The notes under the pieces: generated by a model | Database searches by the model: none | What the model saw: the letters and a program-made list of their open reading frames with translations, nothing else | What the model was told of the DNA's origin: nothing | Assembly: GCF_000970025.1 (NCBI RefSeq) | Contig: NZ_CP009528.1 | Location: forward strand, 2,529,168 to 2,593,167 | Length of the DNA stretch: 64,000 bases | Reading direction: 5' to 3' | From: Methanosarcina barkeri MS | GTDB taxonomy: Archaea > Halobacteriota > Methanosarcinia > Methanosarcinales > Methanosarcinaceae | Shown here: positions 1 through 64,000 of the stretch, one piece after another | How positions within the stretch are numbered: the first letter of the stretch is position 1 | Layout: every line of letters begins with the position of its first letter | Made by a program: the position numbers and the translations under genes

Positions 1-625
1 CTTTTGGAGGAATATCTACTGTTTCAAGTGGCACATTTCCCTTGTTGTCAGGATTTACCAAACGATTATTTTTCAATCTTGTAAGGAAATGCCACTCTTT
101 CTGTCTAATGGCTTTAAGGTTTTTCACACTTGCATACCATGTATCAAATAAAACGAATTTGGGATTAAAACCACGTTCTTCGGCCTTGTCAAGCATATCA
201 CGGAAATGGTCATTCTTTGTTTTGTCGTCTACATCGATGTTATAAATTCGAAAATCGATAGGTATAACGGTTGTACCGTCAGTCCAAACTAAGGTAACCA
301 GGCCTATTCCCTTTACAGTACGATGATGTTTTCCACTCCACATACGACGAACAAAAGCAATTTCTTCTGCGTATGGTTTATCTAATGTTGAATCATCAAC
401 AATTAGGTATCCTCCCTTAAGCTTGACATAACTTTTTACTTCCTCCCATAGTGCTTCCGTGTCTGGAGGTTGCCTTTGAAGGCAACGAGTAAAAGCATCA
501 TGAGAAGGAGCATTAGCTATGTCTGGATAACATCTAGCAGCTTCAGTACAGCTAAAAACGTTAGAAGCCGCAATGAGAAAATTAATGTAGTCAATGTCGG
601 TACACTTAGGTGGATTTATGTCCAT
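1..625 (-). CDS. IS701/IS4-like DDE transposase, N-terminal part (runs off the window)
   Basis: The reading frame is open from an ATG at 625 down to base 1, about 208 residues, and continues outside the window. It begins MDINPPKCTDIDYINFLIAA and contains DDSTLDKPYA at about residues 85-94, the segment around the first catalytic aspartate of IS701/IS4-type DDE transposases. A later LFDTWYASVKN fits the second catalytic region. The enzyme would cut and join the ends of its own IS. The neighbouring ABC-ATPase gene stops abruptly about 85 bases away, so the element probably inserted into it. The family name is recalled from motif style and not from a search. Confidence 0.85.
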   Translation of the reverse strand, partial: MDINPPKCTDIDYINFLIAASNVFSCTEAARCYPDIANAPSHDAFTRCLQRQPPDTEALWEEVKSYVKLKGGYLIVDDSTLDKPYAEEIAFVRRMWSGKHHRTVKGIGLVTLVWTDGTTVIPIDFRIYNIDVDDKTKNDHFRDMLDKAEERGFNPKFVLFDTWYASVKNLKAIRQKEWHFLTRLKNNRLVNPDNKGNVPLETVDIPPK

Positions 626-697
626 AACTCCGTACGTTTTTAGAGAAACACTAAGCCATAAGTATATTTATAAAGATATCAAGTTTTCGGCATTTTA

Positions 698-713
698 ACT
701 GCGTAAGTCCTAT
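698..713. repeat. Presumed terminal end of the insertion sequence
   Basis: The string actgcgtaagtcctatgt lies where the ABC-ATPase frame breaks off. Its reverse complement, starting AGGACTTACGCAG, resembles IS701-family termini. The TAG at 710-712 that ends the ATPase appears to be supplied by the IS end. The other end and any target duplication lie outside the window, so the exact edge is inferred. Confidence 0.45.
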
Positions 714-1012
714 GTAGGTATCAAATTAAAAGCCTGGAATACAAAACCTATCGTCTGTCTGTGGAGTTGGACAAGATAGGAAGAATTTCTGTAGTCAACT
801 TCGGTACCTTCTATAAAAACACTGCCAGAAGTAGGCTGGTCAAGGCAGCCAATAATGTTAAGTAGTGTTGACTTCCCTGACCCGGAAGCTCCAATAAAGG
901 AAACAAATTCCCCTTCTTTAATTTCCACATTTACATTCTTGAGGGCTTCTACACGCAGTCCGGAGCCAAAAGTATAAAACTTTGATAAGTCTCTGGTTTC
1001 AACAATATTCAT
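710..1012 (-). pseudogene. ABC transporter ATPase (LolD/MacB type), truncated by IS insertion
   Basis: The 100-residue product holds the first half of an ABC ATPase: Walker A GASGSGKST at about 42-50 and the Q-loop segment GFVFQAFNLIPT at the very end. The ABC signature, Walker B and switch histidine are missing, whereas the family is normally about 225 residues. The frame ends at the presumed IS edge, so the gene is broken and cannot hydrolyse ATP. Its style matches the MacB/LolD class that works with FtsX-like permeases. It starts 24 bases after the upstream DUF3344 gene stops, so it was probably the third gene of that operon. Its permease partner may lie beyond the IS. Confidence 0.85.
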
Positions 1013-1036
1013 CTATCATCCCTTTCCTGCAAGAGG

Positions 1037-2023
1037 TTAGATACCTCTCTTTTCAGAGGATTCAGGCTCTTCAAGATTAAGCACAAGTATCGCATTTGTT
1101 GCCAGAAGATAGTCCCCTTCGTCCTGAATGCTAACAAAATTCTCAGTTGGCACCAGATAGTCTCCTACCGGTTTCTCATCCAGAGCAACCTGAACAGTAT
1201 CATTTGTCTGGTATACATTCTCCCAGCTTTTACCACTTCCAAACAGAAGCTGGATGATATCTCCCAGGACTGGAAGACTACTGGTCTCCTCGTTAAAAAA
1301 AAGCTTATTTCTGGCTTCTCTGCCTGAACTGTAGCCCCCTGAAGGCGAGACTGTTATCAACTGTGCATCTGTAATATTATCGGGATTAATATCCCCTTTA
1401 AAATAAGTGGTCATTGTTGCTACTTCTGGAGTAATCCCATAATCGGCATACAGCATATCACAGCCTTCATTAATCCAGTATTCGATAGTCGGTGATTTGG
1501 GGTCCTCATAGGCGAGAAGAAGCCCGATACCCTGTACGCAAAAGGTACTTCCGTTTTTGTCCGTATTCATCAGTGAAATGGAGTAATTTCCGGGCTTGGA
1601 AATTTTTCCACTTAGGTCATATGCATTCATCCCCGAGAAATAATCATATCTTGAAACAAATCCCTTTGTGTCCGTATACATATGCCCCTCAGGCAGAGAT
1701 TCAATATTTCCTGAGCTTATAATGGAAGCGTTGAATTGCGGATATATGCCTTCAAGATCCTTTTTACTCCAGACCCAGTAAACGTAAGCTTTTGCAACCT
1801 TAATAGAACTCCCTGAAGGGGGATTAACACTAAAGTTAACCATATAGCTTTTATTGTATGCAAGCTCACCGCTGTATTTACTATCCCCAAGAGAAAAATC
1901 AAGGCCTCCATGGTTCTCGTCATGGATGATAGTCTGAAGGGGTTTGTCTCCGGCGTACGAAGCTGAAGCTGGAAAAGTGAGCAGCAGGAGATTAAGTAAA
2001 ATTGCGACTGGCTTCAAATTCAT
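1037..2023 (-). CDS. Secreted DUF3344 surface protein
   Basis: About 328 residues if started at the ATG at 2023, which puts a clean signal peptide (NLKPVAILLNLLLLTFPASASYA) at the N-terminus. Longer starts up to 2062 exist. The body is one DUF3344 domain, with hallmarks such as AKAYVYWVWS, VSRYDYFSGMNAYDLSG and IEYWINEGCDMLYADYG. The biochemical role of DUF3344 is unknown; members are exported surface proteins of methanogens. The start overlaps the 3' end of the preceding DUF3344/CARDB gene by about 30 bases, implying translational coupling. No transmembrane or sorting tail is visible at the C-terminus. Confidence 0.85.
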   Translation of the reverse strand: MNLKPVAILLNLLLLTFPASASYAGDKPLQTIIHDENHGGLDFSLGDSKYSGELAYNKSYMVNFSVNPPSGSSIKVAKAYVYWVWSKKDLEGIYPQFNASIISSGNIESLPEGHMYTDTKGFVSRYDYFSGMNAYDLSGKISKPGNYSISLMNTDKNGSTFCVQGIGLLLAYEDPKSPTIEYWINEGCDMLYADYGITPEVATMTTYFKGDINPDNITDAQLITVSPSGGYSSGREARNKLFFNEETSSLPVLGDIIQLLFGSGKSWENVYQTNDTVQVALDEKPVGDYLVPTENFVSIQDEGDYLLATNAILVLNLEEPESSEKRGI

Positions 2024-3779
2024 TGTTATCATCATCCGACTCAATAATATGGTTATTCTCATCGACTTTCGCTTTAATGGTGTGTTCTCCGCTCAGGGTT
2101 TCAACCTGTATATCATTCACGATTGTTTTTTGGCCTGCCAGCTCCGGGATATTCAGTACAGTGACACTTTTTCCATCAAGAGAGATATTTACATCGAAGT
2201 TCCGAGCTGAAGCTTCTCCGTTATTAACAATCTTTACCGGGATAGAGTAGGCAGTTTTTTCTGTTGCGTGAGATTCCTCAACACAGCCACTTAAAGCCAT
2301 TATTAGAAATACCGCAAGTAAAAGTAGTAGAATCGGTTTTTTTCTCCGAGACCCTAATATCGAGAGGAAAGAAAGGCAAATTATCGAAGAAGATGCAGCT
2401 TCTGTCTTTGTCTCGATTTTCACAGGGTCCCCAAGGGAAACCGAAAGATCTGGCTTTGACTTGACGTTTACGTTTAATGCGCAAGCATTATTTTCATTAT
2501 TTGATTCATTTATACTGTTTTTCGGATTCACAGAAAGTTCAAGCAAGTGTTTTCCTTTGACAGCAGGCCATGAAATAGAAGAACTGTACACTCCTGATGC
2601 CGTCATCTGTATTGGGATAGTTGAAACCTCATTTCCATCTACCCGAAAACTCACGGTACAATTCTGATCGCAGATTCCTCCAGGATTGTTTATTGTGAAG
2701 GAAACTTTAGCAGGCGTTCCATCAACCAGCTCATTTTCTGAGGCATTCATCTCAGGATAGAGATCAGGAAGTACAGATGCGGTATCCTTTGAGGTCAGAA
2801 TCAGGGCTGCAAGGACAGGATGCAGGTAGTCCTCCCCTTCCTGTTCATCAATTTCCCCGTCCCCGTTCATGTCAATTCCCCTCAAAAAGGCTGCGGAGTT
2901 ATTGGCCTGTAAATAATCAAGAACATTGAAACTTTCTATATCAAAATATCTGGAAATAGGACCTTCGCCTCCATAGGCATCATTACTGATCTCATCAGCA
3001 ACGTCCCTAACATTTTCTCCATACTTTTCAGAGAGGTTCTTAGGTGAGGTTCCAAGCATCTTTCCATTGAACTCGAGATAATCAGGCAAGCCTTTTGTTC
3101 CGGTAAGGTATACTACCGAAAGATTTGCAGCATCCTTGCTGCTCAAAGCCTGTCCGCAGCTGAAATTGACATTTGTCACGTCATTTGAATTTGCCAGGGT
3201 ACCGCTCCAGCCTTTACCATGAAGATTTACGTTTCCACTCAAAAGCTGGTAGGAAACTGTAGATGCTTTTTTATTTTCACAGGCCGCAGCAAGTACTGCA
3301 CCATAGACCCTTCCATCCAGTTTGTTCCCTGGCTCACCCTTGCTCGTAAGGACATTCACCATATTTTTACCGTTTTTCGTGATATTGCTTACATCATAGG
3401 AAACCCAGTAAACTCCATGACCTGCGCAGTATACATCTTTGCTTTCGTCATTAACCCCGGCAAGCGGTAGCTGCTCAAGCTTTTGCCCGTTAAACTTGGG
3501 TTGTACCCATCCTTCGTAATTTTCCGTACCTCCCCAAACTCCGATATACAGGCGAGCCCAGCGGACAGTACCGTCTGGAACGCTAAAATTTTCGGAGTAG
3601 GGAGGAAATGCAAGTCCATGTCCTCCGTCTATGTAAACTTCTCCTTGAAAAGTGCCCTGAGCATCCGGAGTTAAGGGTATACCTTCAAAAGAGTAGCTGG
3701 CTCCTGTAGGAGGAATTGAAATGAGCAATGAGAGCAAAAAGACAAACAAGATAATTATTTTTGAAATTTCTGTTTTCAT
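1992..3779 (-). CDS. Secreted DUF3344-CARDB protein with an internal membrane/lipobox-like segment
   Basis: 595 residues. A signal peptide (about 1-28) is followed by a DUF3344 domain (about 30-340) and a dockerin-like acidic patch DMNGDGEIDEQEG near 305. A CARDB-type Ig fold runs to about 450 and a second one occupies the C-terminus. The second CARDB domain is odd. After PDLSVSLGDPVKIE comes a basic RRKK and a long hydrophobic run ending LMALSGCVEES (Cys at about 499), which looks exactly like a lipoprotein signal, and then the rest of the domain. This may be a lipoprotein gene fused into the domain or a membrane-spanning insert. First gene of a three-gene leftward operon. Confidence 0.85.
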   Translation of the reverse strand: MKTEISKIIILFVFLLSLLISIPPTGASYSFEGIPLTPDAQGTFQGEVYIDGGHGLAFPPYSENFSVPDGTVRWARLYIGVWGGTENYEGWVQPKFNGQKLEQLPLAGVNDESKDVYCAGHGVYWVSYDVSNITKNGKNMVNVLTSKGEPGNKLDGRVYGAVLAAACENKKASTVSYQLLSGNVNLHGKGWSGTLANSNDVTNVNFSCGQALSSKDAANLSVVYLTGTKGLPDYLEFNGKMLGTSPKNLSEKYGENVRDVADEISNDAYGGEGPISRYFDIESFNVLDYLQANNSAAFLRGIDMNGDGEIDEQEGEDYLHPVLAALILTSKDTASVLPDLYPEMNASENELVDGTPAKVSFTINNPGGICDQNCTVSFRVDGNEVSTIPIQMTASGVYSSSISWPAVKGKHLLELSVNPKNSINESNNENNACALNVNVKSKPDLSVSLGDPVKIETKTEAASSSIICLSFLSILGSRRKKPILLLLLAVFLIMALSGCVEESHATEKTAYSIPVKIVNNGEASARNFDVNISLDGKSVTVLNIPELAGQKTIVNDIQVETLSGEHTIKAKVDENNHIIESDDDNNEFEASRNFT

Positions 3780-4439
3780 AGCCGTTCACTTTCACAACAG
3801 AGTAATCTCAACTTTGAGAGAAGCTAACAAATCTCTGATTTCATTTTGGGTAGATTCCTTTAAGTTTGTAAAATTAATATGTCAAACTTTACGTCATAAT
3901 TGAATAATTACAAAAACTTAAAGGTTATTAAATATTACTATTTTCTTATATTGTATGAAATATTATAATAAAACGTAATTTAATTATATGTTAACGAATA
4001 TCTTCGTTCAGAAACAAATTGTAAAAAGATTATATTGCCAATAATAAACAAATCTTATTATAGGAATTTAATCTCATTTAGAATCATTCAAATCAAATTA
4101 AAAGTAATAATCAAGTTGCTTGCTATTTAAAGTATCAATATTTCTATTTTCAATTTTTAAGCTTTCATTTTCACTTTGGTATGGATTTTAATATCTAATA
4201 ATGACAATAATTATTGCTATATTAACATATTAATTAATCATTTTTTAACAAAAATTATATACTCTAACTTATTAGCTATTTACTAAATTATACCCTTTGA
4301 AAATTTATTTAATAAATTATATTATTTAAAAATTTACATAATAAGTTACAACATTTTAGTCTACTGAAAAACAAAATTAAACAATATTTCGTCCAAATTA
4401 GATATTTCATCCAAATTAGTTAGTGTTAGAGTCTCAAAT
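3780..4439. other. AT-rich intergenic region, nothing recognised
   Basis: The region separates two divergent DUF3344 genes and should hold both promoters. It is extremely AT-rich, with many TATA-like strings, so no single promoter can be chosen. No repeat or RNA gene stood out. Confidence 0.5.
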
Positions 4440-4616
4440 TTGGCGAAGACGAATGAGAAGGAAGAGCTTGACTCGGGCTTTCCCCAGCATCTTGCAGAAT
4501 TAGTAGACAAGCAAGACCTATGTGAAACTAGAATAGTAAAGATAGCTGAAAAAGGAACATGGAGATGCGGAATAGTAATAATAGGCAAATTTTGCAGGTG
4601 GGAAGATAAAATATGA
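4440..4616 (+). other. Possible small ORF or gene remnant overlapping the next start
   Basis: The frame that reads LAKTNEKEELDSGFPQ and ends KFCRWEDKI is open from a stop at 4365 to a TGA at 4614-4616, which overlaps the ATG of the next gene (ATGA). It has no ATG; a TTG at 4440 is the only candidate start. Its composition differs from the AT-rich DNA around it and looks like coding sequence. It could be a decayed gene tail or a coupled leader peptide. Not recognised. Confidence 0.25.
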
Positions 4617-5842
4617 AGACAAGAAAAGTAGAACAAAAAGGAGATCAAAAGGAGAATTATAATAAGAAACAGAATCGGAAAACAACTAAAAAGCATAATG
4701 TAAAGAGTGAACATAAAATAAGGAAAGTAAAACTCAGTAAAGAAATAAATATATTTCACCGTATAGCAAAGATATTTTGCGTGATGGCAGTATTATGCTG
4801 TTTACTTACCTTGCCTGCCATGGCTCAGGCCCCCGAAAAAAACGGATACATAGCTGATAAACCCCTTGAAACATATGTCCATGACACAGTTAAGGGTGAC
4901 CTCTATTATAGTGTAGGGAGCAGTTACTACAGCGGTAAGGTCTATCCCGGAGACGTATATTCTGCAACACATAATGTCGACCTGCCCGAAGGGGCGACAG
5001 TAAAATTCGCAAGGCTCTATAATTACTGGACCTGGAGTGCCGAAGGTGTTACGGGCAGGTATCCTGAAATGAAGTTGAGTTTTAACGGGAAAGAGCTTAC
5101 ACCTGATAAAGAATTCAGTGACCGGAAAGGCTGGGGCATCTATGATTATCCCACAGGCACCTGGGCTTATAATGTAACGGATCTTATAAGTGGTTCGGGA
5201 ACTTATAGCACTGAAATTGGAAACACAGGCCCTGAGGCATCTTTTGTTTGTATTGATGGTGTAGGTTTGCTAATAGTTTATACGGACGCGAACGGAAAAG
5301 ATATTGAATACTGGATCAACGAAGGAGCTGACGAACTTAATTCCCAGATGGATGAGAACGGTAACCCGCTTTATTATGCGACCCCTAATGAGACAGTATG
5401 TGAAATGCTCAAGCCTACCTTGCAGCTTCCTGTCCGCAGTGCAACCCTCTGGACAATCGCTCAATCTGGAAACTGGGAGAATAGCAATCTCTTAGTAAAC
5501 GATCAAAAGTTTCCCGGAATTACCAATGGAGAACCCTACCCGGACCTTGATACCGACACAAGAGACATCACAGACAGTCTGAAACCTGGAGAAAATTCTA
5601 TCCTTTTCCAGGATATCGGAGATTATGTAGTACCTTCAGGGGCTTTCTTAGTGATTGAAACAGATCCACAGACAGCACAAGCCTCTGAAGAAACTTCCGG
5701 GAAATCAGATGAAACAGGTAAAACTCAGGATACCTCTGGAACCGAAGCAAAGGATACCCCAGGATTTGGATTTGGTTATACCCTTGCTTTGTTAACCGGA
5801 GGCAAATTGCTTGCAGGGCATAGATATAAAAAGTTGAAATAA
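4613..5842 (+). CDS. DUF3344 surface protein with PGF-CTERM-like anchor
   Basis: 409 residues from ATG 4613, with AGGTGG about 12 bases upstream. The first 45 residues are very lysine-rich and precede a hydrophobic signal (FCVMAVLCCLLTLPAMAQA, about 55-73), so a later start near Met57 is possible. A DUF3344 domain follows (about 80-350: FARLYNYWTW, DYPTGTWAYNVTDL, IEYWINEGADEL). A Ser/Thr/Glu-rich linker leads to PGFGFGYTLALL and a basic end, the layout of PGF-CTERM proteins. In those, archaeosortase A removes the tail and a lipid anchors the protein. This is the only DUF3344 protein here with such a tail. Confidence 0.85.
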   Translation: MKTRKVEQKGDQKENYNKKQNRKTTKKHNVKSEHKIRKVKLSKEINIFHRIAKIFCVMAVLCCLLTLPAMAQAPEKNGYIADKPLETYVHDTVKGDLYYSVGSSYYSGKVYPGDVYSATHNVDLPEGATVKFARLYNYWTWSAEGVTGRYPEMKLSFNGKELTPDKEFSDRKGWGIYDYPTGTWAYNVTDLISGSGTYSTEIGNTGPEASFVCIDGVGLLIVYTDANGKDIEYWINEGADELNSQMDENGNPLYYATPNETVCEMLKPTLQLPVRSATLWTIAQSGNWENSNLLVNDQKFPGITNGEPYPDLDTDTRDITDSLKPGENSILFQDIGDYVVPSGAFLVIETDPQTAQASEETSGKSDETGKTQDTSGTEAKDTPGFGFGYTLALLTGGKLLAGHRYKKLK

Positions 5843-5872
5843 ACTGTGCCCCTATTCTTCAGGCATTCTTCG

Positions 5873-6748
5873 TCAAACAGGTACAGTACCTCCGAAACCC
5901 ATATAGCTCAGATAAAGCCCACCTGACGTTAAAAGGATTGTATATATCAGAAAGATGTAATCGCTCCTTTTTAATTTGAGTTCGTTTACGTAGGTCCTGT
6001 GCCTGTTTGCCCGAAAGCCCCGGGTGTCGGCTGCAATAGCAAGCTTTCTTCCTGCACGGAGTATATTAACTACGAGAGGAACAAGGATATATTTCAGGGC
6101 CTTTGCTTTTCTGCGGATGTCTTTAAGCTCAAGCCCTCTTGCTTGCATTGCATTCAGGATTACACTACTCTCTTCGAGCATTGTAGGAGCAAAGCTGACC
6201 GCAGAGGAAACCATAAATGCAATTTCGTATGGAATTCCTATTCGATAATTTTTCCCTGCGATCCGAATTTCAAAAAAGCGAACAAATGCATCGATAAGCA
6301 TTCCGGGATGAGTTGTGGCAATAACAAGCATAGCAGCACTTAGACAAGCCATAACACGGAAAGATTGATACAGGCCATAGATGGCTCCATCTGCATAGAA
6401 ATAGATCCCTCCTGTAAGAGGTCCTATCAATGGGAAAGAAGATGGAATGAGAGTAAACAACGGTTCTTTGGCCCAATAATAAAAAAAAGCCTGTGATATT
6501 GTAAAGCTTAACAGGACACTCCCGAAGATAATAAGCATTGCCTTTATCCTGCTTTTTGAGGGCTTTAATATAAACCAGAAAGGTAAAGTTGATATGAATA
6601 ATATTGCCAATAAGTCTGGAGTTCCGAAAACAACACTTAGCACCGAAATTCCAAAAAGCCAGAGCAGTTTAACTCTCGGGTCAAGCCTGTGAAGCAGGCT
6701 ATCTTTTTGTTCATAGCGAAAAAGACTTTTCAAATAAGGACTCTCCAT
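5873..6748 (-). CDS. ecfT: ECF transporter transmembrane subunit EcfT (CbiQ family)
   Basis: 291 residues with several membrane segments. It carries the two Ala-Arg-Gly-type coupling motifs of EcfT: QARGLELKDIRRKAKAL at about 200-216 and TRGFRANRHRTYVNE about 40 residues later. These helices touch the two ATPases. EcfT couples ATP hydrolysis to a separate substrate-binding S component for vitamin or metal (Co/Ni) uptake. The fused ATPase gene is divergent, 70 bases away, so both probably share one control region. No S component is visible in the window, so the substrate is unknown. Confidence 0.9.
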   Translation of the reverse strand: MESPYLKSLFRYEQKDSLLHRLDPRVKLLWLFGISVLSVVFGTPDLLAILFISTLPFWFILKPSKSRIKAMLIIFGSVLLSFTISQAFFYYWAKEPLFTLIPSSFPLIGPLTGGIYFYADGAIYGLYQSFRVMACLSAAMLVIATTHPGMLIDAFVRFFEIRIAGKNYRIGIPYEIAFMVSSAVSFAPTMLEESSVILNAMQARGLELKDIRRKAKALKYILVPLVVNILRAGRKLAIAADTRGFRANRHRTYVNELKLKRSDYIFLIYTILLTSGGLYLSYMGFGGTVPV

Positions 6749-6818
6749 AGAAGTTCGTCATACGAAAATATATTATAATCAAACTATTTCTTACTTTTCA
6801 TAATAAATTTAAACTTAA

Positions 6819-8636
6819 ATGTGTAACGAAGAGACAGATAATATGGATTCCATGTTGGAGAAAGTTGCAGTTGCCAGGCCAATTGCACATATCAAGCTTG
6901 AAAACCTAACATACAGCTACCCCCATTCAGATTCCCAGATACTTTCGGACATAAATCTTGAACTTAAAAAAGGGGAATTTGTGCTCCTTGTGGGTCCCAG
7001 CGGGTGTGGAAAAAGTACTCTTGTCCGCTGCCTTAACAGGCTAATTCCAGAAATTTCAGGAGGAAGTTTTTCCGGGCGTGTTCTGCTTCATGGACAAGAT
7101 CTTAAAAACGAAAAAATTAATAAGTTGGCTCTTGAAGTTGGAATGGTGTTCCAGAACCCCGAAACCCAATTGTTTCGTATGACAGTAGCTGAAGATATTT
7201 CTTTTGGGCCTGAAAATTTAGGTTTACCCATAATTGAAGTACTGTCCCGAGTAGAAAAAGCTCTCAAAGCAGTTAGGCTGGAGAAGCTAAGGGATCATTT
7301 CATTTTCACACTCTCAGGAGGGGAAAAACAGAGGACTGCAATAGGAGGAAATCTAGCAATGGAGCCTGAGATCCTTGTTCTTGACGAGCCAACATCGGAT
7401 CTTGATCCTGCAGGCACCCAGAAAGTGCTTGAGCTGCTAAGGAAACTAAACGAAGAAAAGCAGACAACCCTTATCCTTATAGAACACAAACTTGACTCGG
7501 TTTTTGAAATTGCAGACCGTATGCTTGTTATGGATAAAGGTAGGTTTATCTTTGATGGAAAACCTTTTGAAATCCTATGCCGCGAAGAAGTAACACTTAA
7601 AAAACTCGGGATTCACCCCCCTCAACTCACTGAAATTTTTCACCTGCTGGAAATGGATTATGAAGCTTCAATAGTTCCGTCCTATGAAAATGTTCTGAAG
7701 CGACTTGCTGAACTTCTGCAAGTGCCTGCTACCAGGCAACTTGAAAACCATAGATGGCAAAAACCTGAAACTTCCGGTTCTATTTTACCTTCAGAAGAAA
7801 ACTTACCCTTTGTACGGATAGAGAACCTCTACTACAGGCCTGAAGATGGTTCGGAAATCCTGAAAAACATTAATCTGAATATCAAAAGTGGAGAGTTTCT
7901 TGCTCTTCTTGGGCACAACGGAGCTGGAAAGACAACTCTAGCAGGCCACTTGATAGGGTTTTACAGACCCTCTTTTGGAAGAATCCTGCTTAATGGAAAA
8001 GACATAGAGAGGTATTCTACAGCTCAGTTATCGAAAAAAGTCGGGTATCTTTTCCAGAATCCAGATTCGCAGATATTTATGGATAGTGTAACTAAAGAAG
8101 TCCGTTTTGGACTCGAAAACATGGATATTCCCAAAGACAAAATTGAAAAACTGGTAGACGAATCCCTGGAAACAATGGAACTTTCAGCTTATAAAGATAG
8201 GCACCCTCATTCTCTTTCAAGAGGGCAACGACAGCGCTTGGCAGTAGCTTCCATTCTTGCTCTCGAACCGGACCTTCTTGTTCTGGACGAACCGACAACA
8301 GGGCAGGACAGAGGGCACATAGCAAAGTTCCTGGACAAGATTAAGGAACTGAATAAACTTGGGAAAACGGTCATTCTCATAACACATGATATGGAACTTG
8401 TAGCCGAGTATGCTGAGAGGGTTGTCGTGATGAAGCAGGGAAGAATCCTGCTGGACGGACCAACAGCAAATGTGTTTTCAAATACGGAAAAATTAAATGA
8501 AGCTGGAATCATCCCTCCCCTTCTTTCAAGGCTTTGCTTGGACCTTCGAAAACAAGGAATTAATATACCTCCCCTGCTCACGGTTTCCGAATTGAAATGT
8601 TTCCTTCAGGAGCATTGCCCCGAGTTTAAGGATTGA
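6819..8636 (+). CDS. Fused double ATPase of an ECF transporter (EcfA1-EcfA2 type)
   Basis: 605 residues with two complete ABC ATPase domains in tandem. Domain 1: Walker A VGPSGCGKST at about 59-67, signature LSGGEKQR at about 165, Walker B ILVLDEPTSDLD at about 184-195. Domain 2: Walker A GHNGAGKTT at about 365, signature LSRGQRQR at about 466, Walker B LLVLDEPTTGQD at about 486. Both also keep a Q-loop, FQNPETQ and FQNPDSQ, as in CbiO/EcfA proteins. It should pair with EcfT encoded divergently at 5873-6748 to power uptake. Fusion of the two ATPases into one chain is common in methanogens. ATG 6819 was chosen, but the Met at residue 9 or 12 is also possible. Confidence 0.92.
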   Translation: MCNEETDNMDSMLEKVAVARPIAHIKLENLTYSYPHSDSQILSDINLELKKGEFVLLVGPSGCGKSTLVRCLNRLIPEISGGSFSGRVLLHGQDLKNEKINKLALEVGMVFQNPETQLFRMTVAEDISFGPENLGLPIIEVLSRVEKALKAVRLEKLRDHFIFTLSGGEKQRTAIGGNLAMEPEILVLDEPTSDLDPAGTQKVLELLRKLNEEKQTTLILIEHKLDSVFEIADRMLVMDKGRFIFDGKPFEILCREEVTLKKLGIHPPQLTEIFHLLEMDYEASIVPSYENVLKRLAELLQVPATRQLENHRWQKPETSGSILPSEENLPFVRIENLYYRPEDGSEILKNINLNIKSGEFLALLGHNGAGKTTLAGHLIGFYRPSFGRILLNGKDIERYSTAQLSKKVGYLFQNPDSQIFMDSVTKEVRFGLENMDIPKDKIEKLVDESLETMELSAYKDRHPHSLSRGQRQRLAVASILALEPDLLVLDEPTTGQDRGHIAKFLDKIKELNKLGKTVILITHDMELVAEYAERVVVMKQGRILLDGPTANVFSNTEKLNEAGIIPPLLSRLCLDLRKQGINIPPLLTVSELKCFLQEHCPEFKD

Positions 8637-8639
8637 AAC

Positions 8640-8783
8640 GTGAAATCAAAGAAAGATCCGCATAAAAAGAAAAAGAAAAAGAAAGATTCACGTAAAAAGA
8701 AAAAGAAAGAAAATGTAAATAAAATTGATCAATGGCTCCCCACTCCTTTTTTAGTCCTGATCTTTTTCTCTTTTTCAGTTTAA
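8640..8783 (+). repeat. Lysine-codon low-complexity tract, possible small basic ORF
   Basis: Directly after the ATPase gene lies an A-rich tract built of repeated aaagaaaaag units. A GTG at 8640 would open a 47-residue frame: a poly-Lys stretch, then LPTPFLVLIFFSFSV. There is no ribosome site other than the end of the ATPase gene. I think it is more likely low-complexity DNA between two convergent genes than a protein. Confidence 0.3.
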
Positions 8784-8787
8784 GGGT

Positions 8788-11700
8788 TTATTTGCTTTCA
8801 GAATATACTCCCGGTCTTGTATTTGTTGTCACTTTTATGTAATTTGTTTTTGTTGTCGTACTGCTACCTGCAACGTTGGTCACTGTAAGTGTAACCTTAT
8901 AGCTTCCTCCCTGCAAATACTGATGTTCTGGATTCTGCTCGGTTGAAGTTGTTCCGTCTCCAAAACTCCATTTCCATGCAGTAGGAACTCCTGTACTGTT
9001 GTCAGTAAATTCTACTGTAAATGGTGCTTTTCCGGAGGTAGGAATTGCAGAGAAGTCGGCAACTGGTTTTGCTACTACTGCTATATATTCTGTTTTTGTT
9101 ACCATGTTACTGCCTTGAACATTCTTTACTGTTAAGTTAACAGTATATATCCCTGTCTTTGAATACTTGTGAGTCGGATTCTGGAGGTATGACTTTGATC
9201 CGTCTCCAAAGTCCCATTTCCAGGAAGTTGGGGAGCCTGTGCTTGTATCGGTAAAGGCAACCTTTAATGGTACTTTTCCTGATGTAACACTGCTGGTGAA
9301 GTTTGCAACAGGTTTTGTTACTACTTTTATATAATCTGTTTTTGTTACTGTATTACGGCCTGCTGCATTCTTTACTGTTAAGTTAACAGTATATATTCCT
9401 GCCTTTGAATACTTATGAATCGGATTCTGGTGGAATGACTTTGATCCGTCTCCAAAGTCCCATTTCCAGGAAGTTGGGGAGCCTGTGCTTGTGTCAGTAA
9501 AAGCAACATTTAACGGCGTTTTTCCTGATGTAGTACTGCTGGTGAAGTTTGCAACAGGTTTTGTTACTACTTTTATATAATCTGTTTTTGTTACCGTATT
9601 ACGGCTTGCCGCATTCTTTACTGTTAAGTTAACAGTATATACTCCTGCTTTGGAATACTTATGAATTGGATTTTGGTGGAATGACTTTGATCCATCTCCA
9701 AAGTCCCATTTCCAGAAAGTTGGAGAGCCTGTGCTTGTGTCATTAAAGGCAACATTTAACGGCGTTTTTCCTGATGTAGCACTGCTGGTGAAGTTTGCAA
9801 CAGGTTTTGTTACTACTTTTATATAATCTGTTTTTGTTACTGTATCACGGTCTGCGTCATTCTTTACCCTCAAGCTAACCGTATATACCCCTACTTTTGA
9901 ATACTTGTGAATCGGGTTCTGGAGGAATGACTTCGATCCGTCTCCAAAGTCCCAGAGCCAGGAGGCTGGGGAGCCAGTGCTTGTGTCAGTAAATTTAACG
10001 TTTAATGGTGTTTTTCCTGAAGTAGGCGACGCTGAAAAAGCAGCTACTAGCTTTGATGGAGATGGACTTGAGACTTCAATGTACCCAGTTTTTACCTCAG
10101 AATCACTTCCACCCGGACCGGTTACAGTAAGGTTAACCGTGTAGGTACCAGCTGCGGCATAAGTGTAGACTGGATTCTGCTCAATACTGTCTACAGTTCC
10201 ATCGTTATCAAGGTCCCATGCATATGATGAGACAGTGCCAGTTGAAACATCAGTGAAGTTAACAGTAAGTGGTGAATCTCCGGAAGTTGGGGTTGCTGTA
10301 AAATCTGCAACTGGAGCTCCAGGCAATGGTTCACTTACGACAATGTATTCGGTCTTTACTTTAGAATCGCTTCCACCCGAGTTGGAAACTGTAAGGTTAA
10401 CGGTATAGTTACCAGCCGCAGTGTAAGTGTAGACTGGATTCTGCTCAGTACTATCTACAGTTCCATTGTTATCAAAGTCCCATGTATATGATGAGATGTT
10501 GCCAATTGATGCATCTGTAAACTGAACGTCAAGCGGAGCCGTTCCACTGGTTCGATTTGCAGTAAAGTTTGCAACCGGAAAGCCAGGAAGCGGTTCACTT
10601 ACGACAATGTACTCAGTTTTTACTTTAGAGTCGCTCCCACCTGTATTTGCAACAGTGAGGTTGACAGTATAATTGCCGGCTGCAGCATAAGTATAGACCG
10701 GGTTCTGCTCAGTGCTGTCTACATTGCCATCGTTATTGAAATCCCACGAATAGGACGAAACAGTGCCAGTTGAAGCATCAGTGAAGTTAACAGTAAGTGG
10801 TGCATCTCCAGAAGTTGGGGTTGCTGCAAAATCTGCAACTGGAGCTCCAGGCAATGGCTCACTTACGACAATGTATTCGGTCTTTACTTTAGAATCGCTT
10901 CCACCCGAGTTGGAAACTGTAAGGTTAACGGTATAGTTGCCCGCCGCAGTGTAAGTGTAGACTGGATTCTGCTCAGTACTATCTACAGTTCCATCATTAT
11001 CAAAGTCCCATGTATATGATGAGACAGTGCCAGTTGAAGCATCTGTAAACTGAACGTCAAGTGGAGCTGTACCGCTTGTTACATTTGCAGTAAAGTTAGC
11101 TACTGGTGCAGCTTCTTGTTCTTTCTGATATTCAACAACAAGGATCTGCTGGAGTGCATCCATGCCTCCGCTTGTTGTGCCCTGAATTCCGGCCTCGTTT
11201 TCTGTTTCATTAATGTAATTTTTCACATTAAAGACCAGAGGACTTGCTGAATTGGAACTTCCCTGCCATGCCAGGGGTGCCACTGTGTTTCCGTTGAAAA
11301 GCAGGTTTCCTTCATCGGGACCGGCACTTCCGGCGAAACTGTACATTGTAGCATTTGTTACCTTGCTCTTATCAATAGACATGCCAGTGAAAGGAGCATA
11401 TGCTGTAGCCTCTTCGGAAGTTGTTCCATAACTGGACATAGATACGCCAAGTTCGTCGCACTCTTCATTGATGAAGATCTGCTTCCTGGTTTCATTGGAA
11501 TCACGATAGATCACAACAAGAGTGCTTGGATACAATGCGACTTTGTTGTAAGAACTACCATAGGGACTTGTTACAAGGCTATTTCCGGTCTCATTGAATT
11601 TGTCAGTTACATCATAAACGCAGAGTCCATATTCATAATCAGCATACCCTCCAAAATTGCTCCAGTCCCTGTAGAGAGTTCCGTCTCCTGTTGAGAGGTT

Positions 11701-13680
11701 TCCGTTCTCAATTGTGTTTCCGTTGAAGTTAAGATTCAACCACGGATATCCACCAGGAGTTTGGTCCCAGTTGTAGGCAAAATAAAGGAAGGCCTTTTCT
11801 ATTGTGGAACCGCTGGGGATCGGAAGATCATCTGCAGTCCAGATTTCCGTCCTGCCAGTCCAGCCGACAGCTTTGTAAGAAGTATCAGGCTGGGTGGAGT
11901 ACAGAAGGTTACCCTGAAGGTCATAGGTATGTTTGGTGGTGATGTTGCTTTCGCCTTCCCAGTAGATGCCTTTGCCCTTATAACCGTTGTATCTGAGTGG
12001 TTTGGCAGAACTGCTCTTGTTGTTGTTTTCCTCATTGGTTTCAGGAATCAGGTTATCAGGATCAACAACTGAAGTGTAAGTTACGGTACCGTCTTCAAGG
12101 TTGCGGATAGTTGGGTCAATTAAAGAGACAGTGGTTTTAGCTCCACCTGCAAGGGATGAAATTGTTGTTGTGTTTACCGGAACCGTTCCATTGGATACGT
12201 CGCTGGCATAAAATGCGACTGAAATGTTAGTAAGGCTGGCAGTTCCGGTGTTCATGACATTGGTAACTTTTATGGTATTTGGTTCTTTGGCAAAAACCGC
12301 AGAGCCTGGAACCGTATTGACGATACCTGATATACTGAGGTCGTTCGTCGCCGCTGAAGTTACGGTTATGTATTCGGTCTTTACCTCAGAATCGCTTCCG
12401 TCGGCATTGGAAACAGTGAGGTTAACGTCGTAAGTTCCGGCTGTACTATAGATATGTGAGGGGTTCTGCTCAGTGCTATCAACTGTGCCGTCGTTATTAA
12501 AATCCCACTGCCAGGAAGTCGGGGAACCAGTTGAACTGTCGTTAAACCGAACCGTGAAAGGAGACTTTCCATTGGTCACGTTCGCGCTGAATTCGGCATC
12601 AGGTGCAGAGCTTGATTGAAGCGGTTTTTTCGCCACCAGGAACACGAGGGGGATTTTGTAGAATGCTGAGGTACCTGTACCCGGTAGGTATCTGGCATAG
12701 GCAAAAGTGGAACTGCTGCCGGAAATGGACGATGTAACGTTCCAGGAATCAATCCCTGAGTAAGGGCCCTGTGTATCAGCATCATTGTCAAGCCCTGTGT
12801 TTGTAAAAGACCCGGTTTTTGCAGATGCAACAAAATCATTATCTGCAGTTGGGAAACCGTAGTACCCATTGTTACTTGCCATGTAGTCGGCGATGAGTGT
12901 GGCCGAGGTAATGCCTGAAAGTCCGGATGTGTCAAACGTGGTGGTTCCAACGGCAACATTGTCCTCGTTTTCCTCTGTATAATAAGTGCAGGCATCATGC
13001 CCCTCGTTAATCCAGTACTGCGTTTCTGTTGTTGAAGAAGGATCATCGTAAGCGACGACGAGCTCGACCATCTTTATCCGGCCGTCGTAGGAACCTGTGG
13101 CGTCTACGTTCACCTTGATAGTGGGCTCATTTTCCTGAATCAGGTTCGTCACATCATACCAGCTAAGATAGTCACTCGTCACACGGGTTGTGTGGTCGTT
13201 GAGCATAAGATAGGGTTCACCGGTGTCGTGCCCGGTAAATTCGCTATTGTCATTACCGCCGCCACCGTAGTCCCCACCCTGCATGTAGATAAAGGGCTGC
13301 CCAGGATCAGACTCAGTCCAGTTGTTGTCCCAGGTTCCATCGTTATTCCAGTCAACCTTGGTAGTGTAGGTGATGGCTTTTGCATCCTGCATATGCCCAC
13401 AGTAGCTGGAAACGTAGAGCCGGGCCCATTTGACCCTACCTGACCCTGCAACGGCAGCTGTCGGAAGGGTGAAAGTCCTGTCCACAACGGTAGTGTATGT
13501 TGCTGACGGAGGGTTCCCGGAGATGTACAGGTCGCCGGTCACTGTTCCGGTCTGTACGGTTGCCAGTGGAAGACCCCCTACCCAGTCGTCAGCAGCTACG
13601 GTGCCTGCAAGCAAGGTGAGGCAGACTCCGATGCTTAGAATCATTAGTAATAATGTTGAAATTGGTTTTTTATTCGTCAT
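8788..13680 (-). CDS. Giant secreted surface protein: DUF3344-PKD-CARDB-DUF3344-(PKD)9
   Basis: 1630 residues, started at ATG 13680 with a strong AGGAGGAATA just upstream. In order: signal peptide (about 1-30), DUF3344 (about 33-355), one PKD domain (about 362-440), CARDB (about 446-555), a second and different DUF3344 (about 560-858), then nine PKD domains to the end. PKD repeats show the usual FTDxSTGxPTSWxWDFGDG and QNPxHxY motifs. Four are of the DNDGTVDSTEQ calcium-loop style and five of the GDGSKS style. The protein ends TNTRPGVYSESK without a membrane or PGF-CTERM anchor. PKD arrays usually act as stalks or adhesion modules; the function of DUF3344 is unknown. Residues about 403-882 lie in a block copied in the next gene. 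Confidence 0.9.
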   Translation of the reverse strand: MTNKKPISTLLLMILSIGVCLTLLAGTVAADDWVGGLPLATVQTGTVTGDLYISGNPPSATYTTVVDRTFTLPTAAVAGSGRVKWARLYVSSYCGHMQDAKAITYTTKVDWNNDGTWDNNWTESDPGQPFIYMQGGDYGGGGNDNSEFTGHDTGEPYLMLNDHTTRVTSDYLSWYDVTNLIQENEPTIKVNVDATGSYDGRIKMVELVVAYDDPSSTTETQYWINEGHDACTYYTEENEDNVAVGTTTFDTSGLSGITSATLIADYMASNNGYYGFPTADNDFVASAKTGSFTNTGLDNDADTQGPYSGIDSWNVTSSISGSSSTFAYARYLPGTGTSAFYKIPLVFLVAKKPLQSSSAPDAEFSANVTNGKSPFTVRFNDSSTGSPTSWQWDFNNDGTVDSTEQNPSHIYSTAGTYDVNLTVSNADGSDSEVKTEYITVTSAATNDLSISGIVNTVPGSAVFAKEPNTIKVTNVMNTGTASLTNISVAFYASDVSNGTVPVNTTTISSLAGGAKTTVSLIDPTIRNLEDGTVTYTSVVDPDNLIPETNEENNNKSSSAKPLRYNGYKGKGIYWEGESNITTKHTYDLQGNLLYSTQPDTSYKAVGWTGRTEIWTADDLPIPSGSTIEKAFLYFAYNWDQTPGGYPWLNLNFNGNTIENGNLSTGDGTLYRDWSNFGGYADYEYGLCVYDVTDKFNETGNSLVTSPYGSSYNKVALYPSTLVVIYRDSNETRKQIFINEECDELGVSMSSYGTTSEEATAYAPFTGMSIDKSKVTNATMYSFAGSAGPDEGNLLFNGNTVAPLAWQGSSNSASPLVFNVKNYINETENEAGIQGTTSGGMDALQQILVVEYQKEQEAAPVANFTANVTSGTAPLDVQFTDASTGTVSSYTWDFDNDGTVDSTEQNPVYTYTAAGNYTVNLTVSNSGGSDSKVKTEYIVVSEPLPGAPVADFAATPTSGDAPLTVNFTDASTGTVSSYSWDFNNDGNVDSTEQNPVYTYAAAGNYTVNLTVANTGGSDSKVKTEYIVVSEPLPGFPVANFTANRTSGTAPLDVQFTDASIGNISSYTWDFDNNGTVDSTEQNPVYTYTAAGNYTVNLTVSNSGGSDSKVKTEYIVVSEPLPGAPVADFTATPTSGDSPLTVNFTDVSTGTVSSYAWDLDNDGTVDSIEQNPVYTYAAAGTYTVNLTVTGPGGSDSEVKTGYIEVSSPSPSKLVAAFSASPTSGKTPLNVKFTDTSTGSPASWLWDFGDGSKSFLQNPIHKYSKVGVYTVSLRVKNDADRDTVTKTDYIKVVTKPVANFTSSATSGKTPLNVAFNDTSTGSPTFWKWDFGDGSKSFHQNPIHKYSKAGVYTVNLTVKNAASRNTVTKTDYIKVVTKPVANFTSSTTSGKTPLNVAFTDTSTGSPTSWKWDFGDGSKSFHQNPIHKYSKAGIYTVNLTVKNAAGRNTVTKTDYIKVVTKPVANFTSSVTSGKVPLKVAFTDTSTGSPTSWKWDFGDGSKSYLQNPTHKYSKTGIYTVNLTVKNVQGSNMVTKTEYIAVVAKPVADFSAIPTSGKAPFTVEFTDNSTGVPTAWKWSFGDGTTSTEQNPEHQYLQGGSYKVTLTVTNVAGSSTTTKTNYIKVTTNTRPGVYSESK
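11033..12471. repeat. 1439-bp near-identical repeat, copy A
   Basis: This segment matches 17799-19237 at a constant offset of 6766 bases with no gaps. By eye I found only about seven differences, for example g/a in the ctgagtgg/ctgagcgg region and the cgcttccg/cgcgtccg change that makes Gly-Ser into Gly-Arg. It codes for the end of one PKD domain, CARDB, DUF3344 and the start of the next PKD domain. Both edges fall inside PKD coding sequence and similarity drops at once beyond them. Confidence 0.95.
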
Positions 13681-14801
13681 TATTCCTCCTGTACTTAGTT
13701 AGAGGCAACTATTCAGCCTGCCAAAATCAGTTGAACGCACTTATTTTGGAAATATCCGAAAGTCTGGTTCTAGCCTCTTAAAATAAAAATAAAAGCACAC
13801 TCAACCGCCAACATTATAAAAACAGGTTCACACAAATTTGCTCACCGGTTTTAATGAAAACTGCTCTTGGTGTTGTTCTGGTCAAGCTGAATTCACCTAC
13901 TTTTTAAAGCCCTAAACTTCCTCCATTGCAATCCGCTTTGGAAAGGCTCGAGAGGGCTGTTCAGGATTTTAATCTCACAATTTTATATTCAATTCAGAGG
14001 GAAAACCCAAAAACAACAAAATTGAAACCTTTTTGCCATAAAATTTAAAATTTGGATCTGTACTCACGAATGGTTTATTAGATCAAATTCGACCTCTGAA
14101 AAATTCACATACTCTGTATACTTTAAATTTCTATTAGAGATCAAGATCAAAACTTTTTAAAAGTGACATGGACAAATTTCTCAAAATTGCAACTTTTATT
14201 CTAATTCAGTTTGTAGGGTCAGACGTTTGACTCTGCTTTGAAGACGGTGTCTCCTTTTTCAGAGAAACATCTATTATAGTTCAGCCACTTCTAAAAAGAA
14301 TAGATAACACAAAGTATTTAAATTCTTTGAAAATATTAAGAACATATTAATTTATATTCATCATATTTGTTACAAATATAAAAATTCGTAACATAATATC
14401 AGTAGTTTATTTCTTTTTAAACTTACTATGTATAAAGCGGCAAGTCCATCATTAGGAAGAAATACATAATATTCATAAAACGGCAAGTTCTTCATTAAAA
14501 AGAAAAAACCTAAACATGCATGATATTCTTTGAATAAAAAGTACAAACGAAAATACTCTACTCTATCTTTTTAGCTATTAAGTCCTCATTACCGGGCAGT
14601 AAATTGTCGACATTTTGGTTTTCAAAATCATGCCTAAACTAAATAGTAAATTACCATCGAAGGCTTAAATATGATTATGAGTAGAAAACGAAGAATAAGC
14701 TGATGAATCAGTTTTATTCTGTACTTCATGCTAACCTGAGATTAGGTCACTCGCCAGTTATTGAAAAACACAAGCCAAAGTTGGCTTTCAAATCTGGTCA
14801 A
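13681..14801. other. Intergenic region upstream of the 1630-aa protein gene
   Basis: About 1.1 kb with no convincing gene. Two degenerate copies of ataaagcggcaagtccatc occur near 14431 and 14474. The string taccatcgaaggcttaaata near 14652 resembles a string near 46490. A small hairpin (aagccaa/ttggctt) lies at 14772-14787. The promoter of the leftward 8788-13680 gene should be here but is not obvious. Confidence 0.5.
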
Positions 14802-14858
14802 CGAGGCTAAAGGGTTGTTTTGCCAGTTTTTCTCAATGACTTCTACCCTTTAGCCTCG
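14802..14858 (+). terminator. Strong hairpin with T-run, terminator-like
   Basis: Perfect 14-bp inverted repeat cgaggctaaagggt (14802-14815) and accctttagcctcg (14845-14858) with a 29-base loop, followed on the plus strand by attttttt. It lies just past the 3' end of the leftward 14885-20578 gene. The T-run favours rightward transcripts, although the hairpin forms in either direction. Confidence 0.6.
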
Positions 14859-14884
14859 ATTTTTTTCTATTTTCCAATTAAGGT

Positions 14885-17800
14885 TTATTTGTTTTCAGAA
14901 TATATACCAGGTCTTGTATTTGTTGTCACTTTTATATAGTTTTTCTTCGTTACAGTACTGCTACCTGCAACGTTGACCACTGTAAGTGTAACCTTATAGC
15001 TTCCTCCCTGCAAATACTGATGTTCTGGATTCTGCTCGGTTGAAGTTGTTCCGTCTCCAAAACTCCATTTCCATGCAGTAGGAACTCCTGTACTGTTGTC
15101 AGTAAATTCTACCGTTAATGGTGTTTTTCCAGAGGTTGGAGTTGCAGAGAAGTCAGCAACTGGTTTTGTTACAACTTTTATATATTCTGTTTTTGTTACC
15201 GTGTTCCTGCCTTTAGCATTCTTTACTGTTAAGTTAACAGTATAACTTCCTACTTTGGAATACTTGTGAGTCGGATTCTGGAGGTAGGACTTAGACCCAT
15301 CTCCAAAGTCCCATTTCCATGCAGCAGGTATTCCTGTGCTTGTATCAGTAAAGGCAACCTTTAATGGTGCTTTTCCTGATGTGACGCTACTGGTGAAGTT
15401 TGCAACAGGTTTTGTTATCACTTTTATATAACTTGTTTTTGTTACAGTGTTACGTCCTATAGCATTCTTCACGGTCAAGTTAACAGTATATGTTCCTGCC
15501 TTTGAATACTTATGAATCGGATTCTGGTGGAATGACTTTGATCCGTCTCCAAAGTCCCATTTCCAGGAAGTCGGGGAGCCTGTGCTTGTGTCGGTAAAGG
15601 TAACCTTTAATGGTGCTTTTCCTGATGTAGCACTGCTGGTGAAGTTTGCAACAGGTTTTGTTATCACTTTTATATAATCTGTTTTTGTTACCGTATTACG
15701 GCCTGCAGCATTCTTTACTGTTAAGTTAACAGTATATACTCCTGCCTTTGAATACTTGTGAATCGGATTCTGGAGGTAGGACTTAGATCCGTCTCCAAAG
15801 TTCCAGAACCAGGAAGTTGGAGAGCCAGTGCTAGTATCAGTAAATTTAACGTTTAATGGTGTTTTTCCTGAAGTAGGAAACGCTGAAAAAGCAGCTACTG
15901 GCTTTGCTGAAGATGGACTGGTGACATTAATGTACCCAGTTTTTACCTCAGAATCATTTCCATCCGGTCCTGTTACGGTGAGATTGACTGTGTAGGTACC
16001 GGTTGCAGCATAAGTGTAGATCGGGTTCTGCTCGGTGCTGTCAACAGTTCCATCGTTATTGAAATCCCACTGCCAACTCGTCGGTGAGCCAGTCGAGATA
16101 TCTGTGAATTCTACGGTCAGTGGTGCTTTACCGCTTGTTACATTTGCAGTAAAGTTTGCAACTAGAGCTCCGGGAAGTGGTTCACTTACCACAATGTAAT
16201 CGGTCTTTACTTCAGAATCGCTCCCATCTGCATTTGCAACCGTAAGGTTAACTGTATAGTTACCGGCTGAAGTGTAAGTGTAGATAGGGTTCTGCTCAGT
16301 GCTGTCTACAGTTCCATTGTTATCAAAGTCCCAGGCCCATGAAGTAGGCGTACTGGTAGATTCATCTGTGAAATTTACTGTCAGCGGGGCATCACCAGAA
16401 GTTAAGTTTGCTGTGAAAGCTGCAACCGGAGCTCCCGTTCCATTTTGGGTTTCACCATAATCAGCCACTAGAATAACATTCATGGCAGACATGCTGTCTC
16501 CGCCGGTTCCATTGTCGTAGCTCTGCACCCGAGCAGTATCCATTCCGGTAAGAAGGGCTCCAGTAACATTATATGAAGAGAAACCGATCTGCGGCATTGT
16601 CTGGTAGTCTGGCCAGAAGCCTGTGTACTCATTGTCGTTGAAAACGAACTTACTTTTGTTGTTATCGTTTCCACTGGCAAGGACAGCTATTGCTGTGGCT
16701 TTTGAGATACCAGTAGCATTTACATCACTGAAGGACGCATATGCCGTAGCTTCCTCGTTGCTGACTGCATAGGAACCTTTGGATGCGAGGAGATCGAACT
16801 CATCATTGATCCAGATCTTTTTCTCGGTAGCAGTAAGATCATTGTACACGACAACAAGGTAAGCTCCGTATATGCCATAGTTGTTGCCAGTCTCAGGGTT
16901 AATAGTAATGCTGTTTCCTGCAGGGTCAAACAATGAAGTTACGTTGTAGACATAGAGACCCGACGGATAATCGTAGCTGCCATAGCTCTTTCGGTCCTTA
17001 TAGGTGGCAATCGGCGTTACTGTGTTGTTATTAAACGACATCGTGAAAGCCGGATCATTTGTCATCTTGTTCCAGGTATACGGCTGGTAAAGCCTGGCAC
17101 TTTCAACCGTCGCTCCTGCAGGGATTGGAAGATCTGTTGAAGACCAAGTATAAGTTTTTGCGGTCCAGCTTCCTGATGCATATGCCGTGTTTCCGTAGGA
17201 GTAAACAAGCCCGTACTTTCCTTCGAAAGTGACCTGAGTGCCTAGATCATTTCCACCGGTATAACGCTTGCCCTTGTAACCGTTATAGACCACGGACTTT
17301 GTGATGTTCATCTGGTTATTTATCTCACTGGACTCGGCAATCTCATTCCCTGAATCTGCAGCGGCTGTGACCGTTACATTGTCTCCAAAAGACCTGATTG
17401 TCGGATCAGTTATCGTGACTGTGGTATTTGTTCCCGCTTCAAGGGCATCAACAGTGACATTTGTGTCAATACTATTCACAGTAAAAGTGACCGTAAATGA
17501 TCCAGAAGCATTCGTACCTACGTTTTCTACCTTTGCCGAGATATTGTTTGTCTCATTTGCAAAGAATTCGTCGGCATTCGGTATGATCGCTGAAACAATA
17601 AGGTCCGGCTGTTCCGTAGAAGTCGGAGGTTCGGTCACTTTAATCAAATCGGCAAGCTGACTGCTATTGCTTCCGGCTGCATTTGTGACCTTGAGGTTGA
17701 CGGTATAGTTACCAACCTCATTATAGGTATGCAAGGGATTCTGCTCGGTAGAATTGGTACCGTCTCCAAAGTCCCAGAGCCAGGAAGTCGGTGATCCGGT

Positions 17801-20578
17801 TGAAGCATCTGTAAACTGAACGTCAAGTGGAGCTGTACCGCTTGTTACATTTGCAGTAAAGTTAGCTACTGGTGCAGCTTCTTGTTCTTTCTGATATTCA
17901 ACAACAAGGATCTGCTGGAGTGCATCCATGCCTCCGCTTGTTGTGCCCTGAATTCCGGCCTCGTTTTCTGTTTCATTAATGTAATTTTTCACATTAAAGA
18001 CCAGAGGACTTGCTGAATTGGAACTTCCCTGCCATGCCAGGGGTGCCACTGTGTTTCCGTTGAAAAGCAGGTTTCCTTCATCGGGACCGGCACTTCCGGC
18101 GAAACTGTACATTGTAGCATTTGTTACCTTGCTCTTATCAATAGACATGCCAGTGAAAGGAGCATATGCTGTAGCCTCCTCGGAAGTTGTTCCATAACTG
18201 GACATAGATACGCCAAGTTCGTCGCACTCTTCATTGATGAAGATCTGCTTCCTGGTTTCATTGGAATCACGATAGATCACAACGAGAGTGCTTGGATACA
18301 ATGCGACTTTGTTGTAAGAACTACCATAGGGACTTGTTACAAGGCTATTTCCGGTCTCATTGAATTTGTCAGTTACATCATAAACGCAGAGTCCATATTC
18401 ATAATCAGCATACCCTCCAAAATTGCTCCAGTCCCTGTAGAGAGTTCCGTCTCCTGTTGAGAGGTTTCCGTTCTCAATTGTGTTTCCGTTGAAGTTAAGA
18501 TTCAACCACGGATATCCACCGGGAGTTTGGTCCCAGTTGTAGGCAAAATAAAGGAAGGCCTTTTCTATTGTGGAACCGCTGGGGATCGGAAGATCATCTG
18601 CAGTCCAGATTTCCGTCCTGCCAGTCCAGCCGACAGCTTTGTAAGAAGTATCAGGCTGGGTGGAGTACAGAAGGTTACCCTGAAGGTCATAGGTATGTTT
18701 GGTGGTGATGTTGCTTTCGCCTTCCCAGTAGATGCCTTTGCCCTTATAACCGTTGTATCTGAGCGGTTTGGCAGAACTGCTCTTGTTGTTGTTTTCCTCA
18801 TTGGTTTCAGGAATCAGGTTATCAGGATCAACAACTGAAGTGTAAGTTACGGTACCGTCTTCAAGGTTGCGGATAGTTGGGTCAATTAAAGAGACAGTGG
18901 TTTTAGCTCCACCTGCAAGGGATGAAATTGTTGTTGTGTTTACCGGAACCGTTCCATTGGATACGTCGCTGGCATAAAATGCGACTGAAATGTTAGTAAG
19001 GCTGGCAGTTCCGGTATTCATGACGTTGGTAACTTTTATGGTATTTGGTTCTTTGGCAAAAACCGCAGAGCCTGGAACCGTATTGACGATACCTGATATA
19101 CTGAGGTCGTTCGTCGCCGCTGAAGTTACGGTTATGTATTCGGTCTTTACCTCAGAATCGCGTCCGTCGGCATTGGAAACAGTGAGGTTAACGTCGTAAG
19201 TTCCGGCTGTACTATAGATATGTGAGGGGTTCTGCTCTGTAGCGTTAGTATCGTCCCCGAAGTCCCATAGCCAGGAAGTAGGTGAGCCAGTCGACTGATC
19301 CGTGAAATTGACAGTAAGAGGAGCAGAACCAGAAGTAGGGGTTGCTGTGAAATTGGCAACCGGAGCTTTGGAAAGTGGTTCACTTACGACAATGTACTCA
19401 GTTTTTACTTTAGAATCGCTTCCGTCGACATTGGAAACAGTGAGGTTAACGGTGTAGTTACCAGCTGCGGTATAAGTGTGGACCGGGTTCTGATCAATAC
19501 TGTCTACATTGCCATCATTATCAAAATCCCATGACCAAGATGTAGGAGTATTTGTGGATTCATCCGTGAACTGGACGGTCAACGGGGCAGTGCCACTCGT
19601 TACGTTCGCCGTGAAGTTTGCAACCGGGGCGTCGCCGCCAGATTCTCCACCGCCACCAATTGCATAGTTTTCAAAAGGCTGCATCAGGGGATAGTTATCG
19701 TTTCCAAGGCTGTCGGGAAGGACATAAGGAGTATCACCAATTCCGTCGCCATTAGCATCTGTGCCGTTGTAATCAGACCAGTAGTTGCCCACGTAACCGG
19801 TGTAGGTCTGACTATTGTAGATGTATTTGATGGGGGTGGTTGAGTTCCAGTGTGTTAGCGCAGGTGCTGTGGTTCCGCTAGTTGTTGCCGGGACACCGTT
19901 GCTTATGAAATTGTTAAGATATATTGTGTTTAATCCAGTAGTTTTATAAAATTCGATACCTGCATAGGCATTAGAACTAAAGATGTTTTTGGTAACTGTA
20001 GTATTTATGGCCTTAGAATAGAGGGTTAATCCCGCTCCTTTATTGTTGCTGAATGTATTATTTGATATCAAAACGTTGCTTTTTTCGATTGACATACCGG
20101 CATATTTACCGGTACTATTCGAGACAATATTGTTTTCAAATGTTAAATTGTCACAATCTACATCTATGCCTTTTGACCAAGTTAGTCCATTAAATATACA
20201 ATCTCTGATAGTCACATCCGAAACCGTACCAATATCTGAATCAATGTTTGGTTCTTCCGTTATTTTCATTCCTTCAAGGACAGTTCCGGTTGCATTTGCA
20301 TAAGTCGCAATTTCTGGGATATCTATTCTACCATTGACTGTAACGAGATCTGGACGTTCTCCTTTTATAGTCAGGTATGGAATCGAGACTTCAAAACTGT
20401 TATATGTCCCAGCATAGACATAAATCGTATCGCTGGAAGAAGCGCTGTTGATAGCAGATTGTATATCAGTGAAATCTGCTCCACCACTGTCATCAACGTA
20501 CCAAGTCTTTGCTTCTGCAGGTGTTATTAACATCATGCAGAGAAAAACAAATAAAATAAGAAATATTCTTTGATTCAT
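14885..20578 (-). CDS. Giant secreted surface protein: beta-helix, nine PKD, two CARDB, two DUF3344
   Basis: 1897 residues from ATG 20578, with CAGGAGATAAATTGT upstream. In order: signal peptide (1-23), a right-handed parallel beta-helix of the NosD/pectin-lyase type (about 25-300), two PKD domains, CARDB, DUF3344, one PKD, a second CARDB and a second DUF3344 (about 1105-1385), then six PKD domains. The helix shows the DIQSAINSASSSDTIYVYAG entry motif and many N/NN turns. It ends TNTRPGIYSENK, nearly the same as the 1630-aa protein, and has no anchor. Residues about 447-926 fall in the copied block. Beta-helix heads often bind or cleave polysaccharide, but no catalytic residues can be assigned here. 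Confidence 0.9.
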   Translation of the reverse strand: MNQRIFLILFVFLCMMLITPAEAKTWYVDDSGGADFTDIQSAINSASSSDTIYVYAGTYNSFEVSIPYLTIKGERPDLVTVNGRIDIPEIATYANATGTVLEGMKITEEPNIDSDIGTVSDVTIRDCIFNGLTWSKGIDVDCDNLTFENNIVSNSTGKYAGMSIEKSNVLISNNTFSNNKGAGLTLYSKAINTTVTKNIFSSNAYAGIEFYKTTGLNTIYLNNFISNGVPATTSGTTAPALTHWNSTTPIKYIYNSQTYTGYVGNYWSDYNGTDANGDGIGDTPYVLPDSLGNDNYPLMQPFENYAIGGGGESGGDAPVANFTANVTSGTAPLTVQFTDESTNTPTSWSWDFDNDGNVDSIDQNPVHTYTAAGNYTVNLTVSNVDGSDSKVKTEYIVVSEPLSKAPVANFTATPTSGSAPLTVNFTDQSTGSPTSWLWDFGDDTNATEQNPSHIYSTAGTYDVNLTVSNADGRDSEVKTEYITVTSAATNDLSISGIVNTVPGSAVFAKEPNTIKVTNVMNTGTASLTNISVAFYASDVSNGTVPVNTTTISSLAGGAKTTVSLIDPTIRNLEDGTVTYTSVVDPDNLIPETNEENNNKSSSAKPLRYNGYKGKGIYWEGESNITTKHTYDLQGNLLYSTQPDTSYKAVGWTGRTEIWTADDLPIPSGSTIEKAFLYFAYNWDQTPGGYPWLNLNFNGNTIENGNLSTGDGTLYRDWSNFGGYADYEYGLCVYDVTDKFNETGNSLVTSPYGSSYNKVALYPSTLVVIYRDSNETRKQIFINEECDELGVSMSSYGTTSEEATAYAPFTGMSIDKSKVTNATMYSFAGSAGPDEGNLLFNGNTVAPLAWQGSSNSASPLVFNVKNYINETENEAGIQGTTSGGMDALQQILVVEYQKEQEAAPVANFTANVTSGTAPLDVQFTDASTGSPTSWLWDFGDGTNSTEQNPLHTYNEVGNYTVNLKVTNAAGSNSSQLADLIKVTEPPTSTEQPDLIVSAIIPNADEFFANETNNISAKVENVGTNASGSFTVTFTVNSIDTNVTVDALEAGTNTTVTITDPTIRSFGDNVTVTAAADSGNEIAESSEINNQMNITKSVVYNGYKGKRYTGGNDLGTQVTFEGKYGLVYSYGNTAYASGSWTAKTYTWSSTDLPIPAGATVESARLYQPYTWNKMTNDPAFTMSFNNNTVTPIATYKDRKSYGSYDYPSGLYVYNVTSLFDPAGNSITINPETGNNYGIYGAYLVVVYNDLTATEKKIWINDEFDLLASKGSYAVSNEEATAYASFSDVNATGISKATAIAVLASGNDNNKSKFVFNDNEYTGFWPDYQTMPQIGFSSYNVTGALLTGMDTARVQSYDNGTGGDSMSAMNVILVADYGETQNGTGAPVAAFTANLTSGDAPLTVNFTDESTSTPTSWAWDFDNNGTVDSTEQNPIYTYTSAGNYTVNLTVANADGSDSEVKTDYIVVSEPLPGALVANFTANVTSGKAPLTVEFTDISTGSPTSWQWDFNNDGTVDSTEQNPIYTYAATGTYTVNLTVTGPDGNDSEVKTGYINVTSPSSAKPVAAFSAFPTSGKTPLNVKFTDTSTGSPTSWFWNFGDGSKSYLQNPIHKYSKAGVYTVNLTVKNAAGRNTVTKTDYIKVITKPVANFTSSATSGKAPLKVTFTDTSTGSPTSWKWDFGDGSKSFHQNPIHKYSKAGTYTVNLTVKNAIGRNTVTKTSYIKVITKPVANFTSSVTSGKAPLKVAFTDTSTGIPAAWKWDFGDGSKSYLQNPTHKYSKVGSYTVNLTVKNAKGRNTVTKTEYIKVVTKPVADFSATPTSGKTPLTVEFTDNSTGVPTAWKWSFGDGTTSTEQNPEHQYLQGGSYKVTLTVVNVAGSSTVTKKNYIKVTTNTRPGIYSENK
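17799..19237. repeat. 1439-bp near-identical repeat, copy B
   Basis: Partner of 11033-12471. The two copies sit in the same orientation in adjacent paralogous genes, so unequal recombination between them would delete or duplicate a 6.8-kb unit. The low divergence compared with the rest of the two genes points to recent gene conversion or duplication. Confidence 0.95.
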
Positions 20579-21123
20579 ACAATTTATCTCCTGTAAATCA
20601 AAATTTATTCACTAATTGATAATTTTAGGTATAGCATTGATTTTAATAATTTAGTTCATGTTATATGCAGGTCTTTTTTTCAATAATTCAATCTCTGTAT
20701 ATCTATTAGTCTCTCTCATTACTTTTTTGAATCCGTAATATGGAAAATCTAACGACTTAATCGATGAATGAAGTTAATATTTTTTCAAATATACTCACAA
20801 AAATTATGATTTAAAATTAAACATAGTAATATTAATTATTTAAATCTTCTTAAATTATGTAAAAATAATAGAAAATATACATAATAAATAATAAAAACAT
20901 ACTAATTTATAATATAAAATATTGTTATATTGCTGAAAATTCCTCAATTGGTTGTGATACCTCAAAAAATTTAGGCTTTTGCACTTGATCTCATACATCA
21001 ATCTCATTCATCAAGCACATTAGCCATTACAAAAAAAGAGAGGTTTTGATAAACCACTTATTTTATGTACCATTTATAGCAGAAACAATATCTGATGTAT
21101 TTTTTTTACAGTAAATAGTTTGT
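20579..21123. other. AT-rich intergenic region, nothing recognised
   Basis: It separates two leftward surface-protein genes. It must carry the promoter of the 1897-aa gene but is too AT-rich to point to one site. No repeats of note. Confidence 0.5.
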
Positions 21124-22644
21124 TTATTGTTTAAGAACCAATTTAACATAGTCGGTATAAATTTTGCTGTCGTCTTCTCTGCTGGTTTTACTGTTCTGTT
21201 CCGCCAGTATAGTTACTAACTTGTCGCCGTTAATGTAGTTGCTAAGGTTAGCTGTTTTTTCACCTGTCAGGGTCTGCTCAGCTGCATCATTACAGGTGGT
21301 CAGTTGTTCATACGCACTAGTATTATAGTTCCAGATGTAGACGGTAACACCATTTCCTGCATCATTTAAGCCTTTGCCATTCCAAGTTACGTTAATCGCA
21401 TCTAAATTAGATACATTGGAACAACTAACGTTGAACACAAACCTGTGTGCTGCATAGTTATCATCAGCAGCTATATTACACTGGAACTGACCATCGTCAT
21501 ACTTGATCTTGCTGTACTCTGTCACTGAAAATTCATTATTCGGATCATTATTGACAGTTGCCGGCAGGCTTGAAGTCTGGAACTTGTAAGCAAGCAGACC
21601 TGTTCCCGCTCTTCCCAGTGTGTTGTTACTAAAGTCGTAGATATAAGATTCATCTTCCACAGTCAGTAGAGTGAGAGGGAGTTTAAAGTAGCCACTGTAT
21701 TGTGGCCTATTGTCATCTTCGTTTCGGTTGTACGTCATATAACTGTTAATTCCACTGGAAATTAAGTTTGTGACGTTCCAGCTCTGCCACTCAAAGTATG
21801 ATCCCTGGTGAGGGTTGGCCCACGTCAACTGCTGATTATTGTTGAAGGTGTAGTTCCCGTTAAAACTCGCAAGTGGAAGAACTGTAAGGTTAGCTTCTCC
21901 TGGAGAATAAACTGCCGACGTGTTGAAAGTAGTATTTCCGGTGTAAGGATACCCGTCATCGTCTGTCCTATACGAGTCCGTGTCATGGCCCTGGTTCACC
22001 CAGTAATGAGTTACTTTACAGGATTGATTATTATATGCTACCACCAGGGTGATCATCTTCACCCGGCCGTCGAGTGGCTGAGTGCCATCCGGCGTGGACA
22101 CATTCACACGCGTCGAGACACTTGATGAAGAGATACTGTCATCCACATCATACCAGATCAGGAAATCACTCGTCACACGGTTGCAGTGGTCATTTATCCA
22201 TATAGGGCCCTGACCATTGTTATAGGGGAATGTGTAGGTAGTATCCATGATCTCAGTTCCCAGAGTCGCATAGCCTGAACCACCTGTCCCGTCACCGTCA
22301 AATTTCGTAGTGACTTTCAGCGGATAATTGTTTTCCATATGTCCGATGTAGACATCTACATAGAGCCTTGCCCATGCGACATCATCAGGGTCACACGGCA
22401 ATGTGGAGTTCAGAAAAACCGGCGTTGTGTATGCATAATCGAACCCAGGATAAGCATCAAACCAGAGGTCTCCGGTTACTGTCCCATACGTTCCGTTTGC
22501 AGTGGTAAGGTCAATTCCCCCAAGGTAAGGGTCTGCCGCTGCAGGAGACGCAGTCGCAAATAACAGCACCATTAACCCAATTAGTATCATGTGAGCAAGC
22601 GGTTTTGTGCCACCTTTATTTACCAACATTTCCATTTTAAACAT
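21124..22644 (-). CDS. Secreted DUF3344 surface protein
   Basis: About 506 residues. The ATG at 22644 is preferred because TTGGAG lies 9 bases upstream; the ATG at 22650 would be only 3 bases from it. After a charged start comes a signal segment (MILIGLMVLLFATASPAAA, about 20-38). The N-terminal half matches the first DUF3344 domain of the 1630-aa protein: GTVTGDLWFDAYPGF, VAWARLYVDVYIGHM, VNQGHDTDSY. The C-terminal third is a beta-rich region with NVSCSNVSNLDAINVTWNGK that I do not recognise. No PKD domain and no anchor. It sits alone, with its promoter upstream in the 1.5-kb gap. Confidence 0.85.
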   Translation of the reverse strand: MFKMEMLVNKGGTKPLAHMILIGLMVLLFATASPAAADPYLGGIDLTTANGTYGTVTGDLWFDAYPGFDYAYTTPVFLNSTLPCDPDDVAWARLYVDVYIGHMENNYPLKVTTKFDGDGTGGSGYATLGTEIMDTTYTFPYNNGQGPIWINDHCNRVTSDFLIWYDVDDSISSSSVSTRVNVSTPDGTQPLDGRVKMITLVVAYNNQSCKVTHYWVNQGHDTDSYRTDDDGYPYTGNTTFNTSAVYSPGEANLTVLPLASFNGNYTFNNNQQLTWANPHQGSYFEWQSWNVTNLISSGINSYMTYNRNEDDNRPQYSGYFKLPLTLLTVEDESYIYDFSNNTLGRAGTGLLAYKFQTSSLPATVNNDPNNEFSVTEYSKIKYDDGQFQCNIAADDNYAAHRFVFNVSCSNVSNLDAINVTWNGKGLNDAGNGVTVYIWNYNTSAYEQLTTCNDAAEQTLTGEKTANLSNYINGDKLVTILAEQNSKTSREDDSKIYTDYVKLVLKQ

Positions 22645-24175
22645 AAGCATTTACTCCAATCATTGTCAATTTGTGGGTTTAGCTTGATTTAGCTACCAAT
22701 ATATAGACATAGATAGCCAATTAGTATCTTTAAATTTCCAACTTTACTAATATTAATCTGATTTGTGTTTTTTTGATATTAAACAGCAGGACTTTTACGA
22801 CTATCATTGGCTTTCCATGACTGTCGTTGACGTTCCATTATGTGGAGTCTCTATCTCTTCCGGCCAACCATGAACGGTTCTTTTGGAAATCCGCATGAAG
22901 ATACTGTACAGTAAGCATGCACAAATCATTCTAAATAATACGGTGAAGAACCTGAAAATAGACTCCTTTCATCTTTTTTCCAGGATTTTTATGTCCTTAT
23001 GCTTTCAATCACTCTCTCCAGGTGATTGATTGCCGGATACATCTCTCATATAGACCTGTTTTTCGAATATGAATAGCATGTGCCTTTTCAATATTCGGTC
23101 GAAGGCCTTTTTACAAAATCTCAACACAGTATGTTTTTACCTTCCATTTTTCCCCGGATGTAAATAGTTATTCATACTACATATTTAAATTTTGCTAACT
23201 TTTAATTATTTTTTTTGTTTTTATGTTATTTTTTGTTAATAATATAAATAAAATTCATACAAAATTGGGTTTATTATAAATATTATAGGCATCTACATCT
23301 GGACAGTTTGGACAGTTTTTAGATGCTAAATCCAAAAAATTGCAGGTCACTAAACAAGAATCAGGACTCTGGCTCGGGAAACTTATCCTTCAAGCCATCT
23401 GCCAACTTTGATTAAAAAATCAGTATCATATAAAGTGGTTCGAGAAAAATAATTCATTTAGGCAGAACAGGAAAACAAAAGAAAGCTAAAGGGATTAATG
23501 TCAAATAAGAATAGACTTCAAAAAATTGTTATTGCTGTTTTTTGTATTTTATTGTTTAGGGAGCTGTTTTTTCATTAAAAATAACATAAAGATTATAAAA
23601 ATATTGAAAAGTATTATATTTGATGCCATCGTATATATGGGCTTTATTGCTGGAGAAAACTGATTATAAAGTAAGTAATTTTTGACAGTTGTATGAGTGG
23701 GAGTGTAAGTGTAAATTATTGAAAAACATAAGCTGGCTAGTCACTTTATATTTTATTTAACCACTGATAAACATCTGCTTTTTCGGAATTAATTAATAAC
23801 TCACGGACACAGTCAAACGTTGATTGATATCAATTTAATGAAAACAAAGAGTTTAATAATTGACTGATGGACAAAGAGTGCAATCAATCGCCGGCAATCA
23901 AAGAAAATCCATTCAAAGATATTTGTACGTTGAATCTCAATAACGATGGCTATTGATGTTGCTTTATCTAGGTTTAATAGTTACAATTTCGGTATATTAT
24001 TCAAACGTATTCAAACTACATGACAGTTTTCAATAAATTATAAAAATATGTGAATCCGTAAACTAAATAAGTAGTACCTTAATCGCAACCTAATAATAAC
24101 CCTGATAACAATCAATAACTCCTAAGGATAAAACTAGAAATAACCCTATATAGAACCCCTGTAAAAAATTAAAAA
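22645..24175. other. 1.5-kb intergenic region, no gene recognised
   Basis: The gap separates the divergent DUF3344 and pepD genes. All frames are short and interrupted. Locally it contains a small direct repeat, ggacagtttggacagttttt near 23300. I see no RNA gene or IS end. Confidence 0.5.
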
Positions 24176-25705
24176 ATGATCCCTATGCATCCTAAAACTC
24201 AACAGATCCTCGAAGTCTTTGAAGAAATCAATAAAATCCCGAGACGTTCAAAGCATGAAGAACAGATTTCAACCTGGCTGCAGGAGTGGGGCCGGTCCAG
24301 AGGTTTTGAGGTAAAAGCCGATTCCTTAAACAATGTGCTTATCAAAGTCCCCGCAACGGCTGGATATGAGAACTCTCCCATGCTTATTCTGCAGGGGCAC
24401 ATGGATATGGTCTGCGAGAAATGTAAAGATTCCGTACACGACTTTTCCAGAGACCCTATAAGATGCATTTACGACGGGGGATGGATGCAAGGAGACGGAA
24501 CTTCCATAGGTGCGGATGATGGGATTGCCCTTGCACTTGGACTGGTGCTGGCAGAAGCAGGGAAGAAAGGAGAAATCGGGCATCCACCACTTGAGTTGCT
24601 TTTTACGGTGGACGAGGAAACAGGTCTGACAGGAGCGAGAGGACTTGAAACTGGCTTTTTTGAAGGAAAAATACTTCTGAACCTTGACTCAGAGGATGAA
24701 GGCATTTTTGTAATAGGATGTGCAGGCGGGCAGAATTCACAGATTACACTTCCTGTTGAGTGGGAACTGCTTGATTTCAAAGAAGAAAATTCATTTGGGT
24801 TCTTCAGGCTCTCGGTTGAAGGACTGGAAGGTGGGCACTCCGGGACTGAAATCAACAAACAACGCGCAAACGGGATACAGTTGCTCTCCCTGGCACTGAA
24901 CAAACTCAGGGGAAAACTTGGGATAGAAAATGTAAGGCTTGTCCTGCTGAACGGGGGCAGTGTTCATAATGCAATTCCCAATACTGCAGAAGCCTTTATT
25001 GCCCTTCACAGGGAAAAACTCGAAAAAGCCGAAGAAGCAATGTCAGATATCAGGCATGCATTTAAAGCTGAATATGCAAAAACTGATCCTGGACTTATTT
25101 TGAATTTTGAAGAAATTAGCAGAGAAATAATTTTTGAAGTTGCAGAAGATAAAATCCTCAGAGAGACAGTGTCTCATGTTCGGGTCTTTTCGCCAGAGAC
25201 CGAAGAAAAACTTATAGAACTGATCCTGGGACTACCGCATGGGGTTTACAGGATGTCGGAGACAATTCATGGGCTTGTCGAAACCTCAAATAATCTTGCA
25301 ACAGTCCGGACAGATGGAAATGAAGTAATAATAATATCAAGCCAGCGCAGTTCAAGCAATCTCAGGCTGGCTGAAATTAGCGGAAAGGGGGAAGCAATCG
25401 CAAAGCTCGCAGGTGCATGGGTTGAACATGAGCCCGGATATCCTGCATGGGAGCCCAACCTGAAATCAGAACTGCTCTTAAAATGCAAGCAAGTTTATAC
25501 CGAGACATTTGGGAAAGAGCCTGAGATTGAAGTGATTCACGCAGGGCTTGAATGCGGAATAATCGGTTCGGCGCATGAAGGTATGGAAATGATTTCTTTC
25601 GGGCCAACGATTAAAGATGCGCATTCTCCTGCTGAAAGGATCTTCATTCCTTCGATTGAGAAAGTCTGGATATTCCTGGAAAACCTGTTTAAAACTTATT
25701 GCTGA
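24176..25705 (+). CDS. pepD: Xaa-His dipeptidase (aminoacyl-histidine dipeptidase), M20 family
   Basis: 509 residues, close to the usual 480-500 of PepD. Metal-site motifs of the M20/PepD family are all visible: GHMDMVCEK (about 83-91), GADDGIALALG, DEETGLTGARG, LNLDSEDEG and, near the end, AHSPAERIFI. The enzyme is a cytoplasmic zinc peptidase that splits dipeptides such as carnosine-like Xaa-His. ATG 24176 and ATG 24185 are both possible; neither has a strong ribosome site. It appears to be a single-gene unit. Confidence 0.93.
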   Translation: MIPMHPKTQQILEVFEEINKIPRRSKHEEQISTWLQEWGRSRGFEVKADSLNNVLIKVPATAGYENSPMLILQGHMDMVCEKCKDSVHDFSRDPIRCIYDGGWMQGDGTSIGADDGIALALGLVLAEAGKKGEIGHPPLELLFTVDEETGLTGARGLETGFFEGKILLNLDSEDEGIFVIGCAGGQNSQITLPVEWELLDFKEENSFGFFRLSVEGLEGGHSGTEINKQRANGIQLLSLALNKLRGKLGIENVRLVLLNGGSVHNAIPNTAEAFIALHREKLEKAEEAMSDIRHAFKAEYAKTDPGLILNFEEISREIIFEVAEDKILRETVSHVRVFSPETEEKLIELILGLPHGVYRMSETIHGLVETSNNLATVRTDGNEVIIISSQRSSSNLRLAEISGKGEAIAKLAGAWVEHEPGYPAWEPNLKSELLLKCKQVYTETFGKEPEIEVIHAGLECGIIGSAHEGMEMISFGPTIKDAHSPAERIFIPSIEKVWIFLENLFKTYC

Positions 25706-25924
25706 CATGGGTTTCTTCAACAGGGACAGGCGCCACATGTGTTTGAAAATCAAGCCTTTTCAAAAAACTGCTTGCCAGCAACCCTTTTAAAAAAAGGCTT
25801 GACCGAAAACCCCAGCAAAAACATAGTCAGCGTGTGGTCAAGCAGCTCAACGGTTCTGGTACAGCCCTTTTCAAAAAAGACTTGAGCAAAAACGTCTCAA
25901 TGTTTGAGGTCTCAATGTTTGCGT
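25706..25924. other. Short intergenic stretch with repeated CAAGCCTTTTCAAAAAA-like strings
   Basis: Three degenerate copies of a cagccttttcaaaaaag-type string, with tcaatgtttgaggtctcaatgtttg behind them, fill the space after pepD. They can pair as weak hairpins and may end pepD transcription. Confidence 0.35.
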
Positions 25925-25985
25925 TTTGAGTACCTTATCCCCGGACCCTATCGGCGTGATCAACCGGCGCAACGGTTGCGTTTAA
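25925..25985 (-). repeat. Orphan copy of the CPBP-gene 3' end (62-bp repeat)
   Basis: Read leftward, this segment codes for NATVAPVDHADRVRG and a TAA stop, the same tail as the CPBP protease gene whose 3' end lies at 30371, 4.4 kb away. It matches the 62-bp units at 30240-30420 with a few substitutions. There is no gene body attached here. Confidence 0.85.
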
Positions 25986-26151
25986 ACCTTAATTTGGCAG
26001 ATTATACTAATTAACACCATGCAAAAAACATGTTTCATTGGCATATCACAGTTATGTAAAATGACAAAAGTCAAAATTGGGTTCTTATAAAAAGGTATGC
26101 AAGTATTCGTAGGCTTGAATCACATCCTTCACAAACTATACATAGCCTGCT

Positions 26152-29100
26152 TCAGAGATCTTCTCTCTGGAAAGAGAAGCGCATGACCTGTGGTGCCCAG
26201 TTAGCTAATACAGTTGCATCTAAATTCAGCCAACTTCCTCCATCATATTTGTCTACCCATGATTTTAGGCGAACCAAATCATGACAAACATTACGTTCTT
26301 CATATATCCAACCGCTTGCTTGACCGTTCCCAGCCTTATCTAATGTGATTTCTTCATCCTTTTCTGTTAAGACTTTGCCTCTGGGAGGCATTTGGTGCGC
26401 TTCCAACACTGCAAGAACTTGGCCAAGGGTACATCCAGTTGATATGGATACTTGCTGGTTGGATGTCATGGTTTGTTCGATCTCGGAACGCTCTGAACGA
26501 AGCTGCTTGAAAAAGTCGCTCGAAATAGTAGGCAATCCGATAAGCACCGCCAACAGAAACAACACTAACTTGAAATCTGCATTGGGTCTGTCTTCCACGA
26601 ACTTCGTCCCTTGGTTCAGTGAGATAGCTTTAATTAGCCGATAAATGTTGACAAAACGCTTTACCGACCGTGGTGTCTGGCCGAGAAGACTACGTAGCTC
26701 GTCCATGAACTGAAGTTCAATTTCCTCAATATCTAGACCTTGGGGCTTCAGGTCTGTATTAGTGTTTAAGTCCAGAAGGCGTTTATTTTCCGAAACTCCC
26801 CAATTCTTGGCTCGTTCTTTGCCATCGACCCTCGCATCGATAGTATCTTTCATGCCTTTTTGACTATTATCTAGCTCTGTTTTGTCATCCACCTCGCTGG
26901 ATGGTACCAAACTATCTGATAATAGACCTTTGACAATATTTATGCGAGCTTTTTCGGGTAAGGGAGGCATCCAAAATGGTATCTGAAAAATCTTTTCTAA
27001 ATAGTCTTGCGGTGAGGCTTGGCGCCCGAAGCTTTTTGAGAGCTCAAAGTCTTCTTGTAGGGTGCTGGCCGAGAGAAGATTTTGATAGTGAGTCTGTAAC
27101 GACTGTGACAACCAGCGGACGTCCACGGCCACGACGACAACGAATAAGGGAAAGGCCAGCAACAAATGTATGGCTTGAAGAACTTGGACAACACGATCTG
27201 GTGGGCATCTATCCAAGTCATCTATGTACAGGACAATGCGGTTGATCAAGTGTTTGTCTTCTTCACTTACCTTCCCCTTGTCCCTTTCAATGAATTCCTT
27301 ATTCTGTTCCTCGATAAGTTGTGACAGCTGTTCAAAGTCGCTACGAATTAGTGCGGCAATACCAAGGTGTTTGCGATAGTCTAGGCTGCACATACGTTCG
27401 TTGATAAAGTCTAGCAACAAGCGTCCAGGAGTGACCTGCTGCAGTTCCTGTTCTAACTCAGCAATCGCACGCTCCTTTTCCTTTTCTTTATTCTTAGCTT
27501 GGTCATATTCTGCCTTCTTTTCATTATACTCACACTCCGCTTCAGTGATCTTCTTGTCGTGCTTTTCAGCTTCAGCACTCCGCCTTGCATCCAGCTTTAT
27601 TCTGATGTCTTCAACCCGTGTCATGGATTCAGATAGCCACATAGTACCTTTCTTGAGCATGATGGTTAAACCGCTTAAGAAAGCTCCCACACTGACCAGT
27701 GCATTGGTGACGGTAGGAAGTTCGCTGATATTATTGAGCACGAAGCTGATGAACGGGCCTATGAGAATGACGACGACTAGAGCTGCGGCCCACTTCCAGC
27801 CATCCCAGCCATGCTCGCGCAGCCGGGTTGTGAGCGCATTGCCTCGCTCCAGCACAACACGAAGTTCATCCGCACTCTGCATTAAATCTGCTGCATTCTT
27901 CATGTCTTTCTTTAAGCCCAGATTTTCTAAGATCTGTTTTTCCTTTTCGTAGTCCGTTAGAGGTATCGTTTTAAGAATGTCTTTAGCCTTCAAGTCAGTA
28001 AGCTTTTGAAGTGCAATGTCGCGCTCTTTCTCAAGTTTGGTAACGCGCTCCTTGGCTTGGTCAAGCTGACTCTTGAGTTCATCCTTACGGGCCTGAGCTT
28101 CTTCCTTTGCACGTCCCTGGATATCAAGTTTCTCGATAATCTCCTGCCGTCGCTGATGTAGTAAGGATGGCTGATCTTCTGATCGTGTCTTCAAGTTACG
28201 GAAGATGTGATCCACCAAGCTCGCCCATAATTCTCCTTCAACGTAGTGCCACGCGTTGAACTCGATTTGAGCTATATACTTGTAGACCGAAATTTCTTTT
28301 TGAGGCTGGTTCGAACGTTGAGCGCCCAATGTAATCGTGTGGATGCGCTGGCGCAGTGATTCCATGAAGAAGCTTTTACCAGAACCCCAGTCACCAAAAA
28401 GACCAATTGCCATTGGGGGTTGCAATGTCTTGGCTGCAATAAGATAGGCGAAAGCATCTACTTCAGAACCTATACCGATGAGATCTCTCTCGGTATGGAT
28501 ATCTGCATTGAACCCGGACACGGCAAAGTGGGCAGGGAGTTGCCCAGGTAGGGCAAAAGAAGCTGGCATAAGCTGAAGCATGTGTAACACAAATTTGGCA
28601 GCATTTTGGGTTGCAATTACTTGCCATTTATTATCATTAGGAGATTTGTCCCCACCCACAAAATCGCTGATAGATTTCACAACGATCCAATCAACTTTGG
28701 ATTCCCGACAGACCTCATACAGCCCAGCGCCTCCAATTTCACCGCCAATAATATCATCACGATTCAAAGTGTTTAAATCTTGATAATAATTGATGTTATC
28801 CAAAATCTTCTCGCTAGATAAAATGGAGCCGAATTTAACTTTATAATTTGATTCATCCCATGAATTGTAGATCTTCTGAAAGCAGTTTAAAAGCCGTGGA
28901 GATGCATCTATTTGATCCCTATGATAGACGGATAATAAGGATCCATCCTTTGTTTTTATTAAGGATCCATCCTTCGTGATTAATCGTTGGGTTTCATAAA
29001 TAATGAGTCGCGTTGAAACCAAAATGTCGCCGATAGATTGATTTTTGGAATTAAAACCAAAAGCTAACCCTACCAGAATCACTGCTGTAGGCGATAAATC

Positions 29101-29322
29101 AAGAATACACTTTCGTAAAAGTGCTTCAGATTCCAATAATCCCAGACCAAGTTTCAATAGAAATACTCTCTTTCTATTGACAACGCCAATGTCGTAGTAT
29201 GTCTGGTCACCAATTAATACAGCTTGAGGCACTTGCCTATTGGAGTCCTGAAACACATCAAAAATCGCTTTGCTTTCGCCTTCAGTTATAGTGATCAACA
29301 AAAAGTCAGCTTTCAGAGTCAT
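26152..29322 (-). CDS. Nucleoside phosphorylase-KAP P-loop NTPase fusion, probable defence protein
   Basis: About 1056 residues from ATG 29322 (AGGA about 10 bases upstream). Residues 1-255 form a PNP/MTA-SAH-nucleosidase fold: VILVGLAFGF, the GGEIGGAGLYEVC ligand-site loop near 195 and VVKSISDFVGG with DNKWQVIATQNAAKF. Next comes a KAP-type NTPase: Walker A GDWGSGKSFF near 310, FNAWHYVEGE near 356, a coiled coil (about 400-450), two transmembrane helices (about 511-531 and 539-557), a second coiled coil, Walker B IVLYIDDLDRCPP near 697 and TPRSVKRFVNIYRL near 900. KAP proteins are membrane-tied STAND-like NTPases. Phosphorylase domains act as effectors in some NLR-like proteins, so an antiphage role is likely by analogy. 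Its codon choice looks less AT-rich than the surrounding DNA. Confidence 0.88.
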   Translation of the reverse strand: MTLKADFLLITITEGESKAIFDVFQDSNRQVPQAVLIGDQTYYDIGVVNRKRVFLLKLGLGLLESEALLRKCILDLSPTAVILVGLAFGFNSKNQSIGDILVSTRLIIYETQRLITKDGSLIKTKDGSLLSVYHRDQIDASPRLLNCFQKIYNSWDESNYKVKFGSILSSEKILDNINYYQDLNTLNRDDIIGGEIGGAGLYEVCRESKVDWIVVKSISDFVGGDKSPNDNKWQVIATQNAAKFVLHMLQLMPASFALPGQLPAHFAVSGFNADIHTERDLIGIGSEVDAFAYLIAAKTLQPPMAIGLFGDWGSGKSFFMESLRQRIHTITLGAQRSNQPQKEISVYKYIAQIEFNAWHYVEGELWASLVDHIFRNLKTRSEDQPSLLHQRRQEIIEKLDIQGRAKEEAQARKDELKSQLDQAKERVTKLEKERDIALQKLTDLKAKDILKTIPLTDYEKEKQILENLGLKKDMKNAADLMQSADELRVVLERGNALTTRLREHGWDGWKWAAALVVVILIGPFISFVLNNISELPTVTNALVSVGAFLSGLTIMLKKGTMWLSESMTRVEDIRIKLDARRSAEAEKHDKKITEAECEYNEKKAEYDQAKNKEKEKERAIAELEQELQQVTPGRLLLDFINERMCSLDYRKHLGIAALIRSDFEQLSQLIEEQNKEFIERDKGKVSEEDKHLINRIVLYIDDLDRCPPDRVVQVLQAIHLLLAFPLFVVVVAVDVRWLSQSLQTHYQNLLSASTLQEDFELSKSFGRQASPQDYLEKIFQIPFWMPPLPEKARINIVKGLLSDSLVPSSEVDDKTELDNSQKGMKDTIDARVDGKERAKNWGVSENKRLLDLNTNTDLKPQGLDIEEIELQFMDELRSLLGQTPRSVKRFVNIYRLIKAISLNQGTKFVEDRPNADFKLVLFLLAVLIGLPTISSDFFKQLRSERSEIEQTMTSNQQVSISTGCTLGQVLAVLEAHQMPPRGKVLTEKDEEITLDKAGNGQASGWIYEERNVCHDLVRLKSWVDKYDGGSWLNLDATVLANWAPQVMRFSFQREDL

Positions 29323-29548
29323 GATCAAATTCCTAATCTAGACAGGGAGTACTTCATTATTACAAGGTTAGCTCGTGGCAGTTCAACGATCATATCTGCT
29401 CTGGATGCAGATTTCGAAGACAATAATTAAAATTTGATATTAAATCATGATTTTTGGATTTCATTTAGGGATATTTTTGTAACATTCTCACTTATATTAA
29501 AGTTTTATGAAAACAGAACGCTAGAAAAGTTTTCTTCTAGAAGTACAC

Positions 29549-29634
29549 TAATGTCGAGTCAACCGCAAAATGTCGTATAAAACCGATTGCAATTATTCGG
29601 AATCATTGAATCTTTGATGATTGACTCGACACTA
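29549..29634. mobile_element. 86-bp MITE-like element with 14-bp inverted ends
   Basis: Ends are taatgtcgagtcaa and ttgactcgacacta, matching at 13 of 14 positions when one is reversed. The inside, tgtcgtataaaaccgattgc and onward, matches the left part of the longer element at 40718-41194. It has no coding capacity. Confidence 0.7.
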
Positions 29635-29801
29635 GCCATCAGCAGATAATAAGTACTCCTACTGTAATTGTAACTTTAGTTACATCCTTAATTTGACAGT
29701 ATAAATTCCATGTATTATGAAATCTCATTTTTTCGTCAAAAATCATTTGACAGTATATAAAAATTGCATAAAAATTACCGTCGATTTGTCGTATTTTCAA
29801 C

Positions 29802-29940
29802 TTAGAGCCTATCCGAAAAGTAGTTACCAGCTATAACTTTTACAAAATGCAATATGAAAAAACCGGAACGGATACTCTGGTCGTATAGATCGATTGTGAC
29901 TTTTCAATATGCATTACGGACTTTTCGGATAGGTTCTTAG
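29802..29940. mobile_element. 139-bp hairpin element with 19-bp inverted ends
   Basis: Ends are ttagagcctatccgaaaag and cttttcggataggttctta (17 of 19 match). Inner sequences aaaatgcaatatgaaaa and ttttcaatatgcatta also pair, so the whole element can fold into one long hairpin. The end sequence resembles that of the 135-bp family at 40916 and 46826. Confidence 0.65.
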
Positions 29941-30235
29941 CGATTCCTATAAAATCGCAATGTAGAATTTTTTGTTTAATTATAGTGATTTTGGGATATA
30001 ATATTTTTATTTAGTAGACGATATTTTGCTCATTGTACATGCAATCCGTCAAATTCAATACAAAAATTTGATCAAAAATCAAAAAAATGACCCTTAAGAG
30101 AAGAAGAATAATCTGTCAAATAGAATCACAAAAACTGGGTAAAAAATTTGTTGATATGATATTACTTCTTCATCCCTATCAAATATGAAAATACCCTTTC
30201 AATATAAAAATTAAACTGTCAAATTAGGGTTTGAG
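29941..30235. other. AT-rich spacer, nothing recognised
   Basis: No gene. The phrase tttgacagt/aactgtcaaat recurs several times between 29690 and 30230, in the style of degraded short elements. Confidence 0.4.
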
Positions 30236-30239
30236 TTTT

Positions 30240-30417
30240 GAGTATCTTATCCCCGAACCCTATCGGCGTGATCAACCAGCGCAACGGCTGTGTTTGAATT
30301 TGAGTATCTTATCCCCGAACCCTATCGGCGTGATCAACCAGCGCAACGGCTGTGTTTGAATTTGAGTATCTTATCCCCGAACCCTATCGGCGTGATCAAC
30401 CGGCGCAACGGTTGATC
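30240..30417. repeat. 62-bp tandem repeat, three units, made from the 3' end of the CPBP gene
   Basis: Units begin at 30240, 30302 and 30364, exactly 62 bases apart. The first two are identical; the third is the true gene end and diverges after cggcgcaacggttgatc. Each unit, read leftward, contains the codons for VDHADRVRG and the TAA stop. Confidence 0.95.
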
Positions 30418-31123
30418 GAAAGCCCCGTAATAGCCAGATACCATATAAGAATAGAATAAATGAAAAGAGTAACAACACCAGCCCTGCAGAGGAACCTGTC
30501 AGAAATGCCAGACAGTCCCACAGCCAGTGAATGATGATTAAAGGAATTACAGTGTCGAGGCGGACCCGCAAGGCTACTGCCCAGACCCCAAACATACCTG
30601 CAAAAAAAGCCTGGAATACGCTTGCATTGAAGTCTCCGGTTATTAAGCTGTTTAACGTATGAACCGAACCGAAGACAATTGCCGTGATCCACACTGCACG
30701 CCAGATTCCAAATGACGATGAAGCCCCATGAAATAATACACCTCGAAACATCAACTCTTCACTGATGCCTACCATCAGGGTGTTTATAATTACAATTAAG
30801 AGTATCCGGATTGGCGGCAGGCCTGTAAATAAAACTATCACTAGCATGATGAAAAGGAACAGAGCCGGTAGCCATAATAGGCGCAAATCATGTAAATCAT
30901 TCGGACCTTTCCACCCGACTTTATCCCACCAGTCAAAATAGGTAATTACCACAGACAAAAAAACTATTGCAGTAAGCACTCCATAAATAAGCTGACTTTT
31001 AACCAGTTCATCAAGTTGAGTGGGCTGGCCTTTAACCTGCAGCAGTCCTCCCCCCACAACAACAATCAGCCAGACAGCAAAAATTCCCAGTGAAGTAGGC
31101 CAGGGTTTTCTTGATGTATTCAT
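30371..31123 (-). CDS. CPBP-family intramembrane metalloprotease (Abi/CAAX protease)
   Basis: About 250 residues from ATG 31123, chosen because TTGGAG lies 11 bases upstream and because the extra residues from 31219 are polar and repetitive. There are about eight hydrophobic segments. Family motifs are present: EELMFRG (the Glu-Glu-x3-Arg motif) at about 123, FGSVHTLN (Phe-x3-His) and a later HWLWD. Members are membrane proteases that process prenylated or bacteriocin-type substrates; the substrate here is unknown. The last 14 codons belong to the 62-bp repeat, whose extra copies lie downstream. Confidence 0.88.
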   Translation of the reverse strand: MNTSRKPWPTSLGIFAVWLIVVVGGGLLQVKGQPTQLDELVKSQLIYGVLTAIVFLSVVITYFDWWDKVGWKGPNDLHDLRLLWLPALFLFIMLVIVLFTGLPPIRILLIVIINTLMVGISEELMFRGVLFHGASSSFGIWRAVWITAIVFGSVHTLNSLITGDFNASVFQAFFAGMFGVWAVALRVRLDTVIPLIIIHWLWDCLAFLTGSSAGLVLLLFSFILFLYGIWLLRGFRSTVAPVDHADRVRG

Positions 31124-31521
31124 CTTTGTTTTCTCCAATCTAATTCGGCAATATTCGTTTCTTTTCGGAAGGTTGGAACTGCCACCAGGGTTATTACTAC
31201 CACTATTACCGGAGTGCAATATTCACCGGTATCGAGTTTCTATCAGACTGGTGACGTCTCATCTAAAGTCCAGCCAGTAGATTCCTGAATCTCAAAAATT
31301 GCACAACCTTACTTAATTATTAGTCATGCTTCATCGGTTAAGCATTAAATCCCATCTCCTGTATATGCTTTATATTAATATTATAATCTTTGAATCTATG
31401 TTTCCTCGTTTCCCACCTGCTCTTTAAGACTCTCTTCGGGAAATGTTTTCCGAAGAGTGGTTAATGAGTATATATGAAAGTCAAGCATTAGATCCGCATG
31501 TAAACAGAGAAAGGTTTAGAA

Positions 31522-31711
31522 ATGAATGGTTTGAATAAAAAAGGAAAGAATTGGGTTCAAAAAAAGTAACAGTGGACGAAAATGAATGTTTTAAATAAAA
31601 AAAAGGAAATAATTGGGTTCAAAAAAAGTAACAGTGGACGAAAATGAATGTTTTAAATAAAAAAAATGGAAGAATTAGGTTCAAAAAGAGTAAACAGGGA
31701 CGAAAACGAAT
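31522..31711. repeat. 60-62-bp tandem repeat, three units
   Basis: Units begin with atgaatg at 31522, 31582 and 31644 and continue gtttgaataaaaaaggaa, gaattgggttcaaaaa, agtaacagtggacgaaa. The array lies 170 bases before the 250-aa gene and after the divergent CPBP gene. The rest of 31124-31880 is AT-rich and otherwise empty. Confidence 0.9.
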
Positions 31712-31880
31712 CCTTAACCGATGAAAAATGAAATAGAGTATAATTTGACATAGTAATCTTGAAATTCCCAATGTATTTTGAAAATTATAGGAAGACTAAT
31801 ATCTGAGTAAACCGATATAAATACTTAAATTTTTAAAATCCAAGAATTTTTAACGAATTTTACTGGAAAGGGGTTTTAAT

Positions 31881-32633
31881 ATGTTCTCACTGAACGAACA
31901 AAAGGCTATTGAACTTGGAGAATCTGGAGAACGAGCAATAAGAGAACAGAATGAATATGATGCACTCCAATATGCTGAGTACCTCCGGGAATTAGGACAT
32001 GAGTTGCTCGAAGGTAATTTAGAGAAGGATTTAAAGAGAGTTATTATCTCACTCAGAAACATTGGTAACAGAGCTGTCCAGAAAAAGATGGATAATGTTG
32101 CGTCCACGGCTCTTAATGAGCTTAAGTATCTTTCTGATATTGCACTCGATAAGAATTTCTCAAACGCGATGTGGTCTTTTTCAAAAGCTGCACAGGAGAT
32201 AGGAAAAGGAGCAGTACAGGTCGAGATGCTCGAACCTGCAAAACTTGCGCTTGACACGCTTAAAATGATAGGGATGGGCGCAGTTGAGAAGAAAATGGAA
32301 GTTGTAACCCTCTGGACAACCATGTCACTTGAGGAAATGGCTTATCTTGCAAATAAGCAGCAACTTGAAGATTTCACTAAGGAAGCAAAAGAGGCTAGAG
32401 AAGAAATTATAGAATACTCCGAAGCCTCAGGGTTTGTTACAAAGGAACAGATTGAAAAATACCCACAGCTTATCGCCCAAACCGTAAGTCAATTCTCAGA
32501 GCTTCGGAATCTACAGCCTGCAGGTTATGAGACCAAGCCTAATGAGGAATTCACAGAAGAGGAATTCTTTGAGGAAGAGGTAGAAGGGGAAGAGCAGGAG
32601 CCTGAAACTGAGGCCGCCAAAAAGGAAAAGTAA
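31881..32633 (+). CDS. Conserved helical protein with acidic tail, function unknown
   Basis: 250 residues from ATG 31881, preceded by GGAAAGGGG. No signal or membrane segment, so it is cytoplasmic. Residues 1-200 are almost all amphipathic helices in pairs of about 35-40 residues, with recurring patterns such as RNIGNRAVQKKMDNVAST, QEIGKGAVQVEMLEPAK and KMIGMGAVEKKMEVVT. This is a HEAT-like or TPR-like repeat in which each unit carries Ile-Gly-x-x-Ala-Val. The last 30 residues are Glu-rich (EEEFFEEEVEGEEQE). It likely binds a partner. It is convergent with the trp operon. Confidence 0.75.
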   Translation: MFSLNEQKAIELGESGERAIREQNEYDALQYAEYLRELGHELLEGNLEKDLKRVIISLRNIGNRAVQKKMDNVASTALNELKYLSDIALDKNFSNAMWSFSKAAQEIGKGAVQVEMLEPAKLALDTLKMIGMGAVEKKMEVVTLWTTMSLEEMAYLANKQQLEDFTKEAKEAREEIIEYSEASGFVTKEQIEKYPQLIAQTVSQFSELRNLQPAGYETKPNEEFTEEEFFEEEVEGEEQEPETEAAKKEK

Positions 32634-32698
32634 CCTGATAACCAGAAAAATGAGACTGTTAATTAGAAAATAATTTCTCTGGAAAAATTTCTGGCTGT

Positions 32699-32821
32699 TT
32701 ACACAGGCGTATGCCTTTTTTCATAATATTTCTGGTCGCTTACACAACCGAATGTCTTTTTTCATAATATTTCGGGCTGCTTACACAGCCGGATGCTTTT
32801 TTTTATAATTTTTGGAAATCT
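32699..32821. repeat. 41-bp tandem repeat, three units, made from the 3' end of trpG
   Basis: The string ttacaca-cc-atg-cttttttt recurs at 32699, 32740 and 32781, exactly 41 bases apart. The last unit holds the true trpG stop codon (complement of tta at 32781) and its final codons. The two downstream units are diverged copies. Confidence 0.9.
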
Positions 32822-33383
32822 CCAGAAAGCTTTCTATTATTTTCAGGCCATTGGGAGTAAGTACGGATTCGGGGTGGAACTGCAAGCCGTAGATTGGATA
32901 CTTTACATGCTCCACTGCCATAATGCTCCCGTCCTCAGCCCTGGCAGTAACTTTTATCCCGGGTGCAGGTTCCCCAATCTCAAGTGAATGATAACGGCCT
33001 GCTTCGAATGGGCCCTCAAAGGCTGAAAACAATGCAGAGTCATCATGCAGAATCTTCGAACTTTTTCCATGCACTGGGCCGACCTTGCTTCTTCGAACGA
33101 CTCCGCCGAAAGCCACGTTGATTGCCTGGTGTCCAAGGCAGACTCCAAGAAGAGGAATTTCCCTACCCATTTCCCTGATTATGTCCAGGCAATTTCCTAT
33201 ATCCCTGGGGTCTGAAGGATTACCCGGACCCGGCGAAATAACCAGAGCATCAGGTTTAATCTCCCTGAGTTCTTCCAGGGAAACCGTATTGGGAAGTACC
33301 AGAGTATCTTTTTCGAAATAAGAGATATAATCTACAAGATTCCATACAAAGGAATCCTTGTTGTTTATGAAAACCACCTTCAC
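32781..33383 (-). CDS. trpG: Anthranilate synthase glutamine amidotransferase subunit
   Basis: 200 residues, a full-length class I glutamine amidotransferase. The active-site nucleophile is in GVCLGHQ (about 80-86) and the His-Glu pair in LQFHPES (about 172). ISPGPGNPSDP is the glutamine-site loop. It supplies ammonia to TrpE for making anthranilate from chorismate. It is the last gene of the leftward trp operon, 167 bases after trpE. Its 3' end is repeated twice downstream. Confidence 0.96.
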   Translation of the reverse strand: MKVVFINNKDSFVWNLVDYISYFEKDTLVLPNTVSLEELREIKPDALVISPGPGNPSDPRDIGNCLDIIREMGREIPLLGVCLGHQAINVAFGGVVRRSKVGPVHGKSSKILHDDSALFSAFEGPFEAGRYHSLEIGEPAPGIKVTARAEDGSIMAVEHVKYPIYGLQFHPESVLTPNGLKIIESFLEISKNYKKKHPAV

Positions 33384-33550
33384 CTGAAAACATCTCCTGA
33401 ACTTATAATTTTTAGTTTATTTTCCCTTCGTTTCTCTCCTTTAACCTCCTCTTTCCTGAAAAACCCGTTTCCTGGATTTTTTTTCTGTAAAACATCCCTT
33501 CCTGAACTTCTTTTCATAAATTTCACCCCAGAATCACATAACAAATTAGT

Positions 33551-35194
33551 TTAAACTTCTCCTTCGATTGCCGCAAGCATTGCTCCCATCTTACGTTCGG
33601 TTTCCCTGAATTCATAACCAGGATCAGAATCAGCTACTATTCCAGCTCCAGCCTGCACTGATGCTTTCTTGCCCTGTACAATAATGGTCCGAATTACGAT
33701 TGCAAAATCAGCATCTCCGTTCCAGCTGTAATATCCAACTCCTCCTCCGTAGATCCCTCTTGGTGAAGCCTCAAGTTCGGAAATAATTTCCATGGCGCGG
33801 ATTTTCGGAGCTCCTGAGAGAGTTCCTGCCGGAAATATTGCCCTGAAAGCATCGAACTGGTCACATTCCGGTCTCAAAGTGCCTATAACCTTACTTTCGA
33901 TGTGCTGGACATGAGAATATTTCAGGACTTTCATGAATTCGGAAACCTTCACCGAGCCGCTTTCCGTAACCATTCTTACATCGTTTCTCCCAAGATCGAC
34001 AAGCATCACGTGTTCAGCCCTTTCTTTTTCATCATGCATCATGTGTGCAGCAAGGGCTTCATCTTCGGCTTCGGTTTTTCCACGGGGGCAGGTGCCTGCA
34101 ATCGGGTTTGTGATTAGAGTCCTTTCATGAACAGTCAGCAGAGTTTCAGGGCTTGCCCCGACAATTGCCAAGTCTCCAAACTCAAAGATGTACATGTAAG
34201 GACTTGGATTAATTGCTCTAAGCTGCATATAAAGTTCAAAAGGCGACTGCTCGAGCGTAAACTCGCATTTCCTGGAAAGGACTGCCTGAAAGATATCTCC
34301 TGCAAAAATATGCTCTTTCGCCTGGACTACCGAGTCCTCAAACTTCTGTTTTCCGGCATTGCAGTCCGAAACAGGTAAGCCTGGAAAGATTGATCCGCCT
34401 GGTATTGCGATTTCTACTGAGTCTCCTGAAATTGCGGCTTCTTTAAGTATGACATAGAGTTTTTCGGCTTCCTGAAGGGCTCTATCATAGATTTCTCCGG
34501 CATCTGCACCCGGACTTACGAAAGGAGTGATCACGATATATATCTCTTCAGTGATATGGTCGAAAACAAAAGTTTTCGAAACCATCAGGTACTGAAGTTC
34601 CGGAATTTCGGATTCAAAGCCTTTTTTGACCCCTAACCAGCTATCGTAAATAGCATCATAAGCTGTATAACCTATGGCCCCGCCCAGGAAAGTCTGCCTG
34701 TCAAAACGTTTCGCATTCAGGAGTCCCATCCCGTTTGCAGGAGGAAAAACCAGGCGAAGGGCATCGAAACCATCTTTCCCCTGAGGAATTGGAGCCGTGA
34801 ATTTTAAGTTTCTCAGTTCTGAGTTTTCTTTCTCCGGATTCTCCTCTTCTATGGTTTCACAGCCACAGGCATCTTTGATTTTCGACCGAACTTCTTCAAA
34901 AAAAGGAGACGCATTTGGGTTAAGGAGTTCAAGAGAGATTTTCCTGTCACCTATCTGAACTACAGCATCAGGATCATTTCCAACAAAAGAGTACCTTGCC
35001 TTAGTTTCCTGTTTTTCCACTGATTCCAGCAGGTACGAATAACTTGAGGTCCCTGAGGCCCGCAGGGCGCGGTAAAGTTCAAGAGGAGAACATGTTAAAT
35101 TATCGATTCTTGCAAGGAGCTGGATAAAACCTGGCTGGCTTACTCCTGAAGCAAGTTTTTTGAATTCTTCTTTTCCAAGGTCAAAGGAAAGCAT
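33551..35194 (-). CDS. trpE: Anthranilate synthase component I
   Basis: About 547 residues from ATG 35194 (GAGGTG at a good distance; GTG 35200 is an alternative). The tryptophan feedback motif LLES is in SYSYLLESVEK near 55. Chorismate-site blocks follow: NPSPYMYIFEFGD, ITNPIAGTCPRGKT, VDLGRNDVRMV, LSGAPKIRAMEII and GGGVGYYSWNGDADFAIVIRT. With TrpG it makes anthranilate and is expected to be inhibited by tryptophan. It overlaps the end of trpF by 14 bases, so the two are probably translated together. Confidence 0.96.
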   Translation of the reverse strand: MLSFDLGKEEFKKLASGVSQPGFIQLLARIDNLTCSPLELYRALRASGTSSYSYLLESVEKQETKARYSFVGNDPDAVVQIGDRKISLELLNPNASPFFEEVRSKIKDACGCETIEEENPEKENSELRNLKFTAPIPQGKDGFDALRLVFPPANGMGLLNAKRFDRQTFLGGAIGYTAYDAIYDSWLGVKKGFESEIPELQYLMVSKTFVFDHITEEIYIVITPFVSPGADAGEIYDRALQEAEKLYVILKEAAISGDSVEIAIPGGSIFPGLPVSDCNAGKQKFEDSVVQAKEHIFAGDIFQAVLSRKCEFTLEQSPFELYMQLRAINPSPYMYIFEFGDLAIVGASPETLLTVHERTLITNPIAGTCPRGKTEAEDEALAAHMMHDEKERAEHVMLVDLGRNDVRMVTESGSVKVSEFMKVLKYSHVQHIESKVIGTLRPECDQFDAFRAIFPAGTLSGAPKIRAMEIISELEASPRGIYGGGVGYYSWNGDADFAIVIRTIIVQGKKASVQAGAGIVADSDPGYEFRETERKMGAMLAAIEGEV

Positions 35195-35897
35195 TGGCAC
35201 ACCTCACTTCTTCAATAAAACTTTTGATTTTTACAGCATCTTTTTTCCCGCAGGTCTCAACCCCTGATGCCGTGTCCACAGCATAAGGCGAAACAGCCCT
35301 GATTGCTTCCCGCACGTTTTCAGGCTTGAGCCCGCCTGCAAGGATAAGGGGAAGTCGCGTTTCTTCTGAGATTCGCCGGCTCAGAGTCCAGTCGTGCACA
35401 CAGCCTGTGCCTCCGGGCTTTTCAGACCTTGCCGTATCAAGCAGAATGGAATCTACAATGTCGGCTTCTTCCAGAAGACTGACCTCTTCAAGCAGGCTTG
35501 AGACAGAAGCAGGATTTCCGGAACCTTCGTTTGAAGCCCCTCCCTGTGCAGGTACGGACAGAGTTTTTATGATAGGGATGCCCGTTTTTTCTTTTATTAT
35601 TTCAAGTTCGAGATGGGGCAGTCTGGAGTGAATCTGCACGATATCGGGTTTTATTTTATTAATCAGACCTACGGCAGTATCCGCGTTTTCAGGCATGATA
35701 ACCAGTACGGAACTCAGGGTTTCAGGGACTCTGGACACTAGGTAGGCAGCAGTATCGGAATCAAGCTTTCTCGGGCTCTCTACAGGAACTTCTGTAAGAA
35801 AACCAACTGCGTCGGCTCCGTAAAGGGCTGCAATTTCGATTTCTTCAGGGCTGCGGATTCCACAGATCTTTATTCTCGTTTTCACTTTCGCTGTCAT
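35181..35897 (-). CDS. trpF: Phosphoribosylanthranilate isomerase
   Basis: 238 residues, a TIM barrel. KICGIRSPEEI at the start holds the catalytic Cys. VQIHSRLPH is in the middle and LAGGLKPENVREAI with VDTASGVET (the catalytic Asp and the phosphate site) is near the end. It converts PRA to CdRP, step three of tryptophan synthesis. A loop near 118-135 (VPAQGGASNEGSGNPA) is longer and more polar than usual. Its ATG overlaps the trpD stop by four bases (ATGA). Confidence 0.95.
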   Translation of the reverse strand: MTAKVKTRIKICGIRSPEEIEIAALYGADAVGFLTEVPVESPRKLDSDTAAYLVSRVPETLSSVLVIMPENADTAVGLINKIKPDIVQIHSRLPHLELEIIKEKTGIPIIKTLSVPAQGGASNEGSGNPASVSSLLEEVSLLEEADIVDSILLDTARSEKPGGTGCVHDWTLSRRISEETRLPLILAGGLKPENVREAIRAVSPYAVDTASGVETCGKKDAVKIKSFIEEVRCANAFL

Positions 35898-36994
35898 GCC
35901 CTCTCTCCCGAGGCCGGGCTTAATATTGACGTTCTTGAGCGCATTGACATGCTTTTTCCCGAAATACTGCCCTTACTTTCCTGTCTGTGAAACCCTGAAG
36001 TAAAAGCCCTGAACTGGTTGAATTTAACCATGACTTTTCCACTGTCAATAGCATCCTCGGCAATAGGAATTGCTTGCCGGATAGAACCTACTATCCCACC
36101 TACATAAAGGGCAGCAGCAGCATTCAGAACTACGATGTCTCTTTTCGGTCCTTTCTGGCCCTTAAAGATACACAGCAGGTCTCTTGCATTTTCTTTTGGA
36201 GTACCGCCCTTTATATCCTCGGGATTTGCCCTCAGCATGCCAAGATCTTCCGGAGTCAACGTATAGGTTGAAACCTTGCCATCCTTTAACTCCGCAACAT
36301 AGGTTTCACCCGTATTTGTGATCTCATCCATTCCATCTCCGTTCACAACAAGAGCATGCTCGGTTCCGAGTTCCGCAAGAGCATAGGCTATTGGTTCACA
36401 GAGTTTTTTATCAAAGACCCCTATTACCTGCCCTTTAGTACCTGCCGGGTTGGTCAGGGGCCCAAGAATATTGAAAACCGTACGAACTCCGAGTTTTTTC
36501 CTTATACCTGCAACCCTCTTCATAGCCGGGTGAAAAACCGGAGCAGCCATGAAACCTATTCCTATTTCTTCGATCGTTTGCCTGACAGCTTCGGGCTCCA
36601 GGTCAGTTTTAATTCCCAGGGCTTCAAGTACATCCGAACTCCCCGACATTGAAGTGGCAGCCCGGTTTCCGTGCTTGGCTACAGGAACACCTGCTGCAGC
36701 AGTAACAATTGCGGCTGCTGTCGATATATTGATTGTATTAAGGCCGTCTCCTCCTGTCCCACAGGTATCCACAAGCCTGAAAGATGTTTTGGGCCGGATC
36801 GTTTTTCCGGCTTTTTTCATTCCCCTTACAAAGCCTGCGATTTCTTCGGGCTTTTCACCTTTTGCCCTCAAAGCAAGCAGAAATCTCCCGATTTCCTCAT
36901 CCTGTGCTGTACTCAGAATTTTACCTACTGCGTCTTCAGCTTCTTCGGGGCTCAGATCATGCCCTTCTTCCAGCTTTTGAATATATCTCTGCAT
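35894..36994 (-). CDS. trpD: Anthranilate phosphoribosyltransferase
   Basis: About 366 residues from ATG 36994, chosen because GGAGGGATGAGAAA precedes it; a start at 37030 would add 12 residues. Substrate motifs are present: DTCGTGGDG near 76 (PRPP loop), KHGNRAATSMSGSSDVLEALG and FNILGPLTNPA. It joins anthranilate to PRPP. The C-terminal 40 residues (FTSGFHRQESKGSISGKSMS) are basic and Ser-rich and look atypical, which could mark a late frameshift or lineage variation. It is preceded by trpA with a short gap. Confidence 0.95.
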   Translation of the reverse strand: MQRYIQKLEEGHDLSPEEAEDAVGKILSTAQDEEIGRFLLALRAKGEKPEEIAGFVRGMKKAGKTIRPKTSFRLVDTCGTGGDGLNTINISTAAAIVTAAAGVPVAKHGNRAATSMSGSSDVLEALGIKTDLEPEAVRQTIEEIGIGFMAAPVFHPAMKRVAGIRKKLGVRTVFNILGPLTNPAGTKGQVIGVFDKKLCEPIAYALAELGTEHALVVNGDGMDEITNTGETYVAELKDGKVSTYTLTPEDLGMLRANPEDIKGGTPKENARDLLCIFKGQKGPKRDIVVLNAAAALYVGGIVGSIRQAIPIAEDAIDSGKVMVKFNQFRAFTSGFHRQESKGSISGKSMSMRSRTSILSPASGERA

Positions 36995-37066
36995 TTTCTC
37001 ATCCCTCCACGATAGTTTCAAAATTTCCACAACTGTTGACGTTCTTTATTTTCCGGACCTTTTCCT

Positions 37067-37858
37067 TTAACTGGCTCTTCGGATTCCGGATTTGAGTTCT
37101 TTTGCAAGGGCTTCCAGTCTTTCGTTTACGTCTGTTCCTTCATCTATAATCTTGACAAAAGCCGAGCCGACTATAACTGCATCCGCTCCGGCGTCTCTAA
37201 CTTCTGCAGCCTGCTCTCCTGTTGAGATCCCGAATCCCACAGCCTTAGGAAGTCCGGTTTCTACTCTGGAAAGCAACTCTCTGGTAGAGGATGAGACATC
37301 TTCCCTGGCTCCAGTAACTCCAAGTCTCGAAACAAGGTAAAGGAAACCTGAGCCCCTTTCCAGGATTTTCTGGATTCTTCCCTCGGTTGTTGTGGGCGCA
37401 ATTAGAAAGATCAGGTCAAGCCCATGCTTTTCACAGCTATTTTTCAGGTCAGCCGCTTCTTCTACAGGGATATCGGGTACTATCAGTCCGCTTATTCCGG
37501 CATCTGCAGCCTTTTCTACAAATTTTTCCACTCCGTACCTGAATACAGGATTGTAATAGGTCATGCAAACAAGTGGAATCCCAACATCCAGGGTTTTAAT
37601 AAGCTCAAAATAACGCTGTGTATCCATGCCTGCTGCAAGTGACCTCTGTCCTGCCACCTGGATTGTCGGGCCGTCCGCTACAGGGTCCGAGAAGGGAAAA
37701 CCGAGCTCTATGATATCCGCACCTCCGTTCACCAGAGCTTTTACAATCTCCCCGGTTTTTTCTGCAGACGGGTCTCCTGCCATTACATAACAGATCAAAG
37801 CACCTTCCTTTTTCTCCCTGAGTTCGGAGAATTTTTCGGAGATTTTTTGTCTTTCCAT
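37067..37858 (-). CDS. trpA: Tryptophan synthase alpha subunit
   Basis: 263 residues, a TIM barrel. The catalytic Glu is in IIELGFPFSDPVADGP (about 50-65) and the catalytic Asp in this same block. The phosphate loops are VGFGISTGEQ and VIVGSAFVKII. It releases indole from indole-3-glycerol phosphate and passes it to TrpB. The ATG lies one base from the trpB stop, typical of tight coupling for a 1:1 complex. Confidence 0.96.
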   Translation of the reverse strand: MERQKISEKFSELREKKEGALICYVMAGDPSAEKTGEIVKALVNGGADIIELGFPFSDPVADGPTIQVAGQRSLAAGMDTQRYFELIKTLDVGIPLVCMTYYNPVFRYGVEKFVEKAADAGISGLIVPDIPVEEAADLKNSCEKHGLDLIFLIAPTTTEGRIQKILERGSGFLYLVSRLGVTGAREDVSSSTRELLSRVETGLPKAVGFGISTGEQAAEVRDAGADAVIVGSAFVKIIDEGTDVNERLEALAKELKSGIRRAS

Positions 37859-37859
37859 T

Positions 37860-39224
37860 TTAGATCCCTCCTCTCAGGCTAAGGACGGTTTCCAAGTCCT
37901 TATCGCCTCTTCCTGAAAGGTTTACAACCACTACTTCTCCCAGTTCTCCGGCTTCTGAGGCTTTCTTCAGATAAGCAAGGGCGTGGGAAGATTCCAGCGC
38001 AGGAATTATTCCTTCATGTCTGCTCAGTTCATGGAAAGCTTCAAGGGCTTCGTCATCAGTTGCATATCTGGCTGTAACCCGACCGATATCGGACAGGTAA
38101 GCCAGTTCAGGCCCTACCCCTGAGTAGTCAAGACCTGCGGAAACGGATTCGGATTCAAGGATTTGACCGTTTTTGTCCTGCAGTATCTTTGTTCTTGCAC
38201 CGTGCAGGATACCTTCTTCTCCTGCACAGAGAGAAGCTGAGTGAAGTGCGGCTTTTTCCGTACATTTAAGGGCTTTTCCTCCGGCTTCGACAGCAATCAG
38301 TTTGACATCCTTATCCTCAATAAAGGGGTAGAAGATCCCCATTGCATTACTTCCGCCACCTGCACAGGCAATGATGGAATCAGGCATACGACCTTCTTTT
38401 TGCAAAATCTGTTTCTTTACTTCACGACCTATAACACTCTGGAAATCCCTTACTATTACAGGATAGGGATGAGGACCTACAACCGAGCCTATGAGGTAAT
38501 GCGTATTTTCTATGTTCGTGACCCAGTCCCTGAAAGCCTCATTAATAGCATCCTTAAGGGTTTTTGAGCCGGTTTCCACGGGTACTACTTCAGTGCCCAT
38601 GAGTTCCATGCGGTAGGCGTTCATCTGCTGCCGTTTGACATCTTTGGCTCCCATGTAGACAACGGTTTCAAACCCGAGATTTGCTCCTGCCATAGCTGTT
38701 GCAGTCCCGTGCTGTCCTGCACCGGTTTCGGCAATCAGCCTGGTTTTCCCCATGTATTTTGCAAGCAGGGCCTGCCCTATGGCATTATTTAACTTGTGGG
38801 CTCCTCCGTGCACAAGGTCTTCCCGTTTAAGGTAGATCTTTGACCCGTACTTTTTACTCAGGTTTCTGGCAAAATAAAGAGGTGTTTCTCTGCCTGCAAA
38901 ATCCCGCAGGTAATGGTCAAGTTCGGCAAGGAATTCAGGGTCATTTTTATACCGCTCGTATCCCTCTTCCAGCTCTTCTAAAGCCGGCATGAGGACTTCT
39001 GGTACGTACTGTCCCCCATATTTTCCGTATTTTCCTTTTACCTTGCCTGTCTGCCCGTTTTTCAAATTCTTCTGCGAACCTGAGAGTTCATTTAAGTATG
39101 AGTCCTTTGCAGGAAATTCTGAAACTTTAGTTTCTGTCAATTCAATTACTCCCTTGTCTTTTTGATGAATCCTGTAGCGTAATTTTGATATCGCATTCGG
39201 AAGCGTAGTTTTTGATCTTGTCAT
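37860..39224 (-). CDS. trpB: Tryptophan synthase beta subunit (start uncertain)
   Basis: From ATG 39224 the product is 454 residues, longer than the usual 390-410. The conserved part begins at [20 protein letters not shown]. The PLP lysine is in [18 protein letters not shown], the Ser-rich phosphate loop is GGGSNAMG, and [12 protein letters not shown] marks the TrpB1 class. It joins indole and serine. A TTG at 39140 with GGGAG just before it is a good alternative start. The still longer frame up to 39398 is an artefact of an 11-bp repeat that keeps it open. Confidence 0.92.
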
Positions 39225-39260
39225 TGAAGCAAAATTTAATTTTGAATGTTTTTTGGTGAA

Positions 39261-39350
39261 TTTTGAACGAACTTTGAACGAACTTTGAATGAACTTTGAA
39301 TGAACTTTGAATGAATTTTGAACGAACTTTAAACGAACTTTGAACAAATT
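39261..39350. repeat. 11-bp tandem repeat between trpC and trpB, about eight units
   Basis: Units of tttgaacgaac/tttgaatgaac follow one another from about 39261 to 39350, with decayed copies on to 39380. Eleven bases is close to one helical turn, so any protein bound to each unit would sit on the same face of the DNA. Confidence 0.85.
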
Positions 39351-39442
39351 CAAAGTGATATTGAACAAATTTAGAGTGATTTTGAGTGGACTTTTCAACC
39401 TGTCCAGTCAGGCTGAAAGCTCCGAAAAGTCTGAGAAAACAG

Positions 39443-40249
39443 TTATTGACGCCAACCAGCGCCCTGGACGAATTCTTTTGTTTTATCAAAAACAGAAGCA
39501 TTTTCCATAAGTGCAGAACCTATCAGTACGGCATCCGCACCTGCCTGGATTACCCTTCTGACATCCTGTACGCTGTTCATTCCGCTTTCGCTTATTATCA
39601 GATGCCTGGTTCCGTGATCAAGGTCGCATTCCCGGATAATAGGAGCCAGCTCTTCTGTGGTTCCGAGGTTGATTTCAAGGGTTTCAAGGTCTCTGTTATT
39701 AATTCCTATTACTCTTGTATCAGTTTCCAGGGACAAATCAAGCTCTTTTCTGTTGTGAACCTCTACCAGAGGCTCCACTCCCTTTTTAAGAGCAAGCTCA
39801 ACAAAATCCCCTAGTTGTCCTCCAAGGATTCCTGCAATCAGGAGTACAAGATCACTTTGAGCTTCTTCAAGCTGCAACCTGTCAATAATAAAGTCTTTTC
39901 TCAGGACAGGCAAGCAAACCTTATTTCTAACTGAGTCCAGGTTTTCAAGTGATCCCCTGAATACTCCAGGCTCGGTCAGAACTGAAACTGCAACAGCTCC
40001 GGCTTCTTCCATTTCCCATGCAAGCTCGGCAGCCGTTGCAGGCGAAATATCCCTGAAAGTTCTCCCTGGCGATGCGGGCTTGACCTCTGCAATTACAGGC
40101 ACTCTACCGTCGGCTTTTGCAGCTGCTACTGCCGAGATAAAGTCCCTTTTCTCAAATCCCATTTTCTGGCTTTCACTGGAGATCTGCGGCCCCAGGGCCT
40201 GGACACGGGTTTTTGTTGTGTTGAGGATGTGGAGAATTGAAGCGTGCAT
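39443..40249 (-). CDS. trpC: Indole-3-glycerol phosphate synthase
   Basis: 268 residues, TIM barrel. Catalytic blocks: VIAEVKPASPGR (about 52-63; the Lys of the KxSP motif), VLRKDFIIDRLQLEEAQ (Lys near 118), VEVHNRKEL, IGINNRDLETL and ISESGMNS, then VLIGSALMEN. It closes CdRP to indole-3-glycerol phosphate. It is the first gene of the leftward operon trpC-trpB-trpA-trpD-trpF-trpE-trpG. About 220 bases with an 11-bp repeat separate it from trpB. Confidence 0.96.
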   Translation of the reverse strand: MHASILHILNTTKTRVQALGPQISSESQKMGFEKRDFISAVAAAKADGRVPVIAEVKPASPGRTFRDISPATAAELAWEMEEAGAVAVSVLTEPGVFRGSLENLDSVRNKVCLPVLRKDFIIDRLQLEEAQSDLVLLIAGILGGQLGDFVELALKKGVEPLVEVHNRKELDLSLETDTRVIGINNRDLETLEINLGTTEELAPIIRECDLDHGTRHLIISESGMNSVQDVRRVIQAGADAVLIGSALMENASVFDKTKEFVQGAGWRQ

Positions 40250-40260
40250 AGTTTATCACT

Positions 40261-40348
40261 GAAGTATAGTTTTGTACATCAACGTCTAATGAAGTACTTT
40301 GTATAAAAAGGTTTTGGATAAGGAGGCTTTGAAACTAAAGTATACTTT
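40261..40348 (-). promoter_or_regulatory. trp operon promoter with operator-like palindromes
   Basis: Read leftward, a TATA-like CTTTTTATAC sits at 40301-40310, about 55 bases before the trpC ATG. Three related sites surround it: gaagtatagttttgtaca (from 40261), gaagtactttgta (from 40291) and the perfect 12-bp palindrome aaagtatacttt (40337-40348). The first also holds TGTACA, the core of the TRP box bound by TrpY in Methanothermobacter. A tryptophan-sensing repressor is a reasonable inference. Confidence 0.55.
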
Positions 40349-40717
40349 GTGCGTTAAGTTAAGAAATTGTATCTAAAGTCGTAACGTGGTAAAAAATAAG
40401 AATTTAGGTATCCTCTTCAAATTGTATGAGTAAAAGTAAATTTCATGTATTTGCTGAAAATTTAAAAATGTCATTAAGTTTGGTAACCAACTTCAAACGA
40501 TGAACTCAACTTTGCAACTATATAATAAAATTGTTGTGCATTTTTCAAGTTGGAAAATTCTCCATTGAATTTGAAGAGGATAGAGAAAATGACTCAGTGT
40601 TTATACATGTCGTGAGAGTCAAGCCACAAGTTAACCAGCTTCAAACTTTATGAATTGTTAGTTAATAAAACGGTATCGGAAAATATGTTTTAATTTTTAA
40701 TGTCGACCTGCTGAAAC
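40349..40717. other. AT-rich spacer, nothing recognised
   Basis: No gene. The string ttggtaaccaacttcaaac near 40480 and gttaaccagcttcaaacttt near 40631 are related. The string tgtcgacctgctgaaa near 40700 recurs at about 41150 and 41415. Confidence 0.4.
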
Positions 40718-41194
40718 TAGTGTCGAATCAACAACAAAATGTCGTATAAAATCGATTGCAATTATTCGGAATTATTAAATCCTTGATCCTACATTCGGCA
40801 GCAAGCACATTTTAACATTTAAATATCCGTGATTGTTATTTTTTGTAGGTTCAGTTATAAATCAGCATCATGCAGACTGCATATCTAATTCCATTTTTCC
40901 CATATGTTACAAATATAGAGCCTATCCCAAAAGCCATTTAGTCCTTAATCATCAAGAATTTTCAGGATTGTTTTCATGATCAGAAACTTGATTGATTATT
41001 CGAAATACAGGATTCAGAGAAGCAATTTTGAGTTTTGGGATCAGCTCATATATTAATTATATTATGGTTAACATTTATTAGTTTATAGTTTAAATGAAAT
41101 TTTAAAAGTTTAAAAAAAACGATATCAATAGAAAAATTAAATGGATTTTTATGTTGACCTGCCGAATATGGGCTTGATGATTGACTCGACACTA
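40718..41194. mobile_element. 477-bp element, longer relative of the 86-bp MITE, with another element inside
   Basis: The left end tagtgtcgaatcaa and right end ttgactcgacacta are inverted repeats. The first 70 bases match the 86-bp element at 29549-29634. The inside carries the 135-bp element at 40916-41050 and unrelated AT-rich DNA. It seems to have entered a transposase gene, whose remnant begins immediately to the right. Confidence 0.6.
40916..41050. mobile_element. 135-bp MITE-like element, copy 1
   Basis: It runs from agagcctatcccaaaagcc to gagttttgggatcagctc, with imperfect inverted ends. It shares ttcatgatcagaaacttgat, gattattcgaaatac and related strings with copies at 46826-46960 (reversed) and 47884-47992 (partial). 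Confidence 0.75.
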
Positions 41195-41507
41195 GATTGA
41201 GTCTACAAATGCTGCTATTAAAAGGAAGTTTGGGGAGACTTTGAAATCTAAGAATCAGACTGCTCAGGTAATTGTTATCTAAGAGGCTGTCTTAAAATTC
41301 AAATCATTTCTACAATTGGATAATAGGCAACGTTCCGTTTAAATTCATATTACACACTCGATGTATAAAATAAATCGATAGCAGTAGAAAAATTAAATGA
41401 ATTTTTACGTCGACCTGCCAAAAGCAGGCTTAGAATTTGACTGTGGTAACTCATGAGATGTATGAGAATGGGATTGAGCCAGAGTTCTTACATGTAAAGC
41501 ATTTTTA
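41195..41507 (+). pseudogene. C-terminal remnant of a transposase, split by an insertion
   Basis: At 41196-41284 the frame reads IESTNAAIKRKFGETLKSKN and on to TAQVIVI; at about 41431-41507 it resumes as NLTVVTHEMYENGIEPEFLH and a stop. Together these are the C-terminus of an IS4/IS5-like DDE transposase common in Methanosarcina (the E-ST-N-A-K-R-KFG block, then CHN-x-HEMYE-x-GIEP). About 150 bases of foreign sequence separate the halves, and the 5' part is lost to the element on the left. Confidence 0.7.
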
Positions 41508-41915
41508 AGTCTTAATTTTCAGAGGTGATAGGGGTATTGGCATTTGCATCTTTTCTGATATATTTATAAACAATGGCATTATATAGAAATATATTGCATT
41601 ATCGAGAATAACCCTTTCATTGGCTGGCAACTTAGTGGTAGAAGAGTCACTATCCCATTCAGATAATAATTTTTCTTTATTGTCTGTCTCTACAACTGTA
41701 TCTACAGATGCACCAATATGGCCAATATTAATAATATCCATACTGAAATTGGATTTAAACACAATCTCATTATTCAAACTTTCTTTATAATCGATTAGTG
41801 TTATGCTAATATTAATTTTTATTTCGTAATTTTTCGATACGTCGACCTCACTCTCTTTACATGCATCTAATCTTTTTATTGATACTTTTTTTATATTAAA
41901 TAGCAAAATGGACAC
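41505..41915 (-). CDS. SecB-like small protein, third gene of an unknown operon
   Basis: About 136 residues. No ATG is available: TTG 41918 or GTG 41915 would start it, overlapping the end of the previous gene by about 25 bases. The central part alternates beta strands (YEIKINISITLIDYKES, NEIVFKSNFSMDII). The end, RVILDNAIYFYIMPLFINIS followed by PIPLSPLKI, resembles the helix-then-proline ending of SecB (IL-P-ARE-IS-x-FP-L-L-P). SecB-like chaperones occur in toxin-antitoxin-chaperone modules. This fold call is by eye and needs a profile search. Confidence 0.6.
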   Translation of the reverse strand: MSILLFNIKKVSIKRLDACKESEVDVSKNYEIKINISITLIDYKESLNNEIVFKSNFSMDIINIGHIGASVDTVVETDNKEKLLSEWDSDSSTTKLPANERVILDNAIYFYIMPLFINISEKMQMPIPLSPLKIKT

Positions 41916-42568
41916 CAACCGGGTTTTGCATCAAATTCGCGTGAACTAATCTGCTCGACTTTAATAACCGGAATATTCTCAATAATCTGTGGTTCTAATC
42001 CTAAAAATTTTGGAATTATTCTAATTTTGGATGAGTATTCAAAACTTGGTAAGCTATATTGTATTGGACTGATTTTTTGGACAGTTATTATCATGTCCTT
42101 CCTCATCAACCCTTCACATCTTCTCAAGACTTCTTTAGCTTTTCCAATTATTCTGGGATTTCTTTGATCTTCTTGTTTAATTATGTCTGAAGCAATGTTT
42201 TTAGCAGCATCTGTTTTGCCTTCAGGAATTAATATCTCATCTGATTTTTTCAAATAATCTTCCAATATATAGTCAGGAGCGTATTTAATAAGTTCTCTCA
42301 ACTGAGCAGAGGTAGGTAATTCTATACCTCGTTTATCAAATAATTCCAAATACCTATTTTTGAGATACTCTACTACTTCATTCAGTTCATTGAATCCGAG
42401 TTCACATGGCTCAAATCCATAAAAAGATATAGCTTTCTCTACTTCCTTTAGTGGAACTTCTTCTAAATATTCATTATTATAAGGGGGAGCTAGAAAAAAT
42501 GTTTTATCTCTATCTATGATAAAAGCTTTCCTTTCATATGGCAATGTGGCAATCATTCTCAAAGTCAT
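41891..42568 (-). CDS. Unknown 225-aa protein, second gene of the operon
   Basis: 225 residues, no signal or membrane segment. The N-terminus has a beta-rich part with TFFLAPPYNNEYLEEVP. A helical middle follows (EVVEYLKNRYLELFDK, DYILEDYLKK), and a C-terminal beta part ends KPGWCPFCYLI. I do not recognise it. Its start overlaps the stop of the previous gene by one base and its end overlaps the SecB-like gene, so all three are one transcript. The AT-rich codon use matches the surrounding accessory DNA. Confidence 0.65.
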   Translation of the reverse strand: MTLRMIATLPYERKAFIIDRDKTFFLAPPYNNEYLEEVPLKEVEKAISFYGFEPCELGFNELNEVVEYLKNRYLELFDKRGIELPTSAQLRELIKYAPDYILEDYLKKSDEILIPEGKTDAAKNIASDIIKQEDQRNPRIIGKAKEVLRRCEGLMRKDMIITVQKISPIQYSLPSFEYSSKIRIIPKFLGLEPQIIENIPVIKVEQISSREFDAKPGWCPFCYLI

Positions 42569-43407
42569 TAACCAACCACTTCTAACTCGATTCCTTTATC
42601 TTTTATAAGATCATTCATACGCAAAAATTCTTGTAGATCACGCAGTTTTTCTATATCAGATAAGCCATTAGCATATTTTTCATACAGATATCCATAGTAT
42701 TCTTCTACTTTAGTTTTGCGAATCCTTACTTTATGTATATGTTGTGGTTCTATATCATTTTTTGTTATTGCTTCAATATATGAATGTTCACAGCAGACAA
42801 TAGAGGGTAGCATGATTGGATCTATTTCACAGGTGCACGTGCAATGTTTAATAGCCGCTAAGATATGTACTAAGTTCTTATTCGAACTATCAGTAGTTAG
42901 TTTCTCTACGTCTACTTTAGATTCATTAACATAACTTAGGCTATCACCTTTTATAAATGCAACACTGGCATCATTATTCACAAAAGATTTTGCGATCACC
43001 AAGCAAATGTCTCCGTATTTATGTATACCAGGACCACCAATGTTTAGAGCTCCGTATTTGAATTTTTTACCGTCTTTGAAACTACTATCAAATATTATTC
43101 TTTTTGAATAGTGTTTTTTTAATTCGCGCCTTAATACTTCCTTAGTAGAAATATTCTCCCCAACACCATTGGGTAAACGTTCTAGATCATCTTTTAATTT
43201 TTCATATCTATTTTTATATTTGCCCTCTATCAAAAAATTATTAAATTTGTCTATATCCATGTTTATTGAAATAGCCCATTTATCTTTAACTAAATCACTT
43301 ATTATTGTATAGTTTTGTTTATATATTCCGTCTAAATTGTTTATTATATTTTTTAAGTTAGTTGAATTTTTCTCAGCTATATCAAATAAATCATGAATCT
43401 CTTCCAT
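42568..43407 (-). CDS. Unknown 279-aa protein, first gene of the operon
   Basis: 279 residues. The N-terminal 90 residues are helical and hydrophilic. The middle has GGPGIHKYGDICLVIAKSF followed by ASVAFIKGDSLSYV, a strand-turn-strand that faintly recalls DUF3626/ART-like proteins with the YG...L...A...GDS order. A pair CTCTCEIDP and PSIVCCEHSYIEA adds four or five cysteines near a His-Glu. The C-terminus is helical. A toxin or enzyme role is possible but unproven. Its promoter should lie at 43408-43500. Confidence 0.65.
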   Translation of the reverse strand: MEEIHDLFDIAEKNSTNLKNIINNLDGIYKQNYTIISDLVKDKWAISINMDIDKFNNFLIEGKYKNRYEKLKDDLERLPNGVGENISTKEVLRRELKKHYSKRIIFDSSFKDGKKFKYGALNIGGPGIHKYGDICLVIAKSFVNNDASVAFIKGDSLSYVNESKVDVEKLTTDSSNKNLVHILAAIKHCTCTCEIDPIMLPSIVCCEHSYIEAITKNDIEPQHIHKVRIRKTKVEEYYGYLYEKYANGLSDIEKLRDLQEFLRMNDLIKDKGIELEVVG

Positions 43408-43590
43408 AGTAAACTACGTGTTAGACTAAAACTATATATTAATTTTTTGAAATTTGTTGCTTTTCTATAAGATTAGACTGACTTTAATATATTTTGCCAT
43501 AGCTGTATATATCGATCCACTTAATAAATTTTATAATATAATATGATCCACCAAAGTAAAATCAAATTGCGTGCGGTCACCCCACCCTAA
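43408..43590. other. Intergenic, AT-rich promoter region of the three-gene operon
   Basis: It holds the upstream region of the leftward operon, with TATA-rich sequence just before the start at 43407, and nothing else recognised. Confidence 0.35.
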
Positions 43591-43709
43591 ACAGGCTGTC
43601 CGACAATTATTGTTAGTAATAAGAAAGTGCTAAAAAGAAAGCAAATAAGACCTTTAAATCAAAAAAGAGAAATTCTTTTATTACCGAAAGTAATTGTCGG
43701 GCAGCCTGT
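43591..43709. mobile_element. 119-bp MITE-like element with 19-bp inverted ends
   Basis: Left end acaggctgtccgacaatta and right end taattgtcgggcagcctgt match at 18 of 19 positions when one is reversed. The inside is AT-rich and non-coding, with a weak inner pair (gtaataag/ttattac). The length and structure fit a MITE. Similar agg-ctgtc sequence begins at 41288 in the split transposase. Confidence 0.8.
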
Positions 43710-44059
43710 AAAGAATGGGGTATTCGTGACCCTCTGCGCTCCTGTTGTAATAAAAAACTAAAATTCAATATTTCTAATTTTTTAAGTATTTGGGCTTTGC
43801 AAGAAAAATATCATATTTTTCTTTTTCTTTTAGTCAAGGGCTTTTTCTTGCAAGATAATGAAGCTGCATTTTTGTTAACATTACACTGTTTTGAAATAAA
43901 ATTATTTGTTGAGAAATCTGTTAAATATATAACAAAAGGTTTCAGTTCATCAAATTTAGGATTTTAAAATAGAACAACATAAATATCTAAACTCCATACA
44001 ACTATTTATTTTTAAATTCATATATTTAATATCCAGTTGCTTTATCAATGTGAACACTT
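43710..44059. other. AT-rich intergenic, nothing recognised
   Basis: No gene or repeat other than scattered ttttcttgcaag strings near 43800-43855. It must hold the promoter of the following membrane-protein gene. Confidence 0.4.
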
Positions 44060-44662
44060 ATGGATGAAGATATCAACCCAACCGATAATCAGACAACTGA
44101 CAATCCAACTGATCTTAACATAAATTATGACGAAACCGTATATCAGGTATTAAATGACAGATATTTAGTTGAATGGCAAAGGACGACTAACATAGAGAAT
44201 AAAGCCATATGTATTATTGGATTTATCGGCGTGTTAATGGTATTTAGTGTAAGTTTTGGACTAGAGCACTTTACAGATTTCTCAGGTAATTACTCTATTT
44301 TGAAAATCTATATTCTTTGCATTTTTTCACTCATTTTTGCTTTTATTTTCTCTTTAAAGGCCTTGTTTATTGGGAATAAAAGAATGAGAGTATTGGATAC
44401 TGATTATATACTATATGAGTATGTGTCTAGAAACAAACCATTTCTTAAAGAGACATATCAAGAGCTACGTGAAGAAATTTATGCCAATAACACATCAAAT
44501 ATAATCAAAAATTTTTGTTTGTCTGCTTCTGTATACGCGTTCGTTTTTAGTTGTTTAGCATTGTTTATGTTTACAGTTTGGTATGTGTATCTAAAACACT
44601 CCAATGAGTTATTTACAATATATTTACATTATGCTAATATGATTACTAATATTTTAACATAA
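44060..44662 (+). CDS. Small multi-TM protein, Pycsar/SLATT-like effector candidate
   Basis: 200 residues. A polar Asn/Asp/Thr-rich N-terminus (1-30) leads to VEWQRTTNIENKAICIIGFI, where a helix with a Lys enters the first membrane segment. A second segment (KIYILCIFSLIFAFIFSLKA) and a helical cytosolic loop follow. A final long segment or pair (LSASVYAFVFSCLALFMFTV) ends the protein. This resembles DUF5706/SLATT-type effectors that permeabilise membranes when a partner senses phage. No cyclase or sensor gene is adjacent, so the assignment is tentative. Confidence 0.6.
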   Translation: MDEDINPTDNQTTDNPTDLNINYDETVYQVLNDRYLVEWQRTTNIENKAICIIGFIGVLMVFSVSFGLEHFTDFSGNYSILKIYILCIFSLIFAFIFSLKALFIGNKRMRVLDTDYILYEYVSRNKPFLKETYQELREEIYANNTSNIIKNFCLSASVYAFVFSCLALFMFTVWYVYLKHSNELFTIYLHYANMITNILT

Positions 44663-44782
44663 ATTAAACCATTTAAATTGAACTTATTTCAATGAGATTT
44701 TTTAAGGTAACTGATATTGAATTTAACTAATATACAAAAAGATATTAATAGGATAGAAAACGAGATAAAATGTGGGAGAAAA

Positions 44783-44917
44783 ATGAGTACTGAAAAAATA
44801 ACACGTGGACAACAGTTTACTTCGAAGCAGTCTACCTCACGTGATGAAAAATTCGGAACTCAGATAGAATCACGTGGTATTATTAAAGCAATTTTTGACA
44901 AAAAAACAAGAAGATAG
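44783..44917 (+). CDS. Small basic protein, unknown
   Basis: 44 residues from ATG 44783, preceded by GGGAG at a good distance; an in-frame TTG at 44717 would give 66. The peptide is polar and basic (KITRGQQFTSKQSTSRDEK, ending FDKKTRR). It follows the multi-TM gene by about 120 bases and may be its partner. Not recognised. Confidence 0.4.
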   Translation: MSTEKITRGQQFTSKQSTSRDEKFGTQIESRGIIKAIFDKKTRR

Positions 44918-45294
44918 TAAATAATTTTATCTTTATCCTTATTTTTAGTAAATAGAGAAAGCTCGGCTCAATTAAGCTTACTCTGGATACCTGAAAAGTG
45001 TCTTTTCTCATTCCTGCACAGTTCGTTGTTTGACAAGGCTCGTTTGGCCAGACCTGCAAACAAAAATGATAAAACAGTTTTTATTCTGATGTTCTCATCA
45101 AAGATCAGCAAATAGCACGAAACATCTGCGGATCAATTGAAAATCAATTGAAGATCAATTGAAGATCAATCAAAATCGTGCTGGGTCACCCCGTTGGTGT
45201 TTACTTGAGCACTACTTACTGGAGTTACCTTGAGTGCCATGGCGAACATTATATATATCTTAGCCCGAAGTATGCTCCAGATTGAGGTGCATCC
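44918..45294. other. Intergenic with short ATCAATTGAAG repeats
   Basis: Three or four units of gatcaattgaa lie at about 45133-45170, upstream of the RHH gene. They could be operator sites for its product. The remainder is unremarkable. Confidence 0.4.
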
Positions 45295-45930
45295 GTGGAA
45301 ACAACGACCATTAAAATTAGTGCCGAGCTATACGAAGCGCTCGATTTTTGCAGAGACAGAAATAGTGACAGTGCCTGGGAGTCAAGGAGCACGATAATTA
45401 GAAAACTATTAGCTCGATACGATGATACCTGCCAGCTTATACATGAAAACGGTAGCTACTGGTTTGTTATTAACGGCAGGAAACGAAATTTCCCGGAGCT
45501 CTCGCATACTACGGAAAATGTGAGAATCACGCAAGGGCTTCATGACAGACTCAATGAAGCAAAAATCCACCCTGATGAGACAATAAATACTGTTTTGCAA
45601 CGTTTGTTGTTTTCGTACTATGGCAACAAACTGGTTTACCGTATTAATATAAAATCCGCTAGCGACAAGGACAGCCAGGATTTAATATCTTTCATGCACG
45701 AGGTCCTGCTGACAGAACCAAAATTTAATAACGCCCTGTTTGCCGAAGTTGTAAATGTAGAAAATCATCCGGAAACAATGGGTAAATACAAAAAAAGCAT
45801 GTTACCACTATCGATATTGTACGATTTTGAAGACCATGAGGTGTGGCGCATGGAAGGAAAGCATGATTTATATGAGGTAAGAAGAAATTTAGAGTCCTTT
45901 ATTGATTCGTTAGAAGAGTTTATTGATTGA
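45295..45930 (+). CDS. Double ribbon-helix-helix DNA-binding protein
   Basis: 211 residues from GTG 45295, with GAGGTG five bases upstream. The N-terminus TTTIKISAELYEALDFCRDR followed by RSTIIRKLLARY is an RHH motif (beta strand, two helices). A second, similar unit, ENVRITQGLHDRLNEA with ETINTVLQRLLFSY, occurs at about 75-107. The C-terminal 100 residues are mixed alpha/beta, with an acidic end (LESFIDSLEEFID). An RHH pair in one chain could bind DNA without dimerising. It lies in the accessory zone and has no obvious partner. Confidence 0.65.
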   Translation: METTTIKISAELYEALDFCRDRNSDSAWESRSTIIRKLLARYDDTCQLIHENGSYWFVINGRKRNFPELSHTTENVRITQGLHDRLNEAKIHPDETINTVLQRLLFSYYGNKLVYRINIKSASDKDSQDLISFMHEVLLTEPKFNNALFAEVVNVENHPETMGKYKKSMLPLSILYDFEDHEVWRMEGKHDLYEVRRNLESFIDSLEEFID

Positions 45931-46237
45931 CGTGCAGCTGGAGCTTGCAAACAGGCAATTTTCCGCACCTCATTTAAAAAACTTTTAAATATACTTTCAT
46001 TTTTATGTGGTAGCGTTAATGGACTAACATGTTATATGGTCTAATATGGACATTTTAGCCATAATAACCCGTAGTTAAACCTTAACTGTTTTTTCTTTTC
46101 AGGATTTGCCCTTTTAAGAGGATTCAAGATCATAGCTATCTTTACAGACGTTGACCACCCATCATTAGGTTATTGATTTTATATTTTATCTTTCCACTGC
46201 CGCTGAAATTTCCATTTTTTTAATCTGCTCAAATCCA

Positions 46238-46360
46238 ATGAGCTCTAGCCGCGCCGAGCAAGAAAAATTTATGCTAGAAACATCGGCCAATTCAGCCGGA
46301 GATAATACCATCAAGTTTCCTGCGGATTGCCAAAAAAAGCACATGGTATCCTTTGAATAA
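46238..46360 (+). other. Possible 40-aa ORF, unknown
   Basis: An ATG frame reads MSSSRAEQEKFMLETSANSA and on to a TAA at 46358-46360. Its GC-richer codon mix differs from the flanking DNA and suggests a fragment of a foreign gene. There is no ribosome site and no recognised family. Confidence 0.2.
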
Positions 46361-46522
46361 CACGCTCAAATCAATGAAAGTACTTTTGACTTACCTTTTT
46401 TGTTTATGTGTTTCATCATTATCTTAGAACAGTAAGGTTGTCTTTTCTTTTGATCTTTGAAGCCGTCAAAAAACTAATCGGTGAATTGCCACCGAAGGCT
46501 CAAATGTGACCTTTAATGATAA

Positions 46523-46622
46523 GATGTACGAAGATGAAATAGAATATGATGTACGAAGATGAAATTGGATATGATGTACGAAGATGAAATTGGATATGAT
46601 GTACGAAGATGAAACTGGATAT
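46523..46622. repeat. 25-bp tandem repeat, four units
   Basis: Units begin with gatgtacgaagatgaaa at 46523, 46548, 46573 and 46598, exactly 25 bases apart, with one or two changes each. As 25 is not a multiple of three, no frame runs through the array. The last unit supplies an ATG for a 48-residue Lys/Glu-rich frame to 46745 that is probably chance. Confidence 0.9.
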
Positions 46623-46825
46623 AAAAAAGGAAAAATTCAAAAGAGGAAGATTGTCGAGACCGAGATATTCTCAGTTGATAAACGAATAAAAATAATTAGT
46701 GAAATATTTGCAATAACGGAAAAAAAGGGTGAAGAGAGCACGTGAGGAAGAGATCTTCATGTACTTTCATGCTAAATAAATTTTCTGATTGATTTCAATC
46801 CTCTGGTTAAAAATTCTCCAAACCC

Positions 46826-46960
46826 TGAGTTCATCCCAAAACTTGAAATTTGCTTCTTAGACCGTGTATTTTGAATAATCAATCAATCTTATGATCATGA
46901 AAATAATTCTGAGAATTCCCAATGATTAAGAGTAAAGTGGCTTTTGGGATAGACTCCATA
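46826..46960. mobile_element. 135-bp MITE-like element, copy 2 (reversed)
   Basis: Reverse relative to 40916-41050. It runs from gagttcatcccaaaac to cttttgggatagactcc and shares strings such as gattgattattc (reversed) and the ttaatcat region. Similarity is about 75-80% by eye. Confidence 0.75.
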
Positions 46961-47141
46961 AATTCTCTTTATAGTTTCCAATTACAGGTGGGTTTAGAGC
47001 TTTTGAATTGAGATTCCAGATAATATTATATGCATCACTCAGAATTGGAAAAAACAGCACAACTGGCTAATGTAAACATTAAAACATCAGCCAGTTAGGA
47101 TTTTTTTTATTTATATTCAACTCTCACCATAAATATACGTT

Positions 47142-47465
47142 TTACTTCCAGCACCAGTAGCCAGGAATCCAGTATTTATCAAAAGTATACCAGAAAGATT
47201 TGTGTTTATTATCCTTGTTGTGCTTTACTTTTTTATATCCCCAGTGACCTTTTATAAAGCATTTATTCTTGCCATAATGATTGCCATACTTGTTCTTACC
47301 ATCGTACTTGTTTTTACCGTCGTACTTGTTCTTAGCATCGTACTTTTGCTTACCATCGTACTTGTTCTTAACATTATTAGGAGCCGCACTTACTGCTGCA
47401 GCTGTCACTGACAGCACAAAACAGAGTGCCAGCAAAATACCCAGTATTTTTCTCATTTTCATCAT
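47142..47465 (-). CDS. Small secreted KYDGKN-repeat protein
   Basis: 107 residues. A clear signal peptide (ILGILLALCFVLSVTAAAVSAA, to about residue 28) precedes six imperfect five-residue units NKYDGK/NKYDAK, then a basic, aromatic tail (HWGYKKVKHNKDNKHKSFWY and GYWCWK). GGGGTAGG lies upstream of the ATG at 47465. It should be exported; the Tyr/Trp/Lys-rich mature part recalls small cell-wall or metal-binding peptides, but no family is recognised. Repeat-number slippage could change its length. Confidence 0.7.
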   Translation of the reverse strand: MMKMRKILGILLALCFVLSVTAAAVSAAPNNVKNKYDGKQKYDAKNKYDGKNKYDGKNKYGNHYGKNKCFIKGHWGYKKVKHNKDNKHKSFWYTFDKYWIPGYWCWK

Positions 47466-47811
47466 TTACCTACCCCAAAATATTTGCTGTCCTTGTAGCC
47501 TTAATTTAGCATCTAAATTATCTCGCTGACTATTGCAGCTTGACAATCCCAATATAATTCAGTTAAAATATAAGCATACTTATAAATAGAAAAATATAAA
47601 AGTGAGTTAATTATAAAAATAAAAGTTTTAAAAGGTTTAATTTAAAAAATAGAAGTAATCTCAGGAATAGTTAAGATAATAAGGATTAAAATTAGGTAAT
47701 TATTAAAACAAAGGTTTTAAAACTTTTATTTTATTTACACCCGCAAATAAAACATTAAATTCTGATACTACTCTTTTAAAGTTGTATATTTTAAAAAGAA
47801 CTCATTCTAAA
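47466..47811. other. AT-rich intergenic, nothing recognised
   Basis: No gene. It should contain the promoter of the leftward small secreted protein gene. Confidence 0.4.
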
Positions 47812-47883
47812 CCAATTCAATTTTTAAATCCAATTCAATTTTTAAATCCAATTCAATTTTTAAATCCAATTCAATTTTTAAAT
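47812..47883. repeat. 18-bp tandem repeat, four units
   Basis: The unit ccaattcaatttttaaat is repeated four times without change from 47812 to 47883. It abuts the partial MITE that begins at 47884. Confidence 0.95.
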
Positions 47884-47992
47884 CCATAACATTTCAGAAT
47901 TGTTCTTATGACCAGAAACTCGTTTGAATATTCGAAATATGAAATCCAGAAGAGCAATTTGAGTTTCGGAATCAGTTCATAGATAATTTTAA
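47884..47992. mobile_element. Partial copy (third) of the 135-bp MITE-like family
   Basis: It contains atttcagaattgttcttatg, accagaaactcg, attcgaaatatg and gagtttcggaatcagttcat, in the same orientation as 40916-41050. The left end is missing and replaced by the 18-bp repeats. Confidence 0.7.
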
Positions 47993-48082
47993 AAAAGTAA
48001 TTTCCCGTATAGGACTTAAATTTCATATAGAAAGGCCTTTTAGTACTAAAAGCCTTTTAGTATTTTTGACAGGCGAGTAAAA

Positions 48083-48697
48083 ATGTACACTGAAAGCGAT
48101 AACCTTCAGGATTACCTCAAAAAGAGTGAAATCATAGACTTTGATAACAAGCTGATCGTTGATAAGTGCCTCGAACTACAAAAAGGCACCAGAGACGAAA
48201 TAAGTCTGATTAAAAGGGTTTATGAGTTCGTCCGGGACGAGATTCATCACACCGGCGATATAGGAGAAATGACCGTTACCTGCAAGGCATCAGAAGTTCT
48301 GGAAGCCGGCCACGGAATATGTTGTGCCAAAGCCCACCTGTTTGCAGCCATGTTGAGATATTTCGAGGTGCCGGCTGGGTTCTGTTATCAGAAACTTTCT
48401 TCAAGTCGGGACGTTAACATAAAATTCTTGCACGGCTTAAACGCGGTATATTTAAAGGACCTGGATAAATGGATAAGATTGGATGCAAGAGGCAACAAAC
48501 CAGGCCGTAATGCTCAGTTTTCCATATACGAAGAAAAAATTTCCAAGAAAGTAAATAAAGACCTTGGGGAAGAAGATAGTCCAGTAATCTTCGCAGAACC
48601 CAATCCTACTGTTATTGAAATATTAAAGACAAGTAAAGATATGAAAGAATTGTGGGATCAATGGGACCTTAGTTTGAAAGAGTTGTTTAAAATTTAA
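48083..48697 (+). CDS. Transglutaminase-like superfamily protein
   Basis: 204 residues, cytoplasmic. The Cys-His-Asp triad of the transglutaminase/protease fold can be placed: Cys in GHGICCAKAHLFAAML (about 75-90), His in FLHGLNAVYL and Asp in WIRLDARG. RVYEFVRDEIHHTGDIGE before the Cys is also typical. Archaeal members are probably cysteine peptidases or amidases; the substrate is unknown. ATG 48083 follows gcgagtaaaa and appears right. It stands alone. Confidence 0.88.
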   Translation: MYTESDNLQDYLKKSEIIDFDNKLIVDKCLELQKGTRDEISLIKRVYEFVRDEIHHTGDIGEMTVTCKASEVLEAGHGICCAKAHLFAAMLRYFEVPAGFCYQKLSSSRDVNIKFLHGLNAVYLKDLDKWIRLDARGNKPGRNAQFSIYEEKISKKVNKDLGEEDSPVIFAEPNPTVIEILKTSKDMKELWDQWDLSLKELFKI

Positions 48698-48811
48698 GGT
48701 TAATCAGGAGAGCCTGAGGGAAGCATTGGAGGGAGCTCTGGAGGAGGCGTTGGAATGAGCTTTAAGGGAAAGGATTCAGGGAAACTTAAGAATAGCTTCA
48801 AAGATATTTAG

Positions 48812-48868
48812 GGGAGCCTCAGAGATTCAAGGGAACCTCAGAGATTCAAGGGAACCTCAGAGGTTCAA
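48812..48868. repeat. 19-bp tandem repeat, three units
   Basis: Units gggagcctcagagattcaa, gggaacctcagagattcaa and gggaacctcagaggttcaa run from 48812 to 48868, in a purine-rich gap between the convergent transglutaminase-like and pgp genes, 20 bases past the pgp stop. Confidence 0.95.
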
Positions 48869-48888
48869 GGAAGGAGAGCTGGTAGCTT

Positions 48889-49569
48889 TTAAATCAACCC
48901 TTTTGATTCTAGAAATTCAAGGGCTTCTACGGTCCCGCCCCCAAAGGAATCTTCTGTCACATAATCCGCGGCTTCCTTTATTATTTCGTCCCCGTTTCCA
49001 ACAGCAATCCCAAAACCTGAGACTTCAAACATTTCTAAATCGTTTTCGGAATCTCCTATGGCTACAAAATCTTTGGATTTTAAGCCCATCATGCCCGCAA
49101 GCTTCTGAAGACCTACTCCTTTATTGATTTTCGTACTCTTGAGATGGATGGCATATTTGGTATCAACCATTTCGATGTCTAGGTTCTGGCTTTTGAGAAG
49201 GTTTCTGGCTTTTTTGAGATCAAAGTCTCTCTTGAGGGCGATCTCAGTTTTTCGATATAAAGGATCAAGTTTAGTGAGCTTGAAATATTCGGAAAGAAAA
49301 GAATAGGCTTTCTCGCACTCCTCAAGGCTTTCCTCAAAAGTACCCTGCAAATCGAAGCGGATAGCAATAGCCCCTCCGTTTTCTGCGATTACCGCCCCAT
49401 CCAGGCCGATAAGCATTGAAGCTGTCCTTGCATAACATAGGGTATTTCCTGTGGCAAGCACGACCGGAATTTTAAGAGAACGGATCTTTTTCATGGCCTC
49501 CAGATGAAGTTCCCTTTTCTCGCAGGTGATTGTACCGTCTATATCGGCAACAATAGCTTTGAATTTCAT
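48889..49569 (-). CDS. pgp: Archaeal phosphoglycolate phosphatase (HAD family)
   Basis: 226 residues, the normal length. HAD motif I VADIDGTIT (8-16), motif II LATGN (39-43) and motif IV GDSENDLEMFEVSGFGIAVGN (about 175-195) are complete. The cap between is the small C2 type of the Thermoplasma TA0175 group. It removes phosphate from 2-phosphoglycolate. Single gene, convergent with the transglutaminase-like gene. Confidence 0.93.
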   Translation of the reverse strand: MKFKAIVADIDGTITCEKRELHLEAMKKIRSLKIPVVLATGNTLCYARTASMLIGLDGAVIAENGGAIAIRFDLQGTFEESLEECEKAYSFLSEYFKLTKLDPLYRKTEIALKRDFDLKKARNLLKSQNLDIEMVDTKYAIHLKSTKINKGVGLQKLAGMMGLKSKDFVAIGDSENDLEMFEVSGFGIAVGNGDEIIKEAADYVTEDSFGGGTVEALEFLESKGLI

Positions 49570-49724
49570 AAAAAAGATTTGGTACGGGTAGATAAAATGT
49601 TTCCCTACCCGGCTTTGAATACATCTACCATTTACTGATCGTTTACTTCAATGTCATTTGCTTCTTAATACGCCTGGTTCTTACTTATACTGGTCTGAGT
49701 TCTCTTGGTCTGAGCCCTCTTGAT

Positions 49725-49773
49725 CCTGAGTCTCACTTGGTCCGGTTTGAGTCTCACTGTTTGAGTCTCACTG
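49725..49773. repeat. 14-bp repeat copied from the 3' end of radA
   Basis: The string tttgagtctcactg is present twice in direct tandem (49746-49759 and 49760-49773), with a variant cctgagtctcactt at 49725. The radA stop codon (tca at 49768-49770) lies in the last unit, so the gene end is part of the repeat. Confidence 0.85.
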
Positions 49774-50745
49774 ATCTGTGAGTCCGGCTGTAGTAACTGC
49801 GATAACAGCTTCTCCTTCGGGCAGGTTGGGAGAGTCCACCAGACGTATGATCCTTTTGTCTCCTTTAGATTTCCGCAGGTAAAGTCTGAAGGTTGCTGTG
49901 TGTCCTACAACGTGACCTCCAACAGGCCTTGTAGGGTCACCAAAGAAAGCATCGGGTTTTGCCATGACCTGATTTGTTACAACCACGCAGGCATTGAATA
50001 AGTCCCCGAAGCGGAGCAGGCCGTGCATGTGCTTGTTGAGTTTCTGCTGCCGGTCGGCAAGGGTTCCCCTTCCCACATACTCAGCCCTGAAATGAGCCAT
50101 AAGCGAATCAACAATCAGCAGGCGAACGGGTTTTCCCATCTCCCTAAGCTCATTTGCCAGGTCTGTTGCAGAGTCAACAAGAAGGATCTGGTGATTGGAA
50201 TTGTATGCTCTGGCGACATGGATATTTTGGAGGAACTCTTCTGGGTCAAGCTCCATGCCGTATTTTTCGGAAAGCCCTTTTACCATCTGTGCAATCCTTT
50301 CAGGTCTGAAAGTGTTTTCAGTGTCTATGATGATAACCGAACCGTTAAGCCCTCCGTGTTCCCTGTCCATCTGGACATTGACTGCAAACTGGTGGGCCAG
50401 CTGGGTCTTTCCTGAACCGAATTCTCCGTACAGTTCGGTAATTGCCTGGGTTTCTATGCCCCCACCCATCATTTCGTCAAATTCCATACAACCGGTCGTC
50501 AGCTTGCCTACCATTTTCCGCCTTTCAAGCACGACGTCTCCGGTCTCAAAACCTCCAATATCGGCAGCTTGCCTTGCAGCATTGATGATTTTTGCAGCCG
50601 TTGATTCCCCGATTTCGGCTGTAGTTGCAAGTTCAGAAGGAGAGGCAACAGCCACTGCTTCAATGGTGTTAAATCCAGCTTCTTTGAGTTTTTCTGCGGT
50701 TGCAGGGCCAACTCCGGGCAGCTCTTCGAGTGTTATTTGGCTCAT
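49768..50745 (-). CDS. radA: DNA repair and recombination protein RadA
   Basis: 325 residues from ATG 50745, chosen because TTAGGAG precedes it and because family members begin like [20 protein letters not shown]; the extra residues up to 50802 are not conserved. There is an N-terminal helix-hairpin-helix (about 5-60), Walker [10 protein letters not shown] near 107, Walker [13 protein letters not shown] near 200 and the L2 region [17 protein letters not shown]. This is the archaeal Rad51/RecA recombinase that forms filaments on single-stranded DNA. It is divergent from coaD across a polypurine tract. Confidence 0.97.
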
Positions 50746-50889
50746 TACAAATTCTCCTAAGATGCACATGTTTGTATAAGGTGCATAACAGTTGCTCAAC
50801 AATGGTTTTGCAGGTATAAATAACTAGAGGAAGCGAGGTGAAAGTGTTCTAAAGCGCCTCTAAAACACGGTTATATTACCGGAAAACCA

Positions 50890-51110
50890 GGCAAATAGAG
50901 AGAAAAAAGAAGGCTTTTTTGACACTCACATTTAAAAAAGTCGAAGAAAAATCAGAGGAAAAAGAAGAGAAATAAGGAGAAGGAAGAAAAAGAAAGAAAA
51001 TACAAGAAAAAAGAGAAAAATACAAGAAAAAGAAAGGAAAAAGTATAGAAAAGAAAATGGAAGAAAAGCAGAAAAAAGAAGAAAAAGAGAGGAAATGAGT
51101 GAAAATTTCC
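50890..51110. repeat. Polypurine tract between radA and coaD
   Basis: From about 50943 to 51110 the plus strand is nearly pure A and G (gaaaaagaagagaaataagg-like), broken only by rare tac or tat. It is not a simple repeat. It lies directly upstream of coaD and behind the radA promoter. Confidence 0.8.
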
Positions 51111-51164
51111 AAAAAGCTGGGAAAAAACCAAAAATTCTTTTTACTTGGTGGATTATCACCCATC

Positions 51165-51647
51165 ATGCCAAAGGTCGCAGTCGGCGGTACGTTTCAGTAT
51201 TTTCATGACGGCCACGCCAAACTGATTGAAAAAGCATTTGAGATAGCAAAGGATGGAAAAGTCCACATAGGCCTTACCTCGGATGAGATGCTAAGTAAAA
51301 GCCATAGCGTCGATAATTATGAAAAAAGGAGGAACTGGCTGCTGCAATACATAAAAGAAATGGGAATCCCAGACGACAGATATGAAATTACAAAGCTGAA
51401 TAACCCCTACGGCCCTGCTCTCGAAGAGGATTTTGATTATATAATTGTATCTCCAGAGACTTATCCGGTCGCCCTTAAAATGAACCGCATCAGGGAAGAG
51501 AAAGGAAAGAAGCCCCTCAAAATCGAATACGTTGAGTATGTAATGGCTGAAGATGGAATCCCGATTTCCTCAACAAGGATTGCAAAAGGGGAGATTGACA
51601 GGCACGGCAGATTGAAAAAGAACATTAAGCATTGTAACAAGAATTGA
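51165..51647 (+). CDS. coaD: Phosphopantetheine adenylyltransferase, archaeal type
   Basis: 160 residues from ATG 51165 (an earlier ATG at 51099 would prepend 22 Lys/Phe-rich residues with no match to the family). Nucleotidyltransferase motifs: GGTFQYFHDGHAKLI (6-20, with the H-x-G-H signature) and ISSTRIAKGEIDR near the end (STR motif). It adds AMP to 4'-phosphopantetheine in coenzyme A synthesis. Small insertions and the C-terminal KKNIKHCNKN follow the archaeal/eukaryotic branch. A short gap leads to the next gene. Confidence 0.92.
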   Translation: MPKVAVGGTFQYFHDGHAKLIEKAFEIAKDGKVHIGLTSDEMLSKSHSVDNYEKRRNWLLQYIKEMGIPDDRYEITKLNNPYGPALEEDFDYIIVSPETYPVALKMNRIREEKGKKPLKIEYVEYVMAEDGIPISSTRIAKGEIDRHGRLKKNIKHCNKN

Positions 51648-51753
51648 GTACTAAGAATTGAACACTAAGTAGTTTCACTAACACTAAACGATTAGATCTT
51701 ATAATAATAGATTAAAGTAGCTATAAATTAGGACAGAGCCATAAAGTGATAAT

Positions 51754-52086
51754 ATGCCCAGAGAATTTACACCGAAGGACATTGAGATTTTTAACAAGCT
51801 TGCTCCCGAAGCCAGAGGAAGCTTAATTTCCAGGGAAGCAGGGCACCAGTTTCCTTTTATCCTGCGTCCGGTATCACATAAGTTTGCTGAGTCTTCTGAA
51901 GATTTCAGAAAAAGACTGGAGAGACTGGACCCTGAGGAACTTGATTACCTCGTAGGGCTTGCCCTTGAAGGAAAGGAGGATGTTCGATCCCTGGACGAAG
52001 ACCTTGAAGAGTTGGTTTCAGTAGTCTCCGAGAAGCTGTCTCCTGAAAAGGCAAAGCAGCTAAAAGATTTTGTGGGAATTTTCTAA
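51754..52086 (+). CDS. Conserved 110-aa helical protein, unknown
   Basis: 110 residues, highly charged and helical, no signal or membrane segment. It reads MPREFTPKDIEIFNKLAPEA, then FPFILRPVSHKFAESSEDF, LDYLVGLALEGKEDVRSLDE and a C-terminal LSPEKAKQLKDFVGIF. It precedes the endonuclease IV-like gene by 14 bases, so the two are probably co-transcribed and may work together in DNA repair. Not recognised as a named family. Confidence 0.8.
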   Translation: MPREFTPKDIEIFNKLAPEARGSLISREAGHQFPFILRPVSHKFAESSEDFRKRLERLDPEELDYLVGLALEGKEDVRSLDEDLEELVSVVSEKLSPEKAKQLKDFVGIF

Positions 52087-52100
52087 AAGGACAGTTGAAA

Positions 52101-52934
52101 ATGCCCTCGAAAGATCTACTTTTCGGAACCGCAGGAATTCCGAGAAGCTCAAAAGGAACAAGTAGTATCTCAGGAATCAAACGGATCAGGGAACTTGGCC
52201 TTGACTGTATGGAGCTTGAATTTGTCCAGGGAGTACGCATGGGCGAAAAAGGGGCAAAAAACGTCCTGGAAGCTGCAAATGACGAAGAGGTAGCCCTGAG
52301 CGTCCATGCCCCGTATTATATCAACCTGAATTCTTATGAAGAAAAAAAATTAAAAGCCAGCCTGGAAAGAATTTACAATGCCGCAAAAATAGGTAGTCTC
52401 TGCGGAGCCGAATCAATCGTACTGCATGCCGGATTTTATCAGAAAAGCAGCAAAAAAAGCACCTTTGAGAGCATATCAAAAGCCCTCAACGAACTTACCG
52501 GAAAATTCCGGGAAGAAGGAATACCTGCAGTCCTGCGCCCTGAAACTATGGGCAAACGTACACAATTTGGAACGCTTGAAGAAGTGCTTTCGCTAAGTGC
52601 AGAAATAGAAGGAGTCATGCCCTGCATTGATTTTTGCCATCTGCATGCGAGGGAAGGAAAGGAAAACTCTTACTCTGAGTTTACGGAAATTCTATCAAAA
52701 GTAGAGGAAAGCCTTGGAAAGGAAGGACTTTCGAACATGCACATGCATGTCTCAGGAGTTGAGTACGGCACGAGTGGAGAAAAGAGGCATCTGCCTTTGA
52801 AAGAATCTGATTTAAATTATCCCGAGCTTATAAAAACTTTAAAAGAATTCAAAGCCCAAGGAAGGGTCATACTTGAGAGTCCTATTCTTGAAGAAGACGC
52901 ACTTATGTTGAGGATGCTTTATAAAGAGATATAA
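52101..52934 (+). CDS. Endonuclease IV-like AP endonuclease (TIM barrel)
   Basis: 277 residues from ATG 52101 (TTG 52095 is possible). Metal-binding blocks of the Nfo/AP2EC fold are present in order: LSVHAPYYINLNS (His near 69), IVLHAGFYQKSS (His near 111), RPETMGKRTQFG (Glu near 147), IDFCHLHARE (Asp, His), MHMHVSGVEYG (His), GEKRHLPL (His) and ILESPILEED (Glu). These nine residues bind three zinc ions in the bacterial enzyme, which nicks abasic DNA. Second gene of a two-gene unit with the 110-aa protein. Confidence 0.88.
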   Translation: MPSKDLLFGTAGIPRSSKGTSSISGIKRIRELGLDCMELEFVQGVRMGEKGAKNVLEAANDEEVALSVHAPYYINLNSYEEKKLKASLERIYNAAKIGSLCGAESIVLHAGFYQKSSKKSTFESISKALNELTGKFREEGIPAVLRPETMGKRTQFGTLEEVLSLSAEIEGVMPCIDFCHLHAREGKENSYSEFTEILSKVEESLGKEGLSNMHMHVSGVEYGTSGEKRHLPLKESDLNYPELIKTLKEFKAQGRVILESPILEEDALMLRMLYKEI

Positions 52935-53169
52935 TTTTGATTTTAGAATCTTTTTAAAATTTACCTGGGTGCTCATAACCCAAACAAAAATGTATCCGAT
53001 ATTCCGGATAAAACTCTAATATATTTTTTATTTTTTGTTTAAGCTTTTTAGAAAATAGCTTACAGGTAAAAGAGATTAATATGTACCTGACATTGCAAGC
53101 ACATATTACTCAAAATAATATTAAGGATGCATTTTAAGCAAGTCCAATTGAGAAAGCGATTCCTGTATA
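52935..53169. other. Short AT-rich spacer, nothing recognised
   Basis: No gene or repeat of note between two convergent genes. Confidence 0.4.
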
Positions 53170-53460
53170 TTATTGAATACCGCTCCAACTGTATTGCTTA
53201 CCGCTATATTGATACTTACCCTTTTTAGCCTCACGCTTTGCTAAATACGTTGCCTTGTATTTAATCACTAAGTAAACTCCAGCCAGGCCCACAAGAATGT
53301 AGACCAGCCGCGAGAGAATGGATTTTTTTCCAAATATAGCCGCTACCAGATTGAAGTTCAGGAGCCCTACAAGACCCCAGTTAAGAGCCCCTATTATTGT
53401 TAGCAGCTTAGCCGGAATGTATAGAGTATTATCCGTAAGCATTTTATGCATTTTACGCAT
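53170..53460 (-). CDS. DUF378-family small membrane protein
   Basis: 96 residues from ATG 53460, which follows a clear GGGGAGG; the longer frame to 53556 has no such site. Two membrane helices carry the DUF378 pattern: AKLLTIIGALNWGLVGLLNF and SRLVYILVGLAGVYLVIKY. The C-terminus is basic then Tyr/Gln/Ser-rich (KYQYSGKQYSWSG). Function of the family is unknown. Confidence 0.88.
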   Translation of the reverse strand: MRKMHKMLTDNTLYIPAKLLTIIGALNWGLVGLLNFNLVAAIFGKKSILSRLVYILVGLAGVYLVIKYKATYLAKREAKKGKYQYSGKQYSWSGIQ

Positions 53461-54707
53461 CTTTATCAAACCTCCCCACTGAAATAGAGCACTCACAAAG
53501 GACAGATCATCTTTTTCTGACTTGGGAAACTCCAGGCTTTTGGATGATCCAATCACTTGCTCTCGTAAACAATGTTGGAGCTAAGATATTATGAATCTAT
53601 TCCTTAACCTTCTATCCTTAACCTGCTATCGGGCGTAAAAAAAATAAATTTCAAGATACTCATCTCGATATACCCATCTATTGAAGCGTACTCAAGAAGG
53701 AATAGTAAAGCTGTAGGATTAACCTCAAATAATGTGAATACCTTAGAAACCACCCTTAAATCAAGAGCCATTTACCCATTTGACATAATGATGCAGACTC
53801 ATTACAACCTGATTCAGTACTTATTGGTTAAAGCATATCAACCTGCCTTCGCTTATTTCACTTCACGATTCTTACGATGGTTCCACTTTATGTTCTTCAT
53901 AGTATTCTTATCCCATCCAATTATCAAAGCCAGGTTCCTTGGAGTTCTTGATATTATCATGTGAGCTTCACACGCAAATGTTATCATTTATGAATGAACC
54001 TGTTCATGATTTAAAATGGACTAAATTTGTACCAAAGTTAAGGTCAGCCTGTGACCATCCTGAAAACACCCTTGCAACGCTGTCAAGTCACAGGACCTAG
54101 CAAATCCAGCCATTTTGAGCATATGAGTACGTCATCCCACAGGAAAACTTTCTAGGGTGATACATTTCTCAACCCGACATACAATACTTCAAAATATCAC
54201 TTAATGGAGGAAGTATCTGACCTCCTTTTGCATGTTTTCACTCTGAACCAATTCTTTGGAGTAGAGAACCAGAATCAAAAGAGCTAAATGAAATACCAGT
54301 TTTTGGTCAAAAATCTGAATAGTCAGGCTTTTGAAACAAGCTCATTAACAAATTGGAAACCAGAAAAAATTTGATTATATAGGGGCGGCTGATGCTTGAA
54401 TATACCTTAATTGTCAAATCATAAAATATAAATAAACCCAGTTCCTTTTTAGTTTGAAATCTAACAGTACGAAACTGAATAATAAGATTGAACACGGTCA
54501 TAATTCGGATGATAAGATATATTAAAATCCAGTCAAATTGGATAAAACAAGGAAAGCCATTAAAACCAGCAGATTCGACTAAGAAACACCTCGCAAACAA
54601 ACCTGCTGGATAAGAAATGTCTCGTAAAAAAACCTCTAATGGCTACTATCCTGCCTTTATCATCTGAATCATGACTGGAAAATTAGGACTGGAAGAAAGC
54701 CCTGACT
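53461..54707. other. 1.2-kb intergenic region, possible decayed transposase
   Basis: No intact gene. Read leftward, 53800-53965 gives HDNIKNSKEPGFDNWMG, a stop and then EYYEEHKVEPS, which looks like broken coding sequence. No IS end was found. The remainder, to the marR gene, is featureless. Confidence 0.35.
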
Positions 54708-54716
54708 GTGATACCA

Positions 54717-55166
54717 ATGAAGGAAGAAAAAATAAAAGAAACAGTAAAACTTCAGTTTGAGATTATTAATCTGTTTCAAAAAAATTTTGCCAAAATATTT
54801 CACAAGACAGTGGACAGTCCATATGGCCTGAATAAAAATCAGAACCGAGCTATTTTGATTATCGGGGCAATAGATAATATTATGCCTACGACCCTGGGGC
54901 AATGTCTTGATCTTCAGAAGGGAAGCTTGACAAGTATGATCGATGCTCTGGAAAGAGAAGGGCTTGTCTGCAGAAAAAAAGACCCTCAGGATCGAAGAAA
55001 AACCCTGATTTCTCTCACCGAAAAGGGAAAAGATTACAGGAAATGGTTCATAGGAGAACTTGAAGAAAATACCTCCCGGATTCTCAGAAGGCTGGATGAA
55101 AAGGATATCCTTGCATACAAGGAGAGCCTGCAAATAATGCTTACAACGCTGAAGAAGCTTGATTGA
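54717..55166 (+). CDS. MarR-family transcriptional regulator
   Basis: 149 residues from ATG 54717 (GTG 54708 would add three). Winged-helix DNA-binding motif: LGQCLDLQKGSLTSMIDALE (about 58-77), then the wing GLVCRKKDPQDRRKTLISLT and TEKGKDYRKW. The N- and C-terminal helices for dimerisation are present. Such proteins usually repress a nearby operon and let go on binding a small phenolic or oxidising ligand. No exporter gene is adjacent; a 31-bp palindrome 450 bases downstream is a possible operator. Confidence 0.9.
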   Translation: MKEEKIKETVKLQFEIINLFQKNFAKIFHKTVDSPYGLNKNQNRAILIIGAIDNIMPTTLGQCLDLQKGSLTSMIDALEREGLVCRKKDPQDRRKTLISLTEKGKDYRKWFIGELEENTSRILRRLDEKDILAYKESLQIMLTTLKKLD

Positions 55167-55618
55167 TACTGCCAACAAAAAAACAGTGCAGGAGAGAAGC
55201 TTGATGATACTGTCTGAACAAAAAATCGTGAAGGGGAGGCAATGGACATCAAGCTAGAAACTCAAGAGACTGGGGGTTATAGAAATAAGGCAAAAATTTA
55301 TGTCGGACTACTGAGTTTGAATGAAGCTATAGCAAGGAAAATCCATGGATTTACCCAGCGGTAAGACCAAAAATCAATTCTGTTTGATTCTGTGCTGGAA
55401 AAAATAAAAAAGAAAGAATATCTGAAAGTTTAAAAGTAACTTCTGCTTTTTTTAGAACATAGGCCCGAAGCAACTGACTGAAAAGCTCAAAGCTGAACTC
55501 CTTCTGTCTCTTAACGGCTCTTAATAAAACCTTAAAGGACCTCATTTCTACGGAGAATCAAAACCTACTATTGTGAATCTAAAGCCTGTTTTTTAAACCT
55601 TCAAAGATATGAAAGCTT

Positions 55619-55649
55619 TATCACATATAAGATATACTTATATATGATA
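55619..55649. promoter_or_regulatory. 31-bp near-perfect palindrome, operator candidate
   Basis: Arms tatcacatataag and cttatatatgata (12 of 13 match) flank a 5-base centre. It lies about 80 bases before the small frame at 55728 and 450 bases after the marR gene. Its length and symmetry fit a MarR-type dimer site. It also contains TATA-like strings, so binding could block the promoter. Confidence 0.6.
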
Positions 55650-55727
55650 ACTAGGTAATAAGTTGCCGTAAGCCGGTTAATTAGTTATTATAAAATTAAA
55701 AGAGAATAGAATCAAAAGGTAGCAAAA

Positions 55728-55865
55728 ATGAAGGAAATAGTTTCACAAAAACCCCTGGATCCAGTTCTACATGGTTTCCTCTTGAGAGATAGCAGGCCCG
55801 TACAGATTTCAAAAATAATGAGCTTTCTGAAGTGTTTCCCGGAAAAAATTAAATCTGAAAAATAA
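55728..55865 (+). CDS. Small 45-aa protein, unknown
   Basis: ATG 55728 with AAAGGT eight bases upstream and a palindrome/TATA region further up. The peptide reads MKEIVSQKPLDPVLHGFLLR and ends FPEKIKSEK. Compact size, a ribosome site and a possible operator make it plausible as a real gene, perhaps the MarR target or the start of a lost gene. Not recognised. Confidence 0.4.
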   Translation: MKEIVSQKPLDPVLHGFLLRDSRPVQISKIMSFLKCFPEKIKSEK

Positions 55866-56184
55866 AAGCTTAAGGCGCAATTAAAAAGTGAATGTACGAG
55901 TTTTATTTTGAAGTAAAAATGAAAATACAATAAAAATACTAAAAATGAAAATACGACTCAGTTTCATAATTTAATGATTTCTCATTTTTTCTGTCCTTAA
56001 AACTTCACTTTTCTCTGTTAACTGCTCAAATAACCTGTAATAATCCTTGAGAAACGATTTCTTTGACAGTAATGCCAAAGAATTATTTTACTCCGTTAAT
56101 TTTTCACTAAATTTTTTGACTAAAATCGATATGCTCCGCTACTTAATCCTTAACTCAGCTCTCAAAAATCTCTTTTACTAAAGC
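55866..56184. other. AT-rich spacer, nothing recognised
   Basis: No gene. I looked for the left end of the adjacent transposon but could not fix it. Confidence 0.35.
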
Positions 56185-57517
56185 TTAAATGGAGTAAATA
56201 ATCTGAACAATTCCAGAAATGACTTTTGGTTTCTTGAGCAAATTTAATCTTCTCATTTGGGCAAGTTTGATCTGATTCTCAGTTCCTTTATCAGTCCTGA
56301 ACTGCTTCTTGTTATCCGTTTTTAGACTTTTTGAATAATAGCTTTCAATAGGATTATTTGTCGCTGGCGCTCCTGGAAGATAATGGAACAAAGTAAGATT
56401 TAGCCAGTGTTTATTGATCATCCACAATCGTTTTTGAACCAATTCATCATATGTTCTTATATTTTCCATTAATTTATTGAAGTTATATTTTGCTTTTTCA
56501 AGACTATTAAGTGGAAGATTTTCCTTTTTCCATCTTCTTTCAAGCTTTAATTTATTTTAATACTTGTAAAATTTTTTTGCTTTTTCACTCCATTCCTGAT
56601 GTTTTTCTTCTTTATTAACTAAGTTAGGTTCTTCAGATAGAAGTTCTTCCAGAAATTTAATCTCATTCTCTCGATTGTAGAATATATTCAATAACCTGTA
56701 CTTCAATACAATAACCTGTACTTCAATATAATAACCTGTACTTCAATAGTTCCTGTTCAATTGTTGTATTTTTTGGGAAATCACTAACAGTAAGCTTGTT
56801 TAAGTGCATCAAACAATATTGATGGACTAACTTATCCCCAAAAATTTCCTTTAATATATCAGGGTATCTCTTATCAAAATCCGTAACGATAAACACAGGC
56901 TCTGATGCATCCAGATTTTTTTGTAAAAATCCCTTGATGATTTCTGAGCTCTTATCTTCAAAAAGTTCATCTGCTCTCATTCTTTGAGTTTTTGCATCCA
57001 GTAAGGTTAAACGGTATTTCTGACATCTTCCTTCTTTTGGATGTTGTTCGTCATAGTGCACCATATGTATATTTTCTGAAAATGGAACAGTTTCTTGTTC
57101 CATTTCTTCGTAGAATGCTCTTAAAATAGTGCTTCTTGATCTTGGATAGATGAAGTCCATTATGTCAGAAATTCCATCGTATGAAACGTTATGGTATCTG
57201 AGTAACTGGAAGAAATCATTGAATGAATCAAAAAGTAAAGTCTTCAAATCTTCCCAAAAACTATAATCTTCTTCGTGTGTACTACCACAATTTGAGCATT
57301 TATATCGACCAATGTTGATTTCTCCAAGACCTTCTTTAGTATGGGGATTACAGCCAGTATGAACCATTGGAGTACTACAAATGGAACAGACTGGAGGAAT
57401 TTTTCTACGAAAAATTCCTCGTGTAGTATATTCATAATCGTTTCCAAAACAACCAAAAACGTCTAAGAGAGCAGGGAGCTCCGAAAAGTTATTAAGAGTT
57501 AGGTTTATAGTTGCCAT
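56185..57517 (-). pseudogene. DDE transposase with zinc motif, broken by a 20-bp triplication and a stop codon
   Basis: Part 1 (57517-56723) has an N-terminal zinc-binding block (CSICSTPMVHTGC, then YKCSNCGSTHEE) and the DDE region VHYDEQHPKEGR (first Asp) and VFIVTDFDKRYPDILKEIFG (second Asp). Part 2 continues after an out-of-frame triple repeat of a 20-bp string at about 56698-56755, then a TAA inside KKFYKY-NKLKLERRW, then NNPIESYYSKSLKTDNKKQF with the catalytic Glu. The style is that of ISH6-like archaeal transposases, recalled and not searched. Confidence 0.85.
56698..56755. repeat. 20-bp triplication inside the transposase gene
   Basis: Three copies of aataacctgtacttcaatac (variants at the last bases) occupy this stretch. 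Two extra copies add 40 bases, which is not a multiple of three, so the frame shifts and the protein ends LLKYRLLY instead of continuing LLKYRLLNIFYNREN. Confidence 0.9.
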
Positions 57518-57710
57518 TGTTTTTGCCGTAACATCATTACATAATTATAGAATTATAATTTTGTGTAGTGATGTTACACTTACTTTTATCACTAGATTTT
57601 GGAACAGAGTCATTCAAAGTTTAATGTTATAATTTTCCCTCAACAGCTCTGTAAGTTCCGTGAAAAACAATCAAATAAGGATAAATGAAATACAAAGAAG
57701 GCAATAAAAA

Positions 57711-58469
57711 ATGAAAAATAGGGAAAAGTTGTATGTACTTTTAGCTTCAACAGCCCTTATTTTATCCTTTTCAATTTCTGCTTTATCCGTTGCATCGGCG
57801 TCGAGTGACCAGAATGGTTCGGTAATTGTTACTCAGACTCAGGTTATGACAAGTAATGGGACAGTAATCAATGAGTCGTCCTCGCAGTCATCTCCGATTG
57901 TCTACAGTAGCAAAGTCGTATGGCATTATGACAATAGCACTGATAATGGAAGTGTAGATAGTGTAAATATTTATGCTTCCAACTTCTCGATTTCTAAAAA
58001 CGTTCAGATAGCCTCAAATGAAGCTAATCAGTGGCTGTCGGATGTTCCATTTCTTTCCAGTGAAATAAATCAATTGAGGCCTTTTATCTCGAATGACAGG
58101 ACTCTATGGGACAACTGGTTCAACGGGCTCATGAACAAGGACTTCAATAACATTGATAATTCAGATGATTGGTTCAATGACCTTTTGAATGACGATTTAC
58201 ACATGAATTCTCTTGACTCAAACCTTCAGAAAGTTGATTTTTCTGCATCTCCAACCTCCGGAAATGCGCCACTGGAAGTCGCTTTCACTGATAATAGTAC
58301 AGGGTCGCCCACATCATGGAACTGGAACTTTGGAGATGGGACGAATTCAACAAAAGAAAATCCTGTGCACACGTACAACCGCTCAGGACAATATACAGTT
58401 ACCTTAACAGAGAAAAACAATACCTACTGCGGCACTAAATCCGTATTTAACTATGTCAAAGTCGCATAA
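57711..58469 (+). CDS. Secreted protein with one C-terminal PKD domain
   Basis: 252 residues. Signal peptide (LYVLLASTALILSFSISALSVASA, to about residue 31), a Ser/Thr/Val-rich stretch, then an acidic region with repeats DWFNDLLNDDLHMNS and DNWFNGLMNKDFNN (about 140-165), and one PKD domain (about 175-250: VDFSASPTSGNAPLEV, WNWNFGDGTNSTKENPVHTY). No anchor is visible. It is a smaller relative of the giant surface proteins at 8-20 kb and may share their partner. It is a single-gene unit. Confidence 0.85.
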   Translation: MKNREKLYVLLASTALILSFSISALSVASASSDQNGSVIVTQTQVMTSNGTVINESSSQSSPIVYSSKVVWHYDNSTDNGSVDSVNIYASNFSISKNVQIASNEANQWLSDVPFLSSEINQLRPFISNDRTLWDNWFNGLMNKDFNNIDNSDDWFNDLLNDDLHMNSLDSNLQKVDFSASPTSGNAPLEVAFTDNSTGSPTSWNWNFGDGTNSTKENPVHTYNRSGQYTVTLTEKNNTYCGTKSVFNYVKVA

Positions 58470-58737
58470 GGGAAGTGAATGCCTTAAAGTGAAAAACGAT
58501 GAAAAGTGAAAAACAATAGTGAGTAAAAGTGGGAGTTATTTTTCTTTTTCTACACAAGCTTACTTTTCTGTACAAGCTTATTTTTCTACATCAGCTTTTT
58601 ATTTAAAAAGTCTGCTTCTTAGTTAAAAAGTTTATTAATTATTTTAAATTGTGCAAATTCTTTGACTGTTATACTTATACCTTAAATCTTCTGTCCTTAA
58701 ATGAAGTTTATATCTTCTAACTCCATACTCTTATAGC

Positions 58738-59259
58738 ATGGCATCTTCTTTATTGAGTCCTCTGGCGATGCCTGAAATAGAAGGCATCCGAATCCCAATG
58801 AATTTTTATGTAGTTCTTAAGGAACCTGTACCTCTGGCTGGTATGTCTTATCCCGGAATGTACACGCCCTGGAAGAAAATTAAGAATGCAGGTTTCTCAA
58901 GTGTTGTATGTCTCTGTGATTCTGAAGTATCTTATAACCCCTATCCTCTCAAGGTTCTTTTTTCTGCAGAATTAGAAGACCTCCATTATGGTAATTCTCC
59001 ATATGATCCTGACACTCTTGAATGGCTTGTAAGAAAGGCAACGAATGTAATACTAGAAGAAATGGATACAGGAAAAGGTATTGTTGTCCATTGCATGGGA
59101 GGTATAGGCAGAACTGGAACCGTTCTTGGTTGTGTGCTCAAAGATCTTGGTTTTCAGGCTGATGAAGTGATAAATTATCTGGACAATATAAACAAGCTCA
59201 GAGGTTTCAGAGGATGGCCGGAGACAGAATGGCAGGCGGGAATGGTACGCAGATATTGA
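58738..59259 (+). CDS. Dual-specificity protein phosphatase
   Basis: 173 residues. The Cys-x5-Arg active site is VVHCMGGIGRTGTVLG (about 117-132), with a conserved Asp upstream for acid catalysis in the LHYGNSPYDPDT region. It would remove phosphate from Tyr or Ser/Thr of unknown proteins, or from a small molecule. No ribosome site precedes the ATG at 58738; leaderless start is likely. No kinase is adjacent. Confidence 0.88.
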   Translation: MASSLLSPLAMPEIEGIRIPMNFYVVLKEPVPLAGMSYPGMYTPWKKIKNAGFSSVVCLCDSEVSYNPYPLKVLFSAELEDLHYGNSPYDPDTLEWLVRKATNVILEEMDTGKGIVVHCMGGIGRTGTVLGCVLKDLGFQADEVINYLDNINKLRGFRGWPETEWQAGMVRRY

Positions 59260-59318
59260 TACATTTGAAAATTGTTTATGAGTATATATAAGATCGACTT
59301 AATGATACCGTTTTTTTG

Positions 59319-59478
59319 ATTGCTATCAATTTGATAAATATTGATAGCAAAATTGAAAATAGACAGATTTTTAATTGTTATCAATTTGATAAATATTGAT
59401 AGCAAAATTGAAAATAGACAGATTTTTAATTGTTATCAATTTGATAGATATTGATAGCAAAATTGAAAATAGACAGAT
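59319..59478. repeat. 55-bp tandem repeat, three units, each with an inverted repeat
   Basis: The string tatcaatttgata-atattgatagcaa starts at 59324, 59379 and 59434, exactly 55 bases apart. In the first unit ttgctatcaat pairs with attgatagcaa (11 bp, loop 9); in the later units a one-base change (ttgttatcaat) leaves one mismatch. It lies downstream of the phosphatase gene. Confidence 0.95.
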
Positions 59479-59647
59479 TAGACTTAACCAAATAAAGCTG
59501 AATCATAGAGAACGATTGAAAAAAATAAGACTACATCCTCTGAATCTTAAAAAAATTTTGATGTATAGCTAAGTAACTTAGCTTACTATACACTTGTTTT
59601 ATCCTTTCAAAATTATCCTTTAAAGTTGCTTTCAAATATGTTTTTAT
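59479..59647. other. Spacer, nothing recognised
   Basis: No gene. The plus strand has a palindrome-like aagtaacttagcttac near 59575. Confidence 0.3.
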
Positions 59648-59854
59648 TCAGGCATTGTAAGCATCATAGAGCTGCCAGACCCATATAATCGGCCATAATA
59701 AAAATCCAGCCCCGAAAATAGGCATTGTCCCTGTGATAATGAAGGCTATCCAGATGCCCAGTGCTTTGAAAAGATGTCCCTTTACAAGCTGGCCCAGGCC
59801 AGGAATGAAAAAAGAAAACAATGCTGGAACTCCGTGTGTTCTGCAATAGTTCAT
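59648..59854 (-). CDS. Small TM2-like membrane protein
   Basis: 68 residues, two membrane helices: PALFSFFIPGLGQLVKGHLF, then IWIAFIITGTMPIFGAGFLL and IIWVWQLYDAYNA. The pattern GLGQ near the first helix end and the WxxxLYDAY end resemble small TM2/DUF-type membrane proteins. GAAGGT precedes the ATG. A truncated copy lies upstream at 59926-60039. Confidence 0.8.
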   Translation of the reverse strand: MNYCRTHGVPALFSFFIPGLGQLVKGHLFKALGIWIAFIITGTMPIFGAGFLLWPIIWVWQLYDAYNA

Positions 59855-59925
59855 AGAACTTACCTTCTTTAAGTACTTAATAAGAGGGTGTATGTAAATA
59901 GTTTAACATAAAAAGACCTTTCCCT

Positions 59926-60039
59926 TTAATATAAAAATCTTTTCCTTTTAAACAGTCCCTTTACAAGCTGGCCCAGGCCAGGAATGAAAAAAGAAAACAA
60001 CGCTGGAACTCCATGCGTTTTCTTGCAGTAAGAGTTCAT
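59926..60039 (-). pseudogene. Truncated copy of the TM2-like gene
   Basis: The first 27 or so codons repeat those of the gene at 59648-59854: MNSYCKKTHGVPALFSFFIP, then GLGQLVKG, followed by an unrelated short tail LFKRKRFLY and a stop. The second helix is lost. The DNA of the shared part is about 90% identical, so this is a partial duplication. Confidence 0.8.
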
Positions 60040-60443
60040 ATAACCACTACAAACCATTTTATCATCAACGGCAGAATAACAGTTTTTTTTAAATAATATA
60101 TTAGATAGCGGATATAAGTAACTTAACTTGCAGCCTTTCTTTTTGGAAGAGTCTAACATTGATTTAATTTGACGGTAAATTGAAAAATTCTGAAGTTGAA
60201 CTCTAAAGTTGACCCCTTAACTTTAATCCTTAAGTTTTATCCTTTCTTCTAACTTCTTGAAAATATATCCCAAAATTAATAAATATATATATTATTAAAC
60301 TATGAGATATATCTCAATTGCAATCCAAAAAAGAATCGGATGTGTAACTTAACATTTCAGGTGAACTTTCCTGAAAAATATTGTTTTTCAACCTACTAAA
60401 CATGGTTGTTTGTTTTAATTTATAGGTTGTATGGAGTCTGATT
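60040..60443. other. AT-rich spacer, nothing recognised
   Basis: No gene. It should contain the promoter of the following surface protein gene; TATA-like strings near 60280-60300 are candidates. Confidence 0.35.
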
Positions 60444-61703
60444 ATGGATAAACAGGACAGTAATAAGTCAATCTGGGAAAAAATTAAGTCAATGTGGAAC
60501 TCATTGCCAGAACTTTTAAAATTATTAGGTACCATACTGAGTATAGCTATTGCTCTAAAAGCTCTTTTTCCTGCAGCAGCGGTCGGAATTAGCAATTTTG
60601 ATGCAGGACCGGAAATTATTGAACCTGGAGGATCTTCTATTTTGAACTGGGACGTTTCTGGAGCTGACAATATTACAATAGAACCTGGTATAGGACCTGT
60701 AAGTTCAAATGGATCCATTCCTGTATCCCCTTCAGAGTCTACAACCTATAAATTGATAGCAACCGGTAAAGGAAATGAAAAAGTAGCGCTCTGCACGGTT
60801 ACGGTTAATAATGAATCTCAAGAGTCTCTGATCATCAGCTCATTTGATGCAAGTCCTGATTCCATCATGCCAGGCGAGAGTGCAGTCCTTAACTGGCACG
60901 TTTCCGGAGTTTCGAATGTTACTATCGAGCCTGATATAGGAGTTACAGAGCCAACCGGAACATTTACTGTGTCTCCTGCCGGCACTACGACATATAAACT
61001 TATAGCTTCAAATAGCGAAAAAGAAGATGCAGCTTACTGTACTGTTGCAGTTGAGGAAAATACTGACTCCTCCGAAAATGCTTCCACATCAAATCTTCAG
61101 TCTTCGGAAGAAAGCCTGACATCTCAGGAGAGTTCATCGACTACGGAAAATCCGACATCGGAAGATAACTCGGTATCGAAAGAGGATCAGGCATCACAGG
61201 ATCAGGCATCACAGGATGATTCGTCACTTCAGGATAACCAGGCATCGGAAGAAAATTCTACAGCGACAGAAAATCAGGAATCACAAGATGACTCATCACT
61301 TCAGGAAAATCAGGCATCTCAAGAAAAGCTGCCAACTATCGACTCGTTTAACGCAAATCCTGACACTCTTGAGAAAGGAAAGAGCTCAAGTTTAACCTGG
61401 AGTGTATCTGGAGCTTCAAAAGTCTCAATCAGTCCTGGAATAGGAACCGTAGGTCTAACTGGCAGCCAGAGCATATCCCCCAGTAAAACCACGACTTATA
61501 CCCTGACAGCCACAAATGAGTTAGGAAGCACGAAGGCTACCAAAGTCGTACTCGTACAGGAGTCCTCTGCATCTTCTTCTCAAAAAACGGCTTCTAACTC
61601 CAGTACATCAACTTCAACGCAAGAACAGCCCTCAACGGATAATAAGACAGAACTCAATGATTCCACCTCAGATACTGATTCCTCCGATAATGGGACACAA
61701 TAA
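60444..61703 (+). CDS. Membrane-anchored surface protein with three Ig-like domains
   Basis: 419 residues from ATG 60444 (GGAG seven bases upstream). Residues 1-25 are hydrophilic, 26-47 form one transmembrane helix (LLGTILSIAIALKALFPAAAV). Outside are Ig-like repeats at about 50-125, 130-210 and 295-375, each with an F-A-P-I-PG-S-LNW-VSGA-N-IEPGIG-V pattern and TTTYKLIA. A Ser/Gln/Glu/Asp-rich linker (repeats of SQDDSSLQ-NQAS) sits between the second and third, and a Ser/Thr-rich tail ends the chain. It is likely an extended stalk on the cell surface. Function unknown. Confidence 0.85.
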   Translation: MDKQDSNKSIWEKIKSMWNSLPELLKLLGTILSIAIALKALFPAAAVGISNFDAGPEIIEPGGSSILNWDVSGADNITIEPGIGPVSSNGSIPVSPSESTTYKLIATGKGNEKVALCTVTVNNESQESLIISSFDASPDSIMPGESAVLNWHVSGVSNVTIEPDIGVTEPTGTFTVSPAGTTTYKLIASNSEKEDAAYCTVAVEENTDSSENASTSNLQSSEESLTSQESSSTTENPTSEDNSVSKEDQASQDQASQDDSSLQDNQASEENSTATENQESQDDSSLQENQASQEKLPTIDSFNANPDTLEKGKSSSLTWSVSGASKVSISPGIGTVGLTGSQSISPSKTTTYTLTATNELGSTKATKVVLVQESSASSSQKTASNSSTSTSTQEQPSTDNKTELNDSTSDTDSSDNGTQ

Positions 61704-61862
61704 AAGATTTAATTTACAATTAATCTCTAAGGTTAGATAATCATTTAATTTCGACGCATAATTTCAGTAACGAAAGTAACGTTTCCAGTAAAAAACTTCA
61801 AAAAAACGAAAAATTCCCGGTAAAAAGAAAAAAATTCCGCAAGGATAAACCCTGCCAGAACT

Positions 61863-63041
61863 ATGATTTGCAAAAAACCGACCTCAAACCCTCCGGAATG
61901 GGACCCACCTGCCCCTTCAACAGTCTATATCAAAATTAAAAACATCCCGTACGAGACTTTCAAAGCACGGCTGAACGAGGGGCTGGTTACAACCGAGCTT
62001 GACCAGATTCGATACCGGCTGGAAAGGAGAATTTACTGCTGCGGGGTCTGTTCCAAGCACGTTAACGGATACTGCGTTATTACAAACCGGAAAGTTGAGC
62101 CAGGATGGATTTGCAAGTCTTTTGTGCCAAAAGAAGAATTTATATACCTCGATTCAAGGCCTGGCTCGGAAACATCCCCGGATTTCAGATACCTTTCAGA
62201 AACCGGACTCAGAAAAAGCTATTTTGAAGGCGAGGGTCTGGAAGAAAGTAACCCGAAAAATGCAGAGAACTTCTATGAGGAAGGAGTAATTCTTTACAGG
62301 CAGGGCAGGCTCAGGCTTGCACTTGAGGCTTTCGATACGGTACTTTCTGAAAACCCCAGGCATTTTCCAGCCCTGTTTCATAAAGGAAATACCCTGTTAA
62401 AACTCAAACGCTACGAAGAGGCGCTTGAAACGTTTGAAAGTGCCTTCAGGATAAACCCGGATCATCCAGGGCTCTGGAACAATACCGGGTTTGCACTGGT
62501 AAAGCTCGAGCATCTCAGGCAGGCACTTGAAGCTTTTGAGAGGTCTATTTCCCTGAACCCGGTGCAGAAAAATGCCTGGGAAGGGAAGGAAGCTGTGCTT
62601 GTTCGGGTGCGCAAGTGCGAAGAGAAACTGAAGGAACTTGAAAGATCCCTGGAAATAAATCCTAAGGATGCAGGTGTCTGGTTTGAAAAAGGTAAATTGC
62701 ACTTAAAGCTTGGAGAACTTGAGAAATCCAGAGAGGCTTTTGAAAAAGCCATTGAAGAAAAACCCGAGAATGCAGAGGCCTGGCATCTTAGAGGAAAAGT
62801 ACTTTTTGAAACAGGCTCCGAAAAAGAAGCTCTGCACGCTTTTGAAATGGCACTCAGGAAGAAACCTGACTTTCCTGAAGCCTGGTATGAAAAAGGAAAG
62901 GTTTTACTGAGGCTTGGCAACCCTAAAGGAGCAGAAAACGCTTTTAAAATCGCGGCTGACCTGTCGGAAAGCAAAGGAGCAAAAGAAAAGGCTGAAACCG
63001 CCCTTGCAAGGGTTAAAAGGTCTGTCTCTGGACAAAAATGA
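61863..63041 (+). CDS. TPR-repeat protein with N-terminal Cys cluster
   Basis: 392 residues. The N-terminal part has four or five Cys in RRIYCCGVCSKHVNGYC and GWICKSF (about 52-83), perhaps a zinc site. From about 135 there are seven TPR units of 34 residues: YEEGVILYRQGRLRLALEAF, FHKGNTLLKLKRYEEALETF, WEGKEAVLVRVRKCEEKLKE, WHLRGKVLFETGSEKEALHA, WYEKGKVLLRLGNPKGAENA and others. TPRs bind partner proteins. No signal peptide. TPR proteins of this kind are very common in Methanosarcina. Confidence 0.88.
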   Translation: MICKKPTSNPPEWDPPAPSTVYIKIKNIPYETFKARLNEGLVTTELDQIRYRLERRIYCCGVCSKHVNGYCVITNRKVEPGWICKSFVPKEEFIYLDSRPGSETSPDFRYLSETGLRKSYFEGEGLEESNPKNAENFYEEGVILYRQGRLRLALEAFDTVLSENPRHFPALFHKGNTLLKLKRYEEALETFESAFRINPDHPGLWNNTGFALVKLEHLRQALEAFERSISLNPVQKNAWEGKEAVLVRVRKCEEKLKELERSLEINPKDAGVWFEKGKLHLKLGELEKSREAFEKAIEEKPENAEAWHLRGKVLFETGSEKEALHAFEMALRKKPDFPEAWYEKGKVLLRLGNPKGAENAFKIAADLSESKGAKEKAETALARVKRSVSGQK

Positions 63042-63432
63042 ATTTTTAAGGAATTAAAAAACTAAGAATTAAAAAACTAATAGAGGATTATTCCTCTTAT
63101 GGATTTTTGCTTCTGGCTCTGTTTTTGGAGTAAAAAATGGAACTCGAAGTTTTAAAACAATCGCTGTCTTCAATGATATCAATCCTGATGAAATTAAAGA
63201 TGAAAGACATACTAACTCTTTTTTGAGAGCTTCTCCCTCAATTTGAAGAGGATACAATATTTTTGAGCCTTTTTCTGAGGAAAGCAAATATCATTATTAA
63301 TTTTTTACATCCAAAGTTCTATATTCTATTATTAATATTAATTACCACCTTGAATATTATATTTAGAACTGGTAGGTCATGGACGCTTTTAAAATTAAAG
63401 CGATTGTCTGATTGACTGGAGATAAAAACTGG
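63042..63432. other. Spacer, nothing recognised
   Basis: No gene or repeat of note. It must contain the promoter of the P-type ATPase. Confidence 0.35.
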
Positions 63433-64000
63433 ATGTATTATGATGAAGCCGCAGATGCGGTTCTAAAAACTCTGAACACGTCCGAAGAAACCGGGCTGAG
63501 TTCGGAAGAAGCGGAAAAACGGTTCGATAAATACGGAAAAAACGAACTTAAAGAAGAAGAAAAGACTTCGGTTGTAAAACTTTTTCTTTCCCAGTTCAAG
63601 AGTTTTCTGATTATAATTTTGATTGCTGCAGCACTGGTTTCCGCTTTTCTCGGAGAGTTTGTTGACGCTTTTGTTATCCTGTTTACAGTAATCCTTGCCG
63701 GCGTGCTCGGTTTTGTTCAGGAGTACAGGGCCGAAGAGTCAATCAAACTCTTGAAATCATTGACAAGCCCCGAAGCCCTGGTTGTAAGGGATGGAAAAGA
63801 GGTAAAAGTCCTCTCTTCCCTGCTTGTCCCGGGTGATATTTTGCTTTTGCAGGCAGGAGACAGGATTCCTGCGGATGCAAGACTGCTTGAGGCACTCTCC
63901 TTGCAGATAGACGAATCCTCCCTTACCGGAGAATCCGTTCCTGTAGAAAAAAGCACCGCGATTTACCCTCCTGAAACCCCGCAGCCTGACAGGAAAAACA
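63433..64000 (+). CDS. P-type cation-transporting ATPase, N-terminal part (runs off the window)
   Basis: The frame is open from ATG 63433 to the window end (about 189 residues). It starts MYYDEAADAVLKTLNTSEET and continues with a cation-ATPase N-domain SSEEAEKRFDKYGKNELKEE. Two membrane helices follow (FLIIILIAAALVSAFLG and FVILFTVILAGVLGFVQEYR) and then the actuator domain with VPGDILLLQAGDRIPADARL and the TGES loop in DESSLTGESVPVEK. This matches SERCA/PMCA-like type IIA Ca2+/Mg2+ or H+ pumps. The phosphorylation site DKTGT lies beyond the window. Confidence 0.93.
   Translation, partial: MYYDEAADAVLKTLNTSEETGLSSEEAEKRFDKYGKNELKEEEKTSVVKLFLSQFKSFLIIILIAAALVSAFLGEFVDAFVILFTVILAGVLGFVQEYRAEESIKLLKSLTSPEALVVRDGKEVKVLSSLLVPGDILLLQAGDRIPADARLLEALSLQIDESSLTGESVPVEKSTAIYPPETPQPDRKN

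Follow-up and report, generated by a model that had tools for sequence, protein, structure and literature searches.

The window analysed here, 64,000 nucleotides of Methanosarcina barkeri MS, contains a gene for a CPBP-type membrane protease (PF02517 match at E 2e-15) that ends in a tandem array of 62-bp units. The protein is 252 residues long counted from an ATG (the open reading frame list starts at a TTG further up), and its C terminus, STVAPVDHADRVRG, consists of 14 repeat codons followed by TAA. Beyond the array lies a 4.2-kb segment carrying a gene with PNP and KAP domains (the KAP/PNP gene), and beyond that further repeat copies and a pepD-type gene (Table 1).

Table 1 Features around the end of the CPBP gene, in window coordinates; M1 to M3 are the element modules defined in the text.
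Feature	Position	Strand	Evidence
pepD-type gene (beta-Ala-His dipeptidase family TIGR01893), convergent to CPBP in relatives	24176..25705	+	profile, locus comparison
Short-form element copy adjoining the full one (M1+M3, M2 mostly missing)	25761..25855	-	profile
Full-length fourth element copy (M1+M2+M3), pepD side of insert	25860..25978	-	genome search, profile
4,243-bp segment with inverted MITE-like ends CCTTAATTTGGCAG / CTGTCAAATTAGGG and flanks TTTAAA / TTTGAG	25987..30229		relatives without segment, end comparison
PNP/UDP-phosphorylase domain and KAP NTPase gene inside insert	26152..29328	-	Pfam, profiles
Diverged MITE-family copy (544 bp; ~395 bp elsewhere in genome)	29686..30229		repeat search, genome search
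Array unit 3; truncated by insert near end of M2	30229..30290	-	TRF; profile match positions 2 to 67
Array unit 2	30291..30352	-	repeat search
Array unit 1 (M1+M2; last CPBP codons and TAA stop)	30353..30414	-	sequence, repeat search
CPBP-type (Rce1-like, PF02517) membrane protease gene, last 14 codons element-derived	30371..31129	-	Pfam, ORF list, tail comparison

TRF delimits the array at 30229–30411 (period 62, 2.9 copies, 97% matches, score 343), and a repeat search finds three in-register copies at spacings of 62 and 62, with plus-strand copies 1 and 2 identical and copy 3 at 85%. Every unit contains, on the minus strand, GTTGATCACGCCGATAGGGTTCGGGGATAA, which encodes VDHADRVRG and a stop, and this is all that the three units have in common. 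The first hairpin reads CAGCCG...CGCTGG in units 2 and 3 and CAACCG...CGCCGG in the gene-proximal unit. The preliminary description of this DNA had reported three units at 62-bp spacing, each with VDHADRVRG and TAA, and a gene whose last 14 codons are the repeat, all of which is borne out here. It had also proposed that the gene end itself was amplified downstream. The units are indeed local tandem duplicates that hold the last codons and the stop, but the gene end is not their source, the unit being part of a dispersed element described below.

The units abut directly, with no CRISPR-type spacers in the array, and in one register two entire units share the same 62-bp sequence, which rules out a CRISPR array. 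A search of the whole window against Rfam 15 likewise identified no described RNA family at the gathering score.

The 4,243-bp segment splits the array, leaving three units on the CPBP side and one full copy on the pepD side, ~4.25 kb away and beyond the coordinates of the preliminary description. In nine relatives (G023, G016, G001, G009, G022, G020, G014, G039 and G041) CPBP and pepD are on the same short locus and the segment is missing between them, the gap in G020 containing masked bases. The fetched locus of G010 has no pepD match, and the adjacency check left out G017 and G044. The KAP/PNP gene is the only long open reading frame in the insert, two shorter ones having no Pfam match. It shows partial similarity to the anti-phage ATPases QatA and PifA and to a PN-superfamily effector profile, and scores 79.7 bits against the QatA equivalog, for which the cut-off is 600. 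A search of 29 other Methanosarcina genomes found no close full-length relative of it; G016, G014 and G017 have the best matches, all partial.

The ends of the insert match those of a MITE family of ~395 bp that has five strong other copies, for three of which (L108, L109 and L110) both ends were fetched. Terminal inverted repeats are present in these three and in the window insert (25987/30229), where the ends match at 12 of 14 bases by eye and at 16 of 24 when computed. The 6-bp duplications flanking the family copies are perfect in L108 and L110 (TTACAA and ATAAAA) and agree at five of six positions in L109. The flanks of the window insert agree at four of six positions, and those of the 544-bp copy alone at three of six (by eye); the former are possibly a decayed 6-bp target duplication. 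Two further MITE-like inverted-repeat stretches lie within the AT-rich part of the insert. That at 29548–29635 has 15-bp inverted ends and resembles DNA immediately upstream of the G022 CPBP gene, and that at 29801–29940 (~140 bp, 21-bp inverted ends) is nested in the 544-bp MITE copy.

Two other tandem arrays occur nearby. One, on the minus strand at 32687–32813, has 3.1 copies of a 41-bp unit and starts inside the 3′ end of a glutamine amidotransferase gene (32781–33383; PF00117), which we take to be trpG-like. Its units consist of A-rich codons followed by a hairpin such as GGCTG-TGTAA-GCAGCC (recognized by eye) with the stop codon in the loop. Unlike the CPBP-side element, the 41-bp units have no other strong match in the genome, and this array may be a true gene-end amplification. 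The other, at 31520–31711, is AT-rich and has a 62-bp period and 3.1 copies; it lies 1.1 kb from the CPBP-side array, differs from it in sequence and sits upstream of an open reading frame at 31881–32633.

A dispersed modular element in Methanosarcina

The 62-bp unit, M1+M2, is the first 62 bp of a dispersed element of ~104 bp. M1 comprises the hairpin CAACCG-TTGCGC-CGGTTG and, after it, ATCACGCC; M2 is a conserved linker, GATAGGGTTTGGGGATAAGG...CTCAAACTCAAACG; and M3 is a second hairpin, CAAGCCTTTT-TTG-AAAAGGCTTG. Alignment of copies also reveals short forms without most of M2.

The element is dispersed through the genome. A 197-bp query finds 34 places at E<0.001, including the array itself, and the best other place has an E value of 1e-35, so the match of the array is not a matter of chance. 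At E<=10 the array has 45 places in its own genome and a single unit with flank has 49, and a covariance model gives at least 81 element matches. A tandem duplication derived from the gene is thereby rejected, since the unit, far from being confined to CPBP and its homologues, is dispersed genome-wide. Locus L002 holds another array of 62-bp units, in which the two complete units match each other at 62 of 62 positions and agree with the window units at 48–54 of 62 positions, ungapped. The separate existence of this array indicates that M1+M2 was amplified locally more than once.

The element is also restricted to part of the genus. Among 30 Methanosarcina genomes, that of the window included, 13 have 52–128 matches, four have 1–3 and 13 have none, where counts include short forms and, at most 132 candidates being scored per genome, the high ones may be lower bounds. 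In a class-level sample of 199 genomes from 37 genera, searched with stricter filters, just one other genus has a match, a single weak one, and an exact-pattern search of named genomes returned 25 stretches, all from Methanosarcina. No description of the element was found among the matches listed in the open-licence literature, by title and start of abstract.

Both hairpins covary. When 36 copies from the window genome and others are aligned, 95.3% of the hairpin cells are paired. Both sides are altered in 19 cells, where shuffles give 5.6 and 0 of 500 are as high; many rows come from the exact-pattern search, which fixes part of M1 and M2, and kinship of the copies inflates these counts. Unconstrained RNAalifold predicts the M3 hairpin and pairs M1 otherwise, with a covariation term that is slightly unfavourable overall (+0.41).

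Copies lie between genes, with none of 50 element matches falling inside genes called by a crude custom gene caller. The two ends of the 104-bp element are different hairpins, M1 and M3, and not terminal inverted repeats such as a MITE has. Nor was a clean target duplication found at the two loci examined. At L007, the one usable empty-site comparison, with G039 and G013, gives a flanking repeat of 17–18 bp that is entangled with another repeat family. At L023, several species have the element at the same place with differing module content and others lack it, which shows turnover in place. Near L007, as seen in L142 (G000) against L143 (G039), the element adjoins another dispersed repeat, of CCCTCTTGAGCGAAGCGAAAAGGGCTTCG type, which matches many Methanosarcina genomes, among them some that lack the 104-bp element.

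CPBP tails among orthologues

We compared the CPBP gene end with that of each genome's best match of at least 50% identity, which gives 12 genomes besides the window; the G044 match spans just 43 residues, and second matches in G010 and G017 (L056, L057, L063–L065 and one without a locus) were left out of the count, as were weaker matches elsewhere. A fusion junction is present in 5 of the 12 and absent from 7. The gap between CPBP and pepD holds the element in some species and not in others, and the tail is changed wherever the element adjoins CPBP. Element-coded tails occur in the window genome, G039 (RTTAASVHVNRVRE, from a decayed copy), G023 (STVAPVDHADRVWE) and G016 (STVAPVNQNRCAS). In G001 the stop falls exactly at the junction of gene and element, and in G020 the tail, STVAPFN, runs into masked bases, with most of the junction masked and two weak M1 pieces found by the element profile (E 0.025 and 0.74).

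Tails not coded by the element are RNYRHGKVDLQG in G009, RNCRHSRLDLQGELSLSG in G022, RKYLHSNVRLAEEVSLR in G014, RKYRHGKVNLQG... in G041 and RDYRQGKGSLQE... in G044; G010 stops at RNY, and G017 is divergent. A tail of the YRHGKVxLQG type recurs in several orthologues without the element at the site. The fetched CPBP loci of G022, G014, G010, G017, G041 and G044 contain no match to the element profile at E<=1, and in G009 the profile matches lie past the native CPBP stop (position judged by eye). A profile check of the loci thus finds an element-coded tail solely where the element adjoins the gene. Because orthologues without the element have other tails and the element tail occurs only beside the element, the comparison indicates that the repeat preceded the tail and that the element captured the CPBP gene end. 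This is the order of events that the preliminary description had named as the one that would overturn its own.

That description had also suggested counting units in related strains. Among genomes with a readable junction, the 62-bp array at the CPBP locus is particular to the window genome. G039, whose CPBP is the most similar of those found (90%), has a single decayed element copy and neither array nor insert at this locus. G023, G016 and G001 have no 62-bp M1+M2 array there either, and G016 and G001 carry extra M1 pieces. A CPBP tree, built without G039, G041 and G044, has low resolution, with stars on 1 of its 7 inner branches, so one fusion event and several fit it equally. The tail sequence differs among species, which disfavours a selected role, and we consider the tail most probably a by-product that is tolerated.

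Searching 116 distinct element copies in the fetched loci for further captures of gene tails gave five rows, three of which are the CPBP locus in three genomes, with L100 and L140 as weak candidates. Separately, all four CPBP-like frames in G010 (L056, L064, L065 and L044) contain internal TGA codons, and three contain TAG as well; they may be pseudogenes or reflect codon reassignment.

Origin and role of the array

The account that we consider highly probable treats the array as M1+M2 of a non-autonomous modular repeat of ~104 bp. The element would have arrived in the gap past the CPBP stop, as in present-day G009. The last native codons and the stop would then have been lost in a deletion, perhaps between TCGA microhomologies, with the result that translation entered M1 and ended at the first in-frame TAA in M2. 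We infer this deletion from the G009 sequence, in which TCGA occurs both ahead of the last native codons and where the element DNA begins; loss of the DNA between the two would yield the fused form. In the window lineage, M1+M2 would subsequently have been amplified by slippage or unequal recombination. Finally, the segment with MITE-type ends and the KAP/PNP gene would have been inserted; we favour a junction between array units as its target, leaving the three units beside CPBP and the full copy beside pepD. On this account the altered tail is a by-product, and the element itself is most likely a selfish intergenic repeat that is maintained through recombination and may incidentally affect mRNA 3′ ends. 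Its spread may be due to gene conversion or recombination as well as to transposition by some enzyme.

Three other origins can be weighed against the same data. That the native 3′ end of CPBP was the source and was amplified in tandem would explain why the units are local duplicates holding the last codons and stop of the gene. The same sequence stands beside other DNA throughout the genome, however, and the tail differs in orthologues that have no element at the site; together these rule out a gene-end origin, which we find scarcely credible. A long target or attachment duplication of 62 bp, created as the KAP island integrated, would account for M1+M2 lying in the same orientation on both sides of the insert. 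Yet three units on one side, together with the insert-free array at L002, better fit a tandem duplication that came before, and both the MITE-type inverted repeats at the insert ends and the lack of any second long open reading frame or of Pfam matches in two of the shorter ones speak against integration of this kind, which is in our view quite improbable. Bacterial REP pairs consist of two hairpins set apart from each other and lack a terminal inverted repeat. The element shares this layout, and its hairpins might accordingly be acted on by a Y1/HUH transposase (IS200-like or RAYT). But Y1 transposase counts in the 30 genomes, in which the RAYT subfamily is pooled with other Y1 genes, do not follow element counts: the carriers G013 and G020 have 0 Y1 genes, and the non-carriers G041 and G010 have 79 and 42. 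Mobilization by Y1 or RAYT enzymes is rejected for want of this correlation and has, we judge, a slim chance of being correct.

A further possibility concerns role and not origin, namely that the element is a functional structured 3′-UTR or terminator cassette that is retained past genes for the effect of its hairpins and U-tracts on mRNA 3′ ends, with the array tuning dosage. It would fit the covariation of the hairpins and the folding of the single-copy G023 element (z -3.55) and of L007 with flank (z -2.49), both better than shuffles, as well as the retention of the element at one site (L023) by several species. Part of the array gives z -1.98, and against the cassette the folding of the pepD-side copy does not surpass that of shuffles (z -0.29). 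Raw placement of 54 clusters also leans towards it, with 12 in convergent, 29 in tandem and 4 in divergent gaps and 9 at a locus edge. However, in a census of gaps of at least 60 bp in 25 named loci and the window, using the crude gene caller, convergent, tandem and divergent gaps number 7, 14 and 3 with the element and 15, 66 and 15 without it, and the convergent over divergent bias is not significant (Fisher p 0.46). This control removes a terminator role as argued from position, and such placement does not separate selfish from functional readings. A terminator scan of 25600–31300 found one site, outside the array, against a shuffled mean of 4.9, a result with little bearing on archaeal U-tracts as the scan targets bacterial-type terminators. 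Copies are moreover reshuffled among species, and the 13 element-free genomes of the genus also count against a cassette, which we regard as rather unlikely. Somewhat less likely again is a combined reading, in which a clade-specific structured nucleic-acid element has a selected role at mRNA 3′ ends, its tandem arrays receive cargo, the defence-like KAP/PNP gene being an example, and the remodelling of gene ends is incidental.

Comparison with known repeats

At the CPBP locus, the replacement of a conserved archaeal gene's C terminus by a dispersed repeat can be traced. Sister species supply the intermediates: a native tail, an element past the native stop, a fused tail, and a fused tail with array and cargo insertion. 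The locus also illustrates how a reading based on a single genome can invert the direction of events, and the element family is a candidate for testing the effect of archaeal repeat hairpins on transcript ends.

REP and BIME sequences are short palindromic modules that occur between genes in varying order and number. The Methanosarcina element, also made of short palindromes in a varying, modular and intergenic arrangement, resembles them in this arrangement and differs in that it does not track Y1 (RAYT) transposases. Suyama et al. (2005) reportedly described repetitive DNA fused into archaeal protein genes in Methanocaldococcus. The parallel, drawn from the citation of that work, is that of an archaeal repeat with coding potential becoming part of a protein gene, and the difference lies in the genus. 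Fusion of archaeal repeats into genes is cited in PMC2229807.

Archaeal MITEs, as described in PMC2229807, resemble the 395-bp family and the insert ends in their inverted ends and in the 6-bp duplication, which is perfect in two of the three complete copies; the 104-bp element does not fit them. The enterobacterial repeats ERIC, IRU, RU-1 and RU-2 have terminal inverted repeats and target duplications, according to PMC2229807 and PMC2759123. The Methanosarcina element differs from them in its two separate hairpins, its archaeal host and its lack of a terminal inverted repeat or demonstrated target duplication, and is like them in being a small dispersed intergenic repeat with hairpins. According to PMC2759123, RU-1 replaces a stop codon and adds a C-terminal tail in ECA3499.
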